Below are positions 1 through 64,000 of a stretch of DNA of 64,000 nt, one piece after another. This stretch comes from Gracilimonas sp. (lineage in GTDB: Bacteria; Bacteroidota; Rhodothermia; Balneolales; Balneolaceae). A program made the position numbers and the translations under genes. Positions within the stretch are counted from its first letter, which is position 1, and each line of letters begins with the position of its first letter. Location: NCBI RefSeq assembly GCF_040218225.1, contig NZ_JAVJQO010000006.1, positions 496,001 to 560,000 on the forward strand, in the 5' to 3' direction. The notes beneath the pieces are model-generated. The model had not been told where the DNA came from. It ran no database searches and saw nothing but the letters and a program-made list of their open reading frames with translations.

Positions 1-331
1 AAAAGTTGGGTATGCAAATTTCAAAGTTGTAAACCCTGATTCCGGCCAAAGCTTTTATGTTGACAACACTGAGTTTCTTACCCGTTTTCAGGAAAAACAA
101 ATGTCATTTCAGCCTGATTTTATTCTCGAGTACGCTCATTTTTTAGAAGATTATTATAAAAAGGAAGCGGGTATTCAAGACCCTGAAATTTTTGTAGACA
201 GTTATGTGGCACTCAATGGAAGAAGAAGCAAGCGCTATGTAAATCCTGACATTGATCTTACCGAAATTAAACCCTCACTGAAACACCGAACCTGGTTACT
301 CCCTTTTGATGATGAGATTAAAGGACTTTAG
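1..331 (+). CDS. HTTM-domain protein, C-terminal end (partial)
   Basis: The frame is open from the first bases of the window (codons begin at base 2) to the TAG at 329-331, so this is the tail of a gene starting upstream. The visible ~109 residues include DSYVALNGRRSKRYVNPDIDL and a WLLP end, which resembles the C-terminus of bacterial HTTM (vitamin-K-dependent gamma-carboxylase-like) membrane proteins. Only the tail after the membrane domain is present. It overlaps the following TonB receptor start by about 23 bases, so the two are probably cotranscribed. In related bacteria HTTM genes are often found beside iron-uptake receptors; that link is from memory. The family is recognised from a short tail only, so certainty is moderate. 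Confidence 0.65.
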   Translation, partial: KVGYANFKVVNPDSGQSFYVDNTEFLTRFQEKQMSFQPDFILEYAHFLEDYYKKEAGIQDPEIFVDSYVALNGRRSKRYVNPDIDLTEIKPSLKHRTWLLPFDDEIKGL

Positions 332-2795
332 CCTTTTTGTTTTATTTCTGTTTATTGCATTACCCGCAACTGCTCAAATCACCTTTTCAGGTTATGTCGT
401 TGAAGAAGAAACCGGAGCTCCTATTGAAGGCGTCGATATCTATAATAATGATGCTGGTAAATCCTTCATCACAGATGAAAATGGTTATTTCGAAATCAAT
501 GATCTGCCTTATGGAAATCTGAACCTTTTCTTCTTTAAGCTTGGATACAAAATCATCAACCGGACTTTTGTGCCAGATGCTAATAATTCGTCCATTACCA
601 TTGAACTTGCTAAGCTTTCAGAAGAAATGTCAGAAATCGCTGTAATTGATCAGCGGGATAAAGTTTTTGCCGTTAAAAGACTTCGTGAAGTTGAGGGAAC
701 TTCTATATACGCTGGTAAGAAAAATGAAGTAATCTCACTGGACCAAATGGTAGCTAATACTTCGGCCAACAATGCCCGGCAAATTTATGGACAGATATCC
801 GGGCTCAATATCTTTGAATCTAATGACGCTGGACTTCAGTTGAATATTGGAGGACGGGGGCTAGACCCCAACCGTTCGTCTAACTTTAATATCCGCCAAA
901 ACGGTTATGATATCAGTGCCGATGTACTTGGTTATCCCGAAAGTTATTATACACCTCCAGCCGAAGGTTTGCAGGAAATTCAGGTAATCCGCGGAGCTGC
1001 CTCCCTTCAGTATGGAACCCAGTTCGGTGGGTTGGTAAATTTCAAAATGAAGAAGCCCGCTAATGACAAACGGGTTGAAGTCACCTCGCGGCAATCGGTT
1101 GGTTCCAATGCATTATTTACTTCATTCAACAGTGTGAGCGGAACCACTGGGAATATCGGTTACTACGGCTATTACAACTACAAAAAGGGAGATGGTTTTC
1201 GGCCTAACTCAAGTTTTGAATCCAGCAATTTCTATTTTTACTCAGATGTTCAAATCTCAGATCGAACCAATATTGCACTCGACTTTACTTATTTGAACTA
1301 CCTGGCTCAACAGCCGGGTGGACTTACCGATGATCAGTTTTACCAAGACCCAACCCTTAGCAACCGTACCCGAAACTGGTTTGAGGTGGACTGGAAGCTG
1401 GCGTCATTAAATTTAGAACACGAGTTTTCCTACAAAACCAAGCTAAGTTTTCTATTGTACGGACTGGACGCCTCACGAAAATCGGTAGGGTTTCGCACTA
1501 ATCGTGTTTCCCAGGAAGATGACCTTAATGCTCCCCGTGATCTAATTCTGGGTGATTTCAATAACTGGGGTACAGAAGTTCGTTTATTGAACAGATATTT
1601 GATTGGGGATAAAAATGCCGTTTTCCTGATCGGTACCAAATTGTATCAATCCAATAACACCTCTGTTCAGGGGCCTGGAACAGCTAGTCCCAAAGCTGAT
1701 TTTATCTTAGCGGATGAGCAATTTCCAAACTACCCAAATCAATCCGACTTTACCTTTCCCAATAAAAACCTGGCTATTTTCGGAGAGAATATTTTTTACC
1801 TGCAGGATAACCTTTCCATCACTCCGGGGTTCAGGCTTGAATACATCCAAACACAAAGCCGGGGCACTTTCAAAAGAATAAACTTTGATCTGGCCGGAAA
1901 CCCCATTCAAAATCAAACCTTTGAAGATGACCGTACTTTTGAGCGTTCTTTTGTATTACTGGGAGCCGGCATTAGTTTTCTGCCTAACAGTCAGACAGAA
2001 ATTTACGGCAACTTTTCCCAGAACTACCGGTCAGTAACTTTCAATGACATCCGAATTGTAAACCCGACTTTCCAGGTAGATCCAGACATTACCGATGAAA
2101 GTGGATTTACCTCAGACTTTGGGATAAGAGGACGAATTGGAGAAAGTATATCTTATGACATTGGTGGTTTTGGCTTGTTGTATGATAACCGGATTGGAGA
2201 GGTGTTACGGGCAGAAACCAGAATCAATGCTGATGGAGATAAAGAAGAAACAGGCCGTGTGGTTCGCTACAGGGGCAATATTGGGCAGGCATTCATGTAT
2301 GGTTTTGAAAGTCTGGTTGAAGTGAATGTATTGCCGCTTTTGGGACATGAAAGTCGAGACCTGAAATTCAGTCTTTTTGCAAATACTGCCTTAACCAAAT
2401 CAGATTACTTAAATTCAGAAATCCCCGGTGTTGAAGGTAATGAGGTTGAATTTGTGCCTTTATTGAATATGAAAACAGGGTTGAATTTTGGCTATCAAAA
2501 CCTGGTTGGCTCTATCCAATACACCTATGTATCAGAGCAGTACACCGATGCCTCCAATGCAGAGCAAAACATCCGCGATAACCAAAGCGGAATCCGGGGA
2601 GCAATTCCTGCTTATGATGTTCTTGACCTTTCATTGTCATGGACCTACAAGAATTTCACTGTTGAGTCTGGCATTAACAATCTGCTCAACTCATGGTATT
2701 TTACCAGACGTGCGACAGGCTATCCCGGCCCCGGGATCATTCCATCACCCCCAAGAACCTTCTATGCTACCCTTCAGCTTCAAATCGGGAAATAA
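309..2795 (+). CDS. TonB-dependent outer-membrane receptor, FecA-like
   Basis: About 828 residues. A signal peptide ends near ALPATAQ, followed by a carboxypeptidase-regulatory-like beta domain (roughly residues 25-110, VVEEETGAPIEGVDI), a plug domain (about 120-250, with IQVIRGAASLQYGTQFGGLVNF) and a long beta-barrel ending in aromatic-rich strands. It would take up a ferric or other large ligand across the outer membrane using TonB energy. The plug and barrel most resemble ferric-dicitrate (FecA-type) receptors, but the substrate cannot be read from sequence. Two ATG codons at 309 and 312 follow an in-frame TTG at 306; I chose ATG 309. It overlaps the upstream HTTM gene and converges with the transposase gene downstream. 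Confidence 0.88.
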   Translation: MMRLKDFSLFVLFLFIALPATAQITFSGYVVEEETGAPIEGVDIYNNDAGKSFITDENGYFEINDLPYGNLNLFFFKLGYKIINRTFVPDANNSSITIELAKLSEEMSEIAVIDQRDKVFAVKRLREVEGTSIYAGKKNEVISLDQMVANTSANNARQIYGQISGLNIFESNDAGLQLNIGGRGLDPNRSSNFNIRQNGYDISADVLGYPESYYTPPAEGLQEIQVIRGAASLQYGTQFGGLVNFKMKKPANDKRVEVTSRQSVGSNALFTSFNSVSGTTGNIGYYGYYNYKKGDGFRPNSSFESSNFYFYSDVQISDRTNIALDFTYLNYLAQQPGGLTDDQFYQDPTLSNRTRNWFEVDWKLASLNLEHEFSYKTKLSFLLYGLDASRKSVGFRTNRVSQEDDLNAPRDLILGDFNNWGTEVRLLNRYLIGDKNAVFLIGTKLYQSNNTSVQGPGTASPKADFILADEQFPNYPNQSDFTFPNKNLAIFGENIFYLQDNLSITPGFRLEYIQTQSRGTFKRINFDLAGNPIQNQTFEDDRTFERSFVLLGAGISFLPNSQTEIYGNFSQNYRSVTFNDIRIVNPTFQVDPDITDESGFTSDFGIRGRIGESISYDIGGFGLLYDNRIGEVLRAETRINADGDKEETGRVVRYRGNIGQAFMYGFESLVEVNVLPLLGHESRDLKFSLFANTALTKSDYLNSEIPGVEGNEVEFVPLLNMKTGLNFGYQNLVGSIQYTYVSEQYTDASNAEQNIRDNQSGIRGAIPAYDVLDLSLSWTYKNFTVESGINNLLNSWYFTRRATGYPGPGIIPSPPRTFYATLQLQIGK

Positions 2796-2796
2796 A

Positions 2797-3348
2797 TCAT
2801 AGCACATTCTTAGAATCTTTCTCCCAGTTCAGTGGGTTATACCCGATGTATTGCCGGATTCGATTCAGGGATCTGTAATTTCGGATTATATGATCATGAA
2901 ACCTGGATTGCCAACAGAATTCATAACCTTTTCTGTTACACCATCTGGTTATTGCGGATTTATAAGATCTAATGATTGTCGACAAAGACCCGGGTTTGGG
3001 GGAGATTTCTGACATTCTATTTCGTTTATTGATCTGTAGGGACGTTGCTGGCAACGTCCCTACAGATGGCACTCCTTTTTCATTTGGTAAAATCTGGATG
3101 ATTCCATGAACATGATTAGGCATTACTACGAATGCATCTAATTGTACATTGTCAGAATGGGCGGGAATCTGTTTCCAAAAATACCAGGCTGCACACCCTT
3201 GAACAGATAGCCCCATTTTTCCATCACGAATATCTCCGAAATAATGCTTTTGGTCTTTTGTACAGATGGTCACGAAATAAAAAGCTGACCTCCGGTAATC
3301 CCAGCTTTGCAATCGTATCGATTTTCGATATGTGTATTTTGAACTCAT
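2797..3348 (-). CDS. REP-associated tyrosine transposase (RAYT, IS200-like)
   Basis: A Y1-type HUH nuclease of about 183 residues. The N-terminus has the RAYT-like RLQSWDYRRSAFYFVTICT, the HUH pair is in MPNHVHGIIQI, and the C-terminal RIRQYIGYNPLNW is typical of the group. RAYTs are single-copy domesticated transposases that act on REP palindromes. I start at ATG 3348 (MSSKYTYRK) because the upstream in-frame ATG 3369 adds only a hydrophobic MNWLLLL. A perfect 17-bp-arm palindrome (3032-3067) lies in frame inside the gene. The frame looks intact. The gene ends one base from the convergent TonB receptor. Confidence 0.85.
   Translation of the reverse strand: MSSKYTYRKSIRLQSWDYRRSAFYFVTICTKDQKHYFGDIRDGKMGLSVQGCAAWYFWKQIPAHSDNVQLDAFVVMPNHVHGIIQILPNEKGVPSVGTLPATSLQINKRNRMSEISPKPGSLSTIIRSYKSAITRWCNRKGYEFCWQSRFHDHIIRNYRSLNRIRQYIGYNPLNWEKDSKNVL
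3032..3067. repeat. REP-like perfect palindrome inside the RAYT gene
   Basis: Perfect inverted repeat with 17-bp arms (ATCTGTAGGGACGTTGC and its complement) and a 2-base centre (TG). It lies in frame in the transposase gene and encodes part of VPSVGTLPATSLQ between the HUH half and the C-terminal half. The GC-rich GTAGGGACGTTGC arm has the look of a REP/BIME unit, the expected substrate of a RAYT. Confidence 0.75.
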
Positions 3349-3453
3349 CAACAGTAAGAGCCAATTCATCAGAAAACCTTACAAATTTATTTTATGAGCC
3401 CCTTTCGCTTTTTCCTTATCTTCACGCTGCTTAAAAAATTCAAATAACTATTC

Positions 3454-4539
3454 ATGAAATTATTCCCTGTATTGGCGATAGCTATCGCAGCTGTATCTTG
3501 TACTTCAACCCCGGAGAAAAAACCCTATAATCCTGAGGCTGATACCCTGAAATATGCTCAGGAAGTTCACCTTCGTAATGTTCAGCAGCTTACTTTTGGC
3601 GGTGATAACGCCGAAGCTTACTGGAGCTACGATAATGAAAAACTAATTTTTCAATCCAATAACCCGGAATGGGGCGTAGATTGCGATCAGATTTTTTACA
3701 TGGATATTTCCGAAAAAGAACCCGGCTTTGAGCCACCGATGGTCAGCACCGGAAAGGGACGTACCACCTGCTCTTACTTTCTTCCCGGGGACTCAACTTT
3801 TGTTTATTCCTCAACACATGCAGATAATGTTGAATGTCCTGCTGCTCCGGAACGTGGGGCAGGCGGAGCTTATGTATGGCCCATTTACGAAGGTTACGAC
3901 ATTTATAAAGCTGATTTAAATGGCAACATCATTGCCAAACTTACTGATGAGCCGGGTTATGACGCCGAACCCACCGTTTCTCCAAAGGGCGACAAAATCG
4001 TATTCACTTCCACCCGAACCGGTGACCTGGAATTATTCATCATGGACACCGATGGTTCAAATGTAATACAGATTACTGATGAACTGGGTTATGACGGAGG
4101 TGCTTTCTTCTCCCCTGATGGAAGTCAACTCATATTTCGTGCTTCCCGGCCGGAGACTGAAGAAGAAATCACGAAGTATAAATCACTTCTGAATGAAGGA
4201 CTGGTTGAGCCTACAAATATGGAGCTTTTTATTGTTAATGTGGATGGAACCGGACTCCGCCAAATTACCGACCTTGGCAACGCCAACTGGGCACCGTACT
4301 TCCATCCTTCCGGCGAAAAAATCGTATTCTCCTCCAACCATCAATCCCAACGTGGATTTCCATTCAACATATTCATGATTAACGTGGATGGAACCGGACT
4401 GGAGCAAGTTACCTTTGATGAAGCTTTCGATTCCTTCCCCATGTTTTCACCGGATGGAAAGAAGATCGTATTCTCATCTAACCGTAATAATGGCGGGGAC
4501 CGGTCAACAAACGTTTTTATTGCTGACTGGGTAGATTAG
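3454..4539 (+). CDS. PD40/TolB-like beta-propeller lipoprotein
   Basis: 361 residues with a lipobox (AAVSC) near residue 16, so it is probably anchored to a membrane after signal peptidase II cleavage. Repeated WD40-like (PD40) units are clear: PTVSPKGDKIVFTSTRTGDLELFIMDTDGS, AFFSPDGSQLIFRASR, YFHPSGEKIVFSSN and MFSPDGKKIVFSSNR. This is the propeller found in TolB and in dipeptidyl-peptidase N-domains, but there is no peptidase domain. It probably binds protein or glycan in the periplasm; the partner is unknown. A strong terminator follows, so it appears to be a single-gene unit. Confidence 0.82.
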   Translation: MKLFPVLAIAIAAVSCTSTPEKKPYNPEADTLKYAQEVHLRNVQQLTFGGDNAEAYWSYDNEKLIFQSNNPEWGVDCDQIFYMDISEKEPGFEPPMVSTGKGRTTCSYFLPGDSTFVYSSTHADNVECPAAPERGAGGAYVWPIYEGYDIYKADLNGNIIAKLTDEPGYDAEPTVSPKGDKIVFTSTRTGDLELFIMDTDGSNVIQITDELGYDGGAFFSPDGSQLIFRASRPETEEEITKYKSLLNEGLVEPTNMELFIVNVDGTGLRQITDLGNANWAPYFHPSGEKIVFSSNHQSQRGFPFNIFMINVDGTGLEQVTFDEAFDSFPMFSPDGKKIVFSSNRNNGGDRSTNVFIADWVD

Positions 4540-4563
4540 AAAATCACCAATCAAAAGCACTTT

Positions 4564-4598
4564 AAAGCTCGATTTAAAATGTAAATCGAGCTTTTTTC
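4564..4598 (+). terminator. Rho-independent terminator after the PD40 lipoprotein
   Basis: A 13-bp perfect stem (AAAGCTCGATTTA, 4564-4576, with its complement 4582-4594), a 5-base loop and a T tract. Confidence 0.85.
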
Positions 4599-4656
4599 TT
4601 TGAATCAATGGCCTAATTGGTTACTATTTAGCATCCCCTAATAGTCCGAGGGTGTT

Positions 4657-5301
4657 ATGATCTTCAAAGCAAAATTATCTTTCCTTCTTTTAACCGGGCT
4701 GCTTTTTCTCGGATGCTCTTCTACTAAAGATTTACCCACCCGCACCGATTTCGCCTTCACATTTGACGATGAACCTTTTGAAATTATAAGTATTTCAGCT
4801 CCTTCTGGTGAGGGGTATAATTACCTGATCAAAAAAGAAGAAGGTAAATCAGTATTCCGATCTATGGACACTAACCAGGATGGTATCATTGATCTGGTGC
4901 AGTATGGTCCTTTTTCTATTGATCAGGCAAATAGTATCTACACCTATGGTATTCAGCAGGCAATAGATCAACATAAATTCAAAGCCCGTAATACCCAGCG
5001 GATATTAACCATTACTGAAAATGATACGGTGTATACCATTCAAACATTCGGGTATTACAGAGACCTGCTGTACAACCAGTTTACGATTAATTCCCTTGTT
5101 ACCGATTCCAGCGAGATTTACTTAGATATGAATGCTGACGGGGAACTGGATAATATTGAAAAAAGTGAGCGTTCACTTGAAGAGGTACAGAAAACTTATC
5201 AAAGAATAATCCAGAACGGGGTAGAAAATAAACTCATCGAGTTTCGATTTGAAAAATTTATAGTCCTTATATCACCCAAAGAACAAGCCTCCTGGCTTTA
5301 A
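4657..5301 (+). CDS. Hypothetical lipoprotein with EF-hand-like loops
   Basis: 214 residues. The hydrophobic leader ends in a lipobox (LFLGCSS). Two acidic loops look like EF-hand/dockerin calcium loops: DTNQDGIIDLV (about residue 70) and DMNADGELDNI (about residue 155). I do not recognise a family. It may bind calcium in the periplasm (inference from the loops only). It stands between a terminator and the ABC operon, whose first gene begins 75 bases further on, so it could be the first gene of that unit. Confidence 0.65.
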   Translation: MIFKAKLSFLLLTGLLFLGCSSTKDLPTRTDFAFTFDDEPFEIISISAPSGEGYNYLIKKEEGKSVFRSMDTNQDGIIDLVQYGPFSIDQANSIYTYGIQQAIDQHKFKARNTQRILTITENDTVYTIQTFGYYRDLLYNQFTINSLVTDSSEIYLDMNADGELDNIEKSERSLEEVQKTYQRIIQNGVENKLIEFRFEKFIVLISPKEQASWL

Positions 5302-5376
5302 AAAAATTTTTATTCGGTGAATCCTTACTGATTTACTTATACTCCCACCTATTACTTTTATTCAACTAAGCAACAT

Positions 5377-6267
5377 ATGAAGCTATCACTTTCCAATATT
5401 TCGAAAACATATAAAAACGGGGTTAAGGCACTCGACGATGTGTCTATAGAAATTGAATCAGGGATGTTCGGACTTCTTGGTCCTAATGGCGCCGGGAAAT
5501 CAACGCTGATGCGAACCATCGCCACTTTGCAGGCCCCTGATACCGGTTCTGCATTCCTGGACGATATTGATATCCTGAACGACAAAAACAGCCTGCGAAA
5601 AGTGCTGGGATATTTACCACAATCATTTGGGGTGTATCCAAAGATGTCGGCCGAAGACCTGCTTCATTATTTTGCCCGGCTCAAAGGTATTGCTGATAAA
5701 AACCAGCGTACCCAAATGGTAAATACCGCACTTGAAGTTACCAACCTGCTTGAGGTAAGACGTAAAAGCGTAGCCGGTTACTCCGGGGGTATGAAGCAAC
5801 GGTTCGGCATTGCTCAACTGCTGCTTAACGACCCAAAACTCATTATTGTAGATGAGCCAACAGCCGGACTCGATCCTTCCGAGCGCCACCGGTTCCTGAA
5901 TGTACTGCGTGAGATCGGAACCAATCACATTGTGATTTTCTCCACACACATTGTGGATGATGTAAAAGAGCTCTGCACCGATATGTCGATCATGAACGGC
6001 GGTAAGATTCTGAGTCACCACACGCCTAAACAAGCTGTCGCTGCTCTGGAAGGTCAAATGTGGACTAAGAATATTGAACGCGATGCCCTGGAAGAGCACG
6101 AAGCTAAGTTTAATGTAATTTCGTCCAGCTTCAATCAGGATAACACCCTGAATATTCGTGTTCATGGATCCCAAAAACCTGATGAAAGTTTCGAAGCTAA
6201 AAGTCCTGAATTGGAAGACGTTTATTTCGTCACGCTCAGGGAAGAAAAAGAAGTCGTAGCCGCATAA
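5377..6267 (+). CDS. ABC transporter ATP-binding protein
   Basis: 296 residues with Walker A GPNGAGKST, signature YSGGMKQR, Walker B LIIVDEPTAGLD and the switch histidine in IFSTHIVDD. The C-terminal ~80 residues form the extension seen in ABC-2 type exporters. It sits 18 bases before the permease/aminopeptidase fusion, with which it should form one transporter at the inner membrane. The substrate is unknown; ABC-2 systems of this architecture in Bacteroidota are annotated only generically. Confidence 0.92.
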   Translation: MKLSLSNISKTYKNGVKALDDVSIEIESGMFGLLGPNGAGKSTLMRTIATLQAPDTGSAFLDDIDILNDKNSLRKVLGYLPQSFGVYPKMSAEDLLHYFARLKGIADKNQRTQMVNTALEVTNLLEVRRKSVAGYSGGMKQRFGIAQLLLNDPKLIIVDEPTAGLDPSERHRFLNVLREIGTNHIVIFSTHIVDDVKELCTDMSIMNGGKILSHHTPKQAVAALEGQMWTKNIERDALEEHEAKFNVISSSFNQDNTLNIRVHGSQKPDESFEAKSPELEDVYFVTLREEKEVVAA

Positions 6268-6285
6268 GCCAAAATACCTCCTATC

Positions 6286-9200
6286 ATGTTCTATACCATT
6301 TTCTCTTTTGAACTGCGGTACTGGCTGCGCAAGCCTTCTTTTTATGTGTATTCCGGCATCCTGTTTCTGTTGTCATTATTTACCATGGCCACAGCCTCGG
6401 GATTGTTTGAAAGCATCACCGTCAGTATTAATTCTATTACCATCGTAAACTCAGCGTCTGCTATCAATGGATTGCTGAACGAGATGGCCATTATCGTGTA
6501 CTTCCTGCTTCCAGCCATCATTGGCGGAACGATCTACAAGGACTATAAACACGAAATGCATTCGGTGATGTATTCCTACCCCTTTACAAAATGGGAATAT
6601 CTGCTGGCCAAATTTTTAGCCGGAATTTGCATTGCTACACTGGTTGTGGTTGCCGCTGCTTTGGGGGTATTCCTTGGAAGTATTTTCCCGGGGACAAATC
6701 CTGACCTCCTGGGGCCGTTCAAGCTGATTAATTATACACAGCCTTTTATCTATTACATTATTCCCAACCTGATTTTCTTTGGGGCCATTGTTTTTGCGGT
6801 GGTAACCTTCACCCGAAATATTAACGTTGGGTTTATTACCATTCTGGCTCTCTTCCTTATCCAGATTTTTGCCAGTAACCTCACACAAGACCTTGACAAC
6901 AAAATGCTGGCCGCATTATTGGATCCATACGGATTTCAGGCAAATGCATACTATACCGAATACTGGACTATTTACGAGCGGAACCAAAACCCACTGCCCT
7001 GGGGCGAAGTAATTTTATATAATCGCTTGCTCTGGTCCGGACTGGGAGTTGCTATTTTCGCGCTGGTTTACAGAGCCTTCAGTTTTAGCCAGGAAGCATT
7101 TTCGTTCAGCTTATTCGGAAGCAAAAAGAGCGAACGTGTTACCAAGAAAAATTTCGGAAGTATCCTAACCGTATCTCTTCCAAAAGTAAACTTTGATTTT
7201 TCCTGGGCCCAAAACCTTAAGCTGGCCTGGAACCTTTCTGACATTGACCTTAAATACATTGTTAAAGGCTGGGCTTTTATAATCATATCCCTGGTGGGGT
7301 TACTTATATCCTTAAGCGTGATTTTGCTTGGGGCTGAGATTTTTGGAACCGATACCCTGCCGGTTACCTGGCAGATGCTTCAGCTTCCCGGCACCTTCTT
7401 CAACCTGTTCATCAACATTTTGACCTTTTTGTATGCAGGAATGCTGATTCACCGAAGCCGAATTTCCGATATGGACCAACTGGTACATGTAACACCAACA
7501 CCTAACTGGACCATTCTGCTGTCCAAGTTCATTGCTTTGGTCAAAATGCAGGTCATACTGCTTTCTATCATTATGATTGCCGGAATTGGTGTTCAGCTTT
7601 TCAATGGGTATTACAACTTTGAAATCGGACTTTACCTATTTGATTTATATGCCATATCCCTCGTTCATGTTTTGATTTGGGGATTGCTCGCCATCCTTTT
7701 CCACTCCTTTTTCAAGAACTACTATGTTGGATTTATCCTGCTGTTGTTGATTTCTATCGGGATTTCCTTCCTCGGTTCTATTGGCATTGAACAGGATATC
7801 TTTAAGTACAATCAGGGTCCCGGAACCCAATATTCGGACATGAATGGATATGGTTCTTCCCTCGCCGAGTATTACGTTTATAAGAGTTACTGGCTGCTTT
7901 TAGGCATCGCATTTTATGTGCTTTCCATCATTCTTTTTCGCCGTGGATTGCCCGGAAGCATTAAAGAGCGATTGCAAAATGCCAGCCGGGAATTTACTCC
8001 GGTACTTAAGGCCGTATTCACTCTTTCATTGGTTGGGTTCGTGTCGATTGGAAGCTGGATTTACTACGTCGATAACATCAAGTACGAGCGGCTTTCATCC
8101 AAAGAAAGAGAACAGCAAGCGGCACAGTGGGAGAAAAACTATGGGAAGTATAAAGGCATTCCCCAGCCCCGCATTACTTCTTCTACTATAAACCTTGATC
8201 TGTTTCCGGAAACCCGGGACTTCAAGGCAGCCGGAACCTATGTTTTAAAGAATAAAACGAATGTCCCGATTGATTCTATCCACATCGATCATAACAATTT
8301 CATCAGCTCATTTAGTTTTAACCAGCCTTACGAATTGGTTATGGAAGATGATTCCATGAATTATGACATCTATCAGCTGGAGGACGCGCTGATGCCGGGC
8401 GATACCCTGCTTTTTTCTTTCGCCATTTCAAACAAACCCAATGAAATCCTGAGAAGTAATTCTCCCGTCCGAAAGAATGGTACGTTCGTCAACAATTCAA
8501 TTTTTCCAAGACTGGGATATCAGGAATCGATGGAGCTGTCCGGAACGGATGCCCGCGAACGCTATAACCTTCCCCCTAAAGACCGCATGGCACCGCCCAC
8601 CGACAGTGCTGCACGGATGAATAACTACATCTCTGGCGATGCTGATTGGATTGAGTTCGAAACCACGATCAGTACTTCACCTGAACAGATTGCCATTGCA
8701 CCCGGTTATCTTCAGAACGAATGGGAGGAAAATGGACGTCGCTATTTCCATTACAAAATGGACAGCACCATGGTTAATTTTTACTCTTTTATTTCTGCTG
8801 AATTTGAAGTCGTAAAAGACACCTGGAATGATGTTGCCCTGGAAATCTACTATCACAAAGGGCACGATTATAACCTGGACTACATGATGAACGGCATGAA
8901 AAAGTCTCTGGATTATTACACTTCCGAATATAGCCCTTATCAGCACCAGCAAGTGCGTATTATCGAGTTTCCACGAACCGGAGGTAGTTTCGCTCAGTCA
9001 TTTGCCAACACCATTCCCTACTCAGAAGCCATTGGATTTATCGCAGAAGTGGATACGACCAATGAAGAAGGCGTCAACTATCCATTCAGTATAACCGCGC
9101 ATGAGGTTGCTCACCAGTGGTGGGCACATCAGGTGATTGGCGCTAATGTGCAGGGTGCCACCATGCTTTCCGAAAGCCTTTCTGAATACAGCTCGCTTAA

Positions 9201-9954
9201 AGTGCTGGAAAAGGAACACGGAGAGAATCAGATGCGCATTTTCCTGAAAGACGCTTTGGATAGTTACCTGACAGGCCGGACGTTAGAATCTCAAAAAGAG
9301 CTACCGCTCATTTATAATGAAAACCAGCAATACATTCACTACAACAAAGGCTCACTGGTATTCTATGCACTCAGCGATTATATCGGCGATGACAAGCTGA
9401 ATGCTGCTCTTAGCGACTACATCGACGAAGTAGCATTTCAGGAGCCACCCTACACCACTTCTTTAGAGTTGCTTGAGCACCTGAAAGAGGCCACTCCTGA
9501 TTCCCTGCAGTATCTCATCAAGGATATGTTTGAAACCATTACGCTATATGATAACAGAGTGGAAGATGCCACTTACACGGAAGTGGACAGCAGCACGTAT
9601 GAAGTGAATCTGACCCTTCAGGTTTCCAAATATCGTACGGGCGACACCGGGAAACGCATTTATAAAAATGAAGCAGGTGATAGTTTGGCTATTGAAATCG
9701 AAGATCGCCGGCTTCCGGTTAAATCACTTCCGCTACAGGATTGGGTAGATGTGGGGGTTTTCGGAACCGACTCTCTTGGACAGGAAACCGTGCTGTATTT
9801 CAAAAAACATAAGTTTACTGAAATCCTCAACGATTTAACAATCACAGTGAATGAAGAACCTACTTCAGCCGGCATCGATCCTTACAACAAGCTGATTGAT
9901 ACCATTTCAAATGATAACCGACGGCCGCCATCAAGGGAAGAGTCAGAAGATTAG
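6286..9954 (+). CDS. ABC-2 permease fused to M1-family aminopeptidase
   Basis: 1222 residues. Residues 1-600 contain about a dozen hydrophobic segments in two blocks (ABC-2 permease; the second block follows a soluble linker near residues 280-320). From about 620 the chain is soluble and M1-like: a beta domain, then the zinc site HEVAHQWW (His near residue 939) with the third ligand in LSESLSEYSSL about 20 residues later. The likely topology puts the peptidase in the periplasm. The fusion is known in Bacteroidota, so it is real rather than an assembly join; the frame is uninterrupted. It probably couples export to trimming of a peptide substrate (inference). Confidence 0.9.
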   Translation: MFYTIFSFELRYWLRKPSFYVYSGILFLLSLFTMATASGLFESITVSINSITIVNSASAINGLLNEMAIIVYFLLPAIIGGTIYKDYKHEMHSVMYSYPFTKWEYLLAKFLAGICIATLVVVAAALGVFLGSIFPGTNPDLLGPFKLINYTQPFIYYIIPNLIFFGAIVFAVVTFTRNINVGFITILALFLIQIFASNLTQDLDNKMLAALLDPYGFQANAYYTEYWTIYERNQNPLPWGEVILYNRLLWSGLGVAIFALVYRAFSFSQEAFSFSLFGSKKSERVTKKNFGSILTVSLPKVNFDFSWAQNLKLAWNLSDIDLKYIVKGWAFIIISLVGLLISLSVILLGAEIFGTDTLPVTWQMLQLPGTFFNLFINILTFLYAGMLIHRSRISDMDQLVHVTPTPNWTILLSKFIALVKMQVILLSIIMIAGIGVQLFNGYYNFEIGLYLFDLYAISLVHVLIWGLLAILFHSFFKNYYVGFILLLLISIGISFLGSIGIEQDIFKYNQGPGTQYSDMNGYGSSLAEYYVYKSYWLLLGIAFYVLSIILFRRGLPGSIKERLQNASREFTPVLKAVFTLSLVGFVSIGSWIYYVDNIKYERLSSKEREQQAAQWEKNYGKYKGIPQPRITSSTINLDLFPETRDFKAAGTYVLKNKTNVPIDSIHIDHNNFISSFSFNQPYELVMEDDSMNYDIYQLEDALMPGDTLLFSFAISNKPNEILRSNSPVRKNGTFVNNSIFPRLGYQESMELSGTDARERYNLPPKDRMAPPTDSAARMNNYISGDADWIEFETTISTSPEQIAIAPGYLQNEWEENGRRYFHYKMDSTMVNFYSFISAEFEVVKDTWNDVALEIYYHKGHDYNLDYMMNGMKKSLDYYTSEYSPYQHQQVRIIEFPRTGGSFAQSFANTIPYSEAIGFIAEVDTTNEEGVNYPFSITAHEVAHQWWAHQVIGANVQGATMLSESLSEYSSLKVLEKEHGENQMRIFLKDALDSYLTGRTLESQKELPLIYNENQQYIHYNKGSLVFYALSDYIGDDKLNAALSDYIDEVAFQEPPYTTSLELLEHLKEATPDSLQYLIKDMFETITLYDNRVEDATYTEVDSSTYEVNLTLQVSKYRTGDTGKRIYKNEAGDSLAIEIEDRRLPVKSLPLQDWVDVGVFGTDSLGQETVLYFKKHKFTEILNDLTITVNEEPTSAGIDPYNKLIDTISNDNRRPPSREESED

Positions 9955-9988
9955 ATTATCCGAAAATATATAATCCTTTAAAACTTTG

Positions 9989-10024
9989 ACCTCCTTTGTA
10001 TCTCCTCCTTCTCAAGGAGGAGAG
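9989..10024. repeat. CTCCTCCTT hairpin repeat, copy 1
   Basis: The sequence GACCTCCTTTGTATCTCC runs into CTCCTCCTT (10002-10010), a 3-base loop and AAGGAGGAG (10014-10022). A diverged copy is found at 21763-21797, where it is part of a coding frame. It could also work as a hairpin after the permease gene, but no T tract follows. Confidence 0.65.
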
Positions 10025-10262
10025 TTATTCATATTGAATTAATACTCCGTTTTATAATCTAAGCTTTGAACGTATAGACACGTCTTTCTTCTTGTTAAGG
10101 AAGCCTGTGCTGAACTTATTTCAGTAAAAACAAAAGAGGTCAAGAGCTGACCTTAGAGAAAATGCATTAAGAAGTTCAATGCAAAATGAACAATAAATTG
10201 GTTTCGAATTCCTGTTTTTTTCTAAAGCTACACCGTCCAAGCGGACGCTTGAACTAGGTGAT

Positions 10263-10297
10263 GAATTAACACTCCGTTTTCTAATCTCAGTTTTGTG
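10263..10297. repeat. Direct repeat, second copy (first at 10036-10070)
   Basis: A 35-base unit starting GAATTAACACTCCG that matches 10036-10070 with a few substitutions. It lies directly before the inverted-ended element at 10305. Confidence 0.6.
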
Positions 10298-10304
10298 CGT
10301 AAGT

Positions 10305-10401
10305 AGTCATTTCGCGGCGCATGCCCGAAATCTAATTGTTTGACAGGTATGAAAGCTTCTTCTATGGCAATATTTAGATTCCCGTCTGCACGGGAATGAC
10401 T
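10305..10401. repeat. MITE-like element with AGTCATT ends, copy 1
   Basis: A 97-bp unit starting AGTCATTTCGCGGCGCATGC and ending CACGGGAATGACT. The terminal AGTCAT/ATGACT are inverted. The same unit occurs in opposite orientation at 20387-20484, where the ends are well conserved and the centre is diverged. There is no coding capacity. Confidence 0.7.
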
Positions 10402-10497
10402 TTAGTTACTTTAATATCCAAGACAGTTTACTTAGGCCTTACAGCAATTAAGTAAGATTTTCCGTTTCATGGTTGTCTATCCCTTTAAACGTCAGCC

Positions 10498-10977
10498 ATG
10501 AAACTTCTCTTATCGCTTTTACTGTTTGTTACGGCCTCTGTGATCAGCGGACCGAAAGTCCATAATTTCAAGCTGAAGAATCTGGACAACCGTACGGTTT
10601 CCTATGAAGACTTAAAGGGAGAAAAGCTTACCGTCATCGATTTTTGGGCCACCTGGTGTAAACCCTGCATCAAGTCTATACCCAAGTTTGTAGAGATGAA
10701 TGAAAGGCTGGAATCACAAGGTGTTCAGTTTATTGGCATTAGTGTGGATGGCCCCCGAAACCTGTCTAAAGTCAAGCCTTTTGCCAAATCCCTTGGTGTG
10801 GATTATCCGGTATTGCTGGATACGGATAACAACGTGATGTCCCGGCTCCGCGTGCAGGCCGTTCCCACCCTTCTCATCGTAAACAGTGATGACGAAGTCG
10901 TCTACTTTCATGAAGGATATACGCCCGGTGAAGAGAAAATGATTGAGGCTGAAATCCATAAACTCCTTCAAGAGTGA
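10498..10977 (+). CDS. TlpA-like thiol-disulfide oxidoreductase
   Basis: 159 residues with an N-terminal hydrophobic leader. The thioredoxin fold has the active site FWATWCKPC (Cys near 54 and 57) and the cis-proline loop AVPTLLIV. It belongs to the TlpA/ResA group of periplasmic redox proteins. Its stop overlaps the GTG start of the DUF6029 gene (GTGA), so the two are translationally coupled; a second redoxin follows that gene. It likely reduces disulfides in the partner proteins or in a bound metal/haem site (inference). Confidence 0.87.
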   Translation: MKLLLSLLLFVTASVISGPKVHNFKLKNLDNRTVSYEDLKGEKLTVIDFWATWCKPCIKSIPKFVEMNERLESQGVQFIGISVDGPRNLSKVKPFAKSLGVDYPVLLDTDNNVMSRLRVQAVPTLLIVNSDDEVVYFHEGYTPGEEKMIEAEIHKLLQE

Positions 10978-12482
10978 TTAAAAAGTGTCTGATCATATCA
11001 CTTGGGACGCTATTTCTGGGTTCTGCTCCTGTTCTGGCTCAGCTTTATGGGACCAATACCTTTGAGTTTCAGTACGGGAATCTTCCCTATGAAGAGAATA
11101 CCGACCTTGCCACTTCCTATGATCAGCTGAATCTGTTTTATGATCAGGAAAAAATTAGTGTCTACGGGCGGTTTGAACATTTTCTCACCCCTTTTAACGA
11201 CCGTAATTATTTTGCGCTCACACAAAAACGCCTTCAATATGAAGATGACCATTTCAAAGTCAGGGTAGGAAATTTCTATAAAACCATTGGGCGTGGATTA
11301 CTGCTTCGCAGCTATGATATTCCGGGCTCTGTTTATGAAGATTCTTTTTACCGCACCCGTTACGCTTTTAATCGCGATCAGGAAGGAGTGGATATCAGCT
11401 ACAAAAATGACTGGATTGAAGCTTCTGTTATCCATGCCCGCCCCTTATTCAATCCACTTCCTCCCAATTTTAAACCGGACAGCGCCCGACGTCCTGATTT
11501 AGTTGAGGCTATAGAATCCAGCTTTTATCTCACCCAGGATCTCAGCATCGGCGGTGCTTTTATGCGAAGCCGTTCTGACGGCCAGGATGAATACCGGGAA
11601 CTGGCTTCACTGATGTACAATTACAATCTCCCTTTCAACGTGCAGATTTACGGAGAATATGCTTTCGATACCGACATCGCTCTTTTCCAATTTGAGGAAG
11701 AAGATTCATATGCCCTGTATTCCGGACTTAATTATTTCTATGAATCATTCGGGCTTAGTTTTGAATACAAAAACTACAACCAGTTTAGACTGGGTTCAGG
11801 TTTTAACGATCCGCCTTCCCTCATCAAAGAGCACACCTACCCGGTGCTGAACCGAAGCACGCATGTGCTGAGTACGGCTAACGAGTCCGGCTTTCAGTTT
11901 GAGGCCTTTTATAACTTTGAAGACGGTCATTCCATTACGGCCAACCTCACCACGGCCAAAAATGAGATTTTCCGAACCAATGAGTACCGGGAATATTTTC
12001 TGGAAGGATATTACCAGGCATCCGATTTCCTGTCTTTTAAAACCTTTCTGGATTATGCCATTGATGAGCAAAAGGGAGAAGAGAATCGTATTTCGGTCGG
12101 ATTGATTACGGATAAAAGCTTCAATTATGAATGGAATCTGGCTTTGGATCTTCAGTTTCAGACCTATTACAAAACGGCTTTTTCACAGAATGTCGAAAAT
12201 TATTACGCCTCCATCGCCTATTCCACGGTACCTGACCTGACCGTAAGCCTGGTCTTTGAAGCTACCGATGATCTGCTATTGACCGACGACCCCCGCACGT
12301 TTGACGTTGAAGACAAAGTCCAGACCTGGCTGGGTGGAAATGTCCGATATAAGATCAACCAAACTCACACGTTGGATGTATTCGCAGGCAAGCGACGCGG
12401 AGGACCTGCCTGCACATCCGGAATCTGCTACGAGATCCTGGATTTTGAAGGAGTAGAAGTACGATTTACCACCCGGTTCTAA
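10974..12482 (+). CDS. DUF6029-like outer-membrane protein
   Basis: 502 residues with a signal peptide (LFLGSAPVLAQ) and alternating aromatic/hydrophobic strands throughout, including VGNFYKTIGRGLLLRSY, a pattern of porin-like barrels annotated DUF6029. The last residues contain a CTSGIC motif before the final strand ending in F (VEVRFTTRF), the usual end of an outer-membrane barrel. It starts at GTG 10974, inside the stop of the TlpA gene. The two flanking redox proteins suggest that its cysteines, or a cargo, need disulfide control. The function is unknown. Confidence 0.72.
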   Translation: MIKKCLIISLGTLFLGSAPVLAQLYGTNTFEFQYGNLPYEENTDLATSYDQLNLFYDQEKISVYGRFEHFLTPFNDRNYFALTQKRLQYEDDHFKVRVGNFYKTIGRGLLLRSYDIPGSVYEDSFYRTRYAFNRDQEGVDISYKNDWIEASVIHARPLFNPLPPNFKPDSARRPDLVEAIESSFYLTQDLSIGGAFMRSRSDGQDEYRELASLMYNYNLPFNVQIYGEYAFDTDIALFQFEEEDSYALYSGLNYFYESFGLSFEYKNYNQFRLGSGFNDPPSLIKEHTYPVLNRSTHVLSTANESGFQFEAFYNFEDGHSITANLTTAKNEIFRTNEYREYFLEGYYQASDFLSFKTFLDYAIDEQKGEENRISVGLITDKSFNYEWNLALDLQFQTYYKTAFSQNVENYYASIAYSTVPDLTVSLVFEATDDLLLTDDPRTFDVEDKVQTWLGGNVRYKINQTHTLDVFAGKRRGGPACTSGICYEILDFEGVEVRFTTRF

Positions 12483-12494
12483 AGAGGAAATACT

Positions 12495-13307
12495 ATGAAA
12501 AACCTATTACTGTTTTTATTCGCCGTTCTTTTTTCAACTTCGGTCATGGCACAGGTAAATACCGGGGATGAAGCTCCGGGCTTCACCTACACCTCGCTGG
12601 AGAATGAGGAAGTCTCCCTTTCAGATTTTGATGGCAAAGTCGTTTACATCTTCTTTTATGGAGCCGGCTGTCCGCATTGCCTTGATAATGGTCCAATTAC
12701 TGAAGAAGACATTTACCAGCCCTTCATGGAAAACACCAACTTCGTGGCACTTGGACTTGATACCTGGAATGATCCTACAAGTGCAAATCAGAATTTCAGG
12801 TCAGAAACAGGAATTACCTATACGTTATTGTTAAATGCCCGGCAAAGCCTGATCGATTATTATGGAAATGCCTCTGCTTATGACCGCTCGGTCGTCATTT
12901 CGGCAGATGGTACCGTGGCTTACAAGGGAACCGGTTTTGTGGACACTGATACCGATCAGGTGGTTGCGGCTATAGAATCGGAATTATCCAAGATAAGTAC
13001 CTCCCAGGAACCTGGAGATGATTTACCTAAAGGAATTACTTTAGCACAGAACTACCCGAACCCATTCAATCCAAGCACCACCCTCTCCTACACGCTGAAC
13101 GAAGCTTCTCAGGTTTCCCTGAAAGTGTACAATATGCTGGGAGCCGAAATAGCAACCCTGGTAAATGAACGTCAACCTGCCGGACAAAAAACCGTTAGCT
13201 GGAATGCACTTACTTCGTCAGGTGGTGCCCTTCCCTCCGGAATGTACATCTACCAGCTAAAAGCCGGGAACCAGGTACTCACCAAAAAGATGACGCTGAT
13301 TAAGTAA
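12495..13307 (+). CDS. Redoxin with C-terminal sorting (T9SS/FlgD-like) domain
   Basis: 270 residues: a signal peptide (STSVMAQ), an AhpC/TlpA-like redoxin domain with YGAGCPHC (Cys near 59 and 62), then from about residue 180 a domain with NYPNPFNPSTTLSYTL and SGMYIYQLKAG...KKMTLIK, the type A secretion/sorting domain common in Balneolota. It is thus predicted to be exported to or past the cell surface. It starts 12 bases after the DUF6029 gene, making a TlpA-barrel-redoxin operon. Surface delivery of a thioredoxin-fold protein is unusual. Confidence 0.85.
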   Translation: MKNLLLFLFAVLFSTSVMAQVNTGDEAPGFTYTSLENEEVSLSDFDGKVVYIFFYGAGCPHCLDNGPITEEDIYQPFMENTNFVALGLDTWNDPTSANQNFRSETGITYTLLLNARQSLIDYYGNASAYDRSVVISADGTVAYKGTGFVDTDTDQVVAAIESELSKISTSQEPGDDLPKGITLAQNYPNPFNPSTTLSYTLNEASQVSLKVYNMLGAEIATLVNERQPAGQKTVSWNALTSSGGALPSGMYIYQLKAGNQVLTKKMTLIK

Positions 13308-13328
13308 ACATCTGTTCAATTTATAGCA

Positions 13329-13477
13329 CGTCATTGCGAGTCCCGAAAGTCGGGATGCGACCGAAGGGTGCAAATACAGTGGCAATCTCCCGAATAAATA
13401 TTTGAGCTTAGTTATGGAGATCGCTTCGTCGTAAGAAAACAAAACCTACTAAAACAAGTGAGTTCCTCGCGATGACG
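13329..13477. repeat. Interspersed element with CGTCATTGCGAG ends
   Basis: A 149-bp non-coding unit. The left end CGTCATTGCGAG and right end CTCGCGATGACG are inverted with one mismatch. Elements with these ends are widespread between genes in Bacteroidota-like genomes (from memory). No second copy is present in this window. Confidence 0.7.
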
Positions 13478-13582
13478 GGCTGTTTTGGTCAGATCCATGT
13501 CAAAGATGGCAGTGTCTCCCCCTCTTGCAAAATTACACAAAGCTATTATCTTTACCTCGTTCCGTAGGTCACCTGCGGAACG

Positions 13583-13594
13583 CCCCCCCCCCCC
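13583..13594. repeat. Run of 12 cytosines between two hairpins
   Basis: A homopolymer of 12 C between a CGTTCCG...CGGAACG hairpin (13558-13582) and a GGAAGC-TCT-GCTTCC hairpin (13595-13609). The length may be variable or a sequencing artefact; no gene is controlled by it in any obvious way. Confidence 0.7.
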
Positions 13595-13732
13595 GGAAGC
13601 TCTGCTTCCTTAAGTCTACACACCAACTTCTATACATTAAAACTATCGCATTCTGAGGCAGAACGAGGGATGAATAACATTTTAGTATCATGCCAAAGCC
13701 GCAAAAAGTTTTTAAGAACCCCATTACTCTTT

Positions 13733-13893
13733 GTGATGCTTTGTGACTTCGTGCCTTCGTGGCCTTCTTCTCTCTCGCCACCAAGACACAAGGGCACTAA
13801 GATTCACTAAGTTTTTTTTTGCCTCCATCCCCTTTGTGGCCTCCTCTTTTCTCGCCACCAGGACACAAGGACACTAAGGTTCACCAAGTTTTT
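13733..13893. repeat. GTGGCC/GGCCAC repeat cluster
   Basis: The unit GCCACCAAGACACAAGGGCA followed by CTAAGATTCACTAAG (starting about 13780) recurs starting about 13855 as GCCACCAGGACACAAGGACA. Before it, the phrase from GTGATGCTTTGTGACTTCGT to CGTGGCC (from 13733) is roughly its inverted complement. This is a common non-coding repeat style in the phylum. Confidence 0.6.
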
Positions 13894-13894
13894 G

Positions 13895-13968
13895 TGCTCA
13901 TTACGGTGCTCTGCTTCCTAAAATCTTCTCACAAGCTTGTGTGATATAAAACTATTCAGTTACTTCAA
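13895..13968. repeat. 74-bp direct repeat, left copy
   Basis: This matches 16726-16799 over its full 74 bases with about five differences. It includes a CACAAGCTTGTG palindrome. The two copies bracket the AraC and erythromycin-esterase-like genes. Confidence 0.75.
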
Positions 13969-14088
13969 TTAAAACCGAACACCTGCGCTCGTTAAACGCG
14001 GGGGAGTTATTGGGCTTTGAGTTACCTTAACTAATCCAGGTAAAGTTCGTAAGGCAAAACCTCATTAATAATTCTCTGGCAAATATCT

Positions 14089-14901
14089 GTGATAGATTCC
14101 GGCAAGTATATTTTAGGTAAAGGGCAATCCCTTGCTCCTGACTCTACAACTTATCTTCTCAAGGATTTTGTAATTGGTATAACGGAATATCCTGAACCGA
14201 CTGAAACGGGGCAATGGCATGCACATAAGAATCCACTGATTAGTTTTGTATTGAAAGGCGGGAATATTGAAAACAGAAAAAGTAAACAGATAGAAAGAGT
14301 TTGCGGTAGTATTAACTATTATCATGCCTACGAGCCTCACCAAAATATCTATCAGGTATTTCCTTCAAAACATTTAAGTATTGAAATAGATAATGCGTTT
14401 CTGCAGAAATACGAACTTCAGGAATATCAGATCAATGCAGCCATTGAAAATCATCCTTTTAGTAAATTCATTTTCTTAAATATTCTAAAAGAAGTTCTCT
14501 TCAAAGATTCTTTTACTCAGGAGGCAGTCAAAATGCTTTTCCTTGAAATGGTTAATCATGCCTCTTTTTTAAATAATAGTAATGCTTGCCCTGACTGGGT
14601 ACCTGTGCTGAGAGAAATCCTCAACGACAATTGGAACCAGCAACTATCTCTCCAGAAGCTATCGAATGAAGTTGGGGTTCACCCGGTTACCATTTCCGGA
14701 AATTTTCGAAAATACTTTTCAACAACATTTGGTGAATATATGAGGAAAATCAAAATTGAGCGGTCTTTAAAGATGATCAAAGAGTCGAATCACTCACTTA
14801 CTCAGGTAGCCTATGCCTGTGGTTTTGCAGATCAGAGCCATTTTACCAGAACATTTAAAAATCAGATCGGCTTTTTACCCAAACAATATCAGGATTTATA
14901 A
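14089..14901 (+). CDS. AraC-family transcriptional regulator
   Basis: 270 residues. The N-terminal ~160 residues are a cupin-like sensing domain (GQWHAHKNPLISFVLKGG), and the C-terminal ~100 residues are the AraC double helix-turn-helix (LSLQKLSNEVGVHPVTISGNFRKYF and ITQVAYACGFADQSHFTRTFKNQIGFLPKQY-type motifs). It starts at GTG 14089; no ATG precedes the domain in frame. It lies 84 bases before the esterase-like gene on the same strand, so it probably controls that gene. Both lie between 74-bp direct repeats, which suggests joint acquisition. Confidence 0.88.
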   Translation: MIDSGKYILGKGQSLAPDSTTYLLKDFVIGITEYPEPTETGQWHAHKNPLISFVLKGGNIENRKSKQIERVCGSINYYHAYEPHQNIYQVFPSKHLSIEIDNAFLQKYELQEYQINAAIENHPFSKFIFLNILKEVLFKDSFTQEAVKMLFLEMVNHASFLNNSNACPDWVPVLREILNDNWNQQLSLQKLSNEVGVHPVTISGNFRKYFSTTFGEYMRKIKIERSLKMIKESNHSLTQVAYACGFADQSHFTRTFKNQIGFLPKQYQDL

Positions 14902-14985
14902 TATCTACCGGGCTAAAATCATTCTATTTTTGTCAAAAAAGCACTGTTACATTGGGGGCGAATTTGAATTTTTTGATTAGTAGAT

Positions 14986-16719
14986 ATGAATAAACGATCT
15001 CAGAAACTCTGCAAACCCGCATTTCTCTTTTTGATCCTGTTTTGGGGTGGACTGGAATCAGTACAAGCTCAATATTTCTGGAATACTGATTTTGAATATG
15101 GAGTCTATAAATCACAACCGCGAAAATGGGCGATTGAAGGCGAAGGAGAAAAGTTTACGGCTTACCTGGACAGTGCGGTTAGCAAGTCTGGAAATAAAAG
15201 TCTCTTTATGTCTTTGACAAATGCTGAGACCTATACAATTTTGACTATTCCGGGTGAACTGATTTCGGGTAAAACATTTTCTATCCGGGGATCTATAAAA
15301 GCTCAACAAGCAGATTCGCTTCAATTGCAGCTGATTATTTTCGATCCGGCAGAAGGAAATGTACTTGCTTCAGCGAATCAGGAGGTAATTCCGAATAACT
15401 GGCAAGTTGCTTCTCTTAAGACATCATTGAAAGAGGGTTATAAAACAGATAATGTTCTAATAGCTTTAGTAGCGAGTGGAAGTGGAAGCTTTTGGTTTGA
15501 TTCAGTGCAGATTAAGATCGGTGGGAAAGTTTTTGGAGAGGATAGCCCCGATTTCAGGGAACCTACCGAAGATGAGATAGCCCTTCTCAATGAGAGAGCC
15601 ATTCCTTTTGCAATGAATAATCAAGAACAACAAAAAAGAAGTGAATTAGTGGGGCTTTCTGAAATAGTAGAAGGTGCCCGGTTGGTTGCATTGGGAGAAA
15701 ACTCCCACGGCTCGTCTTCCATTTATAAATTGAAGCTTAGAATGCTCCAGTATCTCGTGGAAAAAGAAGGATTCTCTGTGTTCGCCTTAGAAATGCCTGC
15801 CATTGAGGCCGAATACATAAATGATTATGTGCAAAATGGGCGGGGTGATATCGATCAAGTTTTAACTAAACTGACCTATCCAAGCTGGCAAACTCAGGAG
15901 ATGATAGATATCGTTGAATGGATGAAGCATTATAATGAACAGCATAATAATAGCGTTGAGTTTAGAGGCTATGACATGCAAAACGGGTGGTCGGCATTGG
16001 GGGCCGTCAAAGAGTTCGCTGCTTCTCATGACTCTGTGGCATTAGCTGAGTTGGAAGTGATAAGTGACCTTTATGAGAAATCACTGGAAATGAGACAGAT
16101 TAAAGATTCACTTGTTGAAAAATCAGAAGCAATGCTGCGCTATTTATCGCAGAAAAGTTTTGATGGTGTTTCTCTTGATCGTGTGGAAACCATAAACCAT
16201 TACATGAATATATTTATGCAAAGTCTGGCTTTTCATTTCCAGTTAGAACAAGCAAAAAGCCGGGATGAATATATGGCTGAAAATATCCGGTGGATCGTGG
16301 AAAACACCCCTGAAACAAGCAGAATGATTATATCGGCAGATAACACACATATTACCAAGACCGGTGGAAAGACAGGAGCTTTCCTCAACCGCTGGTATGG
16401 TAAAGATTATGTTAGTTTCGGTTTTACCTACAAAACGGGAACTTATTCCGCCTATGGTCCAAAATCATTCTACGAAGTACACCCCCCATATATAGGTACT
16501 TATGAGTATTTCTTTTCAAAAAGTAAACATGAAAACTTTTTGCTAGACTTAAGACAAGTAAAGAACATTCCGCTCCTGAACCAAAGAGCAGGGTTTCGTT
16601 CAATTGGCTCCAGACCCCAAGAAGTAACACAATTCTATGAAATTGATATTAAAAAACATTTTGATGTGGTCGTATATCTGGAAACATCCAGCCATACTTC
16701 TTATCTCAAAGAAAATTAA
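14986..16719 (+). CDS. Erythromycin-esterase-family protein with N-terminal jelly-roll domain
   Basis: 577 residues. A signal peptide (GLESVQAQ) is followed by a carbohydrate-binding-like beta domain (about 25-180) and an erythromycin esterase (PF05139-type) domain. The metal/catalytic signature is visible: ALGENSHGS, ALEMPAIEAEYIN and SADNTHITKTGG, which correspond to the Glu-His, Glu and His positions of EreA/EreB. A secreted member with an extra beta domain is unlike the cytoplasmic resistance enzymes, so it probably has another ester or succinoglycan-like substrate. Do not read it as a resistance gene without assay. Confidence 0.83.
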   Translation: MNKRSQKLCKPAFLFLILFWGGLESVQAQYFWNTDFEYGVYKSQPRKWAIEGEGEKFTAYLDSAVSKSGNKSLFMSLTNAETYTILTIPGELISGKTFSIRGSIKAQQADSLQLQLIIFDPAEGNVLASANQEVIPNNWQVASLKTSLKEGYKTDNVLIALVASGSGSFWFDSVQIKIGGKVFGEDSPDFREPTEDEIALLNERAIPFAMNNQEQQKRSELVGLSEIVEGARLVALGENSHGSSSIYKLKLRMLQYLVEKEGFSVFALEMPAIEAEYINDYVQNGRGDIDQVLTKLTYPSWQTQEMIDIVEWMKHYNEQHNNSVEFRGYDMQNGWSALGAVKEFAASHDSVALAELEVISDLYEKSLEMRQIKDSLVEKSEAMLRYLSQKSFDGVSLDRVETINHYMNIFMQSLAFHFQLEQAKSRDEYMAENIRWIVENTPETSRMIISADNTHITKTGGKTGAFLNRWYGKDYVSFGFTYKTGTYSAYGPKSFYEVHPPYIGTYEYFFSKSKHENFLLDLRQVKNIPLLNQRAGFRSIGSRPQEVTQFYEIDIKKHFDVVVYLETSSHTSYLKEN

Positions 16720-16725
16720 CCTTTA

Positions 16726-16799
16726 TGCTCGTTACGATGCTCTGCTTCCTTAAATCTTCTCACAAGCTTGTGTGCAATAAAACTATTCAGTTACTTCAA
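16726..16799. repeat. 74-bp direct repeat, right copy
   Basis: Same length as and about 93% identical to 13895-13968, in the same orientation. It begins 6 bases after the esterase-like gene stop. Confidence 0.75.
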
Positions 16800-16861
16800 C
16801 AAAAACAGAGAAACTGCGCCTTTTAAACATCAGGCCGCTATATCGAAAAGAGTCCAGTTTC

Positions 16862-17437
16862 ATGCCTGAACCTGATCCAACAAAAATCTTGCCTTTTGCA
16901 TCGCCAAAAGATCTCGGCCGATGGCTAAAACTGAATCACGCCACTGAGGATGAACTGTGGGTGAAAATATTCAAGAAGAAGACCGAAATTCCGAGCGTGA
17001 CCTGGAATGATGTGGTGATTGAGGTGCTTTGCTGGGGCTGGATCGACGGCATCAGGAAGTCATTGGATGACCAGGCTTATCTCCAACGGATCACTCCCAG
17101 GAGAGCCGGAAGCAATTGGTCAAAAAGAAACAGGGAGCATGCCGAGCGCTTGATCAAAGAGGGCCGGATGATGGAGTCTGGCCTCGAGCATGTTCGTGCA
17201 GCCCAATCGGATGGCCGATGGGAGAAGGCATATGTGGCAAGTGAACTGGAAGTGCCGGCAGATTTCCTGGAAGCACTCCATAGCAAGCCAAAAGCAAAAC
17301 AGTTCTTTGAAACGCTCAACAAGGCGAGTCGCTATCATATCGCCTACGGATTGACATCAGCGAAGAGGCCCGAAACCAGGCAGAGGCGATTTACAAAATT
17401 CATGGATATGCTGGCCCGTGAAGAAAAACCAGCTTGA
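16862..17437 (+). CDS. YdeI/OmpD-associated family protein
   Basis: 191 residues with the family features LWVKIFKKKTEIPSVTWNDVVIEVLCWGWIDG, LDDQAYLQRITPRRAGSNWSKRN and the C-terminal helical region (AYGLTSAKRPETRQRRFTKFMDML). The family is small and cytoplasmic; it is sometimes called a bacteriocin-protection protein, but its molecular role is not settled. It lies after the right direct repeat and converges with the thioredoxin gene. The sequence appears richer in G/C than its neighbours, which is compatible with separate ancestry (impression only). Confidence 0.85.
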   Translation: MPEPDPTKILPFASPKDLGRWLKLNHATEDELWVKIFKKKTEIPSVTWNDVVIEVLCWGWIDGIRKSLDDQAYLQRITPRRAGSNWSKRNREHAERLIKEGRMMESGLEHVRAAQSDGRWEKAYVASELEVPADFLEALHSKPKAKQFFETLNKASRYHIAYGLTSAKRPETRQRRFTKFMDMLAREEKPA

Positions 17438-17477
17438 TCACGCTCTGACGCTCGGCGTAAAGAATGAGGGAAGAATC

Positions 17478-17957
17478 CTATCTTAGCAGATTTTCCGTTT
17501 GGCCCTCAACCACATATCCTAAAACCTCTTCCAGCTTGTCGGCTTCCATAAATCCCGAGACATGAAACAGGTATTCCCCTTCCGGAGAGAGTAGAACCAC
17601 AGCCGGTACGTTCTGCACATTGAACTTTTGAGCTAGTCTTAAAGGAGTGATGGAAAACTGCTGATATTGTTTACGACTCTCGTTGTCATCCCGGTTCAAA
17701 CGGGTGAGTATGAAGTTTTCATTCAGGGTAACCGCAAGCTTGGGGTAGACATCCTTCTGCATTTTCTTACACCAGCCACACCACGGTGCCCACACATCCA
17801 CCAAAATTGGTTTACCCTGTTCTTTAGCCAGCTCCACGGCTTCTTCAAAAGATGTCCAGTTCAGATCTTTTTCCTGGGCAAAAGCATCACTCCCCGTAAA
17901 GGTCACCAGCAGGACAAGTGTAATTGCCAAAAATGATATGTTTTTGAGCTTGTTCAT
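17478..17957 (-). CDS. Secreted thioredoxin-fold protein
   Basis: 159 residues with a signal peptide (TFTGSDAFAQ) and a thioredoxin_7-like domain with VDVWAPWCGWCKKMQKDVYP and the cis-proline loop NVPAVVLLSPEGEYLFHVSGF. Its ATG directly follows the TAA of the upstream TonB receptor (TAAATG), so translation is coupled. This implies a periplasmic thiol partner for that receptor, whose plug contains a CxxC. Confidence 0.86.
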   Translation of the reverse strand: MNKLKNISFLAITLVLLVTFTGSDAFAQEKDLNWTSFEEAVELAKEQGKPILVDVWAPWCGWCKKMQKDVYPKLAVTLNENFILTRLNRDDNESRKQYQQFSITPLRLAQKFNVQNVPAVVLLSPEGEYLFHVSGFMEADKLEEVLGYVVEGQTENLLR

Positions 17958-20189
17958 TTATCTCAGGTTTAAACGTGCACCTATGGAAAACGTGCGGCCG
18001 ATAATAGGTCCCCATGTGTAGATGGTATCGAAGTTTGGGCCGAAGGGATTGCCGGCATCCACCAGCGGACTTCCCTGTGTGTAATTGAAAATATTTTCTG
18101 CAGACAGATAAGCCTCAAACCCAACCCCATTTTCACTGTTCACGTTGGTAAATTCTTTGGTAATCTTGAGATCATGAGTGGAATACGCCGGCGATTTGGG
18201 AGAGCGACCAAACTCTTCTGCATAGTTATCAGGCATGCGTTTCGGCCCCATTAAGTTCCCATTGTATCCCAGCGAAAGATCCAGCGAGTGGATATCATAT
18301 GTAGCCCCAAACACGCCGGTATATTCTGGGGCATAAGCCAGTGCCTGTTGCTGACCGTTCTCTTCGGTGTACACATCCATGATCGTCACGCTGGCATTAT
18401 AGGTTATGGGAAGTGACGTAAAGTTCTGTTCCAGTCCGACCGAAAACCCTCGAGTAACTGAAAATCCATCCAGGTTTTCATACACAATCAGGTTGGGGTC
18501 CTGATCATAATCCGGAATAATTTTATTGGAGAAGTGGGTGTAAAACCCATCCAGACTTACCGTCATCGGATTCGTACCAAAAGGAATAATCTGTTCCAGA
18601 CTGGCGGTAATACTTTTGGATTCTTCAGGCTCCAGATCTTCATTAAAAACTACTTCCCGTGAACCCGTCAGCGCAGCATGGTCTTCGGTAAATACATTTA
18701 CTACCCGAAATCCGGTTCCAGCACTGATTCTGAATGTGGTCATATCTGTTGGGCTGAACTTGGTTGATAGTCTCGGAGCCGTAACGTAGCCGTGTTCAGA
18801 ATGATGGTCAACCCGAAGTCCGCCTAAAAAAGTAAAATCTCCGGCTTTCAATTCTCCCTGTGAAAAGATACCCGGTATCCATCTCCGGTCGGTTCCCTCT
18901 GAAGTAGCCGGGGTATTGTCATTGTAGGTTTCGTACCGAAGGGTGGTGCCGGCCAATAGCTGAAAGTTATCGCCGATAGGCTGATCCCAGGTGGCCTGAC
19001 CAAACACAATTCCCTGCTGCGCATCGTACCAATCGGTTCCGTAATAACTGTCCTGATTGTGATAGGTGACGGCACCGCTGATCCTGAGTTGTTCATTCAA
19101 TCCGGCCGGGCGGTATTCGGTCATCAACTCAAAGCGATTGGTATAAATGGATTCCCCATAAATTTGGTCAGAGCCACGAAGGTTATCAGAGAATTGCTCC
19201 AGTCCGCCCGTACGGTTTTCGGTGTAGAACTTGGTAGCGAAGTTGAGTCGTTGTTCCATATTCTTTCCCAGGAAAGTTCCTTTTCCAAACAATGAAATCC
19301 GTGACTGCTTAACCAGGTCGTTAAAGTTATCTCCGTTCTCATCAAAATAATTTTCGAGACGCAGAATGTTTCCGCTTATAAAACCTTCAAACCGGTCAAA
19401 TTTTGGTGAGTAGGCTACATTGATATTTCCCTCTTCGGTACTCTTGGCGTATACATCCGCAGAAAGTGTTGGTGTTAGCGCCGGGTTTTTGGTGATGATA
19501 TTGACCACTCCCCCCAAAGCCTGTGTTCCATATAAAGTAGATTGAGGACCCTTGATCACTTCTACCTGATCGATGATGGACGGGCTGATGCCATTCAACC
19601 CATATACCGAAGCCAGCGCTCCCATAATCGGCATTCCGTCGATCAATACGGCTGTGTTTGGCCCCTCCACTCCATTAATCCGGATAGCGTTGGTTCCACA
19701 AACTCCGCAATTCAATTGGGTCGAAAGTCCGTTTACACTACTGATCAGATCCATGATATTGGAACTGGTTTTTCCCTGCTGCAGCTGTTCAGCCTTTACC
19801 ACATTTACTTTGACCGGCGATTCTTTTACATACGTCTTACGCATGGTCCCCGTAACCACCATTTGGTCCAGCTCCAGAAGCGATGCTTTCATCTTGATAT
19901 CAATGGTTCTAGTCTGGCCGGACTCAACGGTTACCTGTCGCACTATTTTATCAAAACCAACGGCTGATATTTGTAGCTCGTATTTCCCCGCCGGAACATT
20001 CTTAATTTCATATTCTCCATGTATATCTGTCGGGCTGCCCTTTTGTAATTCAAGGATTCCAACATTTGCTCCTGCAATAGGCTCTCCTTCAGAAGTTACC
20101 TTTCCGGCAATGGTTCCGGTACTATTCTGGGCAAGAGCGGTAAAACTATAACAGAAAAGTATGGCTAAAGTCAGCGCTACCTTTTTCAT
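17958..20189 (-). CDS. TonB-dependent receptor with CxxC in the plug
   Basis: 743 residues: a signal peptide (TALAQ), a carboxypeptidase-like domain (about 22-105), a plug (about 115-235) and a barrel. The plug carries NCGVCGTNAIRINGVEG, with Cys161 and Cys164, next to the conserved VLIDGMPIMG. The barrel ends in FSIGARLNLR. The substrate is not readable, but a plug CxxC with a coupled thioredoxin downstream suggests a redox- or metal-controlled receptor. Two TTAG-N6-CTAA dyads lie upstream (20212-20231, 20286-20299), a pattern similar to DtxR/MntR-type operators. Confidence 0.88.
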   Translation of the reverse strand: MKKVALTLAILFCYSFTALAQNSTGTIAGKVTSEGEPIAGANVGILELQKGSPTDIHGEYEIKNVPAGKYELQISAVGFDKIVRQVTVESGQTRTIDIKMKASLLELDQMVVTGTMRKTYVKESPVKVNVVKAEQLQQGKTSSNIMDLISSVNGLSTQLNCGVCGTNAIRINGVEGPNTAVLIDGMPIMGALASVYGLNGISPSIIDQVEVIKGPQSTLYGTQALGGVVNIITKNPALTPTLSADVYAKSTEEGNINVAYSPKFDRFEGFISGNILRLENYFDENGDNFNDLVKQSRISLFGKGTFLGKNMEQRLNFATKFYTENRTGGLEQFSDNLRGSDQIYGESIYTNRFELMTEYRPAGLNEQLRISGAVTYHNQDSYYGTDWYDAQQGIVFGQATWDQPIGDNFQLLAGTTLRYETYNDNTPATSEGTDRRWIPGIFSQGELKAGDFTFLGGLRVDHHSEHGYVTAPRLSTKFSPTDMTTFRISAGTGFRVVNVFTEDHAALTGSREVVFNEDLEPEESKSITASLEQIIPFGTNPMTVSLDGFYTHFSNKIIPDYDQDPNLIVYENLDGFSVTRGFSVGLEQNFTSLPITYNASVTIMDVYTEENGQQQALAYAPEYTGVFGATYDIHSLDLSLGYNGNLMGPKRMPDNYAEEFGRSPKSPAYSTHDLKITKEFTNVNSENGVGFEAYLSAENIFNYTQGSPLVDAGNPFGPNFDTIYTWGPIIGRTFSIGARLNLR

Positions 20190-20211
20190 ATCTTATTTAA
20201 GACTATTTTAT

Positions 20212-20231
20212 TTTTTAGCTTTGACTAAAAA
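20212..20231 (-). promoter_or_regulatory. Putative DtxR/MntR-like operator, proximal
   Basis: Inverted arms TTTTTAG and CTAAAAA with a 6-base centre (CTTTGA), 23 bases upstream of the receptor start. A second dyad with the same core follows 71 bases further upstream. The regulator assignment is by resemblance of TTAG/CTAA half-sites only. Confidence 0.4.
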
Positions 20232-20285
20232 TAGAAAAAGTCAGGCTCCAATATCAATAATTATTTTCTTCAGATAATAAAATTT

Positions 20286-20299
20286 TTAGCTATGACTAA
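20286..20299 (-). promoter_or_regulatory. Putative DtxR/MntR-like operator, distal
   Basis: TTAGCTATGACTAA. It differs at one base from the core of the proximal dyad (TTAGCTTTGACTAA) and is spaced 71 bases from it, close to seven helical turns. Confidence 0.4.
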
Positions 20300-20386
20300 T
20301 TTTTGAAGCGAGTTTCGGTTCTATATACTATATGAACCTTGATTCGGGATAGCATCAGATAGCAATAGCTTAATTTCCTTCCCAAA

Positions 20387-20484
20387 AGTCATCCCTGCGC
20401 AGGCAGGGATCTGGTTATTGTTATAATGCCAAATATTGATGCTTAAAAAGGAATAAGATTCCGGGCATACGCCGCGGAATGACT
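20387..20484. repeat. MITE-like element with AGTCATT ends, copy 2 (inverted)
   Basis: Read on the minus strand it starts AGTCATTCCGCGGCGTATGC and ends GCGCAGGGATGACT, matching the ends of 10305-10401. The length is the same within one base. Confidence 0.7.
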
Positions 20485-20542
20485 ACTGAACGCATTGATA
20501 CGACTACTCTTATTCGAACTCACGTTATTTTACTTAAAGCGT

Positions 20543-20568
20543 TCCTCTCTTTGTTTGCATGGAGAGGA
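20543..20568. repeat. TCCTCTC hairpin repeat
   Basis: TCCTCTC (20543-20549) pairs with GAGAGGA (20562-20568). It is followed by CAGGTGAGGGTC. It is a repeat-like hairpin just beyond the end of the porin-like gene and may also act as a weak terminator for it. Confidence 0.45.
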
Positions 20569-20606
20569 CAGGTGAGGGTCTTTTAACTAAGGACAAGCAA
20601 CCTTAA

Positions 20607-21836
20607 TCAATACGACCATTTTAGTCTGAAGAAAAACACATTGGGAGTTTCCACAGAATTGGAAAAAACCTTTCCTTTCAGGAGTTGGGAAACCAGAAGC
20701 AGGTCAAGGTTTTCATCCAGGGAATAACTCACCTGAGGAAAAAGGATTAGCATTTTTTGGGTGAAGCTCCCCATGACTCCAAGATTTACATTCAGCAGAG
20801 GATTTACCGGATAGGAACCATTTAAGAGATAGCCGGTTTCCGATATGAAGAGATTATCCGCTCGGGGCGGTTGAGTTAACGTAGCCAGCGAAGCATTCCG
20901 GTTTTGATATCCTCCGTTATATAAAAACTCAGCCTGGGCATAAATTGAGTTATCAAACATGTAATCAAAACCAAAGGTAGTTGTTAAACTTCCCGTTTCG
21001 CTGAAGAAGTTTTCTTCGGGATGAAAGTACGTGGCTTCCCCCTTAAATCCGGCATCTTTAAGATATCCGGCCCATCCCAGTCCTAAAGCAACTTTATCTT
21101 CATAATGCCCAACAATTACCTGCAGATCGTACGTGTTATAGTTGATCCGATACATTCCGGCAATCACCATTTCATCGAAGGAATCTGCCAGCTTAACCCC
21201 CATTTCGATGCTGGAAGCGAAGTCCAGGTTGTATACAGCGGAAACGGCATCCACCCCCGGACGTTCCTCATAATCGAAATCCAAAAATGCATAATTATTG
21301 AAAAGATCATTCGGATTCCACGCTGTGGTCTTACCCCAGTTTATCCGGTGTCGGCCAACATATAACTCAAGTGGGCCATTAAAGTAGCTGAGATGAAGCC
21401 GATCTATCTGGGAATGCAGGAGCGCATTATCTGAATCAATCCACACCCACGACAAATCCATAAGATTTGGATCATTTTCATAGAACTGTGCAAGCCCCGA
21501 AGCATTTTGAACCGTATATCCATTCAGCAATCGAGTCCGTAAATCTGCATTCAGCTCCAGGTTATCTGAAAACGACCATTCGGTTTCAAAACGATGATGC
21601 AGGATATTATCGTAGCGAAGTTCTGAAAAATCATTACTTGCCGAAAACTGTCCAAGCTCTTTCACATACCCGCTGATATCTACAATTTCACTCAGCTGGG
21701 CTTTAATGGTTATTGGAATGAATAGAATTAGTATCAAACAAACCAAACTATTGGCTACTCTTCGACCTCCTCTGTCTCCTCCTTCGCAAGGTGGAGAACT
21801 CTTTGAAACCACACCTTTTTGATTCAAATAACTCAT
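20607..21836 (-). CDS. Outer-membrane beta-barrel (porin-like), last gene of the export operon
   Basis: 409 residues. After a signal peptide ending IPITIKAQ the chain shows barrel strands and VGRHRINWGKTTAWNPNDLFNNY, similar to DUF1302/alginate-export-like barrels, and it ends in FFRLKWSY. The ATG overlaps the stop of the ATPase gene (ATGA). The first ~27 residues are odd: SSPPCEGGDRGGRR is encoded by a repeat unit (21763-21797) seen elsewhere as intergenic DNA, so the n-region of the signal peptide appears to have been lengthened in frame. An alternative TTG start near residue 30 would remove it. Confidence 0.75.
   Translation of the reverse strand: MSYLNQKGVVSKSSPPCEGGDRGGRRVANSLVCLILILFIPITIKAQLSEIVDISGYVKELGQFSASNDFSELRYDNILHHRFETEWSFSDNLELNADLRTRLLNGYTVQNASGLAQFYENDPNLMDLSWVWIDSDNALLHSQIDRLHLSYFNGPLELYVGRHRINWGKTTAWNPNDLFNNYAFLDFDYEERPGVDAVSAVYNLDFASSIEMGVKLADSFDEMVIAGMYRINYNTYDLQVIVGHYEDKVALGLGWAGYLKDAGFKGEATYFHPEENFFSETGSLTTTFGFDYMFDNSIYAQAEFLYNGGYQNRNASLATLTQPPRADNLFISETGYLLNGSYPVNPLLNVNLGVMGSFTQKMLILFPQVSYSLDENLDLLLVSQLLKGKVFSNSVETPNVFFFRLKWSY
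21763..21797. repeat. CTCCTCCTT repeat, copy 2, inside a coding frame
   Basis: CGACCTCCTCTGTCTCCTCC continues as TTCGCAAGGTGGAGA. It aligns with 9989-10024. Read on the minus strand it encodes PPCEGGDRGG. Confidence 0.65.
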
Positions 21837-22516
21837 CGTTGTTCATCAGAGTCTATTTTACCGTCTACTAAGGTAACCACTCTGCGTGCCCGGTCAATTA
21901 CCCGTTGATCGTGGGTTGAAAAGACAAAGGTCATCTCTTCCCGCTCGTTCAGTTCCAGCATCATATCCAAAAGTTCGGCCGTTGAAACTGAATCCAGGTT
22001 AGCCGTCGGTTCATCGGCAAGTACAAAATCAGGTTTGGAAGCCAATGCTCTAGCTACCGCCACCCGCTGCTGTTGCCCTCCCGAAAGCTCGGAAGGACGT
22101 TTATCAATCTTATCTTCCAGTCCTACTTCTTTCAAAAGTGCTATACTTTTCTCACGACACTCCGCTGAAGGCCTGCCCTGCATTTGCATTACAAACGACA
22201 CGTTTTCGATGGCTGTCAAAACCGGAATCAGGTTATAGGCCTGGAATACAAATCCGATGTGATTCAACCTGAATTTAATCAAGTCGCTGTCAGACAATGT
22301 GGTTAAATCTGTACCCTTAATAAATGCTTTACCTTCGGTCGGTTCATCAAGTCCACCAATAATATTCAGCAAGGTGGTTTTACCGGAACCGGAAGGTCCT
22401 ACGATGGCTGTAAATTCTCCTTTCTCAATCGTTAAATCTACACCATTCAATGCATGAACCGGTACTTTATCCGGGTTGTACACTTTCGTTACGTTTTGAG
22501 TAGTTATGACTGGCAT
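21833..22516 (-). CDS. ABC ATPase, LolD/MacB type
   Basis: 227 residues with Walker A GPSGSGKTT, signature LSGGQQQR, Walker B FVLADEPTANLD and the H-loop FVFSTHD. It is the size of LolD/FtsE-like ATPases. Two FtsX-like permease genes lie immediately upstream (7 and 1 base gaps) and a barrel gene overlaps its stop, so it powers a mechanotransmission-type transporter. A LolA-like protein is encoded further upstream. Confidence 0.92.
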   Translation of the reverse strand: MPVITTQNVTKVYNPDKVPVHALNGVDLTIEKGEFTAIVGPSGSGKTTLLNIIGGLDEPTEGKAFIKGTDLTTLSDSDLIKFRLNHIGFVFQAYNLIPVLTAIENVSFVMQMQGRPSAECREKSIALLKEVGLEDKIDKRPSELSGGQQQRVAVARALASKPDFVLADEPTANLDSVSTAELLDMMLELNEREEMTFVFSTHDQRVIDRARRVVTLVDGKIDSDEQR

Positions 22517-22523
22517 AGTTTTC

Positions 22524-23747
22524 TTAGTTGAATTTTCTGATAGCCTGAACCGGGTTTAATTTTAGTGTTCTGATTGCCGGATAAATGGCTGAAAGAAGTG
22601 CTGCAATAGCAATCATAAGAGTGATGTTCATGTAATAGGCAAACGAGAGCTCCGGATAGATAATCGTGCTAAAGCCATACTCACCTAAACCTTCTGAAAA
22701 AGCACTCAAATCAATTCCGGAGTGCGCAAAATAGGTAATGGTGAGCCAGCTAAGGAGTAGCCCGATCGGAGTTCCTGCCATTGTAAGGAAGAAAGTTTCG
22801 AACATAATCATGCTGAATGTCCGACCCTTATCCATTCCAATAGCACGCAACATTCCAAGCTCCCTGGTTCGCTCTAATACTGCCATCAGCATGGTATTTA
22901 TGATGCTGAAAATCAGCCCAATGGTTATGATAATCATCACCATATAAAGCGACACATCCATCATGTCAAAAATATAGCGCAGCTCAGGAGAGATATCTCT
23001 CCATGTCTTGACTTCTACTTCCGGAAACTGCCGGCGTATTCGCTGAGCATAAATATCAGCCCGGGATAAATTGTCTGTATCAATCCGGATATTATGAATA
23101 GCATCTTCGCTTCCTATTAGCTGATTTAGATCATCCCTGAGTACAAATACGGTACTTTCATCATATTGATTGCTGAAGGAATCGAAAATTCCGGCAACAC
23201 GGAATGCACCACCTGTTATTTCTCCATCTACGTCCTGAAAGCTCAGCACCATTCTCGATCTCATTTCAATACCCAGACGTTCAGCCAGTTTCTGACCAAT
23301 CACAATTGGATTTCTTCGGTCTGTGGAAAAGAAATCACCCTGAGTCATATATTTTTTTACAGCAAGTAATGTATCTGATTTCGGATCTACCCCGTTTACC
23401 GTCACGCCAAAACTGTTCCGCGTACTTTGAGCCAATCCGGTAACTACACTTTTGGCTGAAATATCTTTGACATAGGGCTCAGATTGAAGGGTTTTGATAA
23501 TACCTTCTGCATTTTTGACCTGGTATTTTGGATTGTAGAGATCATCAAATTGGGGATGCATAACCTGAATATGCCCAACCGATAATTCGATCTGATTATT
23601 CAAAGAGTCCTGTACCATACCATTGAAAAATCCTGCAGAAAATACCCCCGCCCATGTTCCAAGGAGAACGGCCACAATCACTACTCCACTGCGTGTAGGA
23701 TTTCGCCACACATTTTTCCAGCCAAGCTTGATGATGTTAAATATCAT
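22524..23747 (-). CDS. FtsX-like ABC permease (LolE/C type), second
   Basis: 407 residues. One N-terminal transmembrane helix (RSGVVIVAVLLGTWAGVFSAGF), a ~220-residue periplasmic MacB_PCD-like domain, then three C-terminal helices with the typical LERTRELGMLRAIGMDKGRT coupling loop. It follows the first permease by one base. It is a subunit of the LolCDE-like complex with 21833-22516. Confidence 0.9.
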   Translation of the reverse strand: MIFNIIKLGWKNVWRNPTRSGVVIVAVLLGTWAGVFSAGFFNGMVQDSLNNQIELSVGHIQVMHPQFDDLYNPKYQVKNAEGIIKTLQSEPYVKDISAKSVVTGLAQSTRNSFGVTVNGVDPKSDTLLAVKKYMTQGDFFSTDRRNPIVIGQKLAERLGIEMRSRMVLSFQDVDGEITGGAFRVAGIFDSFSNQYDESTVFVLRDDLNQLIGSEDAIHNIRIDTDNLSRADIYAQRIRRQFPEVEVKTWRDISPELRYIFDMMDVSLYMVMIIITIGLIFSIINTMLMAVLERTRELGMLRAIGMDKGRTFSMIMFETFFLTMAGTPIGLLLSWLTITYFAHSGIDLSAFSEGLGEYGFSTIIYPELSFAYYMNITLMIAIAALLSAIYPAIRTLKLNPVQAIRKFN

Positions 23748-23748
23748 A

Positions 23749-24972
23749 TCAGGTCCTCAAAGCTTGTACGGGATTCAAACGACTTGCTTTCAGTAACGGC
23801 ATCACACAAAAAATGAGAGTGATGATAAACACTATGATAGCCTGTGAATAAAATATATCAGGGTCTGTTGCAAATTGAATCACCGGCTCCATTCCATATC
23901 CTTCCATCACTTCCGTCATATTATCCGGAAGCTGAATAGGGTTTATGTTGAAATACCATGCTACAGGAATGGATATCAAAATTCCTGTGGTTGCGCCAAG
24001 CAGGGTTACAATAAACATTTCTATAGCCAGAATGAGAAAAATGGTGGATCGGGGCGTGCCTACCGAAAGCATGACTCCAAATTCATAGGTGCGCTCACTG
24101 ATCATCATCAACACGGTACCCAGTATTCCAAACCCAACAACGATGTATAGGATAAACATCAGAATAAACCCACTGCCACGGTCTGCTTCAATGCTTTGCA
24201 TTAATTCGGGCATCATTTCCTGCCAGCCCATTACCTTATAATCTTCGGCGGATAATTGAGCTTTTAAATTTTGAACTGTTTTTTCCACCTCATCTGCATC
24301 AGTAAGTGTCAGTGTTAGAGCAGTAAGTCGATTATAGGAAGCAAAAAAGTTTTGTGCAGTTTCCAGAGGAATCATCACCATATTTTTATTCATTTCAGAA
24401 CTTGGGAAACCCACCGATCCTTTGATTTCATACAGGCCGGTTGCACTCTGCCCCCTGAAACCCTGACCAATCAGCACCAAACTATCTCCAACCTGAACAT
24501 CCAGCCGTAGCATCATCTCTTTGCCAAGCAAAACGGCCTGTTCAGTATTTGAATCAAAATATTCACCTGTTTGAAGTCGGTTCCCGGGGTTACTCAGATA
24601 CTTCTCTTTCAGCACATCAATCCCCAACACCATAGCCGGACGGCTTTGGTTTTCACCGGCAGCCAGGGCAAACGACTGTAGTCTCGGAATGATGTGTTTG
24701 ACCGTTTCTGTTTTTTCAAGATTTCCTATCAGTGAGTCTGCAACCACCAAGGTATTATCCAGTGTTTTTTCATCCCAGTAGCCGGTATGTTGAATCTGAA
24801 TATAGCCGGTAAAGGTACCCACCGTATTCTCGATCATATCATCATATTGCCCTTCCTGCATAGCGCGCATAACCGAGGACAACAGTACAGCCACCACAAT
24901 GGACAGGATCGTAATGAAAGTCCGGCGACGGTTCCGCCAGATATTTCTCCAGGCTAATCTTATTTGTAGCAT
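23749..24972 (-). CDS. FtsX-like ABC permease (LolC/E type), first
   Basis: About 407 residues from ATG 24972 (MLQIRLAWRNIWRNRRRT); an in-frame TTG at 24984 would add four residues. Same architecture as its neighbour: one helix, a large periplasmic domain, three helices and the ISERTYEFGVMLSVGTPRST loop. The pair resembles LolC/LolE, or permeases of operons with an outer-membrane lipoprotein-sorting protein. Upstream on the same strand lies a 553-base interruption and then the LolA-like gene. Confidence 0.9.
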   Translation of the reverse strand: MLQIRLAWRNIWRNRRRTFITILSIVVAVLLSSVMRAMQEGQYDDMIENTVGTFTGYIQIQHTGYWDEKTLDNTLVVADSLIGNLEKTETVKHIIPRLQSFALAAGENQSRPAMVLGIDVLKEKYLSNPGNRLQTGEYFDSNTEQAVLLGKEMMLRLDVQVGDSLVLIGQGFRGQSATGLYEIKGSVGFPSSEMNKNMVMIPLETAQNFFASYNRLTALTLTLTDADEVEKTVQNLKAQLSAEDYKVMGWQEMMPELMQSIEADRGSGFILMFILYIVVGFGILGTVLMMISERTYEFGVMLSVGTPRSTIFLILAIEMFIVTLLGATTGILISIPVAWYFNINPIQLPDNMTEVMEGYGMEPVIQFATDPDIFYSQAIIVFIITLIFCVMPLLKASRLNPVQALRT

Positions 24973-24984
24973 ATCAGTTTTCAA

Positions 24985-25537
24985 TGATCAGTGAACAGTG
25001 GTCCTTTTTACTTTCTTCAACAGCAAAAAAATTTGTAAGGACTTTATTCGATATTGCTCTTACGCAGTATAAAGTATAACTAAGTAATAGTCTTATGACG
25101 GACAACAACCTATATGAAAAAGCATATACATTTGCTGTCAGAATAGTAAAAGCATACCAGTTTCTAAGCTCTGAGAAAAAAGAATTCGTCATTTCAAAAC
25201 AACTTCTAAAAAAGCGGAACCAGCATCGGTGCAAATATTGCCGAAGCAAATGGCGGGATTTCCAAAGCTGATTTTTCCGCAAAACTATCCATATCATACA
25301 AAGAATGTTTGGAAACCAAATATTGGCTTTCCCTTCTTAAAGACACCCATTTTATTGATGGAAAGATATATGACAGCATGTATAATGACGCAGATGAATT
25401 GGCTAAAATTTTATTTTCTATCCTTAAAAAAACACGTATTAATCAATAATTAGTTAAGAGTTATAAGGAAACAGTGGGCAGTAACAACTCAAACTTATTG
25501 AAAACTATATACTGATCACTGTTGAACTGACGCCTGT
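24985..25537. other. Interruption in the export operon
   Basis: This stretch separates the LolA-like gene from the first permease gene. It contains a plus-strand frameshifted four-helix-bundle gene (25095-25449) flanked by GATCAGTGAACAGTGG at 24985 and ACTGATCACTGTTGAACTG at about 25510, roughly inverted remnants of a repeat. No other gene is seen. Confidence 0.65.
25095..25449 (+). pseudogene. Four-helix-bundle (23S rRNA IVS/S23-like) protein, frameshifted
   Basis: The reading from ATG 25095 gives MTDNNLYEKAYTFAVRIVKA and then KEFVISKQLLK; after a run of six A at 25208-25213 the frame is lost. Removing one A restores SGTSIGANIAEANGGISK and then ECLETKYWLSLL to TAA 25447-25449. The whole is about 118 residues, the normal S23/four-helix-bundle length. 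It runs against the surrounding minus-strand operon. Either a real inactivating frameshift or a homopolymer sequencing error explains it. Confidence 0.8.
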
Positions 25538-26290
25538 TTACTGTATTCGTTTCATGTTTTGGATACTGAAAAAGCGTTCTGAGACATCAATATTAAATTC
25601 CAGGCTTTGATAAGTAACCACTGTTTTGTTGCCCTCTTCTTCCACTGGTATCATCTCTAATTTCGTTGGGATTAATCGTCCTCCCATTTCTTTTACCTCC
25701 GAACCGCTCATAATTCGCACCAGGTAATCATCTTCATCATAAAACTCAGATCTTAACTGCAGATACTGCTCTTTGGAAATGTAAGTATGAACTTTTGCCC
25801 AAACGATGGGAGCAGTTGGCTTCGGGATCATTTCAATTCGATAGCATTCATAGCCATTGATGGTAGTATCCTGCAACAATGTATGTGAGTAGTCGGTAAC
25901 GATGGAAGACTCACGAACCAAATCGTTATTAGAAAAATCAGATCCCATCCAGGATTGGCTCATCATTGAAGGCGGCATCTTAATGGTCCGGTTTACATCC
26001 GGCAACCAGTTCCAAATTTCATTTTCTCTCATCAGAAAAGCAGTGCCTTCATCCCTTGCAGGTGCAGTTATTAAAATAAGGCTGTAGTCTTCCCCTTTGC
26101 TCCAGCTTTTGAAGGAAACACTGCGTTCCCAATTCGGGCGAACAATCTGCATGGTCATCTCTGCTTTTGAGCTTTCACCCTGCATTTTTTCGTTAGCTCG
26201 TTCAATAATCTGAGTGGCATCCTGAGCCTGCAGGCATTCACAAAAACAGAATGCTGCCAATACTAAGAGTGATAATGATTTATGAATCAT
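25538..26290 (-). CDS. LolA-like outer-membrane lipoprotein-sorting protein
   Basis: 250 residues with a signal peptide (CECLQAQ) and a LolA/LolB-like incomplete barrel: MTMQIVRPNWERSVSFKSWSKGEDYSLILITAPARDEGTAFLMRENEIWNWLPDVNRTIKMP is characteristic of the group annotated as outer membrane lipoprotein-sorting protein. It is a periplasmic carrier, probably the partner of the FtsX-type transporter downstream. An AGGAG ribosome-binding site precedes the ATG. The operon is interrupted after it. Confidence 0.83.
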   Translation of the reverse strand: MIHKSLSLLVLAAFCFCECLQAQDATQIIERANEKMQGESSKAEMTMQIVRPNWERSVSFKSWSKGEDYSLILITAPARDEGTAFLMRENEIWNWLPDVNRTIKMPPSMMSQSWMGSDFSNNDLVRESSIVTDYSHTLLQDTTINGYECYRIEMIPKPTAPIVWAKVHTYISKEQYLQLRSEFYDEDDYLVRIMSGSEVKEMGGRLIPTKLEMIPVEEEGNKTVVTYQSLEFNIDVSERFFSIQNMKRIQ

Positions 26291-26401
26291 AAATCTCCTG
26301 ATTTTCCTCCTATTTAATCAAAAGCAGGAACAAAATAAACTATATACAGGAGATTAAGATCTGATGAAGGGAAAGGAAATTGTACAGGATTTACCTGTTG
26401 C

Positions 26402-27013
26402 CTAAACCTGAACTTTCTCAGGCGAGTATACCAGGTCTAGGAAATTCTGCAGAATCATGGAGCCCACACTTCCGGATTTTTCAGGATGAAACTGAACCCC
26501 GATGAAATTATCCTTGGCAACAATAGCAGAAAAGTCGTTTATATAATTACAGGTTGCCAGCGTATAATCACCAACCGGGGCGTAGTAGCTATGCACGAAA
26601 TACAAATAGTGCTTGTCAATCAGGTTTTTAAGGATAGCATGCCTTTCGGTGTCGTGAAGCTTGTTCCAGCCCATATGAGGAACTTTGGCCTGGGTTTCAT
26701 CGAATTTCTTAAGCGAGCCCGGTATGATTCCAAGCCCTGCGGTATCTCCTTCAGAAGAAGACTCAAACAAAAGCTGCATTCCCACGCAAATACCCAAAAC
26801 AGGTTTTTTGGTATTTTTAAGCCATTCATCAACCCCTTTTTCTTCAAGAGATTTCATAGCTGAACCCGCATGACCAACACCCGGAAATACCACTGCTTTT
26901 GCCCTTTCAAGTTCCTCAGGGGTTTCCGCAAAGAAGAATTCCGCACCCAGTCTGTTTAAGGCATTTGCAACAGAAGCAGTGTTCCCAGCTTTATACTTGA
27001 TGATTCCTATCAT
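26402..27013 (-). CDS. hisH: Imidazole glycerol phosphate synthase, glutaminase subunit HisH
   Basis: 203 residues, a class I glutamine amidotransferase: nucleophile in GICVGMQLLFE, catalytic His-Glu in VQFHPEKSG, and start MIGIIKYKAGNTASVANAL. It supplies ammonia to HisF for formation of IGP and AICAR. It is the last visible gene of hisGDCBH; hisA, hisF and hisI do not follow, so its HisF partner must be encoded elsewhere. Confidence 0.95.
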   Translation of the reverse strand: MIGIIKYKAGNTASVANALNRLGAEFFFAETPEELERAKAVVFPGVGHAGSAMKSLEEKGVDEWLKNTKKPVLGICVGMQLLFESSSEGDTAGLGIIPGSLKKFDETQAKVPHMGWNKLHDTERHAILKNLIDKHYLYFVHSYYAPVGDYTLATCNYINDFSAIVAKDNFIGVQFHPEKSGSVGSMILQNFLDLVYSPEKVQV

Positions 27014-27019
27014 AAATAT

Positions 27020-27904
27020 CTACAACGTCCCTTTCGAACTCGGGATCAGATTTTTGATGCGCCCGTTCTGCTCTATAGCCATCTTTAAAGCCCGGGCAAG
27101 ACCTTTAAAGCAGGCTTCTATTTTATGGTGATCATTTTCACCTGCAAAGCTAACATGAATAGTTGCCTTCAAGTTCATTGCCAGGCTATAAAAAAAATGC
27201 TGAATCATTTCGGTGGGCATATCTCCTACATACTCTCTCTTAAACTCTCCTTCAAACACCAGATAAGGCCTGCCTGATAGGTCTAAAGCCACTGTAGCCT
27301 GGGCTTCATCCATCGGCAGAACAAAGCCATATCGTTCAATCCCCTTCTTGTTACCCAAAGCTTTTGTAATCACTTCACCCAATGCGATAGCCACGTCCTC
27401 TATGGTGTGATGTTCATCCACTTCCAGATCACCCTTACATTTCAGTGTTAAGTCGATTAAGCCATGTCGGGCAATCTGATCAAGCATATGATCAAAGAAC
27501 TTCAATCCGGTTGTGATATCTGCTTTCCCAATTCCATCCAGATTTATATCTATGCTGATGTTCGTTTCATTTGTTTTTCGCTGGATAGATGCTTTACGGG
27601 CTTCCTGAGTAATAAATTTAACAATCGGCTCCCAGGTATCAGATACAAGAAGCTGGTCTTCATCTTTTAGCAGTTTCAGCTTTCCGTCTTCGGCATCTAC
27701 ATTGAAATCCGCTTCCCTCTCAGTCTTAAAAGGCACTTGCTCTTGTGCCAGTAACCGTGCTTGCTCTTTCGAAATAGCATTCGGTTCAATCAATAAATCA
27801 TGACCTGCTTCACTTATTTTTTTCAGAGATGTAATGGAGTTTTCTCTGAAGCTAAATGTTCCTTCATGGTGGGTGAGAGCTTTTTTTGAAAAAGATATTA
27901 GCAT
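27020..27904 (-). CDS. hisB: Imidazoleglycerol-phosphate dehydratase with degenerate HAD N-domain
   Basis: 294 residues. Residues ~110-294 are a complete IGP dehydratase: FFDHMLDQIARHG, DEHHTIEDVAIALG, GRPYLVFEGEF and the second metal motif DHHKIEACFKGLARAL. Residues 1-105 align by eye with the HAD histidinol-phosphatase half of bifunctional HisB (FRENSITSLKKISEAGHDLLI) but the nucleophile motif DxDGTL reads SFSKKAL, so both aspartates are missing. The enzyme should dehydrate IGP; the phosphatase step must come from another protein. Confidence 0.92.
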   Translation of the reverse strand: MLISFSKKALTHHEGTFSFRENSITSLKKISEAGHDLLIEPNAISKEQARLLAQEQVPFKTEREADFNVDAEDGKLKLLKDEDQLLVSDTWEPIVKFITQEARKASIQRKTNETNISIDINLDGIGKADITTGLKFFDHMLDQIARHGLIDLTLKCKGDLEVDEHHTIEDVAIALGEVITKALGNKKGIERYGFVLPMDEAQATVALDLSGRPYLVFEGEFKREYVGDMPTEMIQHFFYSLAMNLKATIHVSFAGENDHHKIEACFKGLARALKMAIEQNGRIKNLIPSSKGTL

Positions 27905-27956
27905 GGCGTCATTTTTATCTGTGTCTGAATTAATCCGAAAATAAGGTTTGTGTGTT

Positions 27957-29012
27957 CTAAACTATCTTTTCTAAGGCCTTAAAAAACCGATCATTTTCTG
28001 ATTGGGTACCAATCGTTAGGCGCAAACAATCTTCACAATGCGGTTCATTCCCCCTATAGCGAATAATAACCCCTTCTTCTGCGATTTTTTTATAGATGTC
28101 CACGGCATTTTGAATTTTAAAAAGCACAAAATTGGCATCTGTTGGGTAAACATATTCCACAGCGTCATAAGTAATCAGCTTGTCAATCACCCGCTGCCTT
28201 TCTTCTAAAATAGAATTAATATTCTTGATGATGTTTTCCATATTTGAGAACGCCTGAATTGCTGTTCTCGATGTTAGCTTATTGACATTATATGGAGCCT
28301 TCACTTTCATCATATATGAAATTACTTCCGGATTGGCCATTGCTATTCCAAGACGGATACCGGCCAGCCCAAACGATTTTGACAATGTTTGAAGCACTAC
28401 GAGGTTAGAAAAATCAGCCAGGTTATTGGCAAGACTCCCCTGACGGCTAAAATCGATGTAAGCTTCATCAACAACTACCATTCCCTCAAACCCTTCCAGC
28501 ACTTTAACCACATCAGATATATTCATGCTATTTGCCGTTGGATTGTTGGGAGAGCAAATAAATATAATTTTAGTATTGGGTTGAACCGCTGCCAAAATCT
28601 TTTCTGGCTGAAGCTGAAACCCCTCGGTCAGTAATACTTCATCCACAGCTACATCATTGATGTTGGCCGAGACTTTGTACATCCCATACGTGGGAGGATT
28701 GATAATAACCCGATCTTTGCCAGGATTACAGAAAATCCGGAACAGAAGGTCAATGGCTTCGTCACTCCCAACACCAACAAAGACGTTTTCCCTGTTTACC
28801 TTTCGAAAAGCAGCGATATGTTCACGCAGCTCTTCCTGATAAGGCATTGGATAACGGTTCAGTTCGAAGTTATCCTCAAAAGGCGCGCCAAAACTATTCT
28901 CATTGGCATCCAATAAAATTCCTTTATCAAAATCATCTCTCGCGCTTCGATAAGGCTTGAGATTCCTGATGTTATCGCGGACTAAGCCGTCTATGTTTAT
29001 TTGTTTGTTCAT
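27957..29012 (-). CDS. hisC: Histidinol-phosphate aminotransferase
   Basis: 351 residues, PLP-dependent fold type I. Features: LDANENSFG near the start, FICSPNNPTAN, DEAYIDFS, and the lysine in LQTLSKSFGLAGIRLG that binds PLP. It converts imidazole-acetol phosphate to histidinol phosphate with glutamate. It lies between hisD and hisB with short gaps (48 and 52 bases). Confidence 0.95.
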   Translation of the reverse strand: MNKQINIDGLVRDNIRNLKPYRSARDDFDKGILLDANENSFGAPFEDNFELNRYPMPYQEELREHIAAFRKVNRENVFVGVGSDEAIDLLFRIFCNPGKDRVIINPPTYGMYKVSANINDVAVDEVLLTEGFQLQPEKILAAVQPNTKIIFICSPNNPTANSMNISDVVKVLEGFEGMVVVDEAYIDFSRQGSLANNLADFSNLVVLQTLSKSFGLAGIRLGIAMANPEVISYMMKVKAPYNVNKLTSRTAIQAFSNMENIIKNINSILEERQRVIDKLITYDAVEYVYPTDANFVLFKIQNAVDIYKKIAEEGVIIRYRGNEPHCEDCLRLTIGTQSENDRFFKALEKIV

Positions 29013-29060
29013 ATTCTTTTGTAGTCTTCCCTGGCATTTCTGCGAAGAATGACATTTTAA

Positions 29061-30347
29061 TTATTCTAAATCTTTTAGCCTGATACTCACGGCATTTTTA
29101 TGAGCCTGAAGCTTTTCAAGCTCTGCAAGTTTTTCTACTGTTGGTCCAAGATTTCGTAATCCTTCTTCGCTGAGCGCCTGCATGGTTACTGATTTCTGGA
29201 AAGCAGCCAGGTTCACGCCACTGTACATCCGGGCATACCCATAGGTAGGCAGTGTATGATTAGTACCGGATGCATAATCGCCCACGCTCTCTGGAGTCAG
29301 TTGTCCTAAAAATACGGAACCCGCATTGATAACCTTATCAACCTGATCTTCGGCATTTTCAATATTCACAATTAAATGTTCCGGAGCATATTGGTTTGAA
29401 AAATCAAATGCTTCCTTCAAGCCTTCCACTTCCAATATGAAACTATTGTCCAGAGCTTTTTCAGCTATTTCTTTTCTTGGAAGCTCATTCAGCTGTGCGG
29501 CTAACTCCTGTTCCAATGTATCTATATCAAAACCTGAAACAGCCACTAATACCACCTGACTGTCTGTACCATGCTCAGCCTGTGAAAGTAAATCTGCTGC
29601 CACATAAGCCGGATTTGCCTGTCCATCTGCAATTACCAAAACCTCAGAAGGGCCGGCCGGCATATCAATACTAATCTGTGCCTCAGAATTTTGAAGGATC
29701 ATTTTTGCAGCCGTCACATACTGATTACCCGGCCCAAAAATCTTATCGACCTTGGGCACTGATTTTGTACCCATTGCCATTGCCGCTACAGCTTGTGCCC
29801 CCCCTGCTTTTAGTATGATATCAACCCCGGCTTTTTGGGCTATGTAAATGATTTCCGGAGCAACGCTTCCATCTTTACGCGGAGGCGTGGCCAGAACTTT
29901 GGTTGTACAACCGGCAATCATAGCCGGAATGGTTAGCATCATGGCTGTTGATGGTAGAACCGCTGTTCCTCCGGGCACATAAAACCCAACCCTTTCAATA
30001 GGCCGTGCTACTTTCATACATCGAACCCCCGGCATGGTTTCCACTTCAACAGGAAAAGGAATCTGCGCTTTGTGAAACCTGAAAATATTATCAAATGCCG
30101 TATCTATTGCATCTTTAACCGTTTTTGAAATGGTGATTTGCTGTTCCATTGGATTGAAGCAAACGTCATCCAAATTTACACCATCAAATTGCTTTGTGTA
30201 TTTTTTGAGAGCTTGATCTCCTTCCTTTTCAACTGCATCTAGAATGGGCTGAACCGTTTGAAAGATAGAGGTGAAATCAATCTTTGGGCGCCTGGTCAGC
30301 GATTGGATTCTTTCTTTTGATAAATCTGAATGCGTATAAGTCTTCAT
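29061..30347 (-). CDS. hisD: Histidinol dehydrogenase
   Basis: 428 residues. The family signature is intact: [63 protein letters not shown] and the C-terminal [26 protein letters not shown]. Zinc-dependent, it catalyses the last two NAD-linked steps from histidinol to histidine. It follows hisG by 62 bases. Confidence 0.96.
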
Positions 30348-30409
30348 AAAATTTCAATAATCAAATTCCAATGACCAAATTGGTTCCTGGAATCTGTGAT
30401 TTGTGGCCT

Positions 30410-31291
30410 TTATAAAATCATGCTTTCAATTGGCAGCATCACAATATCTGATGCCCCGGCTTCTTTAAGTTCTTCCATCACCGTCCAAAATTTTTCAAGG
30501 GGAATCACTGTATGTATGGCAACCATATCATTTTCCGCTAACGGCATTACCGTCGGACTTTTCATCGATGGAATAATCTCCTTAATCTTTTCAACATCCG
30601 CTGTAGATGCATTCATCATAATGTAGCGGCTTTTAGCAGCTTTTTGATATCCATCCATACGAACCAAGAATCGCTCAATAAGCTCTTTCTTACCTGGCGA
30701 AAGTTCTTTATTAGTTCGGATAAGCTGTGTTTGTGAATGAAGAATCGTATCCAGCTCTACCAGTCCGTTTGCTTTCAGCGTGCCACCACTGGAAACCAGA
30801 TCAACGATGGCATCAGCGACTTTAAGCTGGGGAGCAATTTCTACCGCTCCCGAAATTTCAACAATCTGAATATTAATGCCTCGTTCTTCAAAAAACTGGC
30901 GGGTTAGATTAGGATAGCTTGTTGCTACTTTTTTCCCTTCAAAATCCTGGGCTGTCTGAATATCTCCATCTTTAGGAGCTGCTAGAGACAGCCGGCACTT
31001 TCCATATTGAAGGTCTCTTATCGGAGTTACATCTGCTCCGGTTTCCCGGGTTTCGTTGGCTCCTACAAAGCCCAGATCACACACACCATCCTGCACATAT
31101 TCTGGGATATCATCGTCGCGAAGCAATAAAAGCTCCACGTCAAAATTGCGGGTTTTAACAATCAGGTTCCGTTTGTAGTTATCAAACTCAATACCAATGC
31201 CCTCCAATAAGTCAATGGTTTTATCAGTCAAACGACCGCTTTTTTGAATTGCAATACGTAAAGAGGTTGAAGAATCTTTTGTTCTGTTCAT
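30410..31291 (-). CDS. hisG: ATP phosphoribosyltransferase, long form
   Basis: 293 residues: catalytic domain (RIAIQKSGRLTDKTIDLLEGIGI, GANETRETGADV, DAIVDLVSSGGTLKANGLVEL) plus a C-terminal ~75-residue ACT-like regulatory domain (SPTVMPLAENDMVAIHTVIPLEKFW). The long form is usually feedback-inhibited by histidine and needs no HisZ. It is the first gene of the operon, 60 bases after a histidine-rich leader peptide, so transcription is likely histidine-controlled as well. Confidence 0.95.
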   Translation of the reverse strand: MNRTKDSSTSLRIAIQKSGRLTDKTIDLLEGIGIEFDNYKRNLIVKTRNFDVELLLLRDDDIPEYVQDGVCDLGFVGANETRETGADVTPIRDLQYGKCRLSLAAPKDGDIQTAQDFEGKKVATSYPNLTRQFFEERGINIQIVEISGAVEIAPQLKVADAIVDLVSSGGTLKANGLVELDTILHSQTQLIRTNKELSPGKKELIERFLVRMDGYQKAAKSRYIMMNASTADVEKIKEIIPSMKSPTVMPLAENDMVAIHTVIPLEKFWTVMEELKEAGASDIVMLPIESMIL

Positions 31292-31351
31292 GAAATCAGT
31301 AAGTAATAAGAATTAGAAAAAATAGGTAGAAAATGGTCAGAAAAGGTGCAA

Positions 31352-31438
31352 TTAATGCACATGAATATGATGATGTCCGCGATGAGCATGATGGACATCT
31401 CCAGAAAGATGATGGATATGTAGTAATAGTTCTTTCAT
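31352..31438 (-). CDS. hisL: his operon leader peptide
   Basis: ATG at 31438, TAA at 31352-31354, 28 residues, of which 11 are His, all encoded by CAT. His residues are at positions 7, 9, 10, 16, 17, 19, 22, 23, 24, 26 and 28; the peptide begins MKELLLHIHH and ends HHHIHVH. It ends 60 bases before the hisG ATG on the same strand and starts right after a good promoter. This is the hallmark of attenuation leader peptides. Within the RNA, GATGTCC/GGACATC can form a 7-bp stem (31372-31399) inside the peptide and GTGCA/TGCAC a 5-bp stem over the stop codon, followed by CTTTTC; I do not see a classical strong terminator. Confidence 0.8.
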   Translation of the reverse strand: MKELLLHIHHLSGDVHHAHRGHHHIHVH

Positions 31439-31443
31439 TGGTT

Positions 31444-31475
31444 CAAATATAGGCAAAGCTTTCTCACCCGGTCAA
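31444..31475 (-). promoter_or_regulatory. Promoter of the his operon, TTG-N21-TATATTTG
   Basis: On the minus strand TTG (31473-31475), 21 bases, TATATTTG (31444-31451), an exact match to the Bacteroidota TAnnTTTG -7 box. Transcription would begin within about 6 bases, at or just before the leader ATG 31438, so the leader mRNA may be leaderless. The same TTG-N21 spacing is found before tRNA-Leu and pruA. Confidence 0.7.
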
Positions 31476-31593
31476 CTGTTTTATTCATTTTTATAATTTG
31501 GTGACTAAACTGCACAGGCTCCTTAATTCGTTCACTTTAAGACGTAAACTTTTTATATGTATGTGGTGTTAAACCTGTAAAAAAGGAATCACT

Positions 31594-32049
31594 ATGTACC
31601 ATTCTGTCTATTTTTTAATGCTTATTTTATTCTCTTTGGGAATCACCAATATACACGCTCAGGATTTTGAGAATTTTGATCTCAATGACTATAAATGGGA
31701 AAACAGAATTTTAATCGTCTTTTCTCCCAATACATTTAACGCTGATTACCAAAACCAGAGTAATGAGCTACAGAAAGCAGAATCGGGTGTAAAGGAAAGA
31801 GACCTTGAAGTGTTCTATGCATTAAAGCAAAGCAGTGCCTCAGCCAAGGGGCAGATATTACCTGAAGCTGTAACTCAAAATTTAAGAGCTCAGTTTAATG
31901 TCTCCCCGTCCGACTTCACTACCATTCTGATTGGTAAAGATGGAACGGAGAAACTAAGATCAGACGAGTCCCTTTCAACTAAAAAACTGTTTGAGGAAAT
32001 TGATTCCATGCCCATGCGCAAGCTGGAGATGAAGAATGATGGTGGTTAA
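31594..32049 (+). CDS. DUF4174 protein, secreted
   Basis: 151 residues with a signal peptide (GITNIHAQ) and a thioredoxin-like DUF4174 domain beginning YKWENRILIVFSP and containing FTTILIGKDGTEKLRSDE. There is no CxxC, so it is not a thiol oxidoreductase. Its function is unknown. Single gene in a divergent arrangement with the his operon. Confidence 0.78.
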   Translation: MYHSVYFLMLILFSLGITNIHAQDFENFDLNDYKWENRILIVFSPNTFNADYQNQSNELQKAESGVKERDLEVFYALKQSSASAKGQILPEAVTQNLRAQFNVSPSDFTTILIGKDGTEKLRSDESLSTKKLFEEIDSMPMRKLEMKNDGG

Positions 32050-32232
32050 CTAGATTGCTTCATCATGATTTAACATATTTGCTTATTCTAAATTTCCGTT
32101 TTTTCGAACCGTGATTATTACGATGTCCCGGATTTTTAGTAATCATGCCCCCCCTCAATCCAGCCAATCGTGGTTCAAATCCCGTGATTTCTTTACCTTC
32201 CCTCAAAATATATTTCACAAATTTAATCCTTT

Positions 32233-32649
32233 ATGCAAATTGATGTAACCTGGTTGGGTAAAGACTTCCATATGGAAGCCGAGAATGATACAAATGGCAA
32301 AATCCGAATTGACGGTAAAAATAACATTGGTGGCCTCGAAGGTGGACTAAGCCCCATGCAGTTATTACTCGCAGGAATTGGAGGGTGCAGCGCCATCGAT
32401 GTCATTTCCATTCTTGAAAAGCAAAAGCAAAAACTTACCGATCTGAAAGTAGAAGTAGATGGGGATCGCCAAAAACTGGATGCTGGTTACTCTGAGTATA
32501 AAACCATCCACCTGCATTTTATTATGTCAGGAGAACTGGATCCCAAGAAGGTACAGCGTGCCTTAGACCTATCCATTACCAAATATTGTTCGGTTTCTAA
32601 GGCACTGGAGAAAGGCTCAGAAATCAGTTACGACTACGAAATCCGGTAA
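32233..32649 (+). CDS. OsmC-family protein
   Basis: 138 residues. OsmC/Ohr-like fold with LSPMQLLLAGIGGCSAIDVISILEKQ (first cysteine) and SITKYCSVSKALEKGSEI (second cysteine), the YhfA-like subgroup. These cysteines normally reduce organic peroxides; the subgroup's physiological substrate is unclear. Its stop codon overlaps the start of a long hairpin (32648-32720). Confidence 0.9.
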   Translation: MQIDVTWLGKDFHMEAENDTNGKIRIDGKNNIGGLEGGLSPMQLLLAGIGGCSAIDVISILEKQKQKLTDLKVEVDGDRQKLDAGYSEYKTIHLHFIMSGELDPKKVQRALDLSITKYCSVSKALEKGSEISYDYEIR

Positions 32650-32720
32650 TTCAAAATGAAAAATTTAAGATTAAAAATTACTTTTGACTTCAAGTAATTT
32701 TTAATTCTTCATTTTGAATT
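32648..32720. repeat. Long AT-rich stem-loop after the OsmC gene
   Basis: Outer arms AATTCAAAATGAA (32648-32660) / TTCATTTTGAATT (32708-32720) and inner arms ATTAAAAATTACTT (32670-32683) / AAGTAATTTTTAAT (32692-32705) with an 8-base loop. It could act as a terminator or be an inverted-repeat element; the outer arm begins in the stop codon. Confidence 0.65.
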
Positions 32721-32810
32721 TTTCACTCCTAAACCGTCCAGAATTGCTTAGAAGCAGCATTTTGGCTATACTAAGAGATAGTTAATTACCAATAAATCAG
32801 ATACTTACCT

Positions 32811-32981
32811 ATGGCTAAATGCGAGTTATACCAAGACGTTAAAGGCGAATGGAGATGGAGAAGAGTCTCTAAAAGTGGAGACATTGAAGCCTTTTCAAGT
32901 CAAGGTTTTGAAAAAGAAGAAGACGCCCGCAAAGATGGTAAAGATTGCAACGAATGCACCAGTTACCTGCGGAAGTTTTAG
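32811..32981 (+). CDS. Small YegP/DUF1508-like protein
   Basis: 56 residues from ATG 32811 to TAG. The sequence MAKCELYQDVKGEWRWR and SGDIEAFSSQGFEKEEDA resembles the YegP fold (two-strand FEIYKDKKGEWRWRL repeat). It ends with CNECTSYLRKF. It has a strong terminator, which supports a real gene. Its function is unknown. Confidence 0.7.
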   Translation: MAKCELYQDVKGEWRWRRVSKSGDIEAFSSQGFEKEEDARKDGKDCNECTSYLRKF

Positions 32982-33003
32982 AAATTGCTTTTATAAGGAA
33001 TTT

Positions 33004-33032
33004 AAGCCTCGCCGAATGGTGAGGCTTTTTTT
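33004..33032 (+). terminator. Terminator after the YegP-like gene
   Basis: Stem AAGCCTCGCC (33004-33013) with GGTGAGGCTT (33018-33027; one GU), loop GAAT, then a T run. Confidence 0.82.
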
Positions 33033-33047
33033 ATTCTCTGTAGTTTA

Positions 33048-33947
33048 TCAGAGCTCATCAAAGGCTAAAATTGCATTTAAAATAGTTCGTACTGAGTTTT
33101 TGTAGAATTCCTGAGGGATAGTTTCAAACTCATCCGTATGCTGGTGATAGTGCTCATGGTCTTCTACTCCAAAATAAATAAACCTCTTACCTTTTGAATG
33201 GAAAGCAGCATGATCTGAAGCATTCGTCCAATCGTCATACCCCTGATCGGGGCGGTCGTGACCAAAAAGCAGCTTCACCTCTCCTGTTTCAATACTCTCT
33301 AATACTGTTTTTAATTCAGGATGGTGGTACGTGCCGCTGGCATACAATTCATTTTTATCACTTTGACTGATCATATCCAGGTTGATATTCATCACTACCT
33401 TTTCCATAAACACTGAATCCTCTACAAAAGCACGGGCTCCCTGTAAGCCCATCTCTTCGGCATCAAAAGCTGCAAAAACCAAGGTGTGGTTGGGTTGAAC
33501 CTGATGGAAATAATCAATGTAGGCAAGTAAAGCTGCCGTTCCTGAAGCATCGTCATCGGCTCCATTATAAATCAGGCTATCACGCACACCAAGATGATCG
33601 TAATGAGCCGTTATGACTATCACTGAATCGGATTTACCTTGAACTTGACCGATCACATTTACTCCGGTTTGTTCTTCTCCACTTCTGTTGGTAAAAGTGA
33701 ATTCATGCTCATAAGAACCCTGAAAAGGTTTTGCTCCTTCATCCTCAAATCGTTGCAACAGGTATTCTCTGGCTTTACGATTACCTTCTGTTCCTGCCCT
33801 TCTACCTTCCATCTCATCAGAAGAGATCACCCTGAGATCTTCGATCAGTTGTTCGGTGTTCAGGCTTGCTTGTTTTTGTTGAGCCGTACAACCTAAAGCA
33901 AATACAAATAGAACGGCTAATAAAAGAGGTGATTTTTTGGTGTACAT
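33048..33947 (-). CDS. M28-family zinc peptidase lipoprotein
   Basis: 299 residues with a lipobox (FALGC). Zinc/catalytic motifs are present: ITAHYDHLGV, NGADDDASGTAALL, AAFDAEEMGLQGA, NINLDMIS and ASDHAAF. It is an exported aminopeptidase of the M28 (aminopeptidase Y/glutaminyl cyclase-like) group. It lies 28 bases downstream of the acetamidase gene, likely in the same unit. Confidence 0.9.
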   Translation of the reverse strand: MYTKKSPLLLAVLFVFALGCTAQQKQASLNTEQLIEDLRVISSDEMEGRRAGTEGNRKAREYLLQRFEDEGAKPFQGSYEHEFTFTNRSGEEQTGVNVIGQVQGKSDSVIVITAHYDHLGVRDSLIYNGADDDASGTAALLAYIDYFHQVQPNHTLVFAAFDAEEMGLQGARAFVEDSVFMEKVVMNINLDMISQSDKNELYASGTYHHPELKTVLESIETGEVKLLFGHDRPDQGYDDWTNASDHAAFHSKGKRFIYFGVEDHEHYHQHTDEFETIPQEFYKNSVRTILNAILAFDEL

Positions 33948-33975
33948 TCTGTGAATTGAAAAGATTTAGATTTTT

Positions 33976-34983
33976 TTATTTAAAAATACTTTTAGGCATA
34001 TGCATGGAAACCAACATGTGAGGCACATCCACCACCTCAGCTATTTTAAGGTCGCCGGCGAGAGAACAAAGTGCATAAGCATCCTGACGATTCATACCTT
34101 TCTCTTTTTCCAGGAAATCGATCATATAGCGGGTGGCTTTTTTCGCTGCTTCATCAATAGTAGTAGCAAAAGCAGTAACAGCGTAGTATTCATCGGTCTC
34201 ATACTGAGGTTCACTTATGGTTCTCCCTCCCTTGATAACCTCCACCTCGTAAATGATATTCATCGGAGCTTCAATGGCTGTACCACAAACCTCTCCATGT
34301 CCCTGAGCAGCATGCGTATCACCAATCGAAAATAACGCACCTTCTACTAAAACAGGGAAGTAAACAACCGACCCTTCCGTGATATTCGGGTCATCCATAT
34401 TTCCGCCATTTTCTCTTGGCGGAATGGTTGAAAGCATTTCTTCGGTATCCGGAGCCACGCCCATTACACCAGGAAAAGGTTTTAAGGGTATTTCGATATT
34501 CTCAGAAAATTTGGCTGTCTTTTTATCTTTGCCCAATTCAAATGTTTTCAGATAAGGATCAGTGAATTCATCAGCAAGAAACCCAAAGCCGGGTACGATG
34601 GCCGTCCAGCCCCAATCCCCCATCTCAATTTTATGCAAGGTGACTTTAAGTACGTCTCCGGGCTCCGCGTTTTCAACATATACCGGACCCGTCAACGGAT
34701 GAATTGGATCAAAGCTCAGGTTAGCCAAATCTTCAAGCGTTGAGTTTATGTCTAACTGCTGATCGGAAGCTTCTTCCGTTCCCACTTTAATTACAGAACC
34801 CGAAGGAACCGTTAAAACAGGCTCAATGGCACTGCTCCACCTGTTGTGTGTTTGATCAGATGACAGTTCAAAATCAACTTCAGGCACAGGGGACTTTTTC
34901 GTTATTCCTTTTTCAACTTCTACACAACCTGTCGTAGCTAACATCAATAGAACGGATAAAAGATAAAATGATACCCTGAACAT
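33976..34983 (-). CDS. Acetamidase/formamidase-family lipoprotein
   Basis: 335 residues with a lipobox (LATTGC). Family motifs: TGPVYVENAEPGDVLKVTLHKIE, GWTAIVPGFGFLAD, and GDTHAAQGHGEVCGTAIEAPM with the metal-site His and Asp. It hydrolyses small amides to acid and ammonia; the lipid anchor places it outside the cytoplasm, unlike the usual enzymes. It forms a unit with the M28 peptidase downstream. Confidence 0.88.
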   Translation of the reverse strand: MFRVSFYLLSVLLMLATTGCVEVEKGITKKSPVPEVDFELSSDQTHNRWSSAIEPVLTVPSGSVIKVGTEEASDQQLDINSTLEDLANLSFDPIHPLTGPVYVENAEPGDVLKVTLHKIEMGDWGWTAIVPGFGFLADEFTDPYLKTFELGKDKKTAKFSENIEIPLKPFPGVMGVAPDTEEMLSTIPPRENGGNMDDPNITEGSVVYFPVLVEGALFSIGDTHAAQGHGEVCGTAIEAPMNIIYEVEVIKGGRTISEPQYETDEYYAVTAFATTIDEAAKKATRYMIDFLEKEKGMNRQDAYALCSLAGDLKIAEVVDVPHMLVSMHMPKSIFK

Positions 34984-35054
34984 ATTTCCTCCTCTTTTTA
35001 AGTGTGCAGAAATGTGAGGAGATAAGCGCAGTTTTACAAGTAAACAGATATAAA

Positions 35055-35088
35055 AAACTCCCGCTCTATATTTCGAGAGCAGGAGTTT
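35055..35088 (-). terminator. Terminator after gapA
   Basis: AAACTCCCGCTCT (35055-35067) against AGAGCAGGAGTTT (35076-35088), one mismatch. On the minus strand a T tract follows. Confidence 0.75.
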
Positions 35089-35129
35089 AAAAAACTAAGT
35101 CAGGCGAAGATACTTCACCTTCTCAATAA

Positions 35130-36128
35130 TTATACAATTTTGGTAATTAAATCAGCAGTACGGGCAGAATAGCCGGCTTCATTATCATACCATCCGATAA
35201 CTTTAACCAATTTGCCATCCACTTTGGTAAGCTGACTGTCATATATATTTGAATGTGGATTTCCTACAATGTCTGAAGAAACCAGCTCTACATCAGCATA
35301 CTCAAGGATTCCTTTCATAGGTCCTTCGGCTGCTGCTTTAAATGCCGCATTCACTTCTTCGGCTGTAGTTTCTTTTTCTACTTCACATACAAAATCGGTC
35401 AATGAACCGGTCAGGGTTGGAACACGAACGGCTCCACCATCCAGTTTGCCATCCAGCTTAGGAAGTACAAGTCCAACTGCTTTAGCTGCACCTGTTGTAG
35501 TAGGTACAATGTTTGCCGCAGCAGCACGGGCACGGCGAAGATCTTTATGCGGTCCATCTACCAATTGCTGGTCACCGGTGTAAGAGTGAATGGTGGTCAT
35601 GAATCCTTTTACCAACCCAAAGTTGTCATCGATCACCTTGGCCATAGGTGCCAGGCAGTTGGTGGTACAGCTTGCGTTGGAATAAATCTCGATGTCGTCA
35701 GAAATCTCATCATCGTTAACGCCCAGAACGATGGTTTGAATATCGCCTGATGCCGGAGCTGAAATCACAACCTTTTTAGCTCCTGCTTCCAAATGTTTTC
35801 CTGCACTTTTGACATCGCGGAAAAATCCGGTTGACTCCACAACAACTTCAGCGCCGAGCTCTCCCCATTTCAGATTCGCGGGATCTCTCTCAGCACTCAC
35901 TTCAAAGCTCATTCCATCAATAGTCATCTTGTCTCCGTCTATGGAAACATCGCCCGGATACGTTCCCTGGGCTGAGTCGTACTTGAAAAGGTGAGCCAGA
36001 GTTTTTGTATCGGTCAGATCATTTACTCCAACAATTTCAATTGTATCTTTATGATTAGTTAGGATTGACCGGGTTACCATTCTACCTATACGGCCAAACC
36101 CGTTAATTCCCACTTTAATTTTTGCCAT
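35130..36128 (-). CDS. gapA: Glyceraldehyde-3-phosphate dehydrogenase, type I
   Basis: 332 residues. N-terminal Rossmann KVGINGFGRIGRMVTRSIL, active-site YSNASCTTNCLAPMAKV (Cys near 153), SYTGDQQLVDGPHKDLRRARAAAANIVPTTTGAAKAVG, and the C-terminal WYDNEAGYSARTADL. It is the central glycolytic/gluconeogenic enzyme and is transcribed alone. Confidence 0.96.
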   Translation of the reverse strand: MAKIKVGINGFGRIGRMVTRSILTNHKDTIEIVGVNDLTDTKTLAHLFKYDSAQGTYPGDVSIDGDKMTIDGMSFEVSAERDPANLKWGELGAEVVVESTGFFRDVKSAGKHLEAGAKKVVISAPASGDIQTIVLGVNDDEISDDIEIYSNASCTTNCLAPMAKVIDDNFGLVKGFMTTIHSYTGDQQLVDGPHKDLRRARAAAANIVPTTTGAAKAVGLVLPKLDGKLDGGAVRVPTLTGSLTDFVCEVEKETTAEEVNAAFKAAAEGPMKGILEYADVELVSSDIVGNPHSNIYDSQLTKVDGKLVKVIGWYDNEAGYSARTADLITKIV

Positions 36129-36286
36129 TTCGAATCCTGTTTATAATTGAATTTTTATTCTTAATAACTTCACTAAGTAAGAATGTAAAACAGACTTGTA
36201 AAGTTCTTGTGAATCGTTGAAAGCTACCATTCTCGCGTCCTATTTTCAATGTTTTCGGCTACCTGTAGGGTTTAATGACGGAGCCT

Positions 36287-36318
36287 TTGAATTGGGAGCG
36301 CTTTTCTGCGTATCTTTA
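36287..36318 (+). promoter_or_regulatory. Putative promoter of pruA
   Basis: TTG (36287-36289), 21 bases, TATCTTTA (36311-36318). One mismatch to TAnnTTTG. About 40 bases before the start codon. Confidence 0.5.
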
Positions 36319-36360
36319 GTGTAACAAAACTAAAAATTCATCAAAAAATAATTCAAAATC

Positions 36361-37977
36361 ATGCCCGACCAGACCTTAGAAAAGTACAAAAATGAGACGT
36401 ACTTAGATTTTTCTGATCCCACAAACGACAAAGCACAAAAAAAAGCGCTCGAAGGAGTACGGTCCAACTTTGGCAAGGAATATGATCTTTATATTAATGG
36501 CGAATTTGTAAAAGGTGATGCTGGTACTTTTGACAGCAAGAATCCATCGAACCTCTCCGAAACCATTGGCACGTTCCAAATGGCCAGCAAAGAACAAGCC
36601 TTTGACGCTCTTGACAAAGCATGGGATGCTTTCGAAAGCTGGCAGTATGTTTCTGCACAGAAAAGAGCAGAATATTTGTTCAAAGCTGCTGATGTGATAC
36701 GCCGCCGAAGGCTGGAAATTAACGCCTGGATGATCAGCGAGGCTGGCAAGAACTACCTCGAAGCTGATGCTGATACGTGCGAGGCCATCGACTTTGTCGA
36801 CTATTATGCCCATGAAGCCCTGCGTATCGATGACGGCATGGATGTGCTTTCTGAAACATGGGGTGATTACAATAAAACTATTTATATGCCAATTGGCGCC
36901 GGTGTTTCTATTTCTCCATGGAATTTCCCATTCGCAATTTTTGTGGGAATGGCGGTAGCTCCCATTGCCGTAGGTAATACAGTTGTAGCAAAACCTGCAC
37001 CTGATACTCCACGCATGGGTTCGTTGTTAGCCGAAATTTTTGAGGAAGTGGGTCTTCCAAAGGGTGTATTTAACTTTGTGACTGGTGGTGATATTGAAGT
37101 TGGCGAGAATCTTGCCAAGCATCCAAATACACGATTCATTTCATTCACCGGATCAAAAGCTGTAGGTCTTCACCTTAATAAAATCGCAGCAGAGGTAGCT
37201 GACGGTCAGAAGTTCCTGAAACGAATGGTTTGCGAGCTTGGTGGTAAAAATGCTACTGTAGTAGATGCTGACGCCAACATTGAATCTGCAGCTACCGAGA
37301 TTGTGAAAGGTGCTTTTGGATTCCAGGGACAGAAATGTTCCGCAAGCTCCCGGGTGATAGCGCATCAGGATATCTATGATGAGCTATTAGAGAAAGTGGC
37401 TGAAAAGACCAAAGCACTTTCAGTTGGAGATTCAAAAGAGAATCATATCTCCGGACCGGTAATTAATCAGAAGGCTGTAGACAAAATTATGAGCTACATC
37501 GAGATTGGTAAAAAAGAAGGCCGTTTGGTAGCTGGTGGTAAACGAGCTGAAACTGAAAATGAAGGCTATTATATCGAGCCAACTGTTTTTGCAGATATCG
37601 ATGAAAACGCTCGAATTGCACAGGAAGAAATATTTGGCCCGGTAACGGCATTCATCAAAGCCAAAGACACCGACGATGCACTTCGCATTGCCAACGGTGT
37701 TGACTACGGGCTGACGGGTGCTTACTTCTCCCAGGATCCAAAGAAGATTGACAAAGCCCTAAGAGAATATCGTGTTGGTAATTTATACATCAACCGTAAA
37801 TGTACCGGAGCATTGGTGGGAGCACAACCATTTGGTGGCTTCAAGCTGAGCGGAACGGACGCTAAAGCTGGTGGCCGTGATTACCTCAAGTATTTCCTTG
37901 AGCCAAAATCCACTACTTTACGACCAGCAGATGGGGTGGATTATGAACTCGAAGACTTTGAGTTTGCCAATAAGTAA
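36361..37977 (+). CDS. pruA: L-glutamate gamma-semialdehyde dehydrogenase
   Basis: 538 residues, aldehyde-dehydrogenase superfamily. Catalytic Cys in GFQGQKCSASSR (near 326) and Glu in VCELGGKNATVV. MPIGAGVSISPWNFPFAIFVGMAVAPIAVGNTVVAKPA and FGGFKLSGTDAKAGG fit the P5CDH group. It oxidises the proline catabolic intermediate to glutamate. No proline dehydrogenase gene is adjacent. A strong terminator follows. Confidence 0.92.
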   Translation: MPDQTLEKYKNETYLDFSDPTNDKAQKKALEGVRSNFGKEYDLYINGEFVKGDAGTFDSKNPSNLSETIGTFQMASKEQAFDALDKAWDAFESWQYVSAQKRAEYLFKAADVIRRRRLEINAWMISEAGKNYLEADADTCEAIDFVDYYAHEALRIDDGMDVLSETWGDYNKTIYMPIGAGVSISPWNFPFAIFVGMAVAPIAVGNTVVAKPAPDTPRMGSLLAEIFEEVGLPKGVFNFVTGGDIEVGENLAKHPNTRFISFTGSKAVGLHLNKIAAEVADGQKFLKRMVCELGGKNATVVDADANIESAATEIVKGAFGFQGQKCSASSRVIAHQDIYDELLEKVAEKTKALSVGDSKENHISGPVINQKAVDKIMSYIEIGKKEGRLVAGGKRAETENEGYYIEPTVFADIDENARIAQEEIFGPVTAFIKAKDTDDALRIANGVDYGLTGAYFSQDPKKIDKALREYRVGNLYINRKCTGALVGAQPFGGFKLSGTDAKAGGRDYLKYFLEPKSTTLRPADGVDYELEDFEFANK

Positions 37978-37997
37978 TCAACCTTACAGATAAAATT

Positions 37998-38035
37998 AAA
38001 GCCCCGCTCATTTAAAATGTGCGGGGCTTTTTTTG
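37998..38035 (+). terminator. Terminator after pruA
   Basis: AAAGCCCCGC (37998-38007) and GCGGGGCTTT (38021-38030) with an inner CATTT/AAATG stem, then a T run. It is symmetrical and might also serve the ankyrin gene that ends 27 bases away on the other strand. Confidence 0.88.
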
Positions 38036-38056
38036 TTAAACTATTTGAGGTAGTTA

Positions 38057-38752
38057 TTATTCGTCCAGATCTACATCATCCGGAGCCTCATCATCATCCG
38101 AGACCAGATCATCAACATCCGGGGTATCGTCGATATCATCCTCCTCATCCTCATCCGAAATTGGAGCAACCTCTTTCTTTGGTTTTACTTCTGCCTTGGC
38201 ACCGGCACGTTTTAAAATCAGAGCAATGTCTTCCTGTTCATTATCCATGGCAATCATCATAGCAGTATCGCCATTTTTATCTCTCAGTTTAACGTTGGCT
38301 CCCTTATCAATCAGATATCTTACTACATCCGTATTGCCTTCTTTCGCTGCAAGCATAAGTGCCGTGTGTCCCCATCGCTGCTGGGCATCAACATTTGCAC
38401 CCGCTTCAACCAATAGTTTAACTGCCTCTATGTTTCCAACACGAGAGGCAGCTATAAGAGCAAGGTTTCCAATATTGGCACCTTTATCGATAAAGTACTT
38501 AAGGAGCTCAAGATTTCCATTCTCGGCTGCCCGATTCAGTGCAGTCCCACCCATTTTAGTTTCAATATTGAGGTCAGCTCCTTCATCAACCAAAAATTTA
38601 GCTACTTCGGTGTGATTCTTTTCAGAAGCCAGAATAAGAACAGAAGCACCACTCTTATTAGTCTCATTAATATCAGATTTTCCTTCCAAAAGCTTCTTCA
38701 GCTCTTCTAAATTACCAGCTTTCGCTGCCTCAAAAATTTCAGATTGCTCCAT
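38057..38752 (-). CDS. Ankyrin-repeat protein with acidic tail
   Basis: 231 residues: about five ankyrin repeats (IFEAAKAGNLEELKKLL, GASVLILASEKNHTEVAKFLV, GGTALNRAAENGNLELLKYFI, GHTALMLAAKEGNTDVVRYLI, GDTAMMIAMDNEQEDIALIL) and from ~195 a run of Asp/Glu. No signal peptide, so cytoplasmic, likely a protein-binding scaffold. The partner is unknown. Confidence 0.85.
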   Translation of the reverse strand: MEQSEIFEAAKAGNLEELKKLLEGKSDINETNKSGASVLILASEKNHTEVAKFLVDEGADLNIETKMGGTALNRAAENGNLELLKYFIDKGANIGNLALIAASRVGNIEAVKLLVEAGANVDAQQRWGHTALMLAAKEGNTDVVRYLIDKGANVKLRDKNGDTAMMIAMDNEQEDIALILKRAGAKAEVKPKKEVAPISDEDEEDDIDDTPDVDDLVSDDDEAPDDVDLDE

Positions 38753-38833
38753 AATATGCTATGATTTTAGCTTTGCAATTGGCGTGATGATAAAAAACCG
38801 AACGTATATCTCAAATTAATTCTTCAAGAAAAA

Positions 38834-39748
38834 TTAATTCAACACTCCCTTAACTTCGTAACCCCTGATAAATTCTTCTCCTGACAGTCTTTTCGTTCCA
38901 GGAAGCTGAACTTCAGTAAGTTCTACCGTTCCATCTGAACAACCTACCAGTAACTTGTCTTCTTTTATAAGTAGTTCTCCCGGATCAATATTTGCATAGA
39001 TACCAAGTTTAGAACCATACATGTTAAACTTCTCTCCATTCCAGTTAGCCCATGCGGTTGGAAAAGGGCTCAATCCTCTGATTTTATTATGAACTTCTTT
39101 AGCGGGCTTATTGAAGTTGATATAACAATCTTCCCGAAATAGCTTCGGTGCAGGTGTGGCATTTGCATGATCTTGCACAGATAGCGAATAATCTCCGGAA
39201 TCAATTTTATTGATACTCTGCAACAGTAATTCGCTACCCATATCTCTTAACCGGTTGTAAAGCTCACCCGTAGTTTCATTATCGCCGATAGCTGTTTTCT
39301 TCTGAGCAACTACATTACCGGTATCAACTTTCTCATCCAGAAAAAAAACTGTGCAACCCGTTTCTTCCTCTCCATTAATAATAGCCCAATGTATGGGAGC
39401 TGCACCACGATATCTTGGCAACAGGGAAGCATGTAAATTGATAGAACCTTTTTTAGGGATGTCTAAAACAGCAGTGGGTAAAATGCGAAAGGCAACTACA
39501 ACAAAAAGGTCAGCGTCCAGGGCTTTCAATTGATCAGTAAATTGAGCCGACGAAAGATCTTCAACCTCTATTACGGGCAGACCTAATTCCAGTGCTTTGG
39601 CTTTTACAAGGGTTGGGGATTTTTTGGAACCCCGGCCGCGACGTTTATCCACATTGCTGACTACTGCTTTTATAGTATGTTCAGAATGGTGAATTTGCTC
39701 AAGACTAGGTATGGCAAATTCAGGAGAACCCATAAAAACAATATCCAT
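38834..39748 (-). CDS. fmt: Methionyl-tRNA formyltransferase
   Basis: 304 residues. MDIVFMGSPEFAIPSLEQI, catalytic INLHASLLPRYRGAAPIHWAIINGEEETGCTVFFLDEKVDTGNV and the C-terminal OB-like domain (CSDGTVELTEVQLPGTKRLSGEEF). It formylates initiator Met-tRNA. It follows the deformylase gene by 2 bases in one unit. Confidence 0.95.
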   Translation of the reverse strand: MDIVFMGSPEFAIPSLEQIHHSEHTIKAVVSNVDKRRGRGSKKSPTLVKAKALELGLPVIEVEDLSSAQFTDQLKALDADLFVVVAFRILPTAVLDIPKKGSINLHASLLPRYRGAAPIHWAIINGEEETGCTVFFLDEKVDTGNVVAQKKTAIGDNETTGELYNRLRDMGSELLLQSINKIDSGDYSLSVQDHANATPAPKLFREDCYINFNKPAKEVHNKIRGLSPFPTAWANWNGEKFNMYGSKLGIYANIDPGELLIKEDKLLVGCSDGTVELTEVQLPGTKRLSGEEFIRGYEVKGVLN

Positions 39749-39750
39749 CG

Positions 39751-40314
39751 CTACTGTTCGTCTTGTTTTGGAACTACCGGGTATTTTACTTTTTTGTTGC
39801 CTTCGTCAATCTCTTTTAGCTCTTTCTTGTGCATTCGCTTTTTGAAAGCACTCAGGTAGTCCAGAAAAAGCACCCCTTCAAGATGATCGTACTCATGCTG
39901 AATAACCCTGGAAGTCCATCCTTCTGCTTCCAAGCGGTGCTTATTGAAGTCACGATCAAAAAACTCAATAACCACTGTCTCGGGGCGAAACACCTTATCA
40001 TTCACTTCAGGGATACTTAAACACCCTTCTTCCAGAGGTACTTTATTTCCTCTTTTTTCGAGAATCAAAGGATTAATAAACACCATGGGGCCGTAAGGAA
40101 CTTCACCATCTTCAATCATGGAATCGGTATCCATAACAAAAAGTTTAATAGAACGGCCTATTTGTGGAGCAGCCAACCCAACACCATCGGCATTGTACAT
40201 GGTCTCCAGCATATTATCGATAAGCGTTTGTAGTTCCGGACTGTCTTCTTCTATTTCATCTGCTTGTTTCCGTAGAACCGGATCATCATAAGTTACAATT
40301 GGTAATATGGGCAT
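39751..40314 (-). CDS. def: Peptide deformylase
   Basis: 187 residues. All three motifs are present: GVGLAAPQIG, EEGCLSIPEV and QHEYDHLEGVLF (metal His-Glu-His). It removes N-formyl from nascent peptides; pairing with fmt is a typical arrangement. There is a basic C-terminal extension of ~20 residues (KKELKEIDEGNKK). Confidence 0.95.
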   Translation of the reverse strand: MPILPIVTYDDPVLRKQADEIEEDSPELQTLIDNMLETMYNADGVGLAAPQIGRSIKLFVMDTDSMIEDGEVPYGPMVFINPLILEKRGNKVPLEEGCLSIPEVNDKVFRPETVVIEFFDRDFNKHRLEAEGWTSRVIQHEYDHLEGVLFLDYLSAFKKRMHKKELKEIDEGNKKVKYPVVPKQDEQ

Positions 40315-40322
40315 ATGTTAAA

Positions 40323-40745
40323 TTAAGAATTCGAATCTAAGTAGTTCTGTAAAATGATGGCAGCAGCGATACGGTCAACGCGTCCCTTTTCTTGTCTCTT
40401 TTTTTTGGGAACTCCAGCCTCTATCATTAAGCTAAGCGCCTGATTTGACGTATATCGCTCATCAATTTTTGAAATGTCTATATTTGGAAAAGAATGGCGC
40501 AGTTTTTTTATAAAATCGGTTACCATTTGTGTGGCTGGCCCTTCTTCTCCTTTAAGAGACAAAGGCCAACCAACAACAAATTTTTCTACAGGTGCGTTTT
40601 CAATGATTTTTTTAATTTCATTTAAAGCTTCTTCAGGGGAAAAAGTGCCGACCGGTGAAGCTATTGTTTTTAGTAAGTCAGTTTGAGCTATACCCACTCT
40701 TTTTTTTCCAACATCTATACCGATAAGTCGTGCATATTCCTGCAA
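40323..40745 (-). CDS. ruvX: Putative pre-16S rRNA nuclease YqgF/RuvX
   Basis: 140 residues, RNase H-like: LIGIDVGKKRVGIAQTD, VVGWPLSLKGEEG, IDERYTSNQA and a final Asp in VDRIAAAIILQNYL. It would process the 5' end of 16S rRNA. The only plausible start is TTG 40745 (MQEYARL); there is no in-frame ATG before the first motif. It leads the ruvX-def-fmt unit. Confidence 0.9.
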   Translation of the reverse strand: MQEYARLIGIDVGKKRVGIAQTDLLKTIASPVGTFSPEEALNEIKKIIENAPVEKFVVGWPLSLKGEEGPATQMVTDFIKKLRHSFPNIDISKIDERYTSNQALSLMIEAGVPKKKRQEKGRVDRIAAAIILQNYLDSNS

Positions 40746-40765
40746 ATAATTGCTCTTCCCTAAAT

Positions 40766-41089
40766 TTACTTATTCTTTTTAACGTCCTCTAAAGGCTGAC
40801 GCAAAAACTTCTTCATCAACTTGCTAGGCTTGAAGTGTGTTTTGCGATGTGCAGGCACATAAATTACTTCGTTCGTCTTAGGATTTCTGGCTTTTGGTTT
40901 AGCCTTGGTTTCTTTTACTTCAAAAACTCCAAAGTCGCGAATCTCTATTCTGCACTCAGTATCAGCAGACATCATAATTTCACGTAAAGCTACAATTACA
41001 GCGTCTACCCATGGTTCTGCCTGAATCATAGGTTCATCCATTGCTTCTGCAACCCGACGTACTACGTCTCGTTTTGTATATGTCATCAT
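40766..41089 (-). CDS. HU/IHF-family DNA-binding protein
   Basis: 107 residues: histone-like fold with MTYTKRDVVRRVAEAMDEPMIQAEPWVDAVIVALREIM, the beta-arm IEIRDFGVFEVKETKAKPKARNPKTNEVIYVPAHRKTHFKPSKLMK. It is slightly longer than HU at the C-terminus. Two ATGs (41089, 41086) are possible. It bends DNA; whether it is the main HU or a specialised IHF-like member cannot be told here. Confidence 0.9.
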   Translation of the reverse strand: MMTYTKRDVVRRVAEAMDEPMIQAEPWVDAVIVALREIMMSADTECRIEIRDFGVFEVKETKAKPKARNPKTNEVIYVPAHRKTHFKPSKLMKKFLRQPLEDVKKNK

Positions 41090-41269
41090 AGTTCTATTGA
41101 TTTTATTTAAGTGCCATTCATGTTTTTTATGATGTTATGATGGCAACGTTTGTCCTTCCATAATTATTCGCAACCTTGTTTTCCTTAAGCTGTTTGACCT
41201 ATAGCGAATAATCTAACAACATTGTAAAGATAACTTTAATAAAAATCTACCTAAACTGCATTAGAAAGG

Positions 41270-43516
41270 TCACTCGTAGCGTAAAACGTTTTTAACACCT
41301 TCTATCTTTTCAAGGCGCTTCATAATCTTACTAAGATGTGATATTCCATCTACATAGAGAGTTATAATACCCTCAAACATTCCGCTGTCGCTGCTAACAT
41401 TGATACTTTTCATATTTGTTTCTAATGATTTCGACAACACATCGGTTATATCATTAATCATTCCTACCCTGTCGCCTCCAATCACCTTTATAGCTCCAAG
41501 GAACTTCGTGTCAATATTTTTAGCCCAGTTCACATCCACAATACGCTCAGCTTCCGTCTTTAAAAGATGCTGGGCGTTATTACACATAGTACGATGAATT
41601 TTAATATCCCCCGTCCTGCTTATAAACCCAATCACATCATCACCGGGAATAGGGTTACAGCAGTTGGCATAAGAATATTTGATGTTGCTGAGCTCACCAT
41701 TTATAAACAGTGATTTCCCATCGCCAATTGAACGGGCTTCACTTATGTATTTATCCTGAATTTCCTGTTCAGAAATTGGATTTACTTCCACATGCTCTGC
41801 CTCTTCAAACCGGCCTGTGCTCTTGAACTTCTTCACTTCCCGGAACAGATCGTTGACATCAAAAGCTCCGGAACCTATGTCAAAAAACAGCTCTTGAGTA
41901 GATTCGTATTTAAACTTTTTAGCGAACCGGTTCAGCTCTTGTTCAGAGATTTCAATATTACCCCTGCTCGCTCTCTTATTCCAAATTTCCCGTCCCTCTT
42001 CAGCAACCTTACGCTGCTTCTGTTTAATAAATTGGCGAATTCTTGATTTTGCCTTATGAGTAACTACATCATCAATCCAATCGGGATTAAGGTTGATTTT
42101 ATTTCCGGTAATAATCTCAACCTGATCACCATTTTGCAGCTTTTGGCGAAGTGGAACCATTTTACCATTCACCTTGGCAGCCATGGCACGCTCTCCGATT
42201 TCACTGTGAATCTCAAACGCAAAGTCGATGGGGGTTGCTTCCCGGGGCAATGTTCTCAGCTCACCATCAGGAGTAAACACATAGATCTCATCTTTATACA
42301 GGTTCAGCTGAAAATCTTTTACGAAATCGGTTGCCGCATCTGGTCGGGGATTATCTAAGACATCGCGCACCCAATTCACAAATTTATCGAGTGTATCGGA
42401 ACCTTGCTGTGCTCCTTCTTTATATTTCCAGTGGGCAGCCAATCCTTTTTCAGCGATATCATCCATGCGCCGGGTCCTGATTTGAACCTCCACTTTTCGT
42501 CCTTTATTGGTTATTACTGTGGTATGCAGGGATTGATATCCATTGGCTTTGGGAACAGAAATGAAATCGCGGAATCGTTCAGGAATGGGAGTATACCAAT
42601 CGGTAATAATAGAATACACCCTCCAGCAATCTTCTTTTGTATGCGTCCCTTCCAAAATAATCCGGATAGCAAAAAGGTCATAAATTTCCTCAAAAGGCTT
42701 TTGCTGACGCTGCATCTTCCGATAAATAGAAAAGATGTGTTTTGGACGCCCTTTTATTTCGAACTTAAAATTCATTTTACCTAGCTCATTCTGGATAGGC
42801 TCCATGAATTCGTTAATGAACTCTTCGCGGTCTTCCTTTTTCTCCCTAAGCTTCCGGGCTACAAACTTAAAGGATGTTGGGTCAATGGTTTTGAAACATA
42901 AATCTTCTAACTCGTTCTTAATCCTAAACAGCCCAAAACGATGTGCAAGTGGCGCGTAGAGATCCATGGTCTCCGATGCAATCTTAATCTGCTTTTCACG
43001 CTTCAGGTGTTGAATGGTTCTCATATTATGAAGACGATCAGCAAACTTAATAAGTACAACCCGGATGTCTTCAGCCATAGAAAGCAGCAGCTTCATGAAA
43101 GCTTCAGCCTGCTTGCTGTCCCTGCTTTTAAAAACCCCTGTTATCTTTGTTACGCCATCTATGATTACTGCAACTTCATCCCCGAACCAATGCCTTATAT
43201 CATCAAGAGTTACATCGGTATCTTCCACCGTGTCGTGCAACAGTGAAGCAATGACAGATATATCATCAATATTGATTTCGCTGGCTACAATTTTAGCAAC
43301 TTCCACCGGATGATAGTAATACGGCTCGCCGGAGGCGCGCTTCATGTCCTCGTGAGACATATAGCATAGCTTAAATGCCTTCGTAATGGCGCTCTCATCT
43401 ACCGAGTCAATGTGTTCCCGACACACAGAAATCAGTTGCTTCAGATCTTCTCTCTGAGCTTTCTTTAATTTATAACCTTCCAGGTCATATTTATCTATGG
43501 AAGCAATATCACTCAT
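41270..43516 (-). CDS. relA/spoT: Bifunctional (p)ppGpp synthetase/hydrolase
   Basis: 748 residues: HD hydrolase domain (PYYYHPVEVAKIVASE, SLLHDTVEDTDVT), synthetase domain (IFSIYRKMQRQQKPFEEIYDLFAIRIIL, VPKANGYQSLHTTVI), TGS (IYVFTPDGELRTLPREATPIDFAFEIHS), a zinc-finger-like C-rich segment (YANCCNPIPGDDVIGFI) and a C-terminal ACT domain. Both catalytic domains look intact, so it should both make and degrade the alarmone. Single Rel protein of the long type. Confidence 0.95.
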   Translation of the reverse strand: MSDIASIDKYDLEGYKLKKAQREDLKQLISVCREHIDSVDESAITKAFKLCYMSHEDMKRASGEPYYYHPVEVAKIVASEINIDDISVIASLLHDTVEDTDVTLDDIRHWFGDEVAVIIDGVTKITGVFKSRDSKQAEAFMKLLLSMAEDIRVVLIKFADRLHNMRTIQHLKREKQIKIASETMDLYAPLAHRFGLFRIKNELEDLCFKTIDPTSFKFVARKLREKKEDREEFINEFMEPIQNELGKMNFKFEIKGRPKHIFSIYRKMQRQQKPFEEIYDLFAIRIILEGTHTKEDCWRVYSIITDWYTPIPERFRDFISVPKANGYQSLHTTVITNKGRKVEVQIRTRRMDDIAEKGLAAHWKYKEGAQQGSDTLDKFVNWVRDVLDNPRPDAATDFVKDFQLNLYKDEIYVFTPDGELRTLPREATPIDFAFEIHSEIGERAMAAKVNGKMVPLRQKLQNGDQVEIITGNKINLNPDWIDDVVTHKAKSRIRQFIKQKQRKVAEEGREIWNKRASRGNIEISEQELNRFAKKFKYESTQELFFDIGSGAFDVNDLFREVKKFKSTGRFEEAEHVEVNPISEQEIQDKYISEARSIGDGKSLFINGELSNIKYSYANCCNPIPGDDVIGFISRTGDIKIHRTMCNNAQHLLKTEAERIVDVNWAKNIDTKFLGAIKVIGGDRVGMINDITDVLSKSLETNMKSINVSSDSGMFEGIITLYVDGISHLSKIMKRLEKIEGVKNVLRYE

Positions 43517-43595
43517 ATTCTAATCTTGCCTTACTCCCTTTAAATGTAGGTATAACCTTCGTTTAAAGCACTTACTTATATTTTTCTGTACAAAA

Positions 43596-43624
43596 AAAGC
43601 GGATATGGAGTTCACATCCGCTTT
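43596..43624 (-). terminator. Terminator after the small barrel gene
   Basis: AAAGCGGAT (43596-43604) and ATCCGCTTT (43616-43624), with a run of seven T on the minus strand. Confidence 0.85.
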
Positions 43625-43645
43625 AATTTAATTAACCACTTTTAG

Positions 43646-44215
43646 TTAAAAACTTAAAGAGACACCAAACATAATTCTTCCGTTTTGTGCATCTGCCAGC
43701 GTAGGTTCAGCCAGCTCCTTATTGGAATAGCGATATTCAACGAATGGTTTTAAAATGGGTATCACCGTCACTTTAGCACCTACAAACATATTCCAGTAAA
43801 GGTTACTCTCATCTCCTTCTTCCGGGCGGTTGCCGGGAAGGCCATTATAATCTTTCACTGCTTTTTCGTAATTCTCGGTTCCGAGGCCTAAACCTACATA
43901 AGGCTCAAGCAGCCCGACTGATACTCCGCCCACAGCAGCTACACCAACATCATAGTTGGTAAGGTCTTCGGAATATGAAAAAGTTTGGTTATCAGGGTCT
44001 ACGTTATTCTCTTCGCTGAAGTAACTGCCATGTACTCTCAATGCAAGATTTACAACTGGAAGTTTCTCAAGGATTCCTTTCTGAATGCGGAGTCCAAATC
44101 CGTTTTTAGGGTCTTCGTCGCGCAGCTCGTAGGAGGCTCCAATTTCAAGCTGGGCAAAACTACTTGCTGAAAAAATAACAGCCATTAAAATTGTAAGGGG
44201 TATAAAACGTCTCAT
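43646..44215 (-). CDS. Small outer-membrane beta-barrel protein
   Basis: 189 residues with a signal peptide (SASSFAQ) and about eight amphipathic strands: LEIGASYELRDEDPKNGFGLRIQKG, LEPYVGLGLGTENYE, LKPFVEYRYSNKEL and terminal RIMFGVSLSF. It is an OmpA/OmpW-like small barrel without a periplasmic domain. Its role is unknown. It ends just upstream of a good terminator. Confidence 0.8.
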   Translation of the reverse strand: MRRFIPLTILMAVIFSASSFAQLEIGASYELRDEDPKNGFGLRIQKGILEKLPVVNLALRVHGSYFSEENNVDPDNQTFSYSEDLTNYDVGVAAVGGVSVGLLEPYVGLGLGTENYEKAVKDYNGLPGNRPEEGDESNLYWNMFVGAKVTVIPILKPFVEYRYSNKELAEPTLADAQNGRIMFGVSLSF

Positions 44216-44289
44216 AGCTTCTCTTTTAGTTCTTATTTGCTCAAAGTTACGAAACGCAGATGTGGATTCAATATTTGTTTAAATCTTTA

Positions 44290-44321
44290 TTGAAGTAGTG
44301 AAAGGTAAAGCCGTATATTTG
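44290..44321 (+). promoter_or_regulatory. Promoter of tRNA-Leu
   Basis: TTG (44290-44292), 21 bases, TATATTTG (44314-44321), 14 bases before the mature tRNA. Exact TAnnTTTG. Confidence 0.7.
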
Positions 44322-44335
44322 GCGCCTACCGCAAA

Positions 44336-44426
44336 GCCGCTGTGGTGGAATTGGTAGACACGTTGGACTTAAAATCCAATGGGTATTAAAATGCCCGTAT
44401 CGGTTCGAGTCCGATCAGCGGTACCA
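44336..44426 (+). tRNA. tRNA-Leu (anticodon TAA)
   Basis: 91 bases. Acceptor GCCGCTG pairs with CAGCGGT, the anticodon stem TTGGA/TCCAA encloses loop CTTAAAA with anticodon TAA, there is a long variable arm typical of class II tRNAs, TTCGAGTCC T arm, and the CCA end is encoded. The anticodon reads UUA (and UUG by wobble). Confidence 0.97.
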
Positions 44427-44462
44427 AGCCTGCTTCTCAGAATAGAGAGGCAGGCTTTTTTA
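44427..44462 (+). terminator. Terminator after tRNA-Leu
   Basis: AGCCTGC (44427-44433) with GCAGGCT (44450-44456) and inner TTCTC/GAGAG, 6-base loop, then a T run. Confidence 0.88.
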
Positions 44463-44608
44463 TTTTCATCCCTTGTCCCGAATCTTATAAACAAACTATT
44501 TCTCAATTTAATCACTAAATTTTTTATTGTTAGAAAATTTCGTTTAATATCAATTCATGTTATTATTGAGTCTGTTGCTTATAAGGCAATAAAAATTAAT
44601 GGAACGTG

Positions 44609-44995
44609 ATGGACAAGAAACAGAAAAAGACAGTAATGATCGTTGAAGACGACCTGATACTGAATCTTCTGTATGAAAGCTACCTGGAAAAACTAGGCTA
44701 CGACGCTGAAGGGGAACTCGTTTATGGTAAAACAGCCATTGAAGTAGCACAGAAGATTAAACCAGACCTTATCTTAATGGACATCTCTCTTGAAGGAGAA
44801 ATTGATGGGATCACAGCTATGAAGGAAATTCGCAAGTTTTCTGATGTACCTGTAATCTATATTACCGGAAACTCGGATCCACATCATGTTCAAAGGGCTA
44901 AAGAAACTAAATACCTCGATTATTTAGTTAAACCTATTGAATTTAATGATTTGAAAGAATCTATAGAGAGAAATTACAAGAAAATTCATAAATAG
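44609..44995 (+). CDS. Single-domain response regulator
   Basis: 128 residues, receiver domain only: VMIVEDDLILN (acidic pocket), phosphoacceptor Asp58 in LILMDISLEGEIDGI, VIYITGN (Thr) and the lysine YLVKPIEF. There is no output domain, so it acts through protein partners. I use ATG 44609; an overlapping GTG at 44606 is in frame. It is not next to a kinase, the nearest being 47201-48928. Confidence 0.9.
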   Translation: MDKKQKKTVMIVEDDLILNLLYESYLEKLGYDAEGELVYGKTAIEVAQKIKPDLILMDISLEGEIDGITAMKEIRKFSDVPVIYITGNSDPHHVQRAKETKYLDYLVKPIEFNDLKESIERNYKKIHK

Positions 44996-45050
44996 ATTCT
45001 CTTTCTATTTCGGAGATATTTCCTTTCTGACTAACCAAACTATATCATTT

Positions 45051-47054
45051 ATGAAATCGACTCTGCAGGGACTACTGATAATCACATTAGTTGTTTTTTC
45101 AGCATGTTCACCTTCCAAAAGTACAACACAAACAAGTACTCCAGCTGTTGAAGATTTTAAGCCTGAACGACCTATTCCCTATGAAATTGAAGAACCGTGG
45201 GATTTTCAGCAGGCTATTGAAGATGGATTCAGGTCTTTAGATGGAACACCCGGACCCAACTATTTTACCAATACCTATTCCTATAAAATCGATACAGAAT
45301 TAGTGCCGGCAGATACTATGCTTTATGGAGAAGCTGATATATCCTATAGCAACAATTCACCCGACACTTTGAATTTCCTTCTTTTTGAACTGGCTCAGAA
45401 CCTCCACAAAGAAGGAGTACCACGAAAAGAAATTGTCGAGATTACCGGAGGTATGAATATTACTCGTGTTGCCATAGCGGGTGAAGAAATTGAAGGCATG
45501 AAAAGAAGCCGGCCTACTTATGCCATTCAAGGCACGAACCTGATTGTCTATCCGAATGAAAGAATTTTCCCTGGCCAAACAATGGAGCTGGAAATTGACT
45601 GGAACTTCAAGATTCCACAAGCCGGAGCTAGTGGAAGGATGGGTTACAGCCGTAATAACCTGTTCTTTATTGCCTATTGGTTTCCTCACATAGCTACCTA
45701 CGATGACGTTCATGGATGGTTCGGTGATGACTTCACCGGAAACGCTGAATTCTATCATGATTTTGGGGATTATGAAATCAACATTACAGCTCCTGAACAA
45801 TGGCTGGTTATGAGTACTGGTGAATTCCTGAATCCTGATGAGGTTCTGGCACCTCCTGTTTTAGAGCGATATATGCAGGCACAAAATTCTGACGAGGTAA
45901 CCCAAGTAGTCGCTATTAATGATTTCGGCAACACAACAGTAACAGGTGAAAATGGCACTCTTACCTGGCGATTTAAAGCTGAAAAAGTCAGAGATGTAGC
46001 TTTCAGTGCTACATCTCAATCTCAATGGGATGCCCTCAGGACTCAGGTTGGAGATGTTGACGGAGATGGAGTGGTAGATTACTCACTAATAAATGCTTTC
46101 TGGAGAGAATCGGCTCCCCTTTGGGAAGATGCGGCGGATTATACAGCCCATTCAATCTCATTCTTATCTGATTACACTGGCATTCCCTACCCTTGGCCAC
46201 ACATGACATCCGTTGAGGGAGCAGGCATCATAGGAGGAGGAATGGAATTCCCGATGATGACCATAATTGGCAGCTACAACAACCCCAATCCAAATGTTCC
46301 TCTGTCGCAAAAGCAGCAAGCTTTATATAATGTAACTGCTCATGAAATCGCCCACATGTGGATTCCCATGATCGTAAGTAATAATGAACGCCGGCATGCC
46401 TGGATGGATGAGGGCGCAACAACTTTTCACGAAGCATATGCCCGGTGGGATAAGTTTCCGGATAGTTTTAGCCGGCTGGATGAATTCAGCAGTTATTTAC
46501 CCATAGCAGGAAGTTACCTGGAAGGAGAAATAATGCGATGGTCTGACTATCACTATCCGGGGCCTGCCTATGGCGTTGCCTCGTATCCAAAACCGGCTAC
46601 TGTATTGATCGCTTTGCAAGGCGTTTTAGGAGATGATTTGTTTGAAGAAGCATGGACTACATTCATGGATCGATGGGCCTACAAACATCCAACACCATAC
46701 GATATGTTCAATACTTTTGAAGACATTTCAGGCCGAGATCTTGATTGGTTTTGGCGATCATGGTATTTCGAAACCTGGACCCTGGATCAGGCTGTTGAAG
46801 AAGTCACTCAAACAAATGGACAAGCCACCATTACCATAGAAGATTTAGGTAAAGTGGTAATGCCTGTCGATTTAACGATTACATTTGGTGACGGTTCGGA
46901 AACAACCACCCGGATTAGTGTGGAAGACTGGATGATGGGCAAACGCACGTCCTCTGTTACGATTGATATACCAAGTCAGGTTACCAAAGTCGAAATTGAT
47001 GCAGATCATTATTACCCGGATACAAATCGTAATAATAACGTTTGGGTGCGGTAG
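45051..47054 (+). CDS. M1-family metallopeptidase lipoprotein
   Basis: 667 residues with a lipobox (FSACSPSKS). M1 domain with the exopeptidase motif GGGMEFPMM, zinc site HEIAHMW (His near 431) and the third ligand in WMDEGATTFHEAYAR. It acts at the cell envelope on peptides. It is distinct from the ABC-fused M1 enzyme at 6286-9954 (shorter, no membrane domain). A terminator follows. Confidence 0.9.
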   Translation: MKSTLQGLLIITLVVFSACSPSKSTTQTSTPAVEDFKPERPIPYEIEEPWDFQQAIEDGFRSLDGTPGPNYFTNTYSYKIDTELVPADTMLYGEADISYSNNSPDTLNFLLFELAQNLHKEGVPRKEIVEITGGMNITRVAIAGEEIEGMKRSRPTYAIQGTNLIVYPNERIFPGQTMELEIDWNFKIPQAGASGRMGYSRNNLFFIAYWFPHIATYDDVHGWFGDDFTGNAEFYHDFGDYEINITAPEQWLVMSTGEFLNPDEVLAPPVLERYMQAQNSDEVTQVVAINDFGNTTVTGENGTLTWRFKAEKVRDVAFSATSQSQWDALRTQVGDVDGDGVVDYSLINAFWRESAPLWEDAADYTAHSISFLSDYTGIPYPWPHMTSVEGAGIIGGGMEFPMMTIIGSYNNPNPNVPLSQKQQALYNVTAHEIAHMWIPMIVSNNERRHAWMDEGATTFHEAYARWDKFPDSFSRLDEFSSYLPIAGSYLEGEIMRWSDYHYPGPAYGVASYPKPATVLIALQGVLGDDLFEEAWTTFMDRWAYKHPTPYDMFNTFEDISGRDLDWFWRSWYFETWTLDQAVEEVTQTNGQATITIEDLGKVVMPVDLTITFGDGSETTTRISVEDWMMGKRTSSVTIDIPSQVTKVEIDADHYYPDTNRNNNVWVR

Positions 47055-47088
47055 CTTAATACCAGCCCAAAAGACTTCTTTCGTTTTG

Positions 47089-47115
47089 AAGCCCTCCTTT
47101 GTGAGGGCTTTTTTA
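47089..47115 (+). terminator. Terminator after the M1 lipoprotein
   Basis: AAGCCCTC (47089-47096) and GAGGGCTT (47103-47110), then T5. Confidence 0.85.
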
Positions 47116-47200
47116 TTGATGATTATTTTTACCAAATTTGAGTTCTAACAAAATGGCATTGTGCTATATTGAGAGTATTAAGTTTCACGATTGATTCTAT

Positions 47201-48928
47201 ATGAAAATTTTACGAAACAGAGCTTTCCGCTGGATACTCCTGATGGTAGGTTTATCTGCTATTATTGCCCTTACAGGAATGAACGTACTCTCACTTTATG
47301 ATCTCAGAGACCGTATGGTTGAAAGTGAGGAAGAGCGCAGAGTTGACCAGCTGGATGAAATCAACGACACGATTAGAAATCAAATCCTTGAACCATTACG
47401 CGGGTTGTATCGGATAGAACTGGAACCTATCGAAAGCTCCATTCAGCAAACCGGGCAATTACCCGATAATTTTCAGGAAGTGTTAACCCGCTCGTCGAAA
47501 AGTCCTTTTTTCAACGACATCTACTTCACCCCGGAAAATGTAGATCCATGCGACTCTAATAGTACTATTTATGAATATGATTCACAGAACAATAGAATTA
47601 CACCAACGAATGATTATCCGGATTTAATTTGCGATGGGGTTGGATTAGCCCGTACCAAGACAAAGATCCAGCTTAATGATTTCAACTACCGATGGAATAA
47701 CAATTTTGAATTTGATACTCACCGCAGCTTAAATGTTGGCCTTATCAATCTTTCTGAAAGCAGAATGATTGGTTATATCACCCTGACTTTAAATGAAGAC
47801 TATATTGTAAACCAGGTTCTTCCTCCAATCCTCACTAACTATTTTGGTAAAAGTGAGGAAACTGGAATCGTAGTTTGGGTTCGGGACTGGACAAACAATA
47901 AAGTCCTTGCTACTAATGATACTACGGTTGAATACGACCGGGACTTACGAGACCATGTAATGGGATTCTCAGGTTCCGGCTTTTTTGATAACTGGTCTTT
48001 GAATCTAGCCTTCCTTCAATCTCCTGTCACCAACGCATATAACGAAACACTTGTCAAAAATCTGATTGTATTAGGCGTTGCTGTTCTTTTTCTGTTGGGA
48101 GCTTTGATATTTATGTTTGTAACAGCGCAGAGAGAACGACATCTGGCCCAGCGTCAGGCAAGCTTTCTTGCAAATGTTACCCACGAACTAAAAACACCGC
48201 TTGCAGTTATGCAGGCTGCTGGAGAAAACATTTCTGATGGGCGGGTGACAGAAACGAAGCGTCTCAAACAATATGGCGAGCATATATATAATGAGTCCAT
48301 ACGCCTGCGAAGCATGATTGAAAAACTGTTAGATGTTGCTCGTGTAGACTCCGGCCAAAATATGATTAAAGCTGCACCGTACAGCATTCATAACCTTATG
48401 AATAAGTTTCTCAATGAGAACCGGGAGTATATGGAAAACAAGGGGTTTGAGGTGAACTTCAAATCTTCCTCTGAAGAAGCAATGTGTATGATAGACAGTG
48501 ACAGCTTTGAGACCATTGTGAATAACCTGACGGAAAATGCTATCAAGTATAGCAAGGATGACAAGTTTATTGAGTACCAGGTTTCAGCTAATAAGGATTA
48601 TGTCTTTTTTAGTATTTCCGATCGTGGAATAGGCATTCCTAAAAAAGCTCAAAGAAGTATTTTTAAAAAATTCTATCGGGTTGATGACTCCGACTCCATG
48701 AGCACCAAGATTAAAGGACATGGGCTTGGATTAAGCATTGTGAAAAATATGGTCAGCCTAAACGGGGGAAGTATCGAAGTAAAAAGTAGTTTAGGGAAGG
48801 GCACAACATTTATCGTTAGATTTCCTAAATTAGATAAAGAATATGTTTCAAAAGAACAGCTACAGAATGTACAGGTTGGCTCTTCACCAACAGAAAATTT
48901 AAATAAGCACACGGAATATGTCGGATAA
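47201..48928 (+). CDS. Sensor histidine kinase
   Basis: 575 residues: N-terminal helix (about 12-32), a ~250-residue periplasmic sensor domain, second helix near 285-308, then HisKA (NVTHELKTPLAVM, His about 328) and HATPase (NNLTENAIKYS, DRGIGIPKK, GHGLGLSIVKNM). It overlaps its response regulator by 11 bases and so forms a classical two-component pair. The signal is unknown. Confidence 0.93.
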   Translation: MKILRNRAFRWILLMVGLSAIIALTGMNVLSLYDLRDRMVESEEERRVDQLDEINDTIRNQILEPLRGLYRIELEPIESSIQQTGQLPDNFQEVLTRSSKSPFFNDIYFTPENVDPCDSNSTIYEYDSQNNRITPTNDYPDLICDGVGLARTKTKIQLNDFNYRWNNNFEFDTHRSLNVGLINLSESRMIGYITLTLNEDYIVNQVLPPILTNYFGKSEETGIVVWVRDWTNNKVLATNDTTVEYDRDLRDHVMGFSGSGFFDNWSLNLAFLQSPVTNAYNETLVKNLIVLGVAVLFLLGALIFMFVTAQRERHLAQRQASFLANVTHELKTPLAVMQAAGENISDGRVTETKRLKQYGEHIYNESIRLRSMIEKLLDVARVDSGQNMIKAAPYSIHNLMNKFLNENREYMENKGFEVNFKSSSEEAMCMIDSDSFETIVNNLTENAIKYSKDDKFIEYQVSANKDYVFFSISDRGIGIPKKAQRSIFKKFYRVDDSDSMSTKIKGHGLGLSIVKNMVSLNGGSIEVKSSLGKGTTFIVRFPKLDKEYVSKEQLQNVQVGSSPTENLNKHTEYVG

Positions 48929-49622
48929 ACGTATGAAAGTGCTCGTTGTAGAAGACGAGCCAAGCCTTGTTTTTACCCTTCGGGATACACTTGAAAGTGA
49001 AGGATATGATGTCGTGGTAAGTGAAGAAGGTACTCAGGCTATTGACATGGTCAAAGAGCATAAACCAGATATTATGATTCTTGATATCATGCTTCCCGGT
49101 AAAAGTGGTTATGATATTATGGAAGAAATCCGTTCTGAGAAATACACCTTCCCTGTAATAATGCTGACTGCAAAAGATCAGGAACCCGACAAGGTAAAAG
49201 GATTAAATTTGGGCGCAGATGATTACCTGACAAAGCCTTTTGGTGTTAAAGAACTACTTGCCCGTATTGAAGCACGCTTACGTCGTGCCGGCACCTATTC
49301 TACTTCCGGTGAAGTTGACATCCTTCAGCTTGGCCCCATAAAAATAGACCTACATGAATCCGTGGTACACCGTCCTGATGGTGAAGAAATTGAACTCACA
49401 TCCAGAGAAGTTGAATTGATACGGTACTTACTTAAAAGTGCAAACGAACCAGTATCACGAGATGAGCTACTTGAAAAAGTATGGCGTTATGAATTCAGCA
49501 CCAATACCCGAACAGTAGACGTTCATATTTCTAAGCTACGGGCTAAGATAGAAATGCACCCTGACGACCCAAGATATCTTATTACCTTACACGGCGTCGG
49601 GTATATGCTCAGAAATGGATAA
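48918..49622 (+). CDS. OmpR/PhoB-family response regulator
   Basis: 234 residues. Receiver with VVEDEPSLVFTL, Asp56 in MILDIMLPGKSG, MLTAKDQ and YLTKPFG; then a winged-helix domain (ELTSREVELIRYLLKSANEPVSRDELLEKVWRYEF and TRTVDVHISKLRAKIE). It is the partner of the kinase upstream. Regulators of this class bind tandem direct repeats at 11-bp spacing, which is the pattern found at 60149-60208; whether this one binds there is not known. Confidence 0.94.
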   Translation: MSDKRMKVLVVEDEPSLVFTLRDTLESEGYDVVVSEEGTQAIDMVKEHKPDIMILDIMLPGKSGYDIMEEIRSEKYTFPVIMLTAKDQEPDKVKGLNLGADDYLTKPFGVKELLARIEARLRRAGTYSTSGEVDILQLGPIKIDLHESVVHRPDGEEIELTSREVELIRYLLKSANEPVSRDELLEKVWRYEFSTNTRTVDVHISKLRAKIEMHPDDPRYLITLHGVGYMLRNG

Positions 49623-50186
49623 TCAGACTAATTGATCCATTTCTTTTTGCTTTACAGCATCAACGAATTTGACAAAGTTTTCAACTTGTGATTCAAGAAG
49701 ATTTTGTTTGAAACTATCTTTAATTCCTTCCCCTTCCACAAATTCATCTTTTACACGGGGAATAAAAACCCGTTCCGGAAATTGAAGGGCGTTTCTGTAG
49801 TTTGCAACCATCTGAAATTGCTCTACCGCACGCAATCCACCAAATGCACCATTCGCTTCTCCGATAAAAGCCATTGGCATCTTTTCGAATGCTTTGGGAA
49901 AGGGAAGGTAATCCACAAACACTTTTAGAATTCCCGGAAAGCTTCCGTTGTATTCCGGTATTACAAATACCAATCCATCTGCATTAATAATGGGCTCTCT
50001 AAATTTTTCTATAGCGGGAAGCTTTTTACCATATCTGCCGCCAACTACTTCTTCTAACGGAAAATCCTCCAAACTGATAACTTCAGCTTCCACTTCCTTT
50101 TCCTCATACAACGACTGAACATATCGGGAAACTTTAAGTGCATTGGAATTCGGACGATCGGTACTACTGATAATTTTTAGATTCAT
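49623..50186 (-). CDS. NADPH-dependent FMN reductase family protein
   Basis: 187 residues, flavodoxin-like: KIISSTDRPNSNALKVSRYVQ (phosphate-binding loop) and FVIPEYNGSFPGILKVFVDYLPFPKAFEKMPMAFI. It reduces FMN or quinones with NAD(P)H. Its stop touches the stop of the response regulator gene on the other strand. Confidence 0.88.
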   Translation of the reverse strand: MNLKIISSTDRPNSNALKVSRYVQSLYEEKEVEAEVISLEDFPLEEVVGGRYGKKLPAIEKFREPIINADGLVFVIPEYNGSFPGILKVFVDYLPFPKAFEKMPMAFIGEANGAFGGLRAVEQFQMVANYRNALQFPERVFIPRVKDEFVEGEGIKDSFKQNLLESQVENFVKFVDAVKQKEMDQLV

Positions 50187-50348
50187 TAATCTTTTGTTAA
50201 AGCTGCTTTTGTATTCTCTTCAACATACCAATTACTTGTAAAAAACATTCCAATTCTAATTAATTACAATAATTCCTTAATTTATAAGTTCTTTTTTGTC
50301 ATATGCTATATATAGATAATTCTTTTTAATTATTTACCTAATTTGTTT

Positions 50349-50378
50349 TTGAATTCTTTCAAAAAAGACATATATTTT
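50349..50378 (+). promoter_or_regulatory. Promoter of the candidate RNA gene
   Basis: TTG (50349-50351), 19 bases, TATATTTT (50371-50378), one mismatch to TAnnTTTG. There is no ORF after it. Confidence 0.6.
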
Positions 50379-50382
50379 CAAG

Positions 50383-50541
50383 CGTAATGAAGTAACCGCT
50401 GAATTACTTCAATACTACTTTTTATTCCGCCTAATATTTTTCAGAGAGCTCGGTTGGTTAGGCTGCGATTTGCTCTCTGTTAGTATTAGTGACTCCAACA
50501 ACAATAGGCGAAGCGCTGACGTGCTTCGCCTATTTTATTTT
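50383..50541 (+). ncRNA. Candidate structured small RNA, ~159 nt
   Basis: No coding frame. From the predicted start: hairpin 1 GTA(A)TGAAGTAA/TTACTTCA(A)TAC (50384-50415, one A/A mismatch); an interrupted stem CTAATA (50431-50436) + CAGAGAGC (50442-50449) against GCTCTCTG (50472-50479) + TATTAG (50484-50489) with a 22-base loop; a terminator hairpin. CGCCTA (50428-50433) can also pair with TAGGCG (50505-50510) of the terminator arm, giving a rod-like alternative fold. The length and rod-like possibility recall 6S RNA, but I see no conserved feature that proves it. It resembles neither tmRNA nor SRP RNA. Confidence 0.55.
50503..50541 (+). terminator. Terminator of the candidate RNA gene
   Basis: AATAGGCGAAGCGC (50503-50516) with GTGCTTCGCCTATT (50521-50534; one G-T), 4-base loop, then TTATTTT. 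The T tract is on the plus strand, so it serves plus-strand transcription rather than rarA. Confidence 0.8.
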
Positions 50542-50558
50542 AAAAACATTTATAATCG

Positions 50559-51920
50559 TTAATCGTCACCCTGATTTTTAATCTCCTGCCATTTCTTCCA
50601 CAATAAGGCTTCTCTTCCCTGATTTCCTGCTTCGTACCACTTTTTATCTTTCAGCTCGTTAGGTAAGTATTGCTGATCGACCCAATTATTCGGATGGCTA
50701 TGTGGGTACTTATAATCCTCTGAAGCATTTTCCACGCCGAGATATTGAGACCCCAATTTATTGGCCGTCTTATCCTTTAAATAAGGAGGGACATCCTTCA
50801 CCCCTCTTTCACTGATTTCCCGGTTCACTTCAAAAATAGCCTTTGTACTGTTACTCTTGGGACACTGACTCAGATAAAGACAAGCATGAGAAAGAAAATA
50901 CATTCCTTCAGGCATTCCGCATTTCATAAATGCTTCCTGGCAGGAATTCACTATCGTAATAGCATTAGGCTCGGCAAGACCAATGTCTTCACTGGCAAAA
51001 ATAAACATGCGCCGGAAAATAAAATTAGGATCGTCTCCTCCCTCAAGCATGGCGTTCATCCAATACAAAGCAGCATCCGGATCGGAACCCCGCATTGATT
51101 TTATAAATGCAGACGCATAATGGTAATGTTCGTCTCCGGTTCGGTCGTAACGAACATTACGTCTTTGGATGCTTTCTTTAGCCACATCAAGGTTTATGTG
51201 AATTTTACCTTCATCATCGGGGGTACTGGACAGAACGGCCACTTCTAACGCATTCAGCGCATTTCGGATATCGCCACCGGCCATTTCTGCCAGGTGATCA
51301 AAAGCATCTTCTGTAACCTTAATTTCTTTATCCCCGAGTCCACGTTCTTCATCTTTAAGCGCACGGTTCAGCATAAGCCGAACATCTTTTGTTGTGAGCG
51401 GGTGCAACTCAAAAAGCTGGCACCTGGAAAGCAAAGGATTAACCAGCGAATAAAAAGGATTTTCTGTTGTAGCACCCACTAACGTAATAATCCCAGATTC
51501 AAGATGAGGAAGCAGCGCATCTTGCTGGGCTTTGTTCCATCGGTGAATTTCATCTACAAAAAGAATGGTCTTCCGTCCATTGAGCTTCCTCAGTTTCTCG
51601 GCTTTATCAACCACATTTCGTAGTTCTTTAATACCATCCAAAACCGCATTTATGACTTCAAACTGTGCTTTAATTTCTCTGGATATAACATGAGCCAAGG
51701 TAGTCTTACCGGAACTGGGCGGACCGTAAAAAATGAGTGAGCCAATAATGCCGGTATCAATCATCCGCTGCAGCATTTTCCCTTCCCCAACCAAATGCTC
51801 CTGTCCCGCAAATTCATCCAGCGACTGTGGGCGCATTCTTGTGGCTAATGGCTCGCTATACTGCGGATTGTCTTTATTGGATTGAAAGGAACTTGATTTT
51901 TTTTCTTCGAAGAGATCCAT
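50559..51920 (-). CDS. rarA: Replication-associated recombination protein A
   Basis: 453 residues, AAA+ clamp-loader-like: Walker A FYGPPSSGKTTLAH, Walker B ILFVDEIHRWNKAQQDALLPHLE, sensor VGATTENPFYSLVNPLLSRCQLFELHPL and the C-terminal tetramerisation region (YLPNELKDKKWYE). The N-terminus has the LATRMRPQSLDEFAGQEHL motif. It acts at stalled replication forks. It is the last gene of the DNA-repair block that begins with the (6-4) photolyase. Confidence 0.95.
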   Translation of the reverse strand: MDLFEEKKSSSFQSNKDNPQYSEPLATRMRPQSLDEFAGQEHLVGEGKMLQRMIDTGIIGSLIFYGPPSSGKTTLAHVISREIKAQFEVINAVLDGIKELRNVVDKAEKLRKLNGRKTILFVDEIHRWNKAQQDALLPHLESGIITLVGATTENPFYSLVNPLLSRCQLFELHPLTTKDVRLMLNRALKDEERGLGDKEIKVTEDAFDHLAEMAGGDIRNALNALEVAVLSSTPDDEGKIHINLDVAKESIQRRNVRYDRTGDEHYHYASAFIKSMRGSDPDAALYWMNAMLEGGDDPNFIFRRMFIFASEDIGLAEPNAITIVNSCQEAFMKCGMPEGMYFLSHACLYLSQCPKSNSTKAIFEVNREISERGVKDVPPYLKDKTANKLGSQYLGVENASEDYKYPHSHPNNWVDQQYLPNELKDKKWYEAGNQGREALLWKKWQEIKNQGDD

Positions 51921-51997
51921 GATAGGATTTTAGCTATTCAGAAATATATATGTAATATATGTGTTTTAAATTCAAAAAGTAGCGCAACTTCTGAATA

Positions 51998-53476
51998 CTA
52001 AAGCAAACTTTTCTGATTCCCGAATTTATCCAAGTACTGTTGCAATTTCACCTTCTTTCGGGTTGAGTCGCTCGTCATATAGCGGAGCTTGCCGAAAATA
52101 GGGCGTTCCTGCCAGGCACGGTCAAAGCGCCCAAAACACCAGAAAATCCCGGAATAGCTATTGGGGTCCCGTCCATCCAACGCATATTTATTATTGAGCT
52201 CAATCATATAATCCAAAGCGGTGCGGTAATCGGGCGTCCATTCAATGATCTTCTTACCCCAAAGCATCCGAAGGTAGTTATGCATCACGCCAGTCTCACG
52301 CAGCTCGGTTTGTGCCGCATTCCAGATTTCATCATGTGTTTGGGATTGCTCAAATTCTTCCAGGCTGTAGATCCATTCCCGTTCATCGCTTTCATGCTTT
52401 CGGGTTGTTTTCTTCACCCAGTCGGGCAGGCTTTCAAACTGATCATAGTCAGGGCGATGATGCGCATAGTGAAATCCAACTTCCCTCCAGGTAATCACTT
52501 CATCGAGAAAACTTTCAATATTTGGGTCACCGTTAAAGAAACCAGAATTCTTTCCATTATTGGGAGTAATGGAATCCAGGTCCCAGCCTTTCGGTTGGTG
52601 ATCAAACACTGTTTTCACAATTTCATATTCGCTGATTTTGCCAAAGTGAAGCCACGGACTTAATCCACTTGAAGCTTTGGCATCCGGGTCGTTTCTCTTG
52701 TCATCATATTGATTCAGATTATGAGCAACGAAATGCCCTAGTTTACCCAAAGCCGCCTGACGGGTTCCGTCTAAATCGGCAGGTTTAACCGAATGATCAA
52801 TAGGTAAATCAGATACCGTCTGTTCTATATTCTTCAGCTTCTCGTCTGCAGGTGGATACTTACTCAAAAATGATTCTGATAACTCAATCTTCTTCTTTTC
52901 TTTCAGATCATCGATCGGATCTTTTTTGGGCGGATGAGTATAGGCTTCCAGAAAATGCTCCTGCATTACTTTTCGAAAAAGGTAAGCTGAGTAGGGATCT
53001 TTATCAGTGATACCAAGTGGTATTATGCCATTGGAGTCAATAGTGATGTAAGGAACATCCAATTTCTCCCCTACTTTTTCATTATGAGTTCGGATAATAA
53101 AAACCGGGTACTCATCTGAAACAACAGCTGCCGCATTATCAGCGAGCTCATAAAAAAGCCCCTTACCTGCTTTGGGTTCCGGCTCCAGGTAGCTGTAATA
53201 GTTCAGGTTCTTTTCTTGGGCAAATTCCAGGTTTTCTTTCATTCCCTGCATGATGAATTTGTGCATTCTGTCTGATGCCCAGGGATAATCTGCGCTCAAA
53301 CCCTCATAGATTAAAAGTGGTTTTGCATATTTATGCGAAAGTGCAATTGCATATTCAAGCGAATAATTATACTGAAAGCGTCGATTAACCTGCATCCAGT
53401 ACAGAATGTAATCGCCTTCTGTATTTACGTCTTTCTTGTTTCGCTTAAACTTTCGGTAGCTGTTAATGTTTTTCAT
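51998..53476 (-). CDS. Class II CPD photolyase
   Basis: About 492 residues from ATG 53476 (MKNINSYRK); an in-frame TTG at 53503 would add nine residues. Photolyase alpha/beta domain followed by the FAD domain with DEVITWREVGFHYAHH, the class II hallmark SGIFWCFGRFDRAWQERPIFGKLRYM and the tryptophan-rich core. It repairs cyclobutane pyrimidine dimers with blue light. It lies downstream of two membrane-protein genes and a (6-4) photolyase on the same strand. Confidence 0.93.
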   Translation of the reverse strand: MKNINSYRKFKRNKKDVNTEGDYILYWMQVNRRFQYNYSLEYAIALSHKYAKPLLIYEGLSADYPWASDRMHKFIMQGMKENLEFAQEKNLNYYSYLEPEPKAGKGLFYELADNAAAVVSDEYPVFIIRTHNEKVGEKLDVPYITIDSNGIIPLGITDKDPYSAYLFRKVMQEHFLEAYTHPPKKDPIDDLKEKKKIELSESFLSKYPPADEKLKNIEQTVSDLPIDHSVKPADLDGTRQAALGKLGHFVAHNLNQYDDKRNDPDAKASSGLSPWLHFGKISEYEIVKTVFDHQPKGWDLDSITPNNGKNSGFFNGDPNIESFLDEVITWREVGFHYAHHRPDYDQFESLPDWVKKTTRKHESDEREWIYSLEEFEQSQTHDEIWNAAQTELRETGVMHNYLRMLWGKKIIEWTPDYRTALDYMIELNNKYALDGRDPNSYSGIFWCFGRFDRAWQERPIFGKLRYMTSDSTRKKVKLQQYLDKFGNQKSLL

Positions 53477-53520
53477 AGTCAGGTTTGCTTTCTGCTTCGG
53501 CAAACCAAATTGAAGGTCAA

Positions 53521-54216
53521 CTAATTCCGTTGTTTTAACAAGCTCCGGTTATACGGCCTGACTTCCATCTTTACATTATAATCAGGCAGATCGGGGTTTG
53601 ATACCATCAAGGTTATGAGTGTGTCCAACTGTATGCTTTCAACCGTGTAGTTGTATTTCAGGTTTTCCAAATTCAACTCATCGACACTAAATAACTCATC
53701 AACACCATCTTCAAGAATCTCATACTGTGCAGTGGCAAATCCTACTTCTGCCAGCTCGGCTCTCATTAGATCTTTTGTGCGACTATCAGCTGCACTCGCT
53801 TTCGTATTCTCAAATACGTATTGCTTCAATATTTCAGTGGGGATAATTGATAATGAACCGATACAAATCACAGCACCCGCATACCAATACCAGGGTTTAG
53901 TACGACGCTCAGTCTTTTTGGCTTTTATATAGCCCATCAGAAACAAATAAGGGCCTAGCATTAAATAAATTAACACATTCACATATATGGATACTGTTTC
54001 TCTTGTTAGCGAAAAGCCCGCAGGGTCATCTCCACGAAACATATCAATCGCATCCACTGAAGCTAACCCAATTAAAACTGAAGTAGAGTCTGGGTTAAAC
54101 AGGTAATTAAAGTGTCTGGGCAGGAAATCTTCAATGAGCCAAAACAGCGCCGGTACAAGAATGATCAGGAGCACTACAATAAGCCATTCATTAAATCTTC
54201 TAATTGAGAACTTCAT
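53521..54216 (-). CDS. Hypothetical membrane protein A
   Basis: 231 residues. Hydrophobic helices at about 12-30, 80-100 and 115-135, then a soluble ~95-residue C-terminal domain with no recognised motif. It overlaps the previous gene by 17 bases, so the two are coupled and probably act together. I do not recognise the family. It lies 17 bases upstream of the class II photolyase's TTG, so it is in the same unit. Confidence 0.6.
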   Translation of the reverse strand: MKFSIRRFNEWLIVVLLIILVPALFWLIEDFLPRHFNYLFNPDSTSVLIGLASVDAIDMFRGDDPAGFSLTRETVSIYVNVLIYLMLGPYLFLMGYIKAKKTERRTKPWYWYAGAVICIGSLSIIPTEILKQYVFENTKASAADSRTKDLMRAELAEVGFATAQYEILEDGVDELFSVDELNLENLKYNYTVESIQLDTLITLMVSNPDLPDYNVKMEVRPYNRSLLKQRN

Positions 54217-54874
54217 AGCTTACCCCCTCTTCGTTCAGTATAAACATCATTTCAAATTTTCCTTCTTGTCCGTCATAGTTTTGATATTCCGGGTCTTCTC
54301 CTAACGAAATTTCACCAACAACCATCACTGTAATCTCATCGGCTTCCTCATCAATTTCATAGAAGTGGTTTATACCCTCACTTTCATCCGGTTCCAGATT
54401 AGTCCCCATTTTAGTGTTTCGCAGATCGAAATCAGAAACATATACTCCGTCTTCCCCTAATTTTTCAGGCATCAACTGCCGGAACGTTTCCACTACCGAT
54501 TCCCGGTTGTTTTGATGATACTGACCGAGTACATAAATCAGTTTTTCCTGAACATCCGCTTTGGTTATTCCGGTGTCGATGGTCTTTCTGATTTTAAGAA
54601 GGGTATCCTTTTGAAAGTCACGCCTTCCATAGTCGTGAGCGAAAGCAATGGCGTTAAATAAAACTACCAAAACTACCAGCCCGTAAACCACCCGATAAGC
54701 ATTTTTAGATTCGAATACATTTTTACTCAGGCTAATCATTCTTCCCAAAAATATGATACCTATGAGTAAAGAAATGAACAGTGCCATCCAGGCTTTTCCA
54801 AAATAAAGTGGAATGAAAAACCCGATGGTTCCGAGTACTACCGCCCCGATTAACAGTTTGGTTTCTTTTTCCAT
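54200..54874 (-). CDS. Hypothetical membrane protein B
   Basis: 224 residues: three N-terminal helices (about 6-24, 28-46, 60-82), then a ~140-residue acidic soluble domain (MGTNLEPDESEGINHFYEIDEEADEITVMVVGEI). No family is recognised. The soluble part shows no lipobox or signal cleavage site. It is coupled with protein A and placed 60 bases after the (6-4) photolyase gene. Confidence 0.6.
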   Translation of the reverse strand: MEKETKLLIGAVVLGTIGFFIPLYFGKAWMALFISLLIGIIFLGRMISLSKNVFESKNAYRVVYGLVVLVVLFNAIAFAHDYGRRDFQKDTLLKIRKTIDTGITKADVQEKLIYVLGQYHQNNRESVVETFRQLMPEKLGEDGVYVSDFDLRNTKMGTNLEPDESEGINHFYEIDEEADEITVMVVGEISLGEDPEYQNYDGQEGKFEMMFILNEEGVSYEVLN

Positions 54875-54934
54875 AAAACCCCGTTTATTAGTCTTTTATG
54901 AAATAAGCACAAACTCACTAAAAATTGCAAAAAT

Positions 54935-56500
54935 TTAAGCTCGATCTAATGCTTCTATAAATTTATCAGAGCTTTCCCGAATAGCTTTCTTGTCTACTTC
55001 ATCCCGTTTGTCAAACATATTCACCATAAAATTGGCCCGGCCGTTTTGGGTAAATGTATCCCGTTGCTTGTCGATAAAATTCCAGTATAAATAGTTGAAT
55101 GGACAAGCATCTCCCCCGGTTTTCTTACTGATTTTATATTCACAATGCTTACAGTAGTCACTCATTTTGTTGATGTAGTTCCCACTGCTCACATACGGTT
55201 TAGATGCCAAAACCCCACCATCTGCAAAAGTCGACATCCCGAGTACATTTGGAAGAACCACCCATTCATAGGCATCCACATAAGCAAGATGAAACCATCT
55301 GTTTAATTCCCGGGGATCTGTTTCGGTGAGGTTGCTGAAATTGCTCAATACCATAAGTCTGGGAATGTGATGCGAGTATCCGTCTTTAATAACCGGCTTC
55401 AGACATTCACTCATGCAATTCATCTTGGTCTTGCCTGACCAGTACATTTCAGGTAATTTATTTGTGAAATTGAAGTGATTCGCCTCACGGATTTCCGGCA
55501 TCATCGCTTCGTAATAAACCCGAACATATTCCCGCCAGCCAATAATCTGACGAATAAATCCTTCCACCGAATTTAATCGGGCATTCCCTTTTTGATAGGC
55601 TTCCTCTGCCTTGTCGCAAACTTCAACCGGTAATACCAATCCATTATTCAGATACAGCGATAAGTGGGAATGAAACAAATCATACTTACCTTGAGCCATG
55701 GCATCTTCGTAAGGACCAAATTCATCCAACCGCTCTTCTATAAATTCATTAAGCCGATATAGAGCTTGTCGCCTTGTTACCGCATAGGTGAAGTTTTCGA
55801 TCTTCCCAAAGTGATCAGGAAACCAGGCTTCCACCATATTGATTACTTCTTGAGTAATTTCATCCACTTCCGTTTCCGCTATTTCAGGAACTGGATGATT
55901 TTTCGGGAGTTTCTGCCGATTCTCTTCATCAAAATTCCATTCCCCGCCTTCCGGTTGATTACCCTTCATCAGATAACCGGTCTTTCGCCTCATTTCCCGA
56001 TAGAAATATTCCATCACCCACCCATCAGATACTTTTTCTTTATACTCTTCTGCATCAGCTAAAAAGAAGTTGTTCGGAATTTCTTTCATCAGGCCGTTGA
56101 ACTCCGACTTCACATTTCGCAGTCGCTCTCTCGAATTCCATTCGGAAGGTGTCATAAAGATTAGTTCGAGCTGTTCATTCTCTGATAAGATTTCTTTCAA
56201 CCCATCATCATAATGTTTTTGAGTAGAGTGGTAGTAAACGGGAAATCCTTCTTCGGAACATCCCAAAGCAAAGTGACGCATACTACTTAACAAGTAGATC
56301 AGCTTTTTTTTATGATATGGAAGAGAATTTCCTTTCTCGGCAGATTCTATGAATATAAGTAATGGCTTTTCCTCACGAATCCAGCCAGGCCAGACATCAA
56401 GGTTCAACTGATCATGGAGAATAAATACGGCTGTTTTGTGCTGATCAAAATCAACAGGTTTTATTACTGAATCGATATGCGATAAAAATTTTCTTCTCAT
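54935..56500 (-). CDS. Fe-S (6-4) photolyase / FeS-BCP cryptochrome
   Basis: 521 residues. The prokaryotic (6-4) photolyase (PhrB/CryB) layout: N-terminal alpha/beta domain, then a FAD domain with GWREYVRVYYEAMMPEIR and the C-terminal iron-sulfur cluster cysteines. By position they are Cys362 (MNCMSEC), Cys450 and Cys453 (YCKHCEY) and Cys466 (DACPF). The spacing (88, 3, 13) equals that of the four 4Fe-4S ligands of A. tumefaciens PhrB as I recall them. It should repair (6-4) photoproducts. It is the first gene of the repair block. Confidence 0.93.
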   Translation of the reverse strand: MRRKFLSHIDSVIKPVDFDQHKTAVFILHDQLNLDVWPGWIREEKPLLIFIESAEKGNSLPYHKKKLIYLLSSMRHFALGCSEEGFPVYYHSTQKHYDDGLKEILSENEQLELIFMTPSEWNSRERLRNVKSEFNGLMKEIPNNFFLADAEEYKEKVSDGWVMEYFYREMRRKTGYLMKGNQPEGGEWNFDEENRQKLPKNHPVPEIAETEVDEITQEVINMVEAWFPDHFGKIENFTYAVTRRQALYRLNEFIEERLDEFGPYEDAMAQGKYDLFHSHLSLYLNNGLVLPVEVCDKAEEAYQKGNARLNSVEGFIRQIIGWREYVRVYYEAMMPEIREANHFNFTNKLPEMYWSGKTKMNCMSECLKPVIKDGYSHHIPRLMVLSNFSNLTETDPRELNRWFHLAYVDAYEWVVLPNVLGMSTFADGGVLASKPYVSSGNYINKMSDYCKHCEYKISKKTGGDACPFNYLYWNFIDKQRDTFTQNGRANFMVNMFDKRDEVDKKAIRESSDKFIEALDRA

Positions 56501-56597
56501 GCTTAAGAAATTGCGGTAATCTCCAATAACGTTCCTTTACTCAAATTATAAATCTATTCATCCGTGCCATGAATCGAATAAATTCTTGAATTTTCAT

Positions 56598-56621
56598 TTA
56601 ATACTATTATATTAGTATTAA
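56598..56621 (+). promoter_or_regulatory. Putative BlaI-type operator (24-bp dyad)
   Basis: TAATACTA (56599-56606) and TAGTATTA (56613-56620) with a 6-base centre, extended by one pair at each end. It ends 16 bases before the BlaI start. Autoregulation is typical of BlaI/MecI repressors and their operators are dyads with ACTA/TAGT half-sites. Confidence 0.55.
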
Positions 56622-56637
56622 CTAATTCAGACTTACT

Positions 56638-57018
56638 ATGAGAAAATCATTGACACCCCTTGGAGAATCGGAAATGGAAATCCTGCATCATGTGTGGGAA
56701 ATGGGGGAAGCAACCGTTGCTCAGGTGCAGGAAGAAATCCTGAAGGAACGAAAAGTGGCCTATACCACGGTCATGACCATCATGAAGAATTTAAACGACA
56801 AAGGATATTTAAAGTATCGCAAAGACGGCGTGACCTATGTTTACAGTGCACGCAAAAAACCGGAAGAGGTGCAATCCAGCCTGGTGTCCGGAATGATTGA
56901 TAAAGTATTTAAAGGATCAACCTCTGCCTTGGTGCAAACGCTGGTTAAGAGAGAAAACCTTAGCGAAGAAGAGTTAAAAGAGCTTCGCGACATGATTGAC
57001 AACATGGAGGATAAGTGA
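56638..57018 (+). CDS. BlaI/MecI/CopY-family repressor
   Basis: 126 residues, winged helix: LGESEMEILHHVWEMGEATVAQVQEEILKERKVAYTTVMTIMKNLNDKGYLKYRKDG followed by the dimerisation helix. It is usually released from DNA by cleavage through its BlaR partner, encoded immediately downstream. The dyad upstream suggests autoregulation. Confidence 0.93.
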   Translation: MRKSLTPLGESEMEILHHVWEMGEATVAQVQEEILKERKVAYTTVMTIMKNLNDKGYLKYRKDGVTYVYSARKKPEEVQSSLVSGMIDKVFKGSTSALVQTLVKRENLSEEELKELRDMIDNMEDK

Positions 57019-57019
57019 C

Positions 57020-58840
57020 ATGTATGAACTCACCGAACTTATCAAAGATATCGGGAATATCAGCCTGGACACCTTTTGGTTTCCTCTTATGGTTTGGACT
57101 GTATGTTGTACACTGGCTTTCTTGTTTCTGAAAACCCGCAAAAAACTGAATCCGCTCTTTCATTATCATTTGAGATCAGCGGCGATACTTTCATTACCCC
57201 TTGGTATTGGTATAGCAGCTCTCATGAATAAAATCCCTGATTGGTTTGCTTCGTCCAACCTGGAGACTGCTTTTTTTATAGTCCAAAATCCTATTGAGAT
57301 AGTATCTTCTGCAAATCAATCTTCCGCTGAAATATCTGCAATTCAGTGGCAGGAACCGGTATTCTTTATTGGCACCATTACTCTTTTCGTCGCACTGATT
57401 TCTATGTTTATGATCGGACGGTTGATCAGTAATTATGTAGCACTAAAATCTTTATACAAGAATTTAAGCCTTACGGAATTAAAAGAAGTCTCGCGTGAAA
57501 ATAACAGATTCAATAAACCATCTATAAAACTGGCTTTTCATGATCATCCGTTGGTTCCATTCACATTTGGATGGAACCAACCGGTGATTGTCCTTCCAAA
57601 AATTCTGCAACATGAACCGGAAAAACTGGACATGGCCCTGCAGCATGAGCTCATCCACATTAAGCGGGGTGATTATTTGCTGCAGCTGGCACTGTCCATG
57701 ATCGAATCTCTGTTTTGGTTTCATCCGTTAATCCGATACGGCAACCAGGAGATCGATACCTATCGCGAAATCAGTTGCGATCAGGAAGTGCTTTCCACAT
57801 CCGATTTCTCCATTAAGTCTTATGCCAATCTCTTGTATGAATTAGTGCCACTCAGCACCGGTGTTGGGAAACTCTCGGTGAGTATGGCAGTCAAAAATTC
57901 AACACTCAAAAAACGTATTAAGACCATGAAATATCACAAACTACATAAAGCATCATTCAGGCAAAGTATCTTCTTTCTATTCCTGATGATCTTGGGGATT
58001 ACCCTGCCTATTGCCTGCTCTGATTTGAGAGGCCCGGAAATTATTTCTAACGAAGAACTCGAATCAACCCAAATTAATATTCAGGATGCAACGGTTTCTA
58101 TAAATGGTGTTGCTTTAGAATCAAAGAACTTTAATGACGTATCAGCTGGAGGACTCGGAGCCATCAGTATCTTTGCTGGAGAATATGGCATCTTTAAAGT
58201 TGCTCCCCGACAATTTGAAGGTGGAATTAAAACTGGTAAGATTGATGGAAGTACTCTTTCATTTAAGATTAATGAAATGGATGTGAAATTGAACTCCTTT
58301 TCAGAAATATTAAAAGGTATTTCCAGCTCATCGCTCTGGGTAAGTCACAACAGTGAATTAGCTGAAGCAACTAAAAAGTTCCCTCCCATGATTGCGGCCC
58401 ATGAAAATGTAAATGCTAAATTTCCTCCACCCCCGCCTTCAGTTCCTACTGTTGGCGAGCAAGAAGATCTTGGTGATTATTTCGTAGTTGTTGAGAAAAT
58501 GCCGAAGCTTATTGGAGGAATGAAAGCCTTACAGGCAAAAACGGAATACCCTGAAATGGCACGTCGTGCCGGAATTGAAGGCCGGGTTACCGTTCAGTTC
58601 ATTGTTAATGAACAAGGCGAAGTAGAAAATGCCAAAGTTGTGCGTGGTATTGGCGGTGGCGCTGATGAGGAAGCTCTCAGAGTCGTGAAAGAAACTCAAT
58701 TTGAGCCAGGGGTTCAACGAGGAAAACCTGTTCGTGTTCAGTACGCTTTATCCATCAATTTCAAACTGGAGAGTTCGGATTTTTCAACTACACCACCTCC
58801 GCCTGTTAAACAATCTGAAGTAGAGAGAGCTGAAGGATAA
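57020..58840 (+). CDS. BlaR1-like M56 metallopeptidase with C-terminal TonB domain
   Basis: About 606 residues from ATG 57020, one base after the BlaI stop and preceded by GGAGG; the longer reading from TTG 56996 is less likely. Four N-terminal helices hold the M56 zinc site HELIHIKRGDYLLQ (His near 209). After a lipobox-like CSD near residue 330 there is a variable linker rich in proline, then a TonB C-terminal domain (YPEMARRAGIEGRVTVQFIVNEQGEVENAKVVRG). M56-TonB fusions are known in Bacteroidota. It probably senses and cleaves BlaI; the ligand is unknown. Confidence 0.88.
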   Translation: MYELTELIKDIGNISLDTFWFPLMVWTVCCTLAFLFLKTRKKLNPLFHYHLRSAAILSLPLGIGIAALMNKIPDWFASSNLETAFFIVQNPIEIVSSANQSSAEISAIQWQEPVFFIGTITLFVALISMFMIGRLISNYVALKSLYKNLSLTELKEVSRENNRFNKPSIKLAFHDHPLVPFTFGWNQPVIVLPKILQHEPEKLDMALQHELIHIKRGDYLLQLALSMIESLFWFHPLIRYGNQEIDTYREISCDQEVLSTSDFSIKSYANLLYELVPLSTGVGKLSVSMAVKNSTLKKRIKTMKYHKLHKASFRQSIFFLFLMILGITLPIACSDLRGPEIISNEELESTQINIQDATVSINGVALESKNFNDVSAGGLGAISIFAGEYGIFKVAPRQFEGGIKTGKIDGSTLSFKINEMDVKLNSFSEILKGISSSSLWVSHNSELAEATKKFPPMIAAHENVNAKFPPPPPSVPTVGEQEDLGDYFVVVEKMPKLIGGMKALQAKTEYPEMARRAGIEGRVTVQFIVNEQGEVENAKVVRGIGGGADEEALRVVKETQFEPGVQRGKPVRVQYALSINFKLESSDFSTTPPPPVKQSEVERAEG

Positions 58841-58893
58841 CTAACGATTAGTCAATTTTTTCAACTATTTAAGATAGCATAAGATAGTAAATG

Positions 58894-58921
58894 AGCGGTG
58901 TTAGCAGCTCCGCTTTTTTTA
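58894..58921 (+). terminator. Weak terminator after the BlaR-TonB gene
   Basis: AGCGG (58894-58898) and CCGCT (58910-58914) with an 11-base loop, then T7. Confidence 0.55.
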
Positions 58922-58997
58922 TTTGAACTTTTTTGAAACATCTTTTTTTATTTGGCGTACCTAGAGGTTAGATTATAATCAAACTAACTATATCCAC

Positions 58998-59180
58998 ATG
59001 CCAGCTAAATTAAGAAAATCAAGAACAGACAAAATGCTTGCCGGCGTTTGCGGAGGTTTTGCTGAATACCTTGGATGGGATGCAACCCTTGTCCGTATCA
59101 TTTTTGCCATTATCCTGGTTTCCAGTTTTGGAACAGCTGTACTGGCTTATTTTATTCTTGCTATCGTAATGCCCGACTAA
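58998..59180 (+). CDS. PspC-domain protein
   Basis: 60 residues: KLRKSRTDKMLAGVCGGFAEYLGWDATLVRIIFAI, then a transmembrane helix (ILVSSFGTAVLAYFILAIVM). This is the complete PspC fold and it stands alone. PspC proteins are envelope-stress membrane sensors; no pspA gene is nearby. Confidence 0.9.
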   Translation: MPAKLRKSRTDKMLAGVCGGFAEYLGWDATLVRIIFAIILVSSFGTAVLAYFILAIVMPD

Positions 59181-59285
59181 CTTACGTTCAATACAGACCT
59201 CTAAATCATATTTTATAATTTACGCATTGTTGTAAAATTCCTTCCTCATTAGCATCTTGAGCGCCAAATAAATCATGGAATGCTT

Positions 59286-60140
59286 ATGAAAGTTGGAATT
59301 GTAGGAGATGCAAAACGGGCTGTTGCCTGGGAACAACACTTGCGGCCCCATCAAATTGTTCAGGAAGTTGAGCTCTGTCCTAATATTAAGGAAGTTGGTA
59401 AAGTTGATGCCTGTCTTCTTATTGACGAGACTGAACAAAACCTGGATATTCTGCTCGAAGGTGTGCATTTAGGCTTAAATTGCTTCCTCATTTCACGCCA
59501 GCCCACCAACACTTCAAAGCTGGAAAAAATATACCGCGCTACCAAAGAAGCAGGAGTGCATGTTCAATTTTCCCATTGGCCAACGCTTGCTCCCGCCACC
59601 CAATGGATGATGGATAGAATTTCCCGTCCCTCATTTTTAAGTATTACCCGAGAAGTAAACTACTCCCAATTTATAAACACTGAAGATGAATTTCGGCAAT
59701 TCTGGATTGATGAACTTGGTTTATGCATGAAATGGATTGATAGCGGCATCCATCACGTAGAAGCAAAAGAGATTACTCTTGAAGGTAAGCACCCGGTAAG
59801 CATTCACATTTTTCTTAGATTTGATAATGGCTCTACTGTCGACATACGGATCTACACCGGAGCTGCTGAAAACAATCATAAACGCATCGCTTCCACGAAA
59901 CAGGAAATATTGGAATGCAACGTTCCTTCACAAAATATTAGGATTGGAAGACTAAATTCCGGCGATCATCTCTTCTTTGAAAAACAGAGCTTTGACCCAG
60001 CTAAATCGGCCGAAAAAGCAGCGCTGATGTTCCTGAAGTCTGTCCAAATGGATAGAGAAACGCCCTATACCGCCTATGATGCTTACCAACTTTCCCTGCA
60101 AATAGAAAATATCGAAAAACGCCTCTCACAGTTCCTCTGA
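59286..60140 (+). CDS. Gfo/Idh/MocA-like oxidoreductase-related protein
   Basis: About 284 residues from ATG 59286 (MKVGIVGDAKRA); an ATG at 59280 adds two residues. The N-terminal ~115 residues look like the NAD-binding domain of Gfo/Idh/MocA proteins (KVGIVGD..., ACLLIDETEQ, HVQFSHW). The usual EKP motif at the end of the first domain is absent (LISRQPTNTSKL), so catalysis is doubtful. The C-terminal part is a beta-sheet substrate-like domain. The stop lies 8 bases before the TTAAC array. Confidence 0.65.
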   Translation: MKVGIVGDAKRAVAWEQHLRPHQIVQEVELCPNIKEVGKVDACLLIDETEQNLDILLEGVHLGLNCFLISRQPTNTSKLEKIYRATKEAGVHVQFSHWPTLAPATQWMMDRISRPSFLSITREVNYSQFINTEDEFRQFWIDELGLCMKWIDSGIHHVEAKEITLEGKHPVSIHIFLRFDNGSTVDIRIYTGAAENNHKRIASTKQEILECNVPSQNIRIGRLNSGDHLFFEKQSFDPAKSAEKAALMFLKSVQMDRETPYTAYDAYQLSLQIENIEKRLSQFL

Positions 60141-60148
60141 GCCCTATA

Positions 60149-60208
60149 TTAACTCAATGTTAACTTTCCGTTAACATTTCATTTACTTTGAGTTAACAAT
60201 TCCTTAAC
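60149..60208 (+). promoter_or_regulatory. Six TTAAC direct repeats at exact 11-bp spacing (Pho-box-like)
   Basis: TTAAC begins at 60149, 60160, 60171, 60193 and 60204, and TTTAC at 60182; each step is exactly 11 bases. The array fills the 98-base gap between the oxidoreductase-like gene and the secreted protein gene. OmpR/PhoB-class regulators bind direct repeats at 11-bp spacing; the B. subtilis PhoP box TT(A/C/T)ACA and the cyanobacterial Pho box are of this form. A TAGATTAA box follows at 60216-60223, right for a -7 element of an activated promoter. Confidence 0.75.
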
Positions 60209-60238
60209 ATTGGGGTAGATTAAACCAAGAGGAATATC

Positions 60239-60640
60239 ATGAGAACTAAAGTCTTATCACTACTGATTATAGCTGCTTTTTCAAGCGGACTATTTGCCCA
60301 ACAAAGCATCACCAATGAGAAACACGAACGTGTACTAACTCATGTTGAAGACAATATTTTCGACGTAAAGTTTTTTGATGCTAATGGCACTGTTGTGCAA
60401 GAAGGTCAGTATTGGAAAGAAGGAAACTCATTCAAGCCACATGGTAAATGGGCGCTATATTCTTCTGCTTCCGGAGATATTGTAACTACTTCTACTTTTG
60501 AGAAAGGAGAACGTGTTTCTGTTGAAACAGTTATTGACGGAAAAGTAGTTAAGGCTGATAAACAACAGCTTGCCATCAAACAAATTGAAAAACAAATAGA
60601 TCAGCTTGAAAAGAGACTTGCAGATCTGAAAGAAAATTAA
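60239..60640 (+). CDS. Secreted hypothetical protein under the TTAAC array
   Basis: 133 residues. Signal peptide (SSGLFAQ), a short beta-rich region (FFDANGTVVQEGQYWKEGNSFKPHGKWALYSSASGD, MORN-like feel) and a C-terminal coiled-coil (QQLAIKQIEKQIDQLEKRLADLKEN). I do not recognise a family. The promoter region suggests strong control by an OmpR-type regulator, perhaps phosphate limitation. A small membrane protein follows 43 bases downstream. Confidence 0.75.
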   Translation: MRTKVLSLLIIAAFSSGLFAQQSITNEKHERVLTHVEDNIFDVKFFDANGTVVQEGQYWKEGNSFKPHGKWALYSSASGDIVTTSTFEKGERVSVETVIDGKVVKADKQQLAIKQIEKQIDQLEKRLADLKEN

Positions 60641-60683
60641 ATAATAAAATTACATCGCACCAAAATAATGAGGAGGTGCTGTT

Positions 60684-60839
60684 ATGAGAGCTAAATTATA
60701 CGAGAAATATTACAAACTAGGATTTGACCATTACATTTTTAAAAACATTTTTGGGCTTCATAAACCCGATAAAAATGTTAAACGGTTCTATTATGTAGTT
60801 ATAGTTACCGCAATTGCGTTAGGTATAGCTATTTCCTGA
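60684..60839 (+). CDS. Small membrane protein, 51 residues
   Basis: ATG 60684 to TGA 60839. MRAKLYEKYYKLGFDHYIFKNIFG, then a single helix (FYYVVIVTAIALGIAIS) at the C-terminus. A strong AGGAGGT ribosome-binding site is at 60671-60677, rare in this phylum. It probably shares the unit with the secreted protein upstream. Its function is unknown. Confidence 0.6.
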   Translation: MRAKLYEKYYKLGFDHYIFKNIFGLHKPDKNVKRFYYVVIVTAIALGIAIS

Positions 60840-60858
60840 TCAAAGATTGAATCAGAGC

Positions 60859-61710
60859 CTAAGGCTTCATTGCTTTAAATAACTTTTTCAGTTTACCCCG
60901 CGACATTAGTCCGTCTACAAAATTAAACTGACCTGCCTGAAGCCTTTCTCCTCCATCTATAACCACACATTCTCCGGTTATATATGGAGCGAGATCAGAC
61001 ATTAAAAATATTGCAAGATTGGCGAGCTCTTCATGCTCGCCATATCTTTTTGCGGGAATCTTATTCTTAAAGTTTTTCTCCAACACTTTTTCAGGAACTA
61101 ATCTCGACCAGGCACCCTCAGTTGGAAAAGGTCCAGGCGCTATCGCATTTAATCTGATACCATAAGTTGCCCATTCAAAAGCCAAAGAGCGGGTCATCGC
61201 TAATACCCCAGCTTTACTGCAAGCTGAAGGTAAAACAAAAGCACAACCGGTTCCTTCTGCATAGGTCGTTACCATGTTCAGAACATTTCCTTCCTTTTTA
61301 TTATCAATCAAGTAATTACCAAATACATGAGTACAATTAAAGCTTCCATGTAACACAATATCTACTACAGCTTTAAACCCACCAGGTGATAAGTCTTCAG
61401 ATGCGGAAAGAAAATTACCTGCTGCATTGTTAACCAAACCGGTAACAGATCCAAAATCTTCAATAATTTGTTCAAACATTGATGTTACACCATCATAATC
61501 TCTAACATCACACTGGTAATACCGGGCTATCACTCCATCTTTTTGCTCTTCTATTTCTTTGACAGCCTTTTGAAGCTTCTTTTCCGTCCTCCCGCAGATT
61601 GCAATATCAGCGCCACATTTTGCAAATCCTTTTGCCATAGAAAGTCCGAGTCCACTTCCGCCTCCGGTTATCAATATCGTTTGTCCTGATAGCGTGTCTT
61701 CTTTGAACAT
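60859..61710 (-). CDS. 2,4-dienoyl-CoA reductase-like SDR
   Basis: About 283 residues from ATG 61710 (MFKEDTLSGQTILITGGGSGLG). Rossmann TGGGSGLG, NNAAGNF, and the DECR-type active region MVTTYAEGTGCAFVLPSACSKAGVLAMTRSLAFEWATYGIRLNAIAPGPFPTEGAWSRL, where Tyr and Lys lie as in mitochondrial 2,4-dienoyl-CoA reductase, not in the usual YxxxK. It reduces unsaturated acyl-CoA intermediates, as expected in a beta-oxidation operon. Confidence 0.85.
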   Translation of the reverse strand: MFKEDTLSGQTILITGGGSGLGLSMAKGFAKCGADIAICGRTEKKLQKAVKEIEEQKDGVIARYYQCDVRDYDGVTSMFEQIIEDFGSVTGLVNNAAGNFLSASEDLSPGGFKAVVDIVLHGSFNCTHVFGNYLIDNKKEGNVLNMVTTYAEGTGCAFVLPSACSKAGVLAMTRSLAFEWATYGIRLNAIAPGPFPTEGAWSRLVPEKVLEKNFKNKIPAKRYGEHEELANLAIFLMSDLAPYITGECVVIDGGERLQAGQFNFVDGLMSRGKLKKLFKAMKP

Positions 61711-61788
61711 GTTATTTTGTTTTGAGGAGCGACCTTGGCATAGACTATCGGCAACTGTCAATCGTCGTTTACCATTGGTCGTCTGTAA

Positions 61789-62973
61789 TTAAAGATTTTC
61801 GAAAATACCTGCTGCACCCATTCCGCCGCCAATACACATGGTAACCAACCCATACTTAGATTTACGTTCTTTCATTTCATATAGAATCTGTGTGGTTAGT
61901 TTAGCACCGGTACATCCAAGAGGGTGCCCCATAGCTATAGCCCCACCATTTACGTTTGTGATTTCCTGATCTAACCCAAGCTCTCGGATAACTGCCAATG
62001 ACTGAGATGCAAAGGCTTCGTTCAGCTCAATCAAATCAATATCTGATAATTTCAATCCGGTTTTAGAAAGTACTTTCGGAACAGCTTCTACCGGACCGAT
62101 GCCCATAATTTCAGGAGCAACCCCCGCTACCTGGAAGCCAACGTAACGTGCCATAGGCTCCAAACCTAATTTTTTAACCATCTCCCCACTCATCACCACT
62201 ACACCCGCTGCGGCATCATTCATTTGGGATGAATTACCGGCCGTAACACTACCTCCGTTTTTAAAAACAGGCCGAAGTCCTGATAAGGCTTCAACTGAAG
62301 TATCTTTGCGTGGACCTTCATCCTTTTTAAAAGTGAATGATTCTTCCAGAACTTCACCATCAGCAGTTACTTTCTTTTCTTGAACTTGTACCGGAGTCAT
62401 TTGGTTGTCAAACTTTCCATCCTCCCAGGCTTTAATTGCCCTCTGATGACTTTGATAGGCAAACTTATCCTGATCTTCCCGGCTAACTTTGTATTTATCG
62501 GCTACATTTTCTGCGGTGATGCCCATGCTAACATACACGCCGGGTTTATTCTCGACCAGTTCAGGGTTGGGCTGAAATGACATTCCTCCCATCGGTACCA
62601 AACTCATGGATTCCACTCCACCAGCTATAATCACATCGGCTCCACCAGCCATAATTCGTTCGGCTGCCATGGCAATAGTTTGCAATCCTGAAGAGCAAAA
62701 TCGATTCACCGTTACACCCGGAACCGAATCCGGTAGACCTCCTAATAAGGCAACCTGACGAGCCATATTCAATCCCTGAGAAGCCTCTGGAAACGCGCAC
62801 CCCATAATCACATCCTCAACCTGCTCGGGATTTAACCCTTTTGTTCGATTGAGTAAGTCCTTAACTATTTCTCCCCCCATTGAATCGGGTCGTGTAAACC
62901 GAAGCGATCCTTTGTTAGCTTTACCACAAGCTGTTCGGGTTGCTGCAACAACGAAAGCATCTCTGTTTGACAT
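61789..62973 (-). CDS. fadA: Acetyl-CoA C-acyltransferase (thiolase)
   Basis: 394 residues. Nucleophile in [19 protein letters not shown] (Cys near 90), [16 protein letters not shown] (His) and [15 protein letters not shown] (second Cys). It catalyses the thiolytic step of beta-oxidation. It lies 28 bases after the FadN-like gene. Confidence 0.94.
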
Positions 62974-63000
62974 AATTTTTAATTCCTCAATTTAAAATTC

Positions 63001-64000
63001 CTAATTTCTAAGCGGCTTCCCTTTTTTCAGCATGTGCTCCATTCGGGCCAGGGTTCGGTCATCCTGTAGGCATTCAAGGATTGCCTCCCTTTCCAGTTTC
63101 AGGAGATAGGATTCGGGGACTTCCTGCTCTTCGCTTAAATCTCCACCAGCCAATACATAAGCCACTCTCTCAGCTACAACCTGATCATAATCGGTGATAT
63201 ACTTGCCTTCATGCATTACATGGAGCATGAGTTTCATGGCTGATAACGCAGTTTTTCCCAGAACTTTCATCGAAGTTTCTGCCGGCGGGTGATATCCAGC
63301 CTGCACCAAATTCAACGCCTCTTCTTTAGCCGTTTTGATCAGCAAGTCGCGGTTCATAACAATAGTATCGGAGGGCCTCAAGTACCCGAGCTCTCGGGCC
63401 AAATGGGCGCTTTCCGATACTTTTGCCATCCCGATAGTCTTGAATACTTCCCGTATAAACGGCAGCGGATCTGCATCACCTTCCAGTTTCTGCATAGCTC
63501 TTCGGAGCAGCTCCGTGGTTCCCCCTCCGGCCGGAATTAACCCAACTCCAACTTCTACCAAACCCATGTAGAGTTCATGATGAGCCACCACTTTATCCGA
63601 ATACAAACAAAATTCTACTCCCCCGCCCAAGGTTTTCCCAAATGGCGCCGTAATAACAGGAAAAGGCGCATACCTTAATGCAACCGCCGTTTTCTGGAAG
63701 TTTTCCACGGCCTGCACAACGCTGTCCCAATCGTCATTTTGTTTAGCAATCAGGGCCTCTTTAAGATTTGCTCCAAAAGCAAAGTTATCAGCATCATGGC
63801 TGATAACCAGAGCATCAAATTGTTCTTTAACCAGATTCAGCGACTTATAAAGTGATTGAACCAGCTCACTTCCCAGCGTTGAATTAGGTGTATGAAATTC
63901 AAATAGCGCAACACCATCTCCCATATCATGGACAGAAACACTTTCGTTCTCCATCACCGGAGCATTCTGCTTTCGTAAATGATGAACTTTGATTTCTCCT
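63001..64000 (-). CDS. fadN: 3-hydroxyacyl-CoA dehydrogenase/enoyl-CoA hydratase, C-terminal part (partial)
   Basis: The frame stays open to the window edge (upstream of ATG 63954 it reads KVHHLRKQNAPV without a stop), so this is the C-terminal third of a gene that starts outside. It is an enoyl-CoA hydratase/isomerase domain: GDGVALFEFHTPNSTLGSELVQ, FAFGANLKE, GKTLGGGVEFCLYSDKVVAHHELYMGLVEVGVGLIPAGGGTTELLRR, and ends with the helical tail LLKLEREAILECLQDDRTLARMEHMLKKGK. The FadN/FadB-like order (dehydrogenase first, hydratase last) is inferred from the upstream linker. It heads the fadN-fadA-reductase operon. Confidence 0.8.
   Translation of the reverse strand, partial: GEIKVHHLRKQNAPVMENESVSVHDMGDGVALFEFHTPNSTLGSELVQSLYKSLNLVKEQFDALVISHDADNFAFGANLKEALIAKQNDDWDSVVQAVENFQKTAVALRYAPFPVITAPFGKTLGGGVEFCLYSDKVVAHHELYMGLVEVGVGLIPAGGGTTELLRRAMQKLEGDADPLPFIREVFKTIGMAKVSESAHLARELGYLRPSDTIVMNRDLLIKTAKEEALNLVQAGYHPPAETSMKVLGKTALSAMKLMLHVMHEGKYITDYDQVVAERVAYVLAGGDLSEEQEVPESYLLKLEREAILECLQDDRTLARMEHMLKKGKPLRN

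Follow-up and report, generated by a model that had tools for sequence, protein, structure and literature searches.

How does a cell read out a histidine signal at a his operon that is preceded by a His-codon leader peptide and lacks the usual RNA stop signal? This question was raised by a Gracilimonas locus on the minus strand of the window (i.e., the whole 64,000-nt stretch of DNA that was analyzed), where a short open reading frame (ORF) lies ahead of three histidine biosynthesis genes.

31438..31352, minus strand: His-rich leader peptide ORF; 28 codons, 11 His; ATG at 31438-31436, stop codon TAA at 31354-31352
30410..31291, minus strand: hisG, ATP phosphoribosyltransferase; TIGR00070 (205 bits) and TIGR03455, both above the cut-off
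29061..30347, minus strand: hisD, histidinol dehydrogenase; TIGR00069, above the cut-off
27957..29012, minus strand: hisC, histidinol-phosphate transaminase; TIGR01141, above the cut-off

An initial annotation had described a 28-residue ORF with 11 CAT codons located 60 bases before hisG. We confirmed this ORF and assigned it to the minus strand. Its product is MKELLLHIHHLSGDVHHAHRGHHHIHVH (11 His among 28 residues, every His codon being CAT), and hisG starts at 31291, 60 nt past the leader stop codon, with hisD and hisC downstream on the same strand. On the basis of the sequence comparisons presented below, we consider it likely that the leader peptide controls the hisG-hisD-hisC operon and that an intrinsic terminator is not the means. 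In the absence of such a stop signal, the cell would have to read the histidine signal out otherwise.

The nearest named hisG was that of Gracilimonas amylolytica (91% identical), and other near hisG records were titled Balneola, Aliifodinibius, Fodinibius, Rhodohalobacter, or Balneolaceae. The divergent neighbor of the his leader is a 151-amino-acid ORF (31594-32049, plus strand) with no NCBIfam match.

Over the whole window, the leader contained 10 His in 20 codons, compared with a maximum of 6 in the other stop-free 20-codon stretches of the six frames. hisG was present in 121 of 128 genomes of the order, and we compared the regions upstream of 117 hisG loci across families f1 to f5, f1 being the family of the window, which was taken as Balneolaceae on the basis of record titles; a few records with such titles belong to other families. 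Of 92 f1 genomes, 5 had no hisG match and those with partial matches (G028, G050, and G070) were left out; the resulting 84 genomes gave 85 loci (two from G077). The criterion of at least 4 His in 20 codons was passed by 81 f1 loci, and L195 was set aside. Loss of the His run in close relatives, which the initial annotation had named as counting against its reading, was not what we found; a His-rich ORF was kept before hisG in 80 of the 85 loci, with a stop codon that begins 57 to 130 nt upstream of hisG. Given this conservation and the unique His density in the window, the leader ORF is not a chance occurrence. The loci without a leader were L196, L197, and L198 (hisG, 41 to 43% identical) and L136, which is cut at a contig end and whose genome carries the leader on its other contig. 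L195 (genome G036) has a divergent hisG (44% identical) and a His-rich ORF with a classic terminator; its hisG region was perhaps acquired from elsewhere.

A His-rich leader was also found in 8 of 10 loci in f2, 3 of 4 in f3, the single locus in f4, and 2 of 17 in f5. L161 (f2) passes the 4-His criterion but, at a distance of 270 nt, was excluded, and L162 and L169 were omitted because the start codon was not found. The upstream DNA of L102 is the same as that of L190 (f5), although the L102 record is titled like Balneolaceae.

The leader peptides diverge strongly between genera (e.g., VNRKNLHTTHLHHGVHHLHQGHHHA, VKNKRLHNAHHLHHGLHHGHHHVH, and MQKQSLHISFHSHLHHGGWHRQ). The His residues are spread over approximately 20 codons with no single fixed block, and neither their spacing nor the remaining residues are conserved. 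Both His codons are in use across the f1 leaders (CAT, 485; CAC, 171). Thus, the peptide changes fast while the His codons, the promoter, and a promoter-to-start gap of 4 to 5 nt stay. Loci of the same genus are related, and per-genus counts are the fairer figures. These comparisons point to a conserved His-codon leader peptide that is probably near-leaderless, the latter on the basis of the following promoter elements.

31444..31475, minus strand: promoter; TTG at 31475-31473, N21, and TATATTTG at 31451-31444; box conserved in the family
31438..31439, minus strand: predicted transcription start at 31439, 1 nt ahead of the leader start codon; placed from the box position in Flavobacterium

The TATATTTG box ends 5 nt before the leader ATG. 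Promoter-like sites were not in excess here (1 found; mean, 2.1 in shuffles), so the promoter call rests on conservation. The promoter scan placed 79 of the 80 loci. A TAnnTTTG-like box with a gap of 4 or 5 nt to the chosen leader start (GTG, 44; ATG, 30; TTG, 5) was present in 64 of these 79 loci, and the TTG-N21-TATATTTG promoter that had been proposed directly before the ORF was thereby found in the window with its box and gap kept in the family. Boxes scoring at least 5.5 were located ahead of 61% of leader starts versus 2.9% of 1,458 start-like triplets further upstream, a comparison in which the in-frame start was picked by the best box, biasing the observed score above the null. In Flavobacterium, the box is positioned at -12 to -5 (PMC9723704). 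By this spacing, the transcript is predicted to start 0 to 1 nt upstream of the leader start codon across the family, and this near-leaderless geometry would agree with the earlier suggestion of a possibly leaderless mRNA. As background, leaderless mRNAs account for 5.5% in Flavobacterium psychrophilum (PMC9723704), and 5' untranslated regions of <10 nt for approximately 3.7% in Bacteroides thetaiotaomicron (PMC7366714).

The trp leaders of the same cells offer a built-in control for the missing terminator. We identified trpE leaders with Trp codons in 18 genomes of the order (15 in f1 and one each in f2, f3, and f4), each with a Trp codon block (WWW in 16 and WW in 2). All 18 have a strong terminator; 17 were detected by the scan (-15.8 to -22.4 kcal/mol), and that of L210, where the best scanned hairpin lies upstream of the trp leader, was recognized by eye. 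The scan covered 390 nt at trp loci and extended from 40 nt before the leader stop codon to 60 nt into hisG at his loci. With the same scan, only 1 of the 85 f1 his loci reached -13 kcal/mol or better (i.e., L195, with its divergent hisG), and 12 of the 85 reached -5 kcal/mol. Classic terminators followed 3 of the 8 f2 his leaders (L187, -17.0; L191, -15.4; L184, -14.0). The three f3 leaders and the f4 leader showed no terminator at -5 or better; the lack is therefore not confined to f1. In other Bacteroidota, 15 of 22 upstream ORFs with at least 4 His, some of which are probably frames of other genes, had terminators at -10 or better. Intrinsic terminators are thus used for trp in the same cells and for his in relatives, whereas the f1 his leaders lack strong ones. 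The absence of a strong terminator hairpin after the leader, previously remarked on for this locus, is a family-wide trait that contrasts with the trp leaders. In the genome of the window, the leader upstream of trpE (L203, contig C8) encodes Trp codons (MRKQIVQLNAWWWPVVRNNSGSRM) and has a textbook antiterminator and terminator.

The his leader resembles the gamma-proteobacterial his attenuator (Rfam RF00514, His_leader) in placing a His-codon leader directly before hisG and in ribosome stalling as the likely sensor. Unlike that type, the f1 leaders have no terminator hairpin with a U tract, their His codons are spread, they are near-leaderless by prediction, and the leader of the window has no Rfam match. 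No leader or riboswitch was matched in the window at the gathering score or in 31250-31520 at a relaxed score; the only Rfam matches in the window were a tRNA elsewhere and one at chance level, and the leader matched neither a T-box or other riboswitch family nor RF00514. The whole leader of the window folded no better than shuffles (z, -0.59). Because the terminator is missing, we did not file the locus in the classic his leader family, although its sensing side would work alike. The trp leaders of the same genomes (L201 to L218) share with the his leaders a peptide that begins a few nucleotides past a TAnnTT-type box and a predicted stem between the last leader codons and the RNA past the stop codon; they differ in their Trp codon block, their strong terminators, and a spacer that is not G-poor. 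The His-codon leaders of other Bacteroidota (e.g., L296 and L302) also lie before hisG in the same phylum but encode a short peptide whose His residues form one compact run, and a strong terminator follows; L296 matches RF00514 below the gathering score (33.7 of 49 bits).

Two stems had been proposed in the leader, one covering the last codons and the other inside the ORF.

31346..31360, minus strand: stop-spanning stem GTGCA-TTAAT-TGCAC with the stop codon in the loop; assessed by an across-genus swap test
31372..31399, minus strand: GATGTCC/GGACATC stem inside the ORF; present, unsupported as a selected element in the genus of the window

The mean best stop-spanning stem scored -7.66, versus -6.21 (SD, 0.25) when the arms were swapped between genera and -5.49 (SD, 0.20) when the 3' side was shuffled; in both cases, 0 of 100 replicates were as good. 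Real stems beat the swap in 14 of 18 genera (13 of 18 in a wider search), compared with 7 to 10 of 18 for five shifted controls, one of which weakens the test with a mean gain of 0.94 versus 1.43 at the real place. The 5-bp stem of the window is thus supported across genera by the swap test. Variants elsewhere include ACGCA/TGCGT, ATGCGC/GCGCAT, CATTGC/GCAATG, and GGGCA/TGCCC. The stem has only 4 to 6 bp in many genera and, in genus g19, reaches 11 to 13 bp at 5 of 6 loci (type GGGGATTTGTGC/GCGCAAATCCCC). In trp antiterminators, the last leader codons pair with the RNA past the stop codon (at least 7 bp in 13 of 18), and the predicted his stem shares this topology; the f1 his leaders contain no rival hairpin for it to exclude. 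No U tract was detected past the 64 stems analyzed (T fraction, 0.44 in the next 8 nt versus 0.42 in the spacer), at least 6 T of 8 being found in 8 of 64. In genus g3 (Fodinibius/Aliifodinibius type; L022, L025, L027, L028, L031, L049 to L051, and L112 to L115), the leader is shorter (4 to 6 His) and ends in a GGCGGT/ACCGTC stem; in most cases, another hairpin follows the stop codon.

The 7-bp stem inside the ORF is present as described, but it received no support beyond coding content in the genus of the window. We rejected it as a selected structure, given that its stability did not exceed that of synonymous recodings (mean z, +0.41; n = 9). Over all 79 loci, the mean z for intra-ORF stems was -0.46 (20 below -1 and 1 above 1), with g11 (-0.72) and g19 (-1.3) among the genera responsible for the negative mean.

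The composition of the RNA between the leader and hisG is also distinctive.

31292..31351, minus strand: pyrimidine-rich, nearly G-free spacer; defined by composition

The last 50 nt before hisG contained 4.1% G and 68% pyrimidine (81 loci), versus 16% and 51% in 177 other upstream regions. Control genes with their own TAnnTTTG promoter numbered only 11 (G, 16%), and we therefore chose f5 hisG without a leader and trpE as better controls. In the last 35 nt, G and pyrimidine amounted to 3.1% and 66% with a leader (n = 80), 5.0% and 57% for the f2 leaders (n = 8), 13.9% and 48% before f5 hisG without a leader (n = 15), and 19.0% and 50% before trpE (n = 17; the start was taken as the first ATG of the open frame, which was present in 17 of 18). 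G drops from 10 to 16% in the first 24 nt past the stop codon to 1 to 4% beyond 32 nt, and the length of the spacer varies among f1 loci. The C-over-G excess of the his leaders lies in the top 4 to 5% of background segments, which as a Rho signal is suggestive, not striking. Low G need not mean Rho, because the f2 leaders, some with classic terminators, are also G-poor.

By analogy with established leader-peptide logic, we propose the following stall-and-stem mechanism. Judging from the promoter spacing, transcription would begin at the leader start codon or a base or two before it, and translation of the leader would set in at the 5' end of the mRNA. A shortage of charged tRNA-His would slow the ribosome on the His codons, and the last leader codons could pair with the bases past the stop codon, so that the stop-spanning stem forms and allows the operon to be read. 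With ample histidine, the ribosome would reach the stop codon, break the stem, and leave. Given that a spacer with almost no G hardly folds into a rival hairpin, the off state would be naked pyrimidine-rich RNA, on which Rho would most likely terminate transcription, either ahead of hisG or in its early part. Rho is encoded in the genome. Its action on the naked spacer is our first guess for the output, one that we hold as possible and clearly short of even confidence. Against this mechanism, His codons occur both upstream and downstream of the position at which a stalled ribosome would still permit the stop-spanning stem, a distribution not expected of a clean switch. As a tentative classification, to which we give not quite even confidence, the Balneolaceae-wide leader may represent an amino-acid attenuator that keeps an antiterminator-type stem, has no intrinsic terminator, is leaderless and often GTG started, and gates by the ribosome position the action of Rho or an RNase on the G-free pyrimidine spacer, with trp in the same cells staying under textbook attenuation.

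Two further candidates were set aside. Reinitiation at hisG past the leader stop codon would reduce hisG output during starvation. The idea that a second Rho-like gene is the special factor was rejected, because each of the 16 Balneolales genomes tested (two of f5) and 2 of 3 outgroups carry such a gene. The copy in the genome of the window (L250; contig C4, 421511-422611) matches TIGR00767 at 408 bits, below the 509-bit cut-off, and the G014 copy has a stop codon inside the match.

The main rival to Rho is stall-dependent mRNA stability, for which ermC provides a precedent and which we regard as unlikely. A ribosome slowed on the His codons would shield the 5' end of the his mRNA from decay, and with plentiful histidine this end and the U-rich spacer would be open to RNases. 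Such protection would suit the predicted near-leaderless geometry, which would place the ribosome at the 5' end, and would require no terminator and no fixed stall place, in keeping with His codons spread over about 20 positions; however, it leaves unexplained both the stop-spanning stem and the different build of the trp leader in the same genomes. The stem itself might be a weak intrinsic terminator or an RNA polymerase pause site. In the window, the sequence CTTTTC comes after GTGCA-TTAAT-TGCAC, the scan gave 1 terminator-like site versus 0.1 expected, and the 12 f1 loci at -5 kcal/mol are consistent with this idea. The T fraction past the stem, which is not enriched in the family, speaks against it, and it has the wrong sign for a biosynthetic operon, because a ribosome near the stop codon would prevent the stem; we consider it improbable.

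We assign a similarly low probability to translational attenuation, in which the position of the leader ribosome opens or closes the hisG start region. This output is known for some attenuators (PMC9413887), and E. coli toiL-topAI combines it with Rho (PMC12121999). The initial annotation had offered ribosome-position control of hisG translation as an example of a different mechanism, but the predicted unpaired probability of the hisG start hardly changes in folding (0.64 for the full leader, 0.66 with the ribosome at the stop codon, and 0.64 with the ribosome further up), falls below 0.5 in only 5% of 80 loci, and is accompanied by a spacer almost without G and variable in length. Overall, that annotation was supported for the leader, the promoter, the predicted near-leaderless geometry, the lack of a strong terminator, and the 5-bp stem, and was not for the 7-bp stem and the hiding of the hisG start. 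Finally, many His in one short peptide could indicate a nonregulatory ORF with a functional, perhaps metal-binding, product. This we find very hard to credit, given the unconserved His spacing and remaining residues, the Trp-codon counterparts of trpE and Ile/Leu-rich ones of some ilvB genes, and the His-codon leaders with terminators before hisG in other Bacteroidota.

Our first guess for the output, a leader ribosome that gates Rho, has relatives among regulatory uORFs. A Rho-linked example is tnaC. In E. coli toiL-topAI, the ribosome position on a short uORF governs premature Rho termination, as proposed here (PMC12121999). Rho-linked uORFs sense antibiotics or an inducer, however, and the role of Rho in the f1 his leaders is a proposal. 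Leader-peptide attenuation in F. psychrophilum likewise concerns amino-acid biosynthesis in Bacteroidota with the same promoter type but is described as transcriptional elongation control (PMC9723704); strong clues of attenuation are named there for a flavobacterium, and a terminator-less his type was not found described in the available text of that paper. His attenuators have been reported in 17 Firmicutes genomes (PMC9413887), adding to an earlier study from 2010 (PMC2965389), and the Bacteroid-trp motif is in Rfam (table entry, PMC2864571). Our literature search, whose coverage left most subscription journals outside, found no terminator-less his leader and no report of attenuation in Balneolota.

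Across a whole bacterial family, the textbook his attenuator thus seems to have its sensing half retained and joined to an output half of another kind, in a phylum that has seen little work on leader-peptide control or leaderless translation. The change of attenuator output (i.e., intrinsic terminator, Rho, RNA decay, or translation) becomes directly testable here. Short Ile/Leu-rich ORFs were also observed upstream of ilvB in four genomes (L219 to L222; three of f1 and one of f3). Past the ORF, L220 and L221 carry a CCAGAGGT/ACCTCTGG stem with no U tract, and these two leaders are perhaps another terminator-less attenuator.
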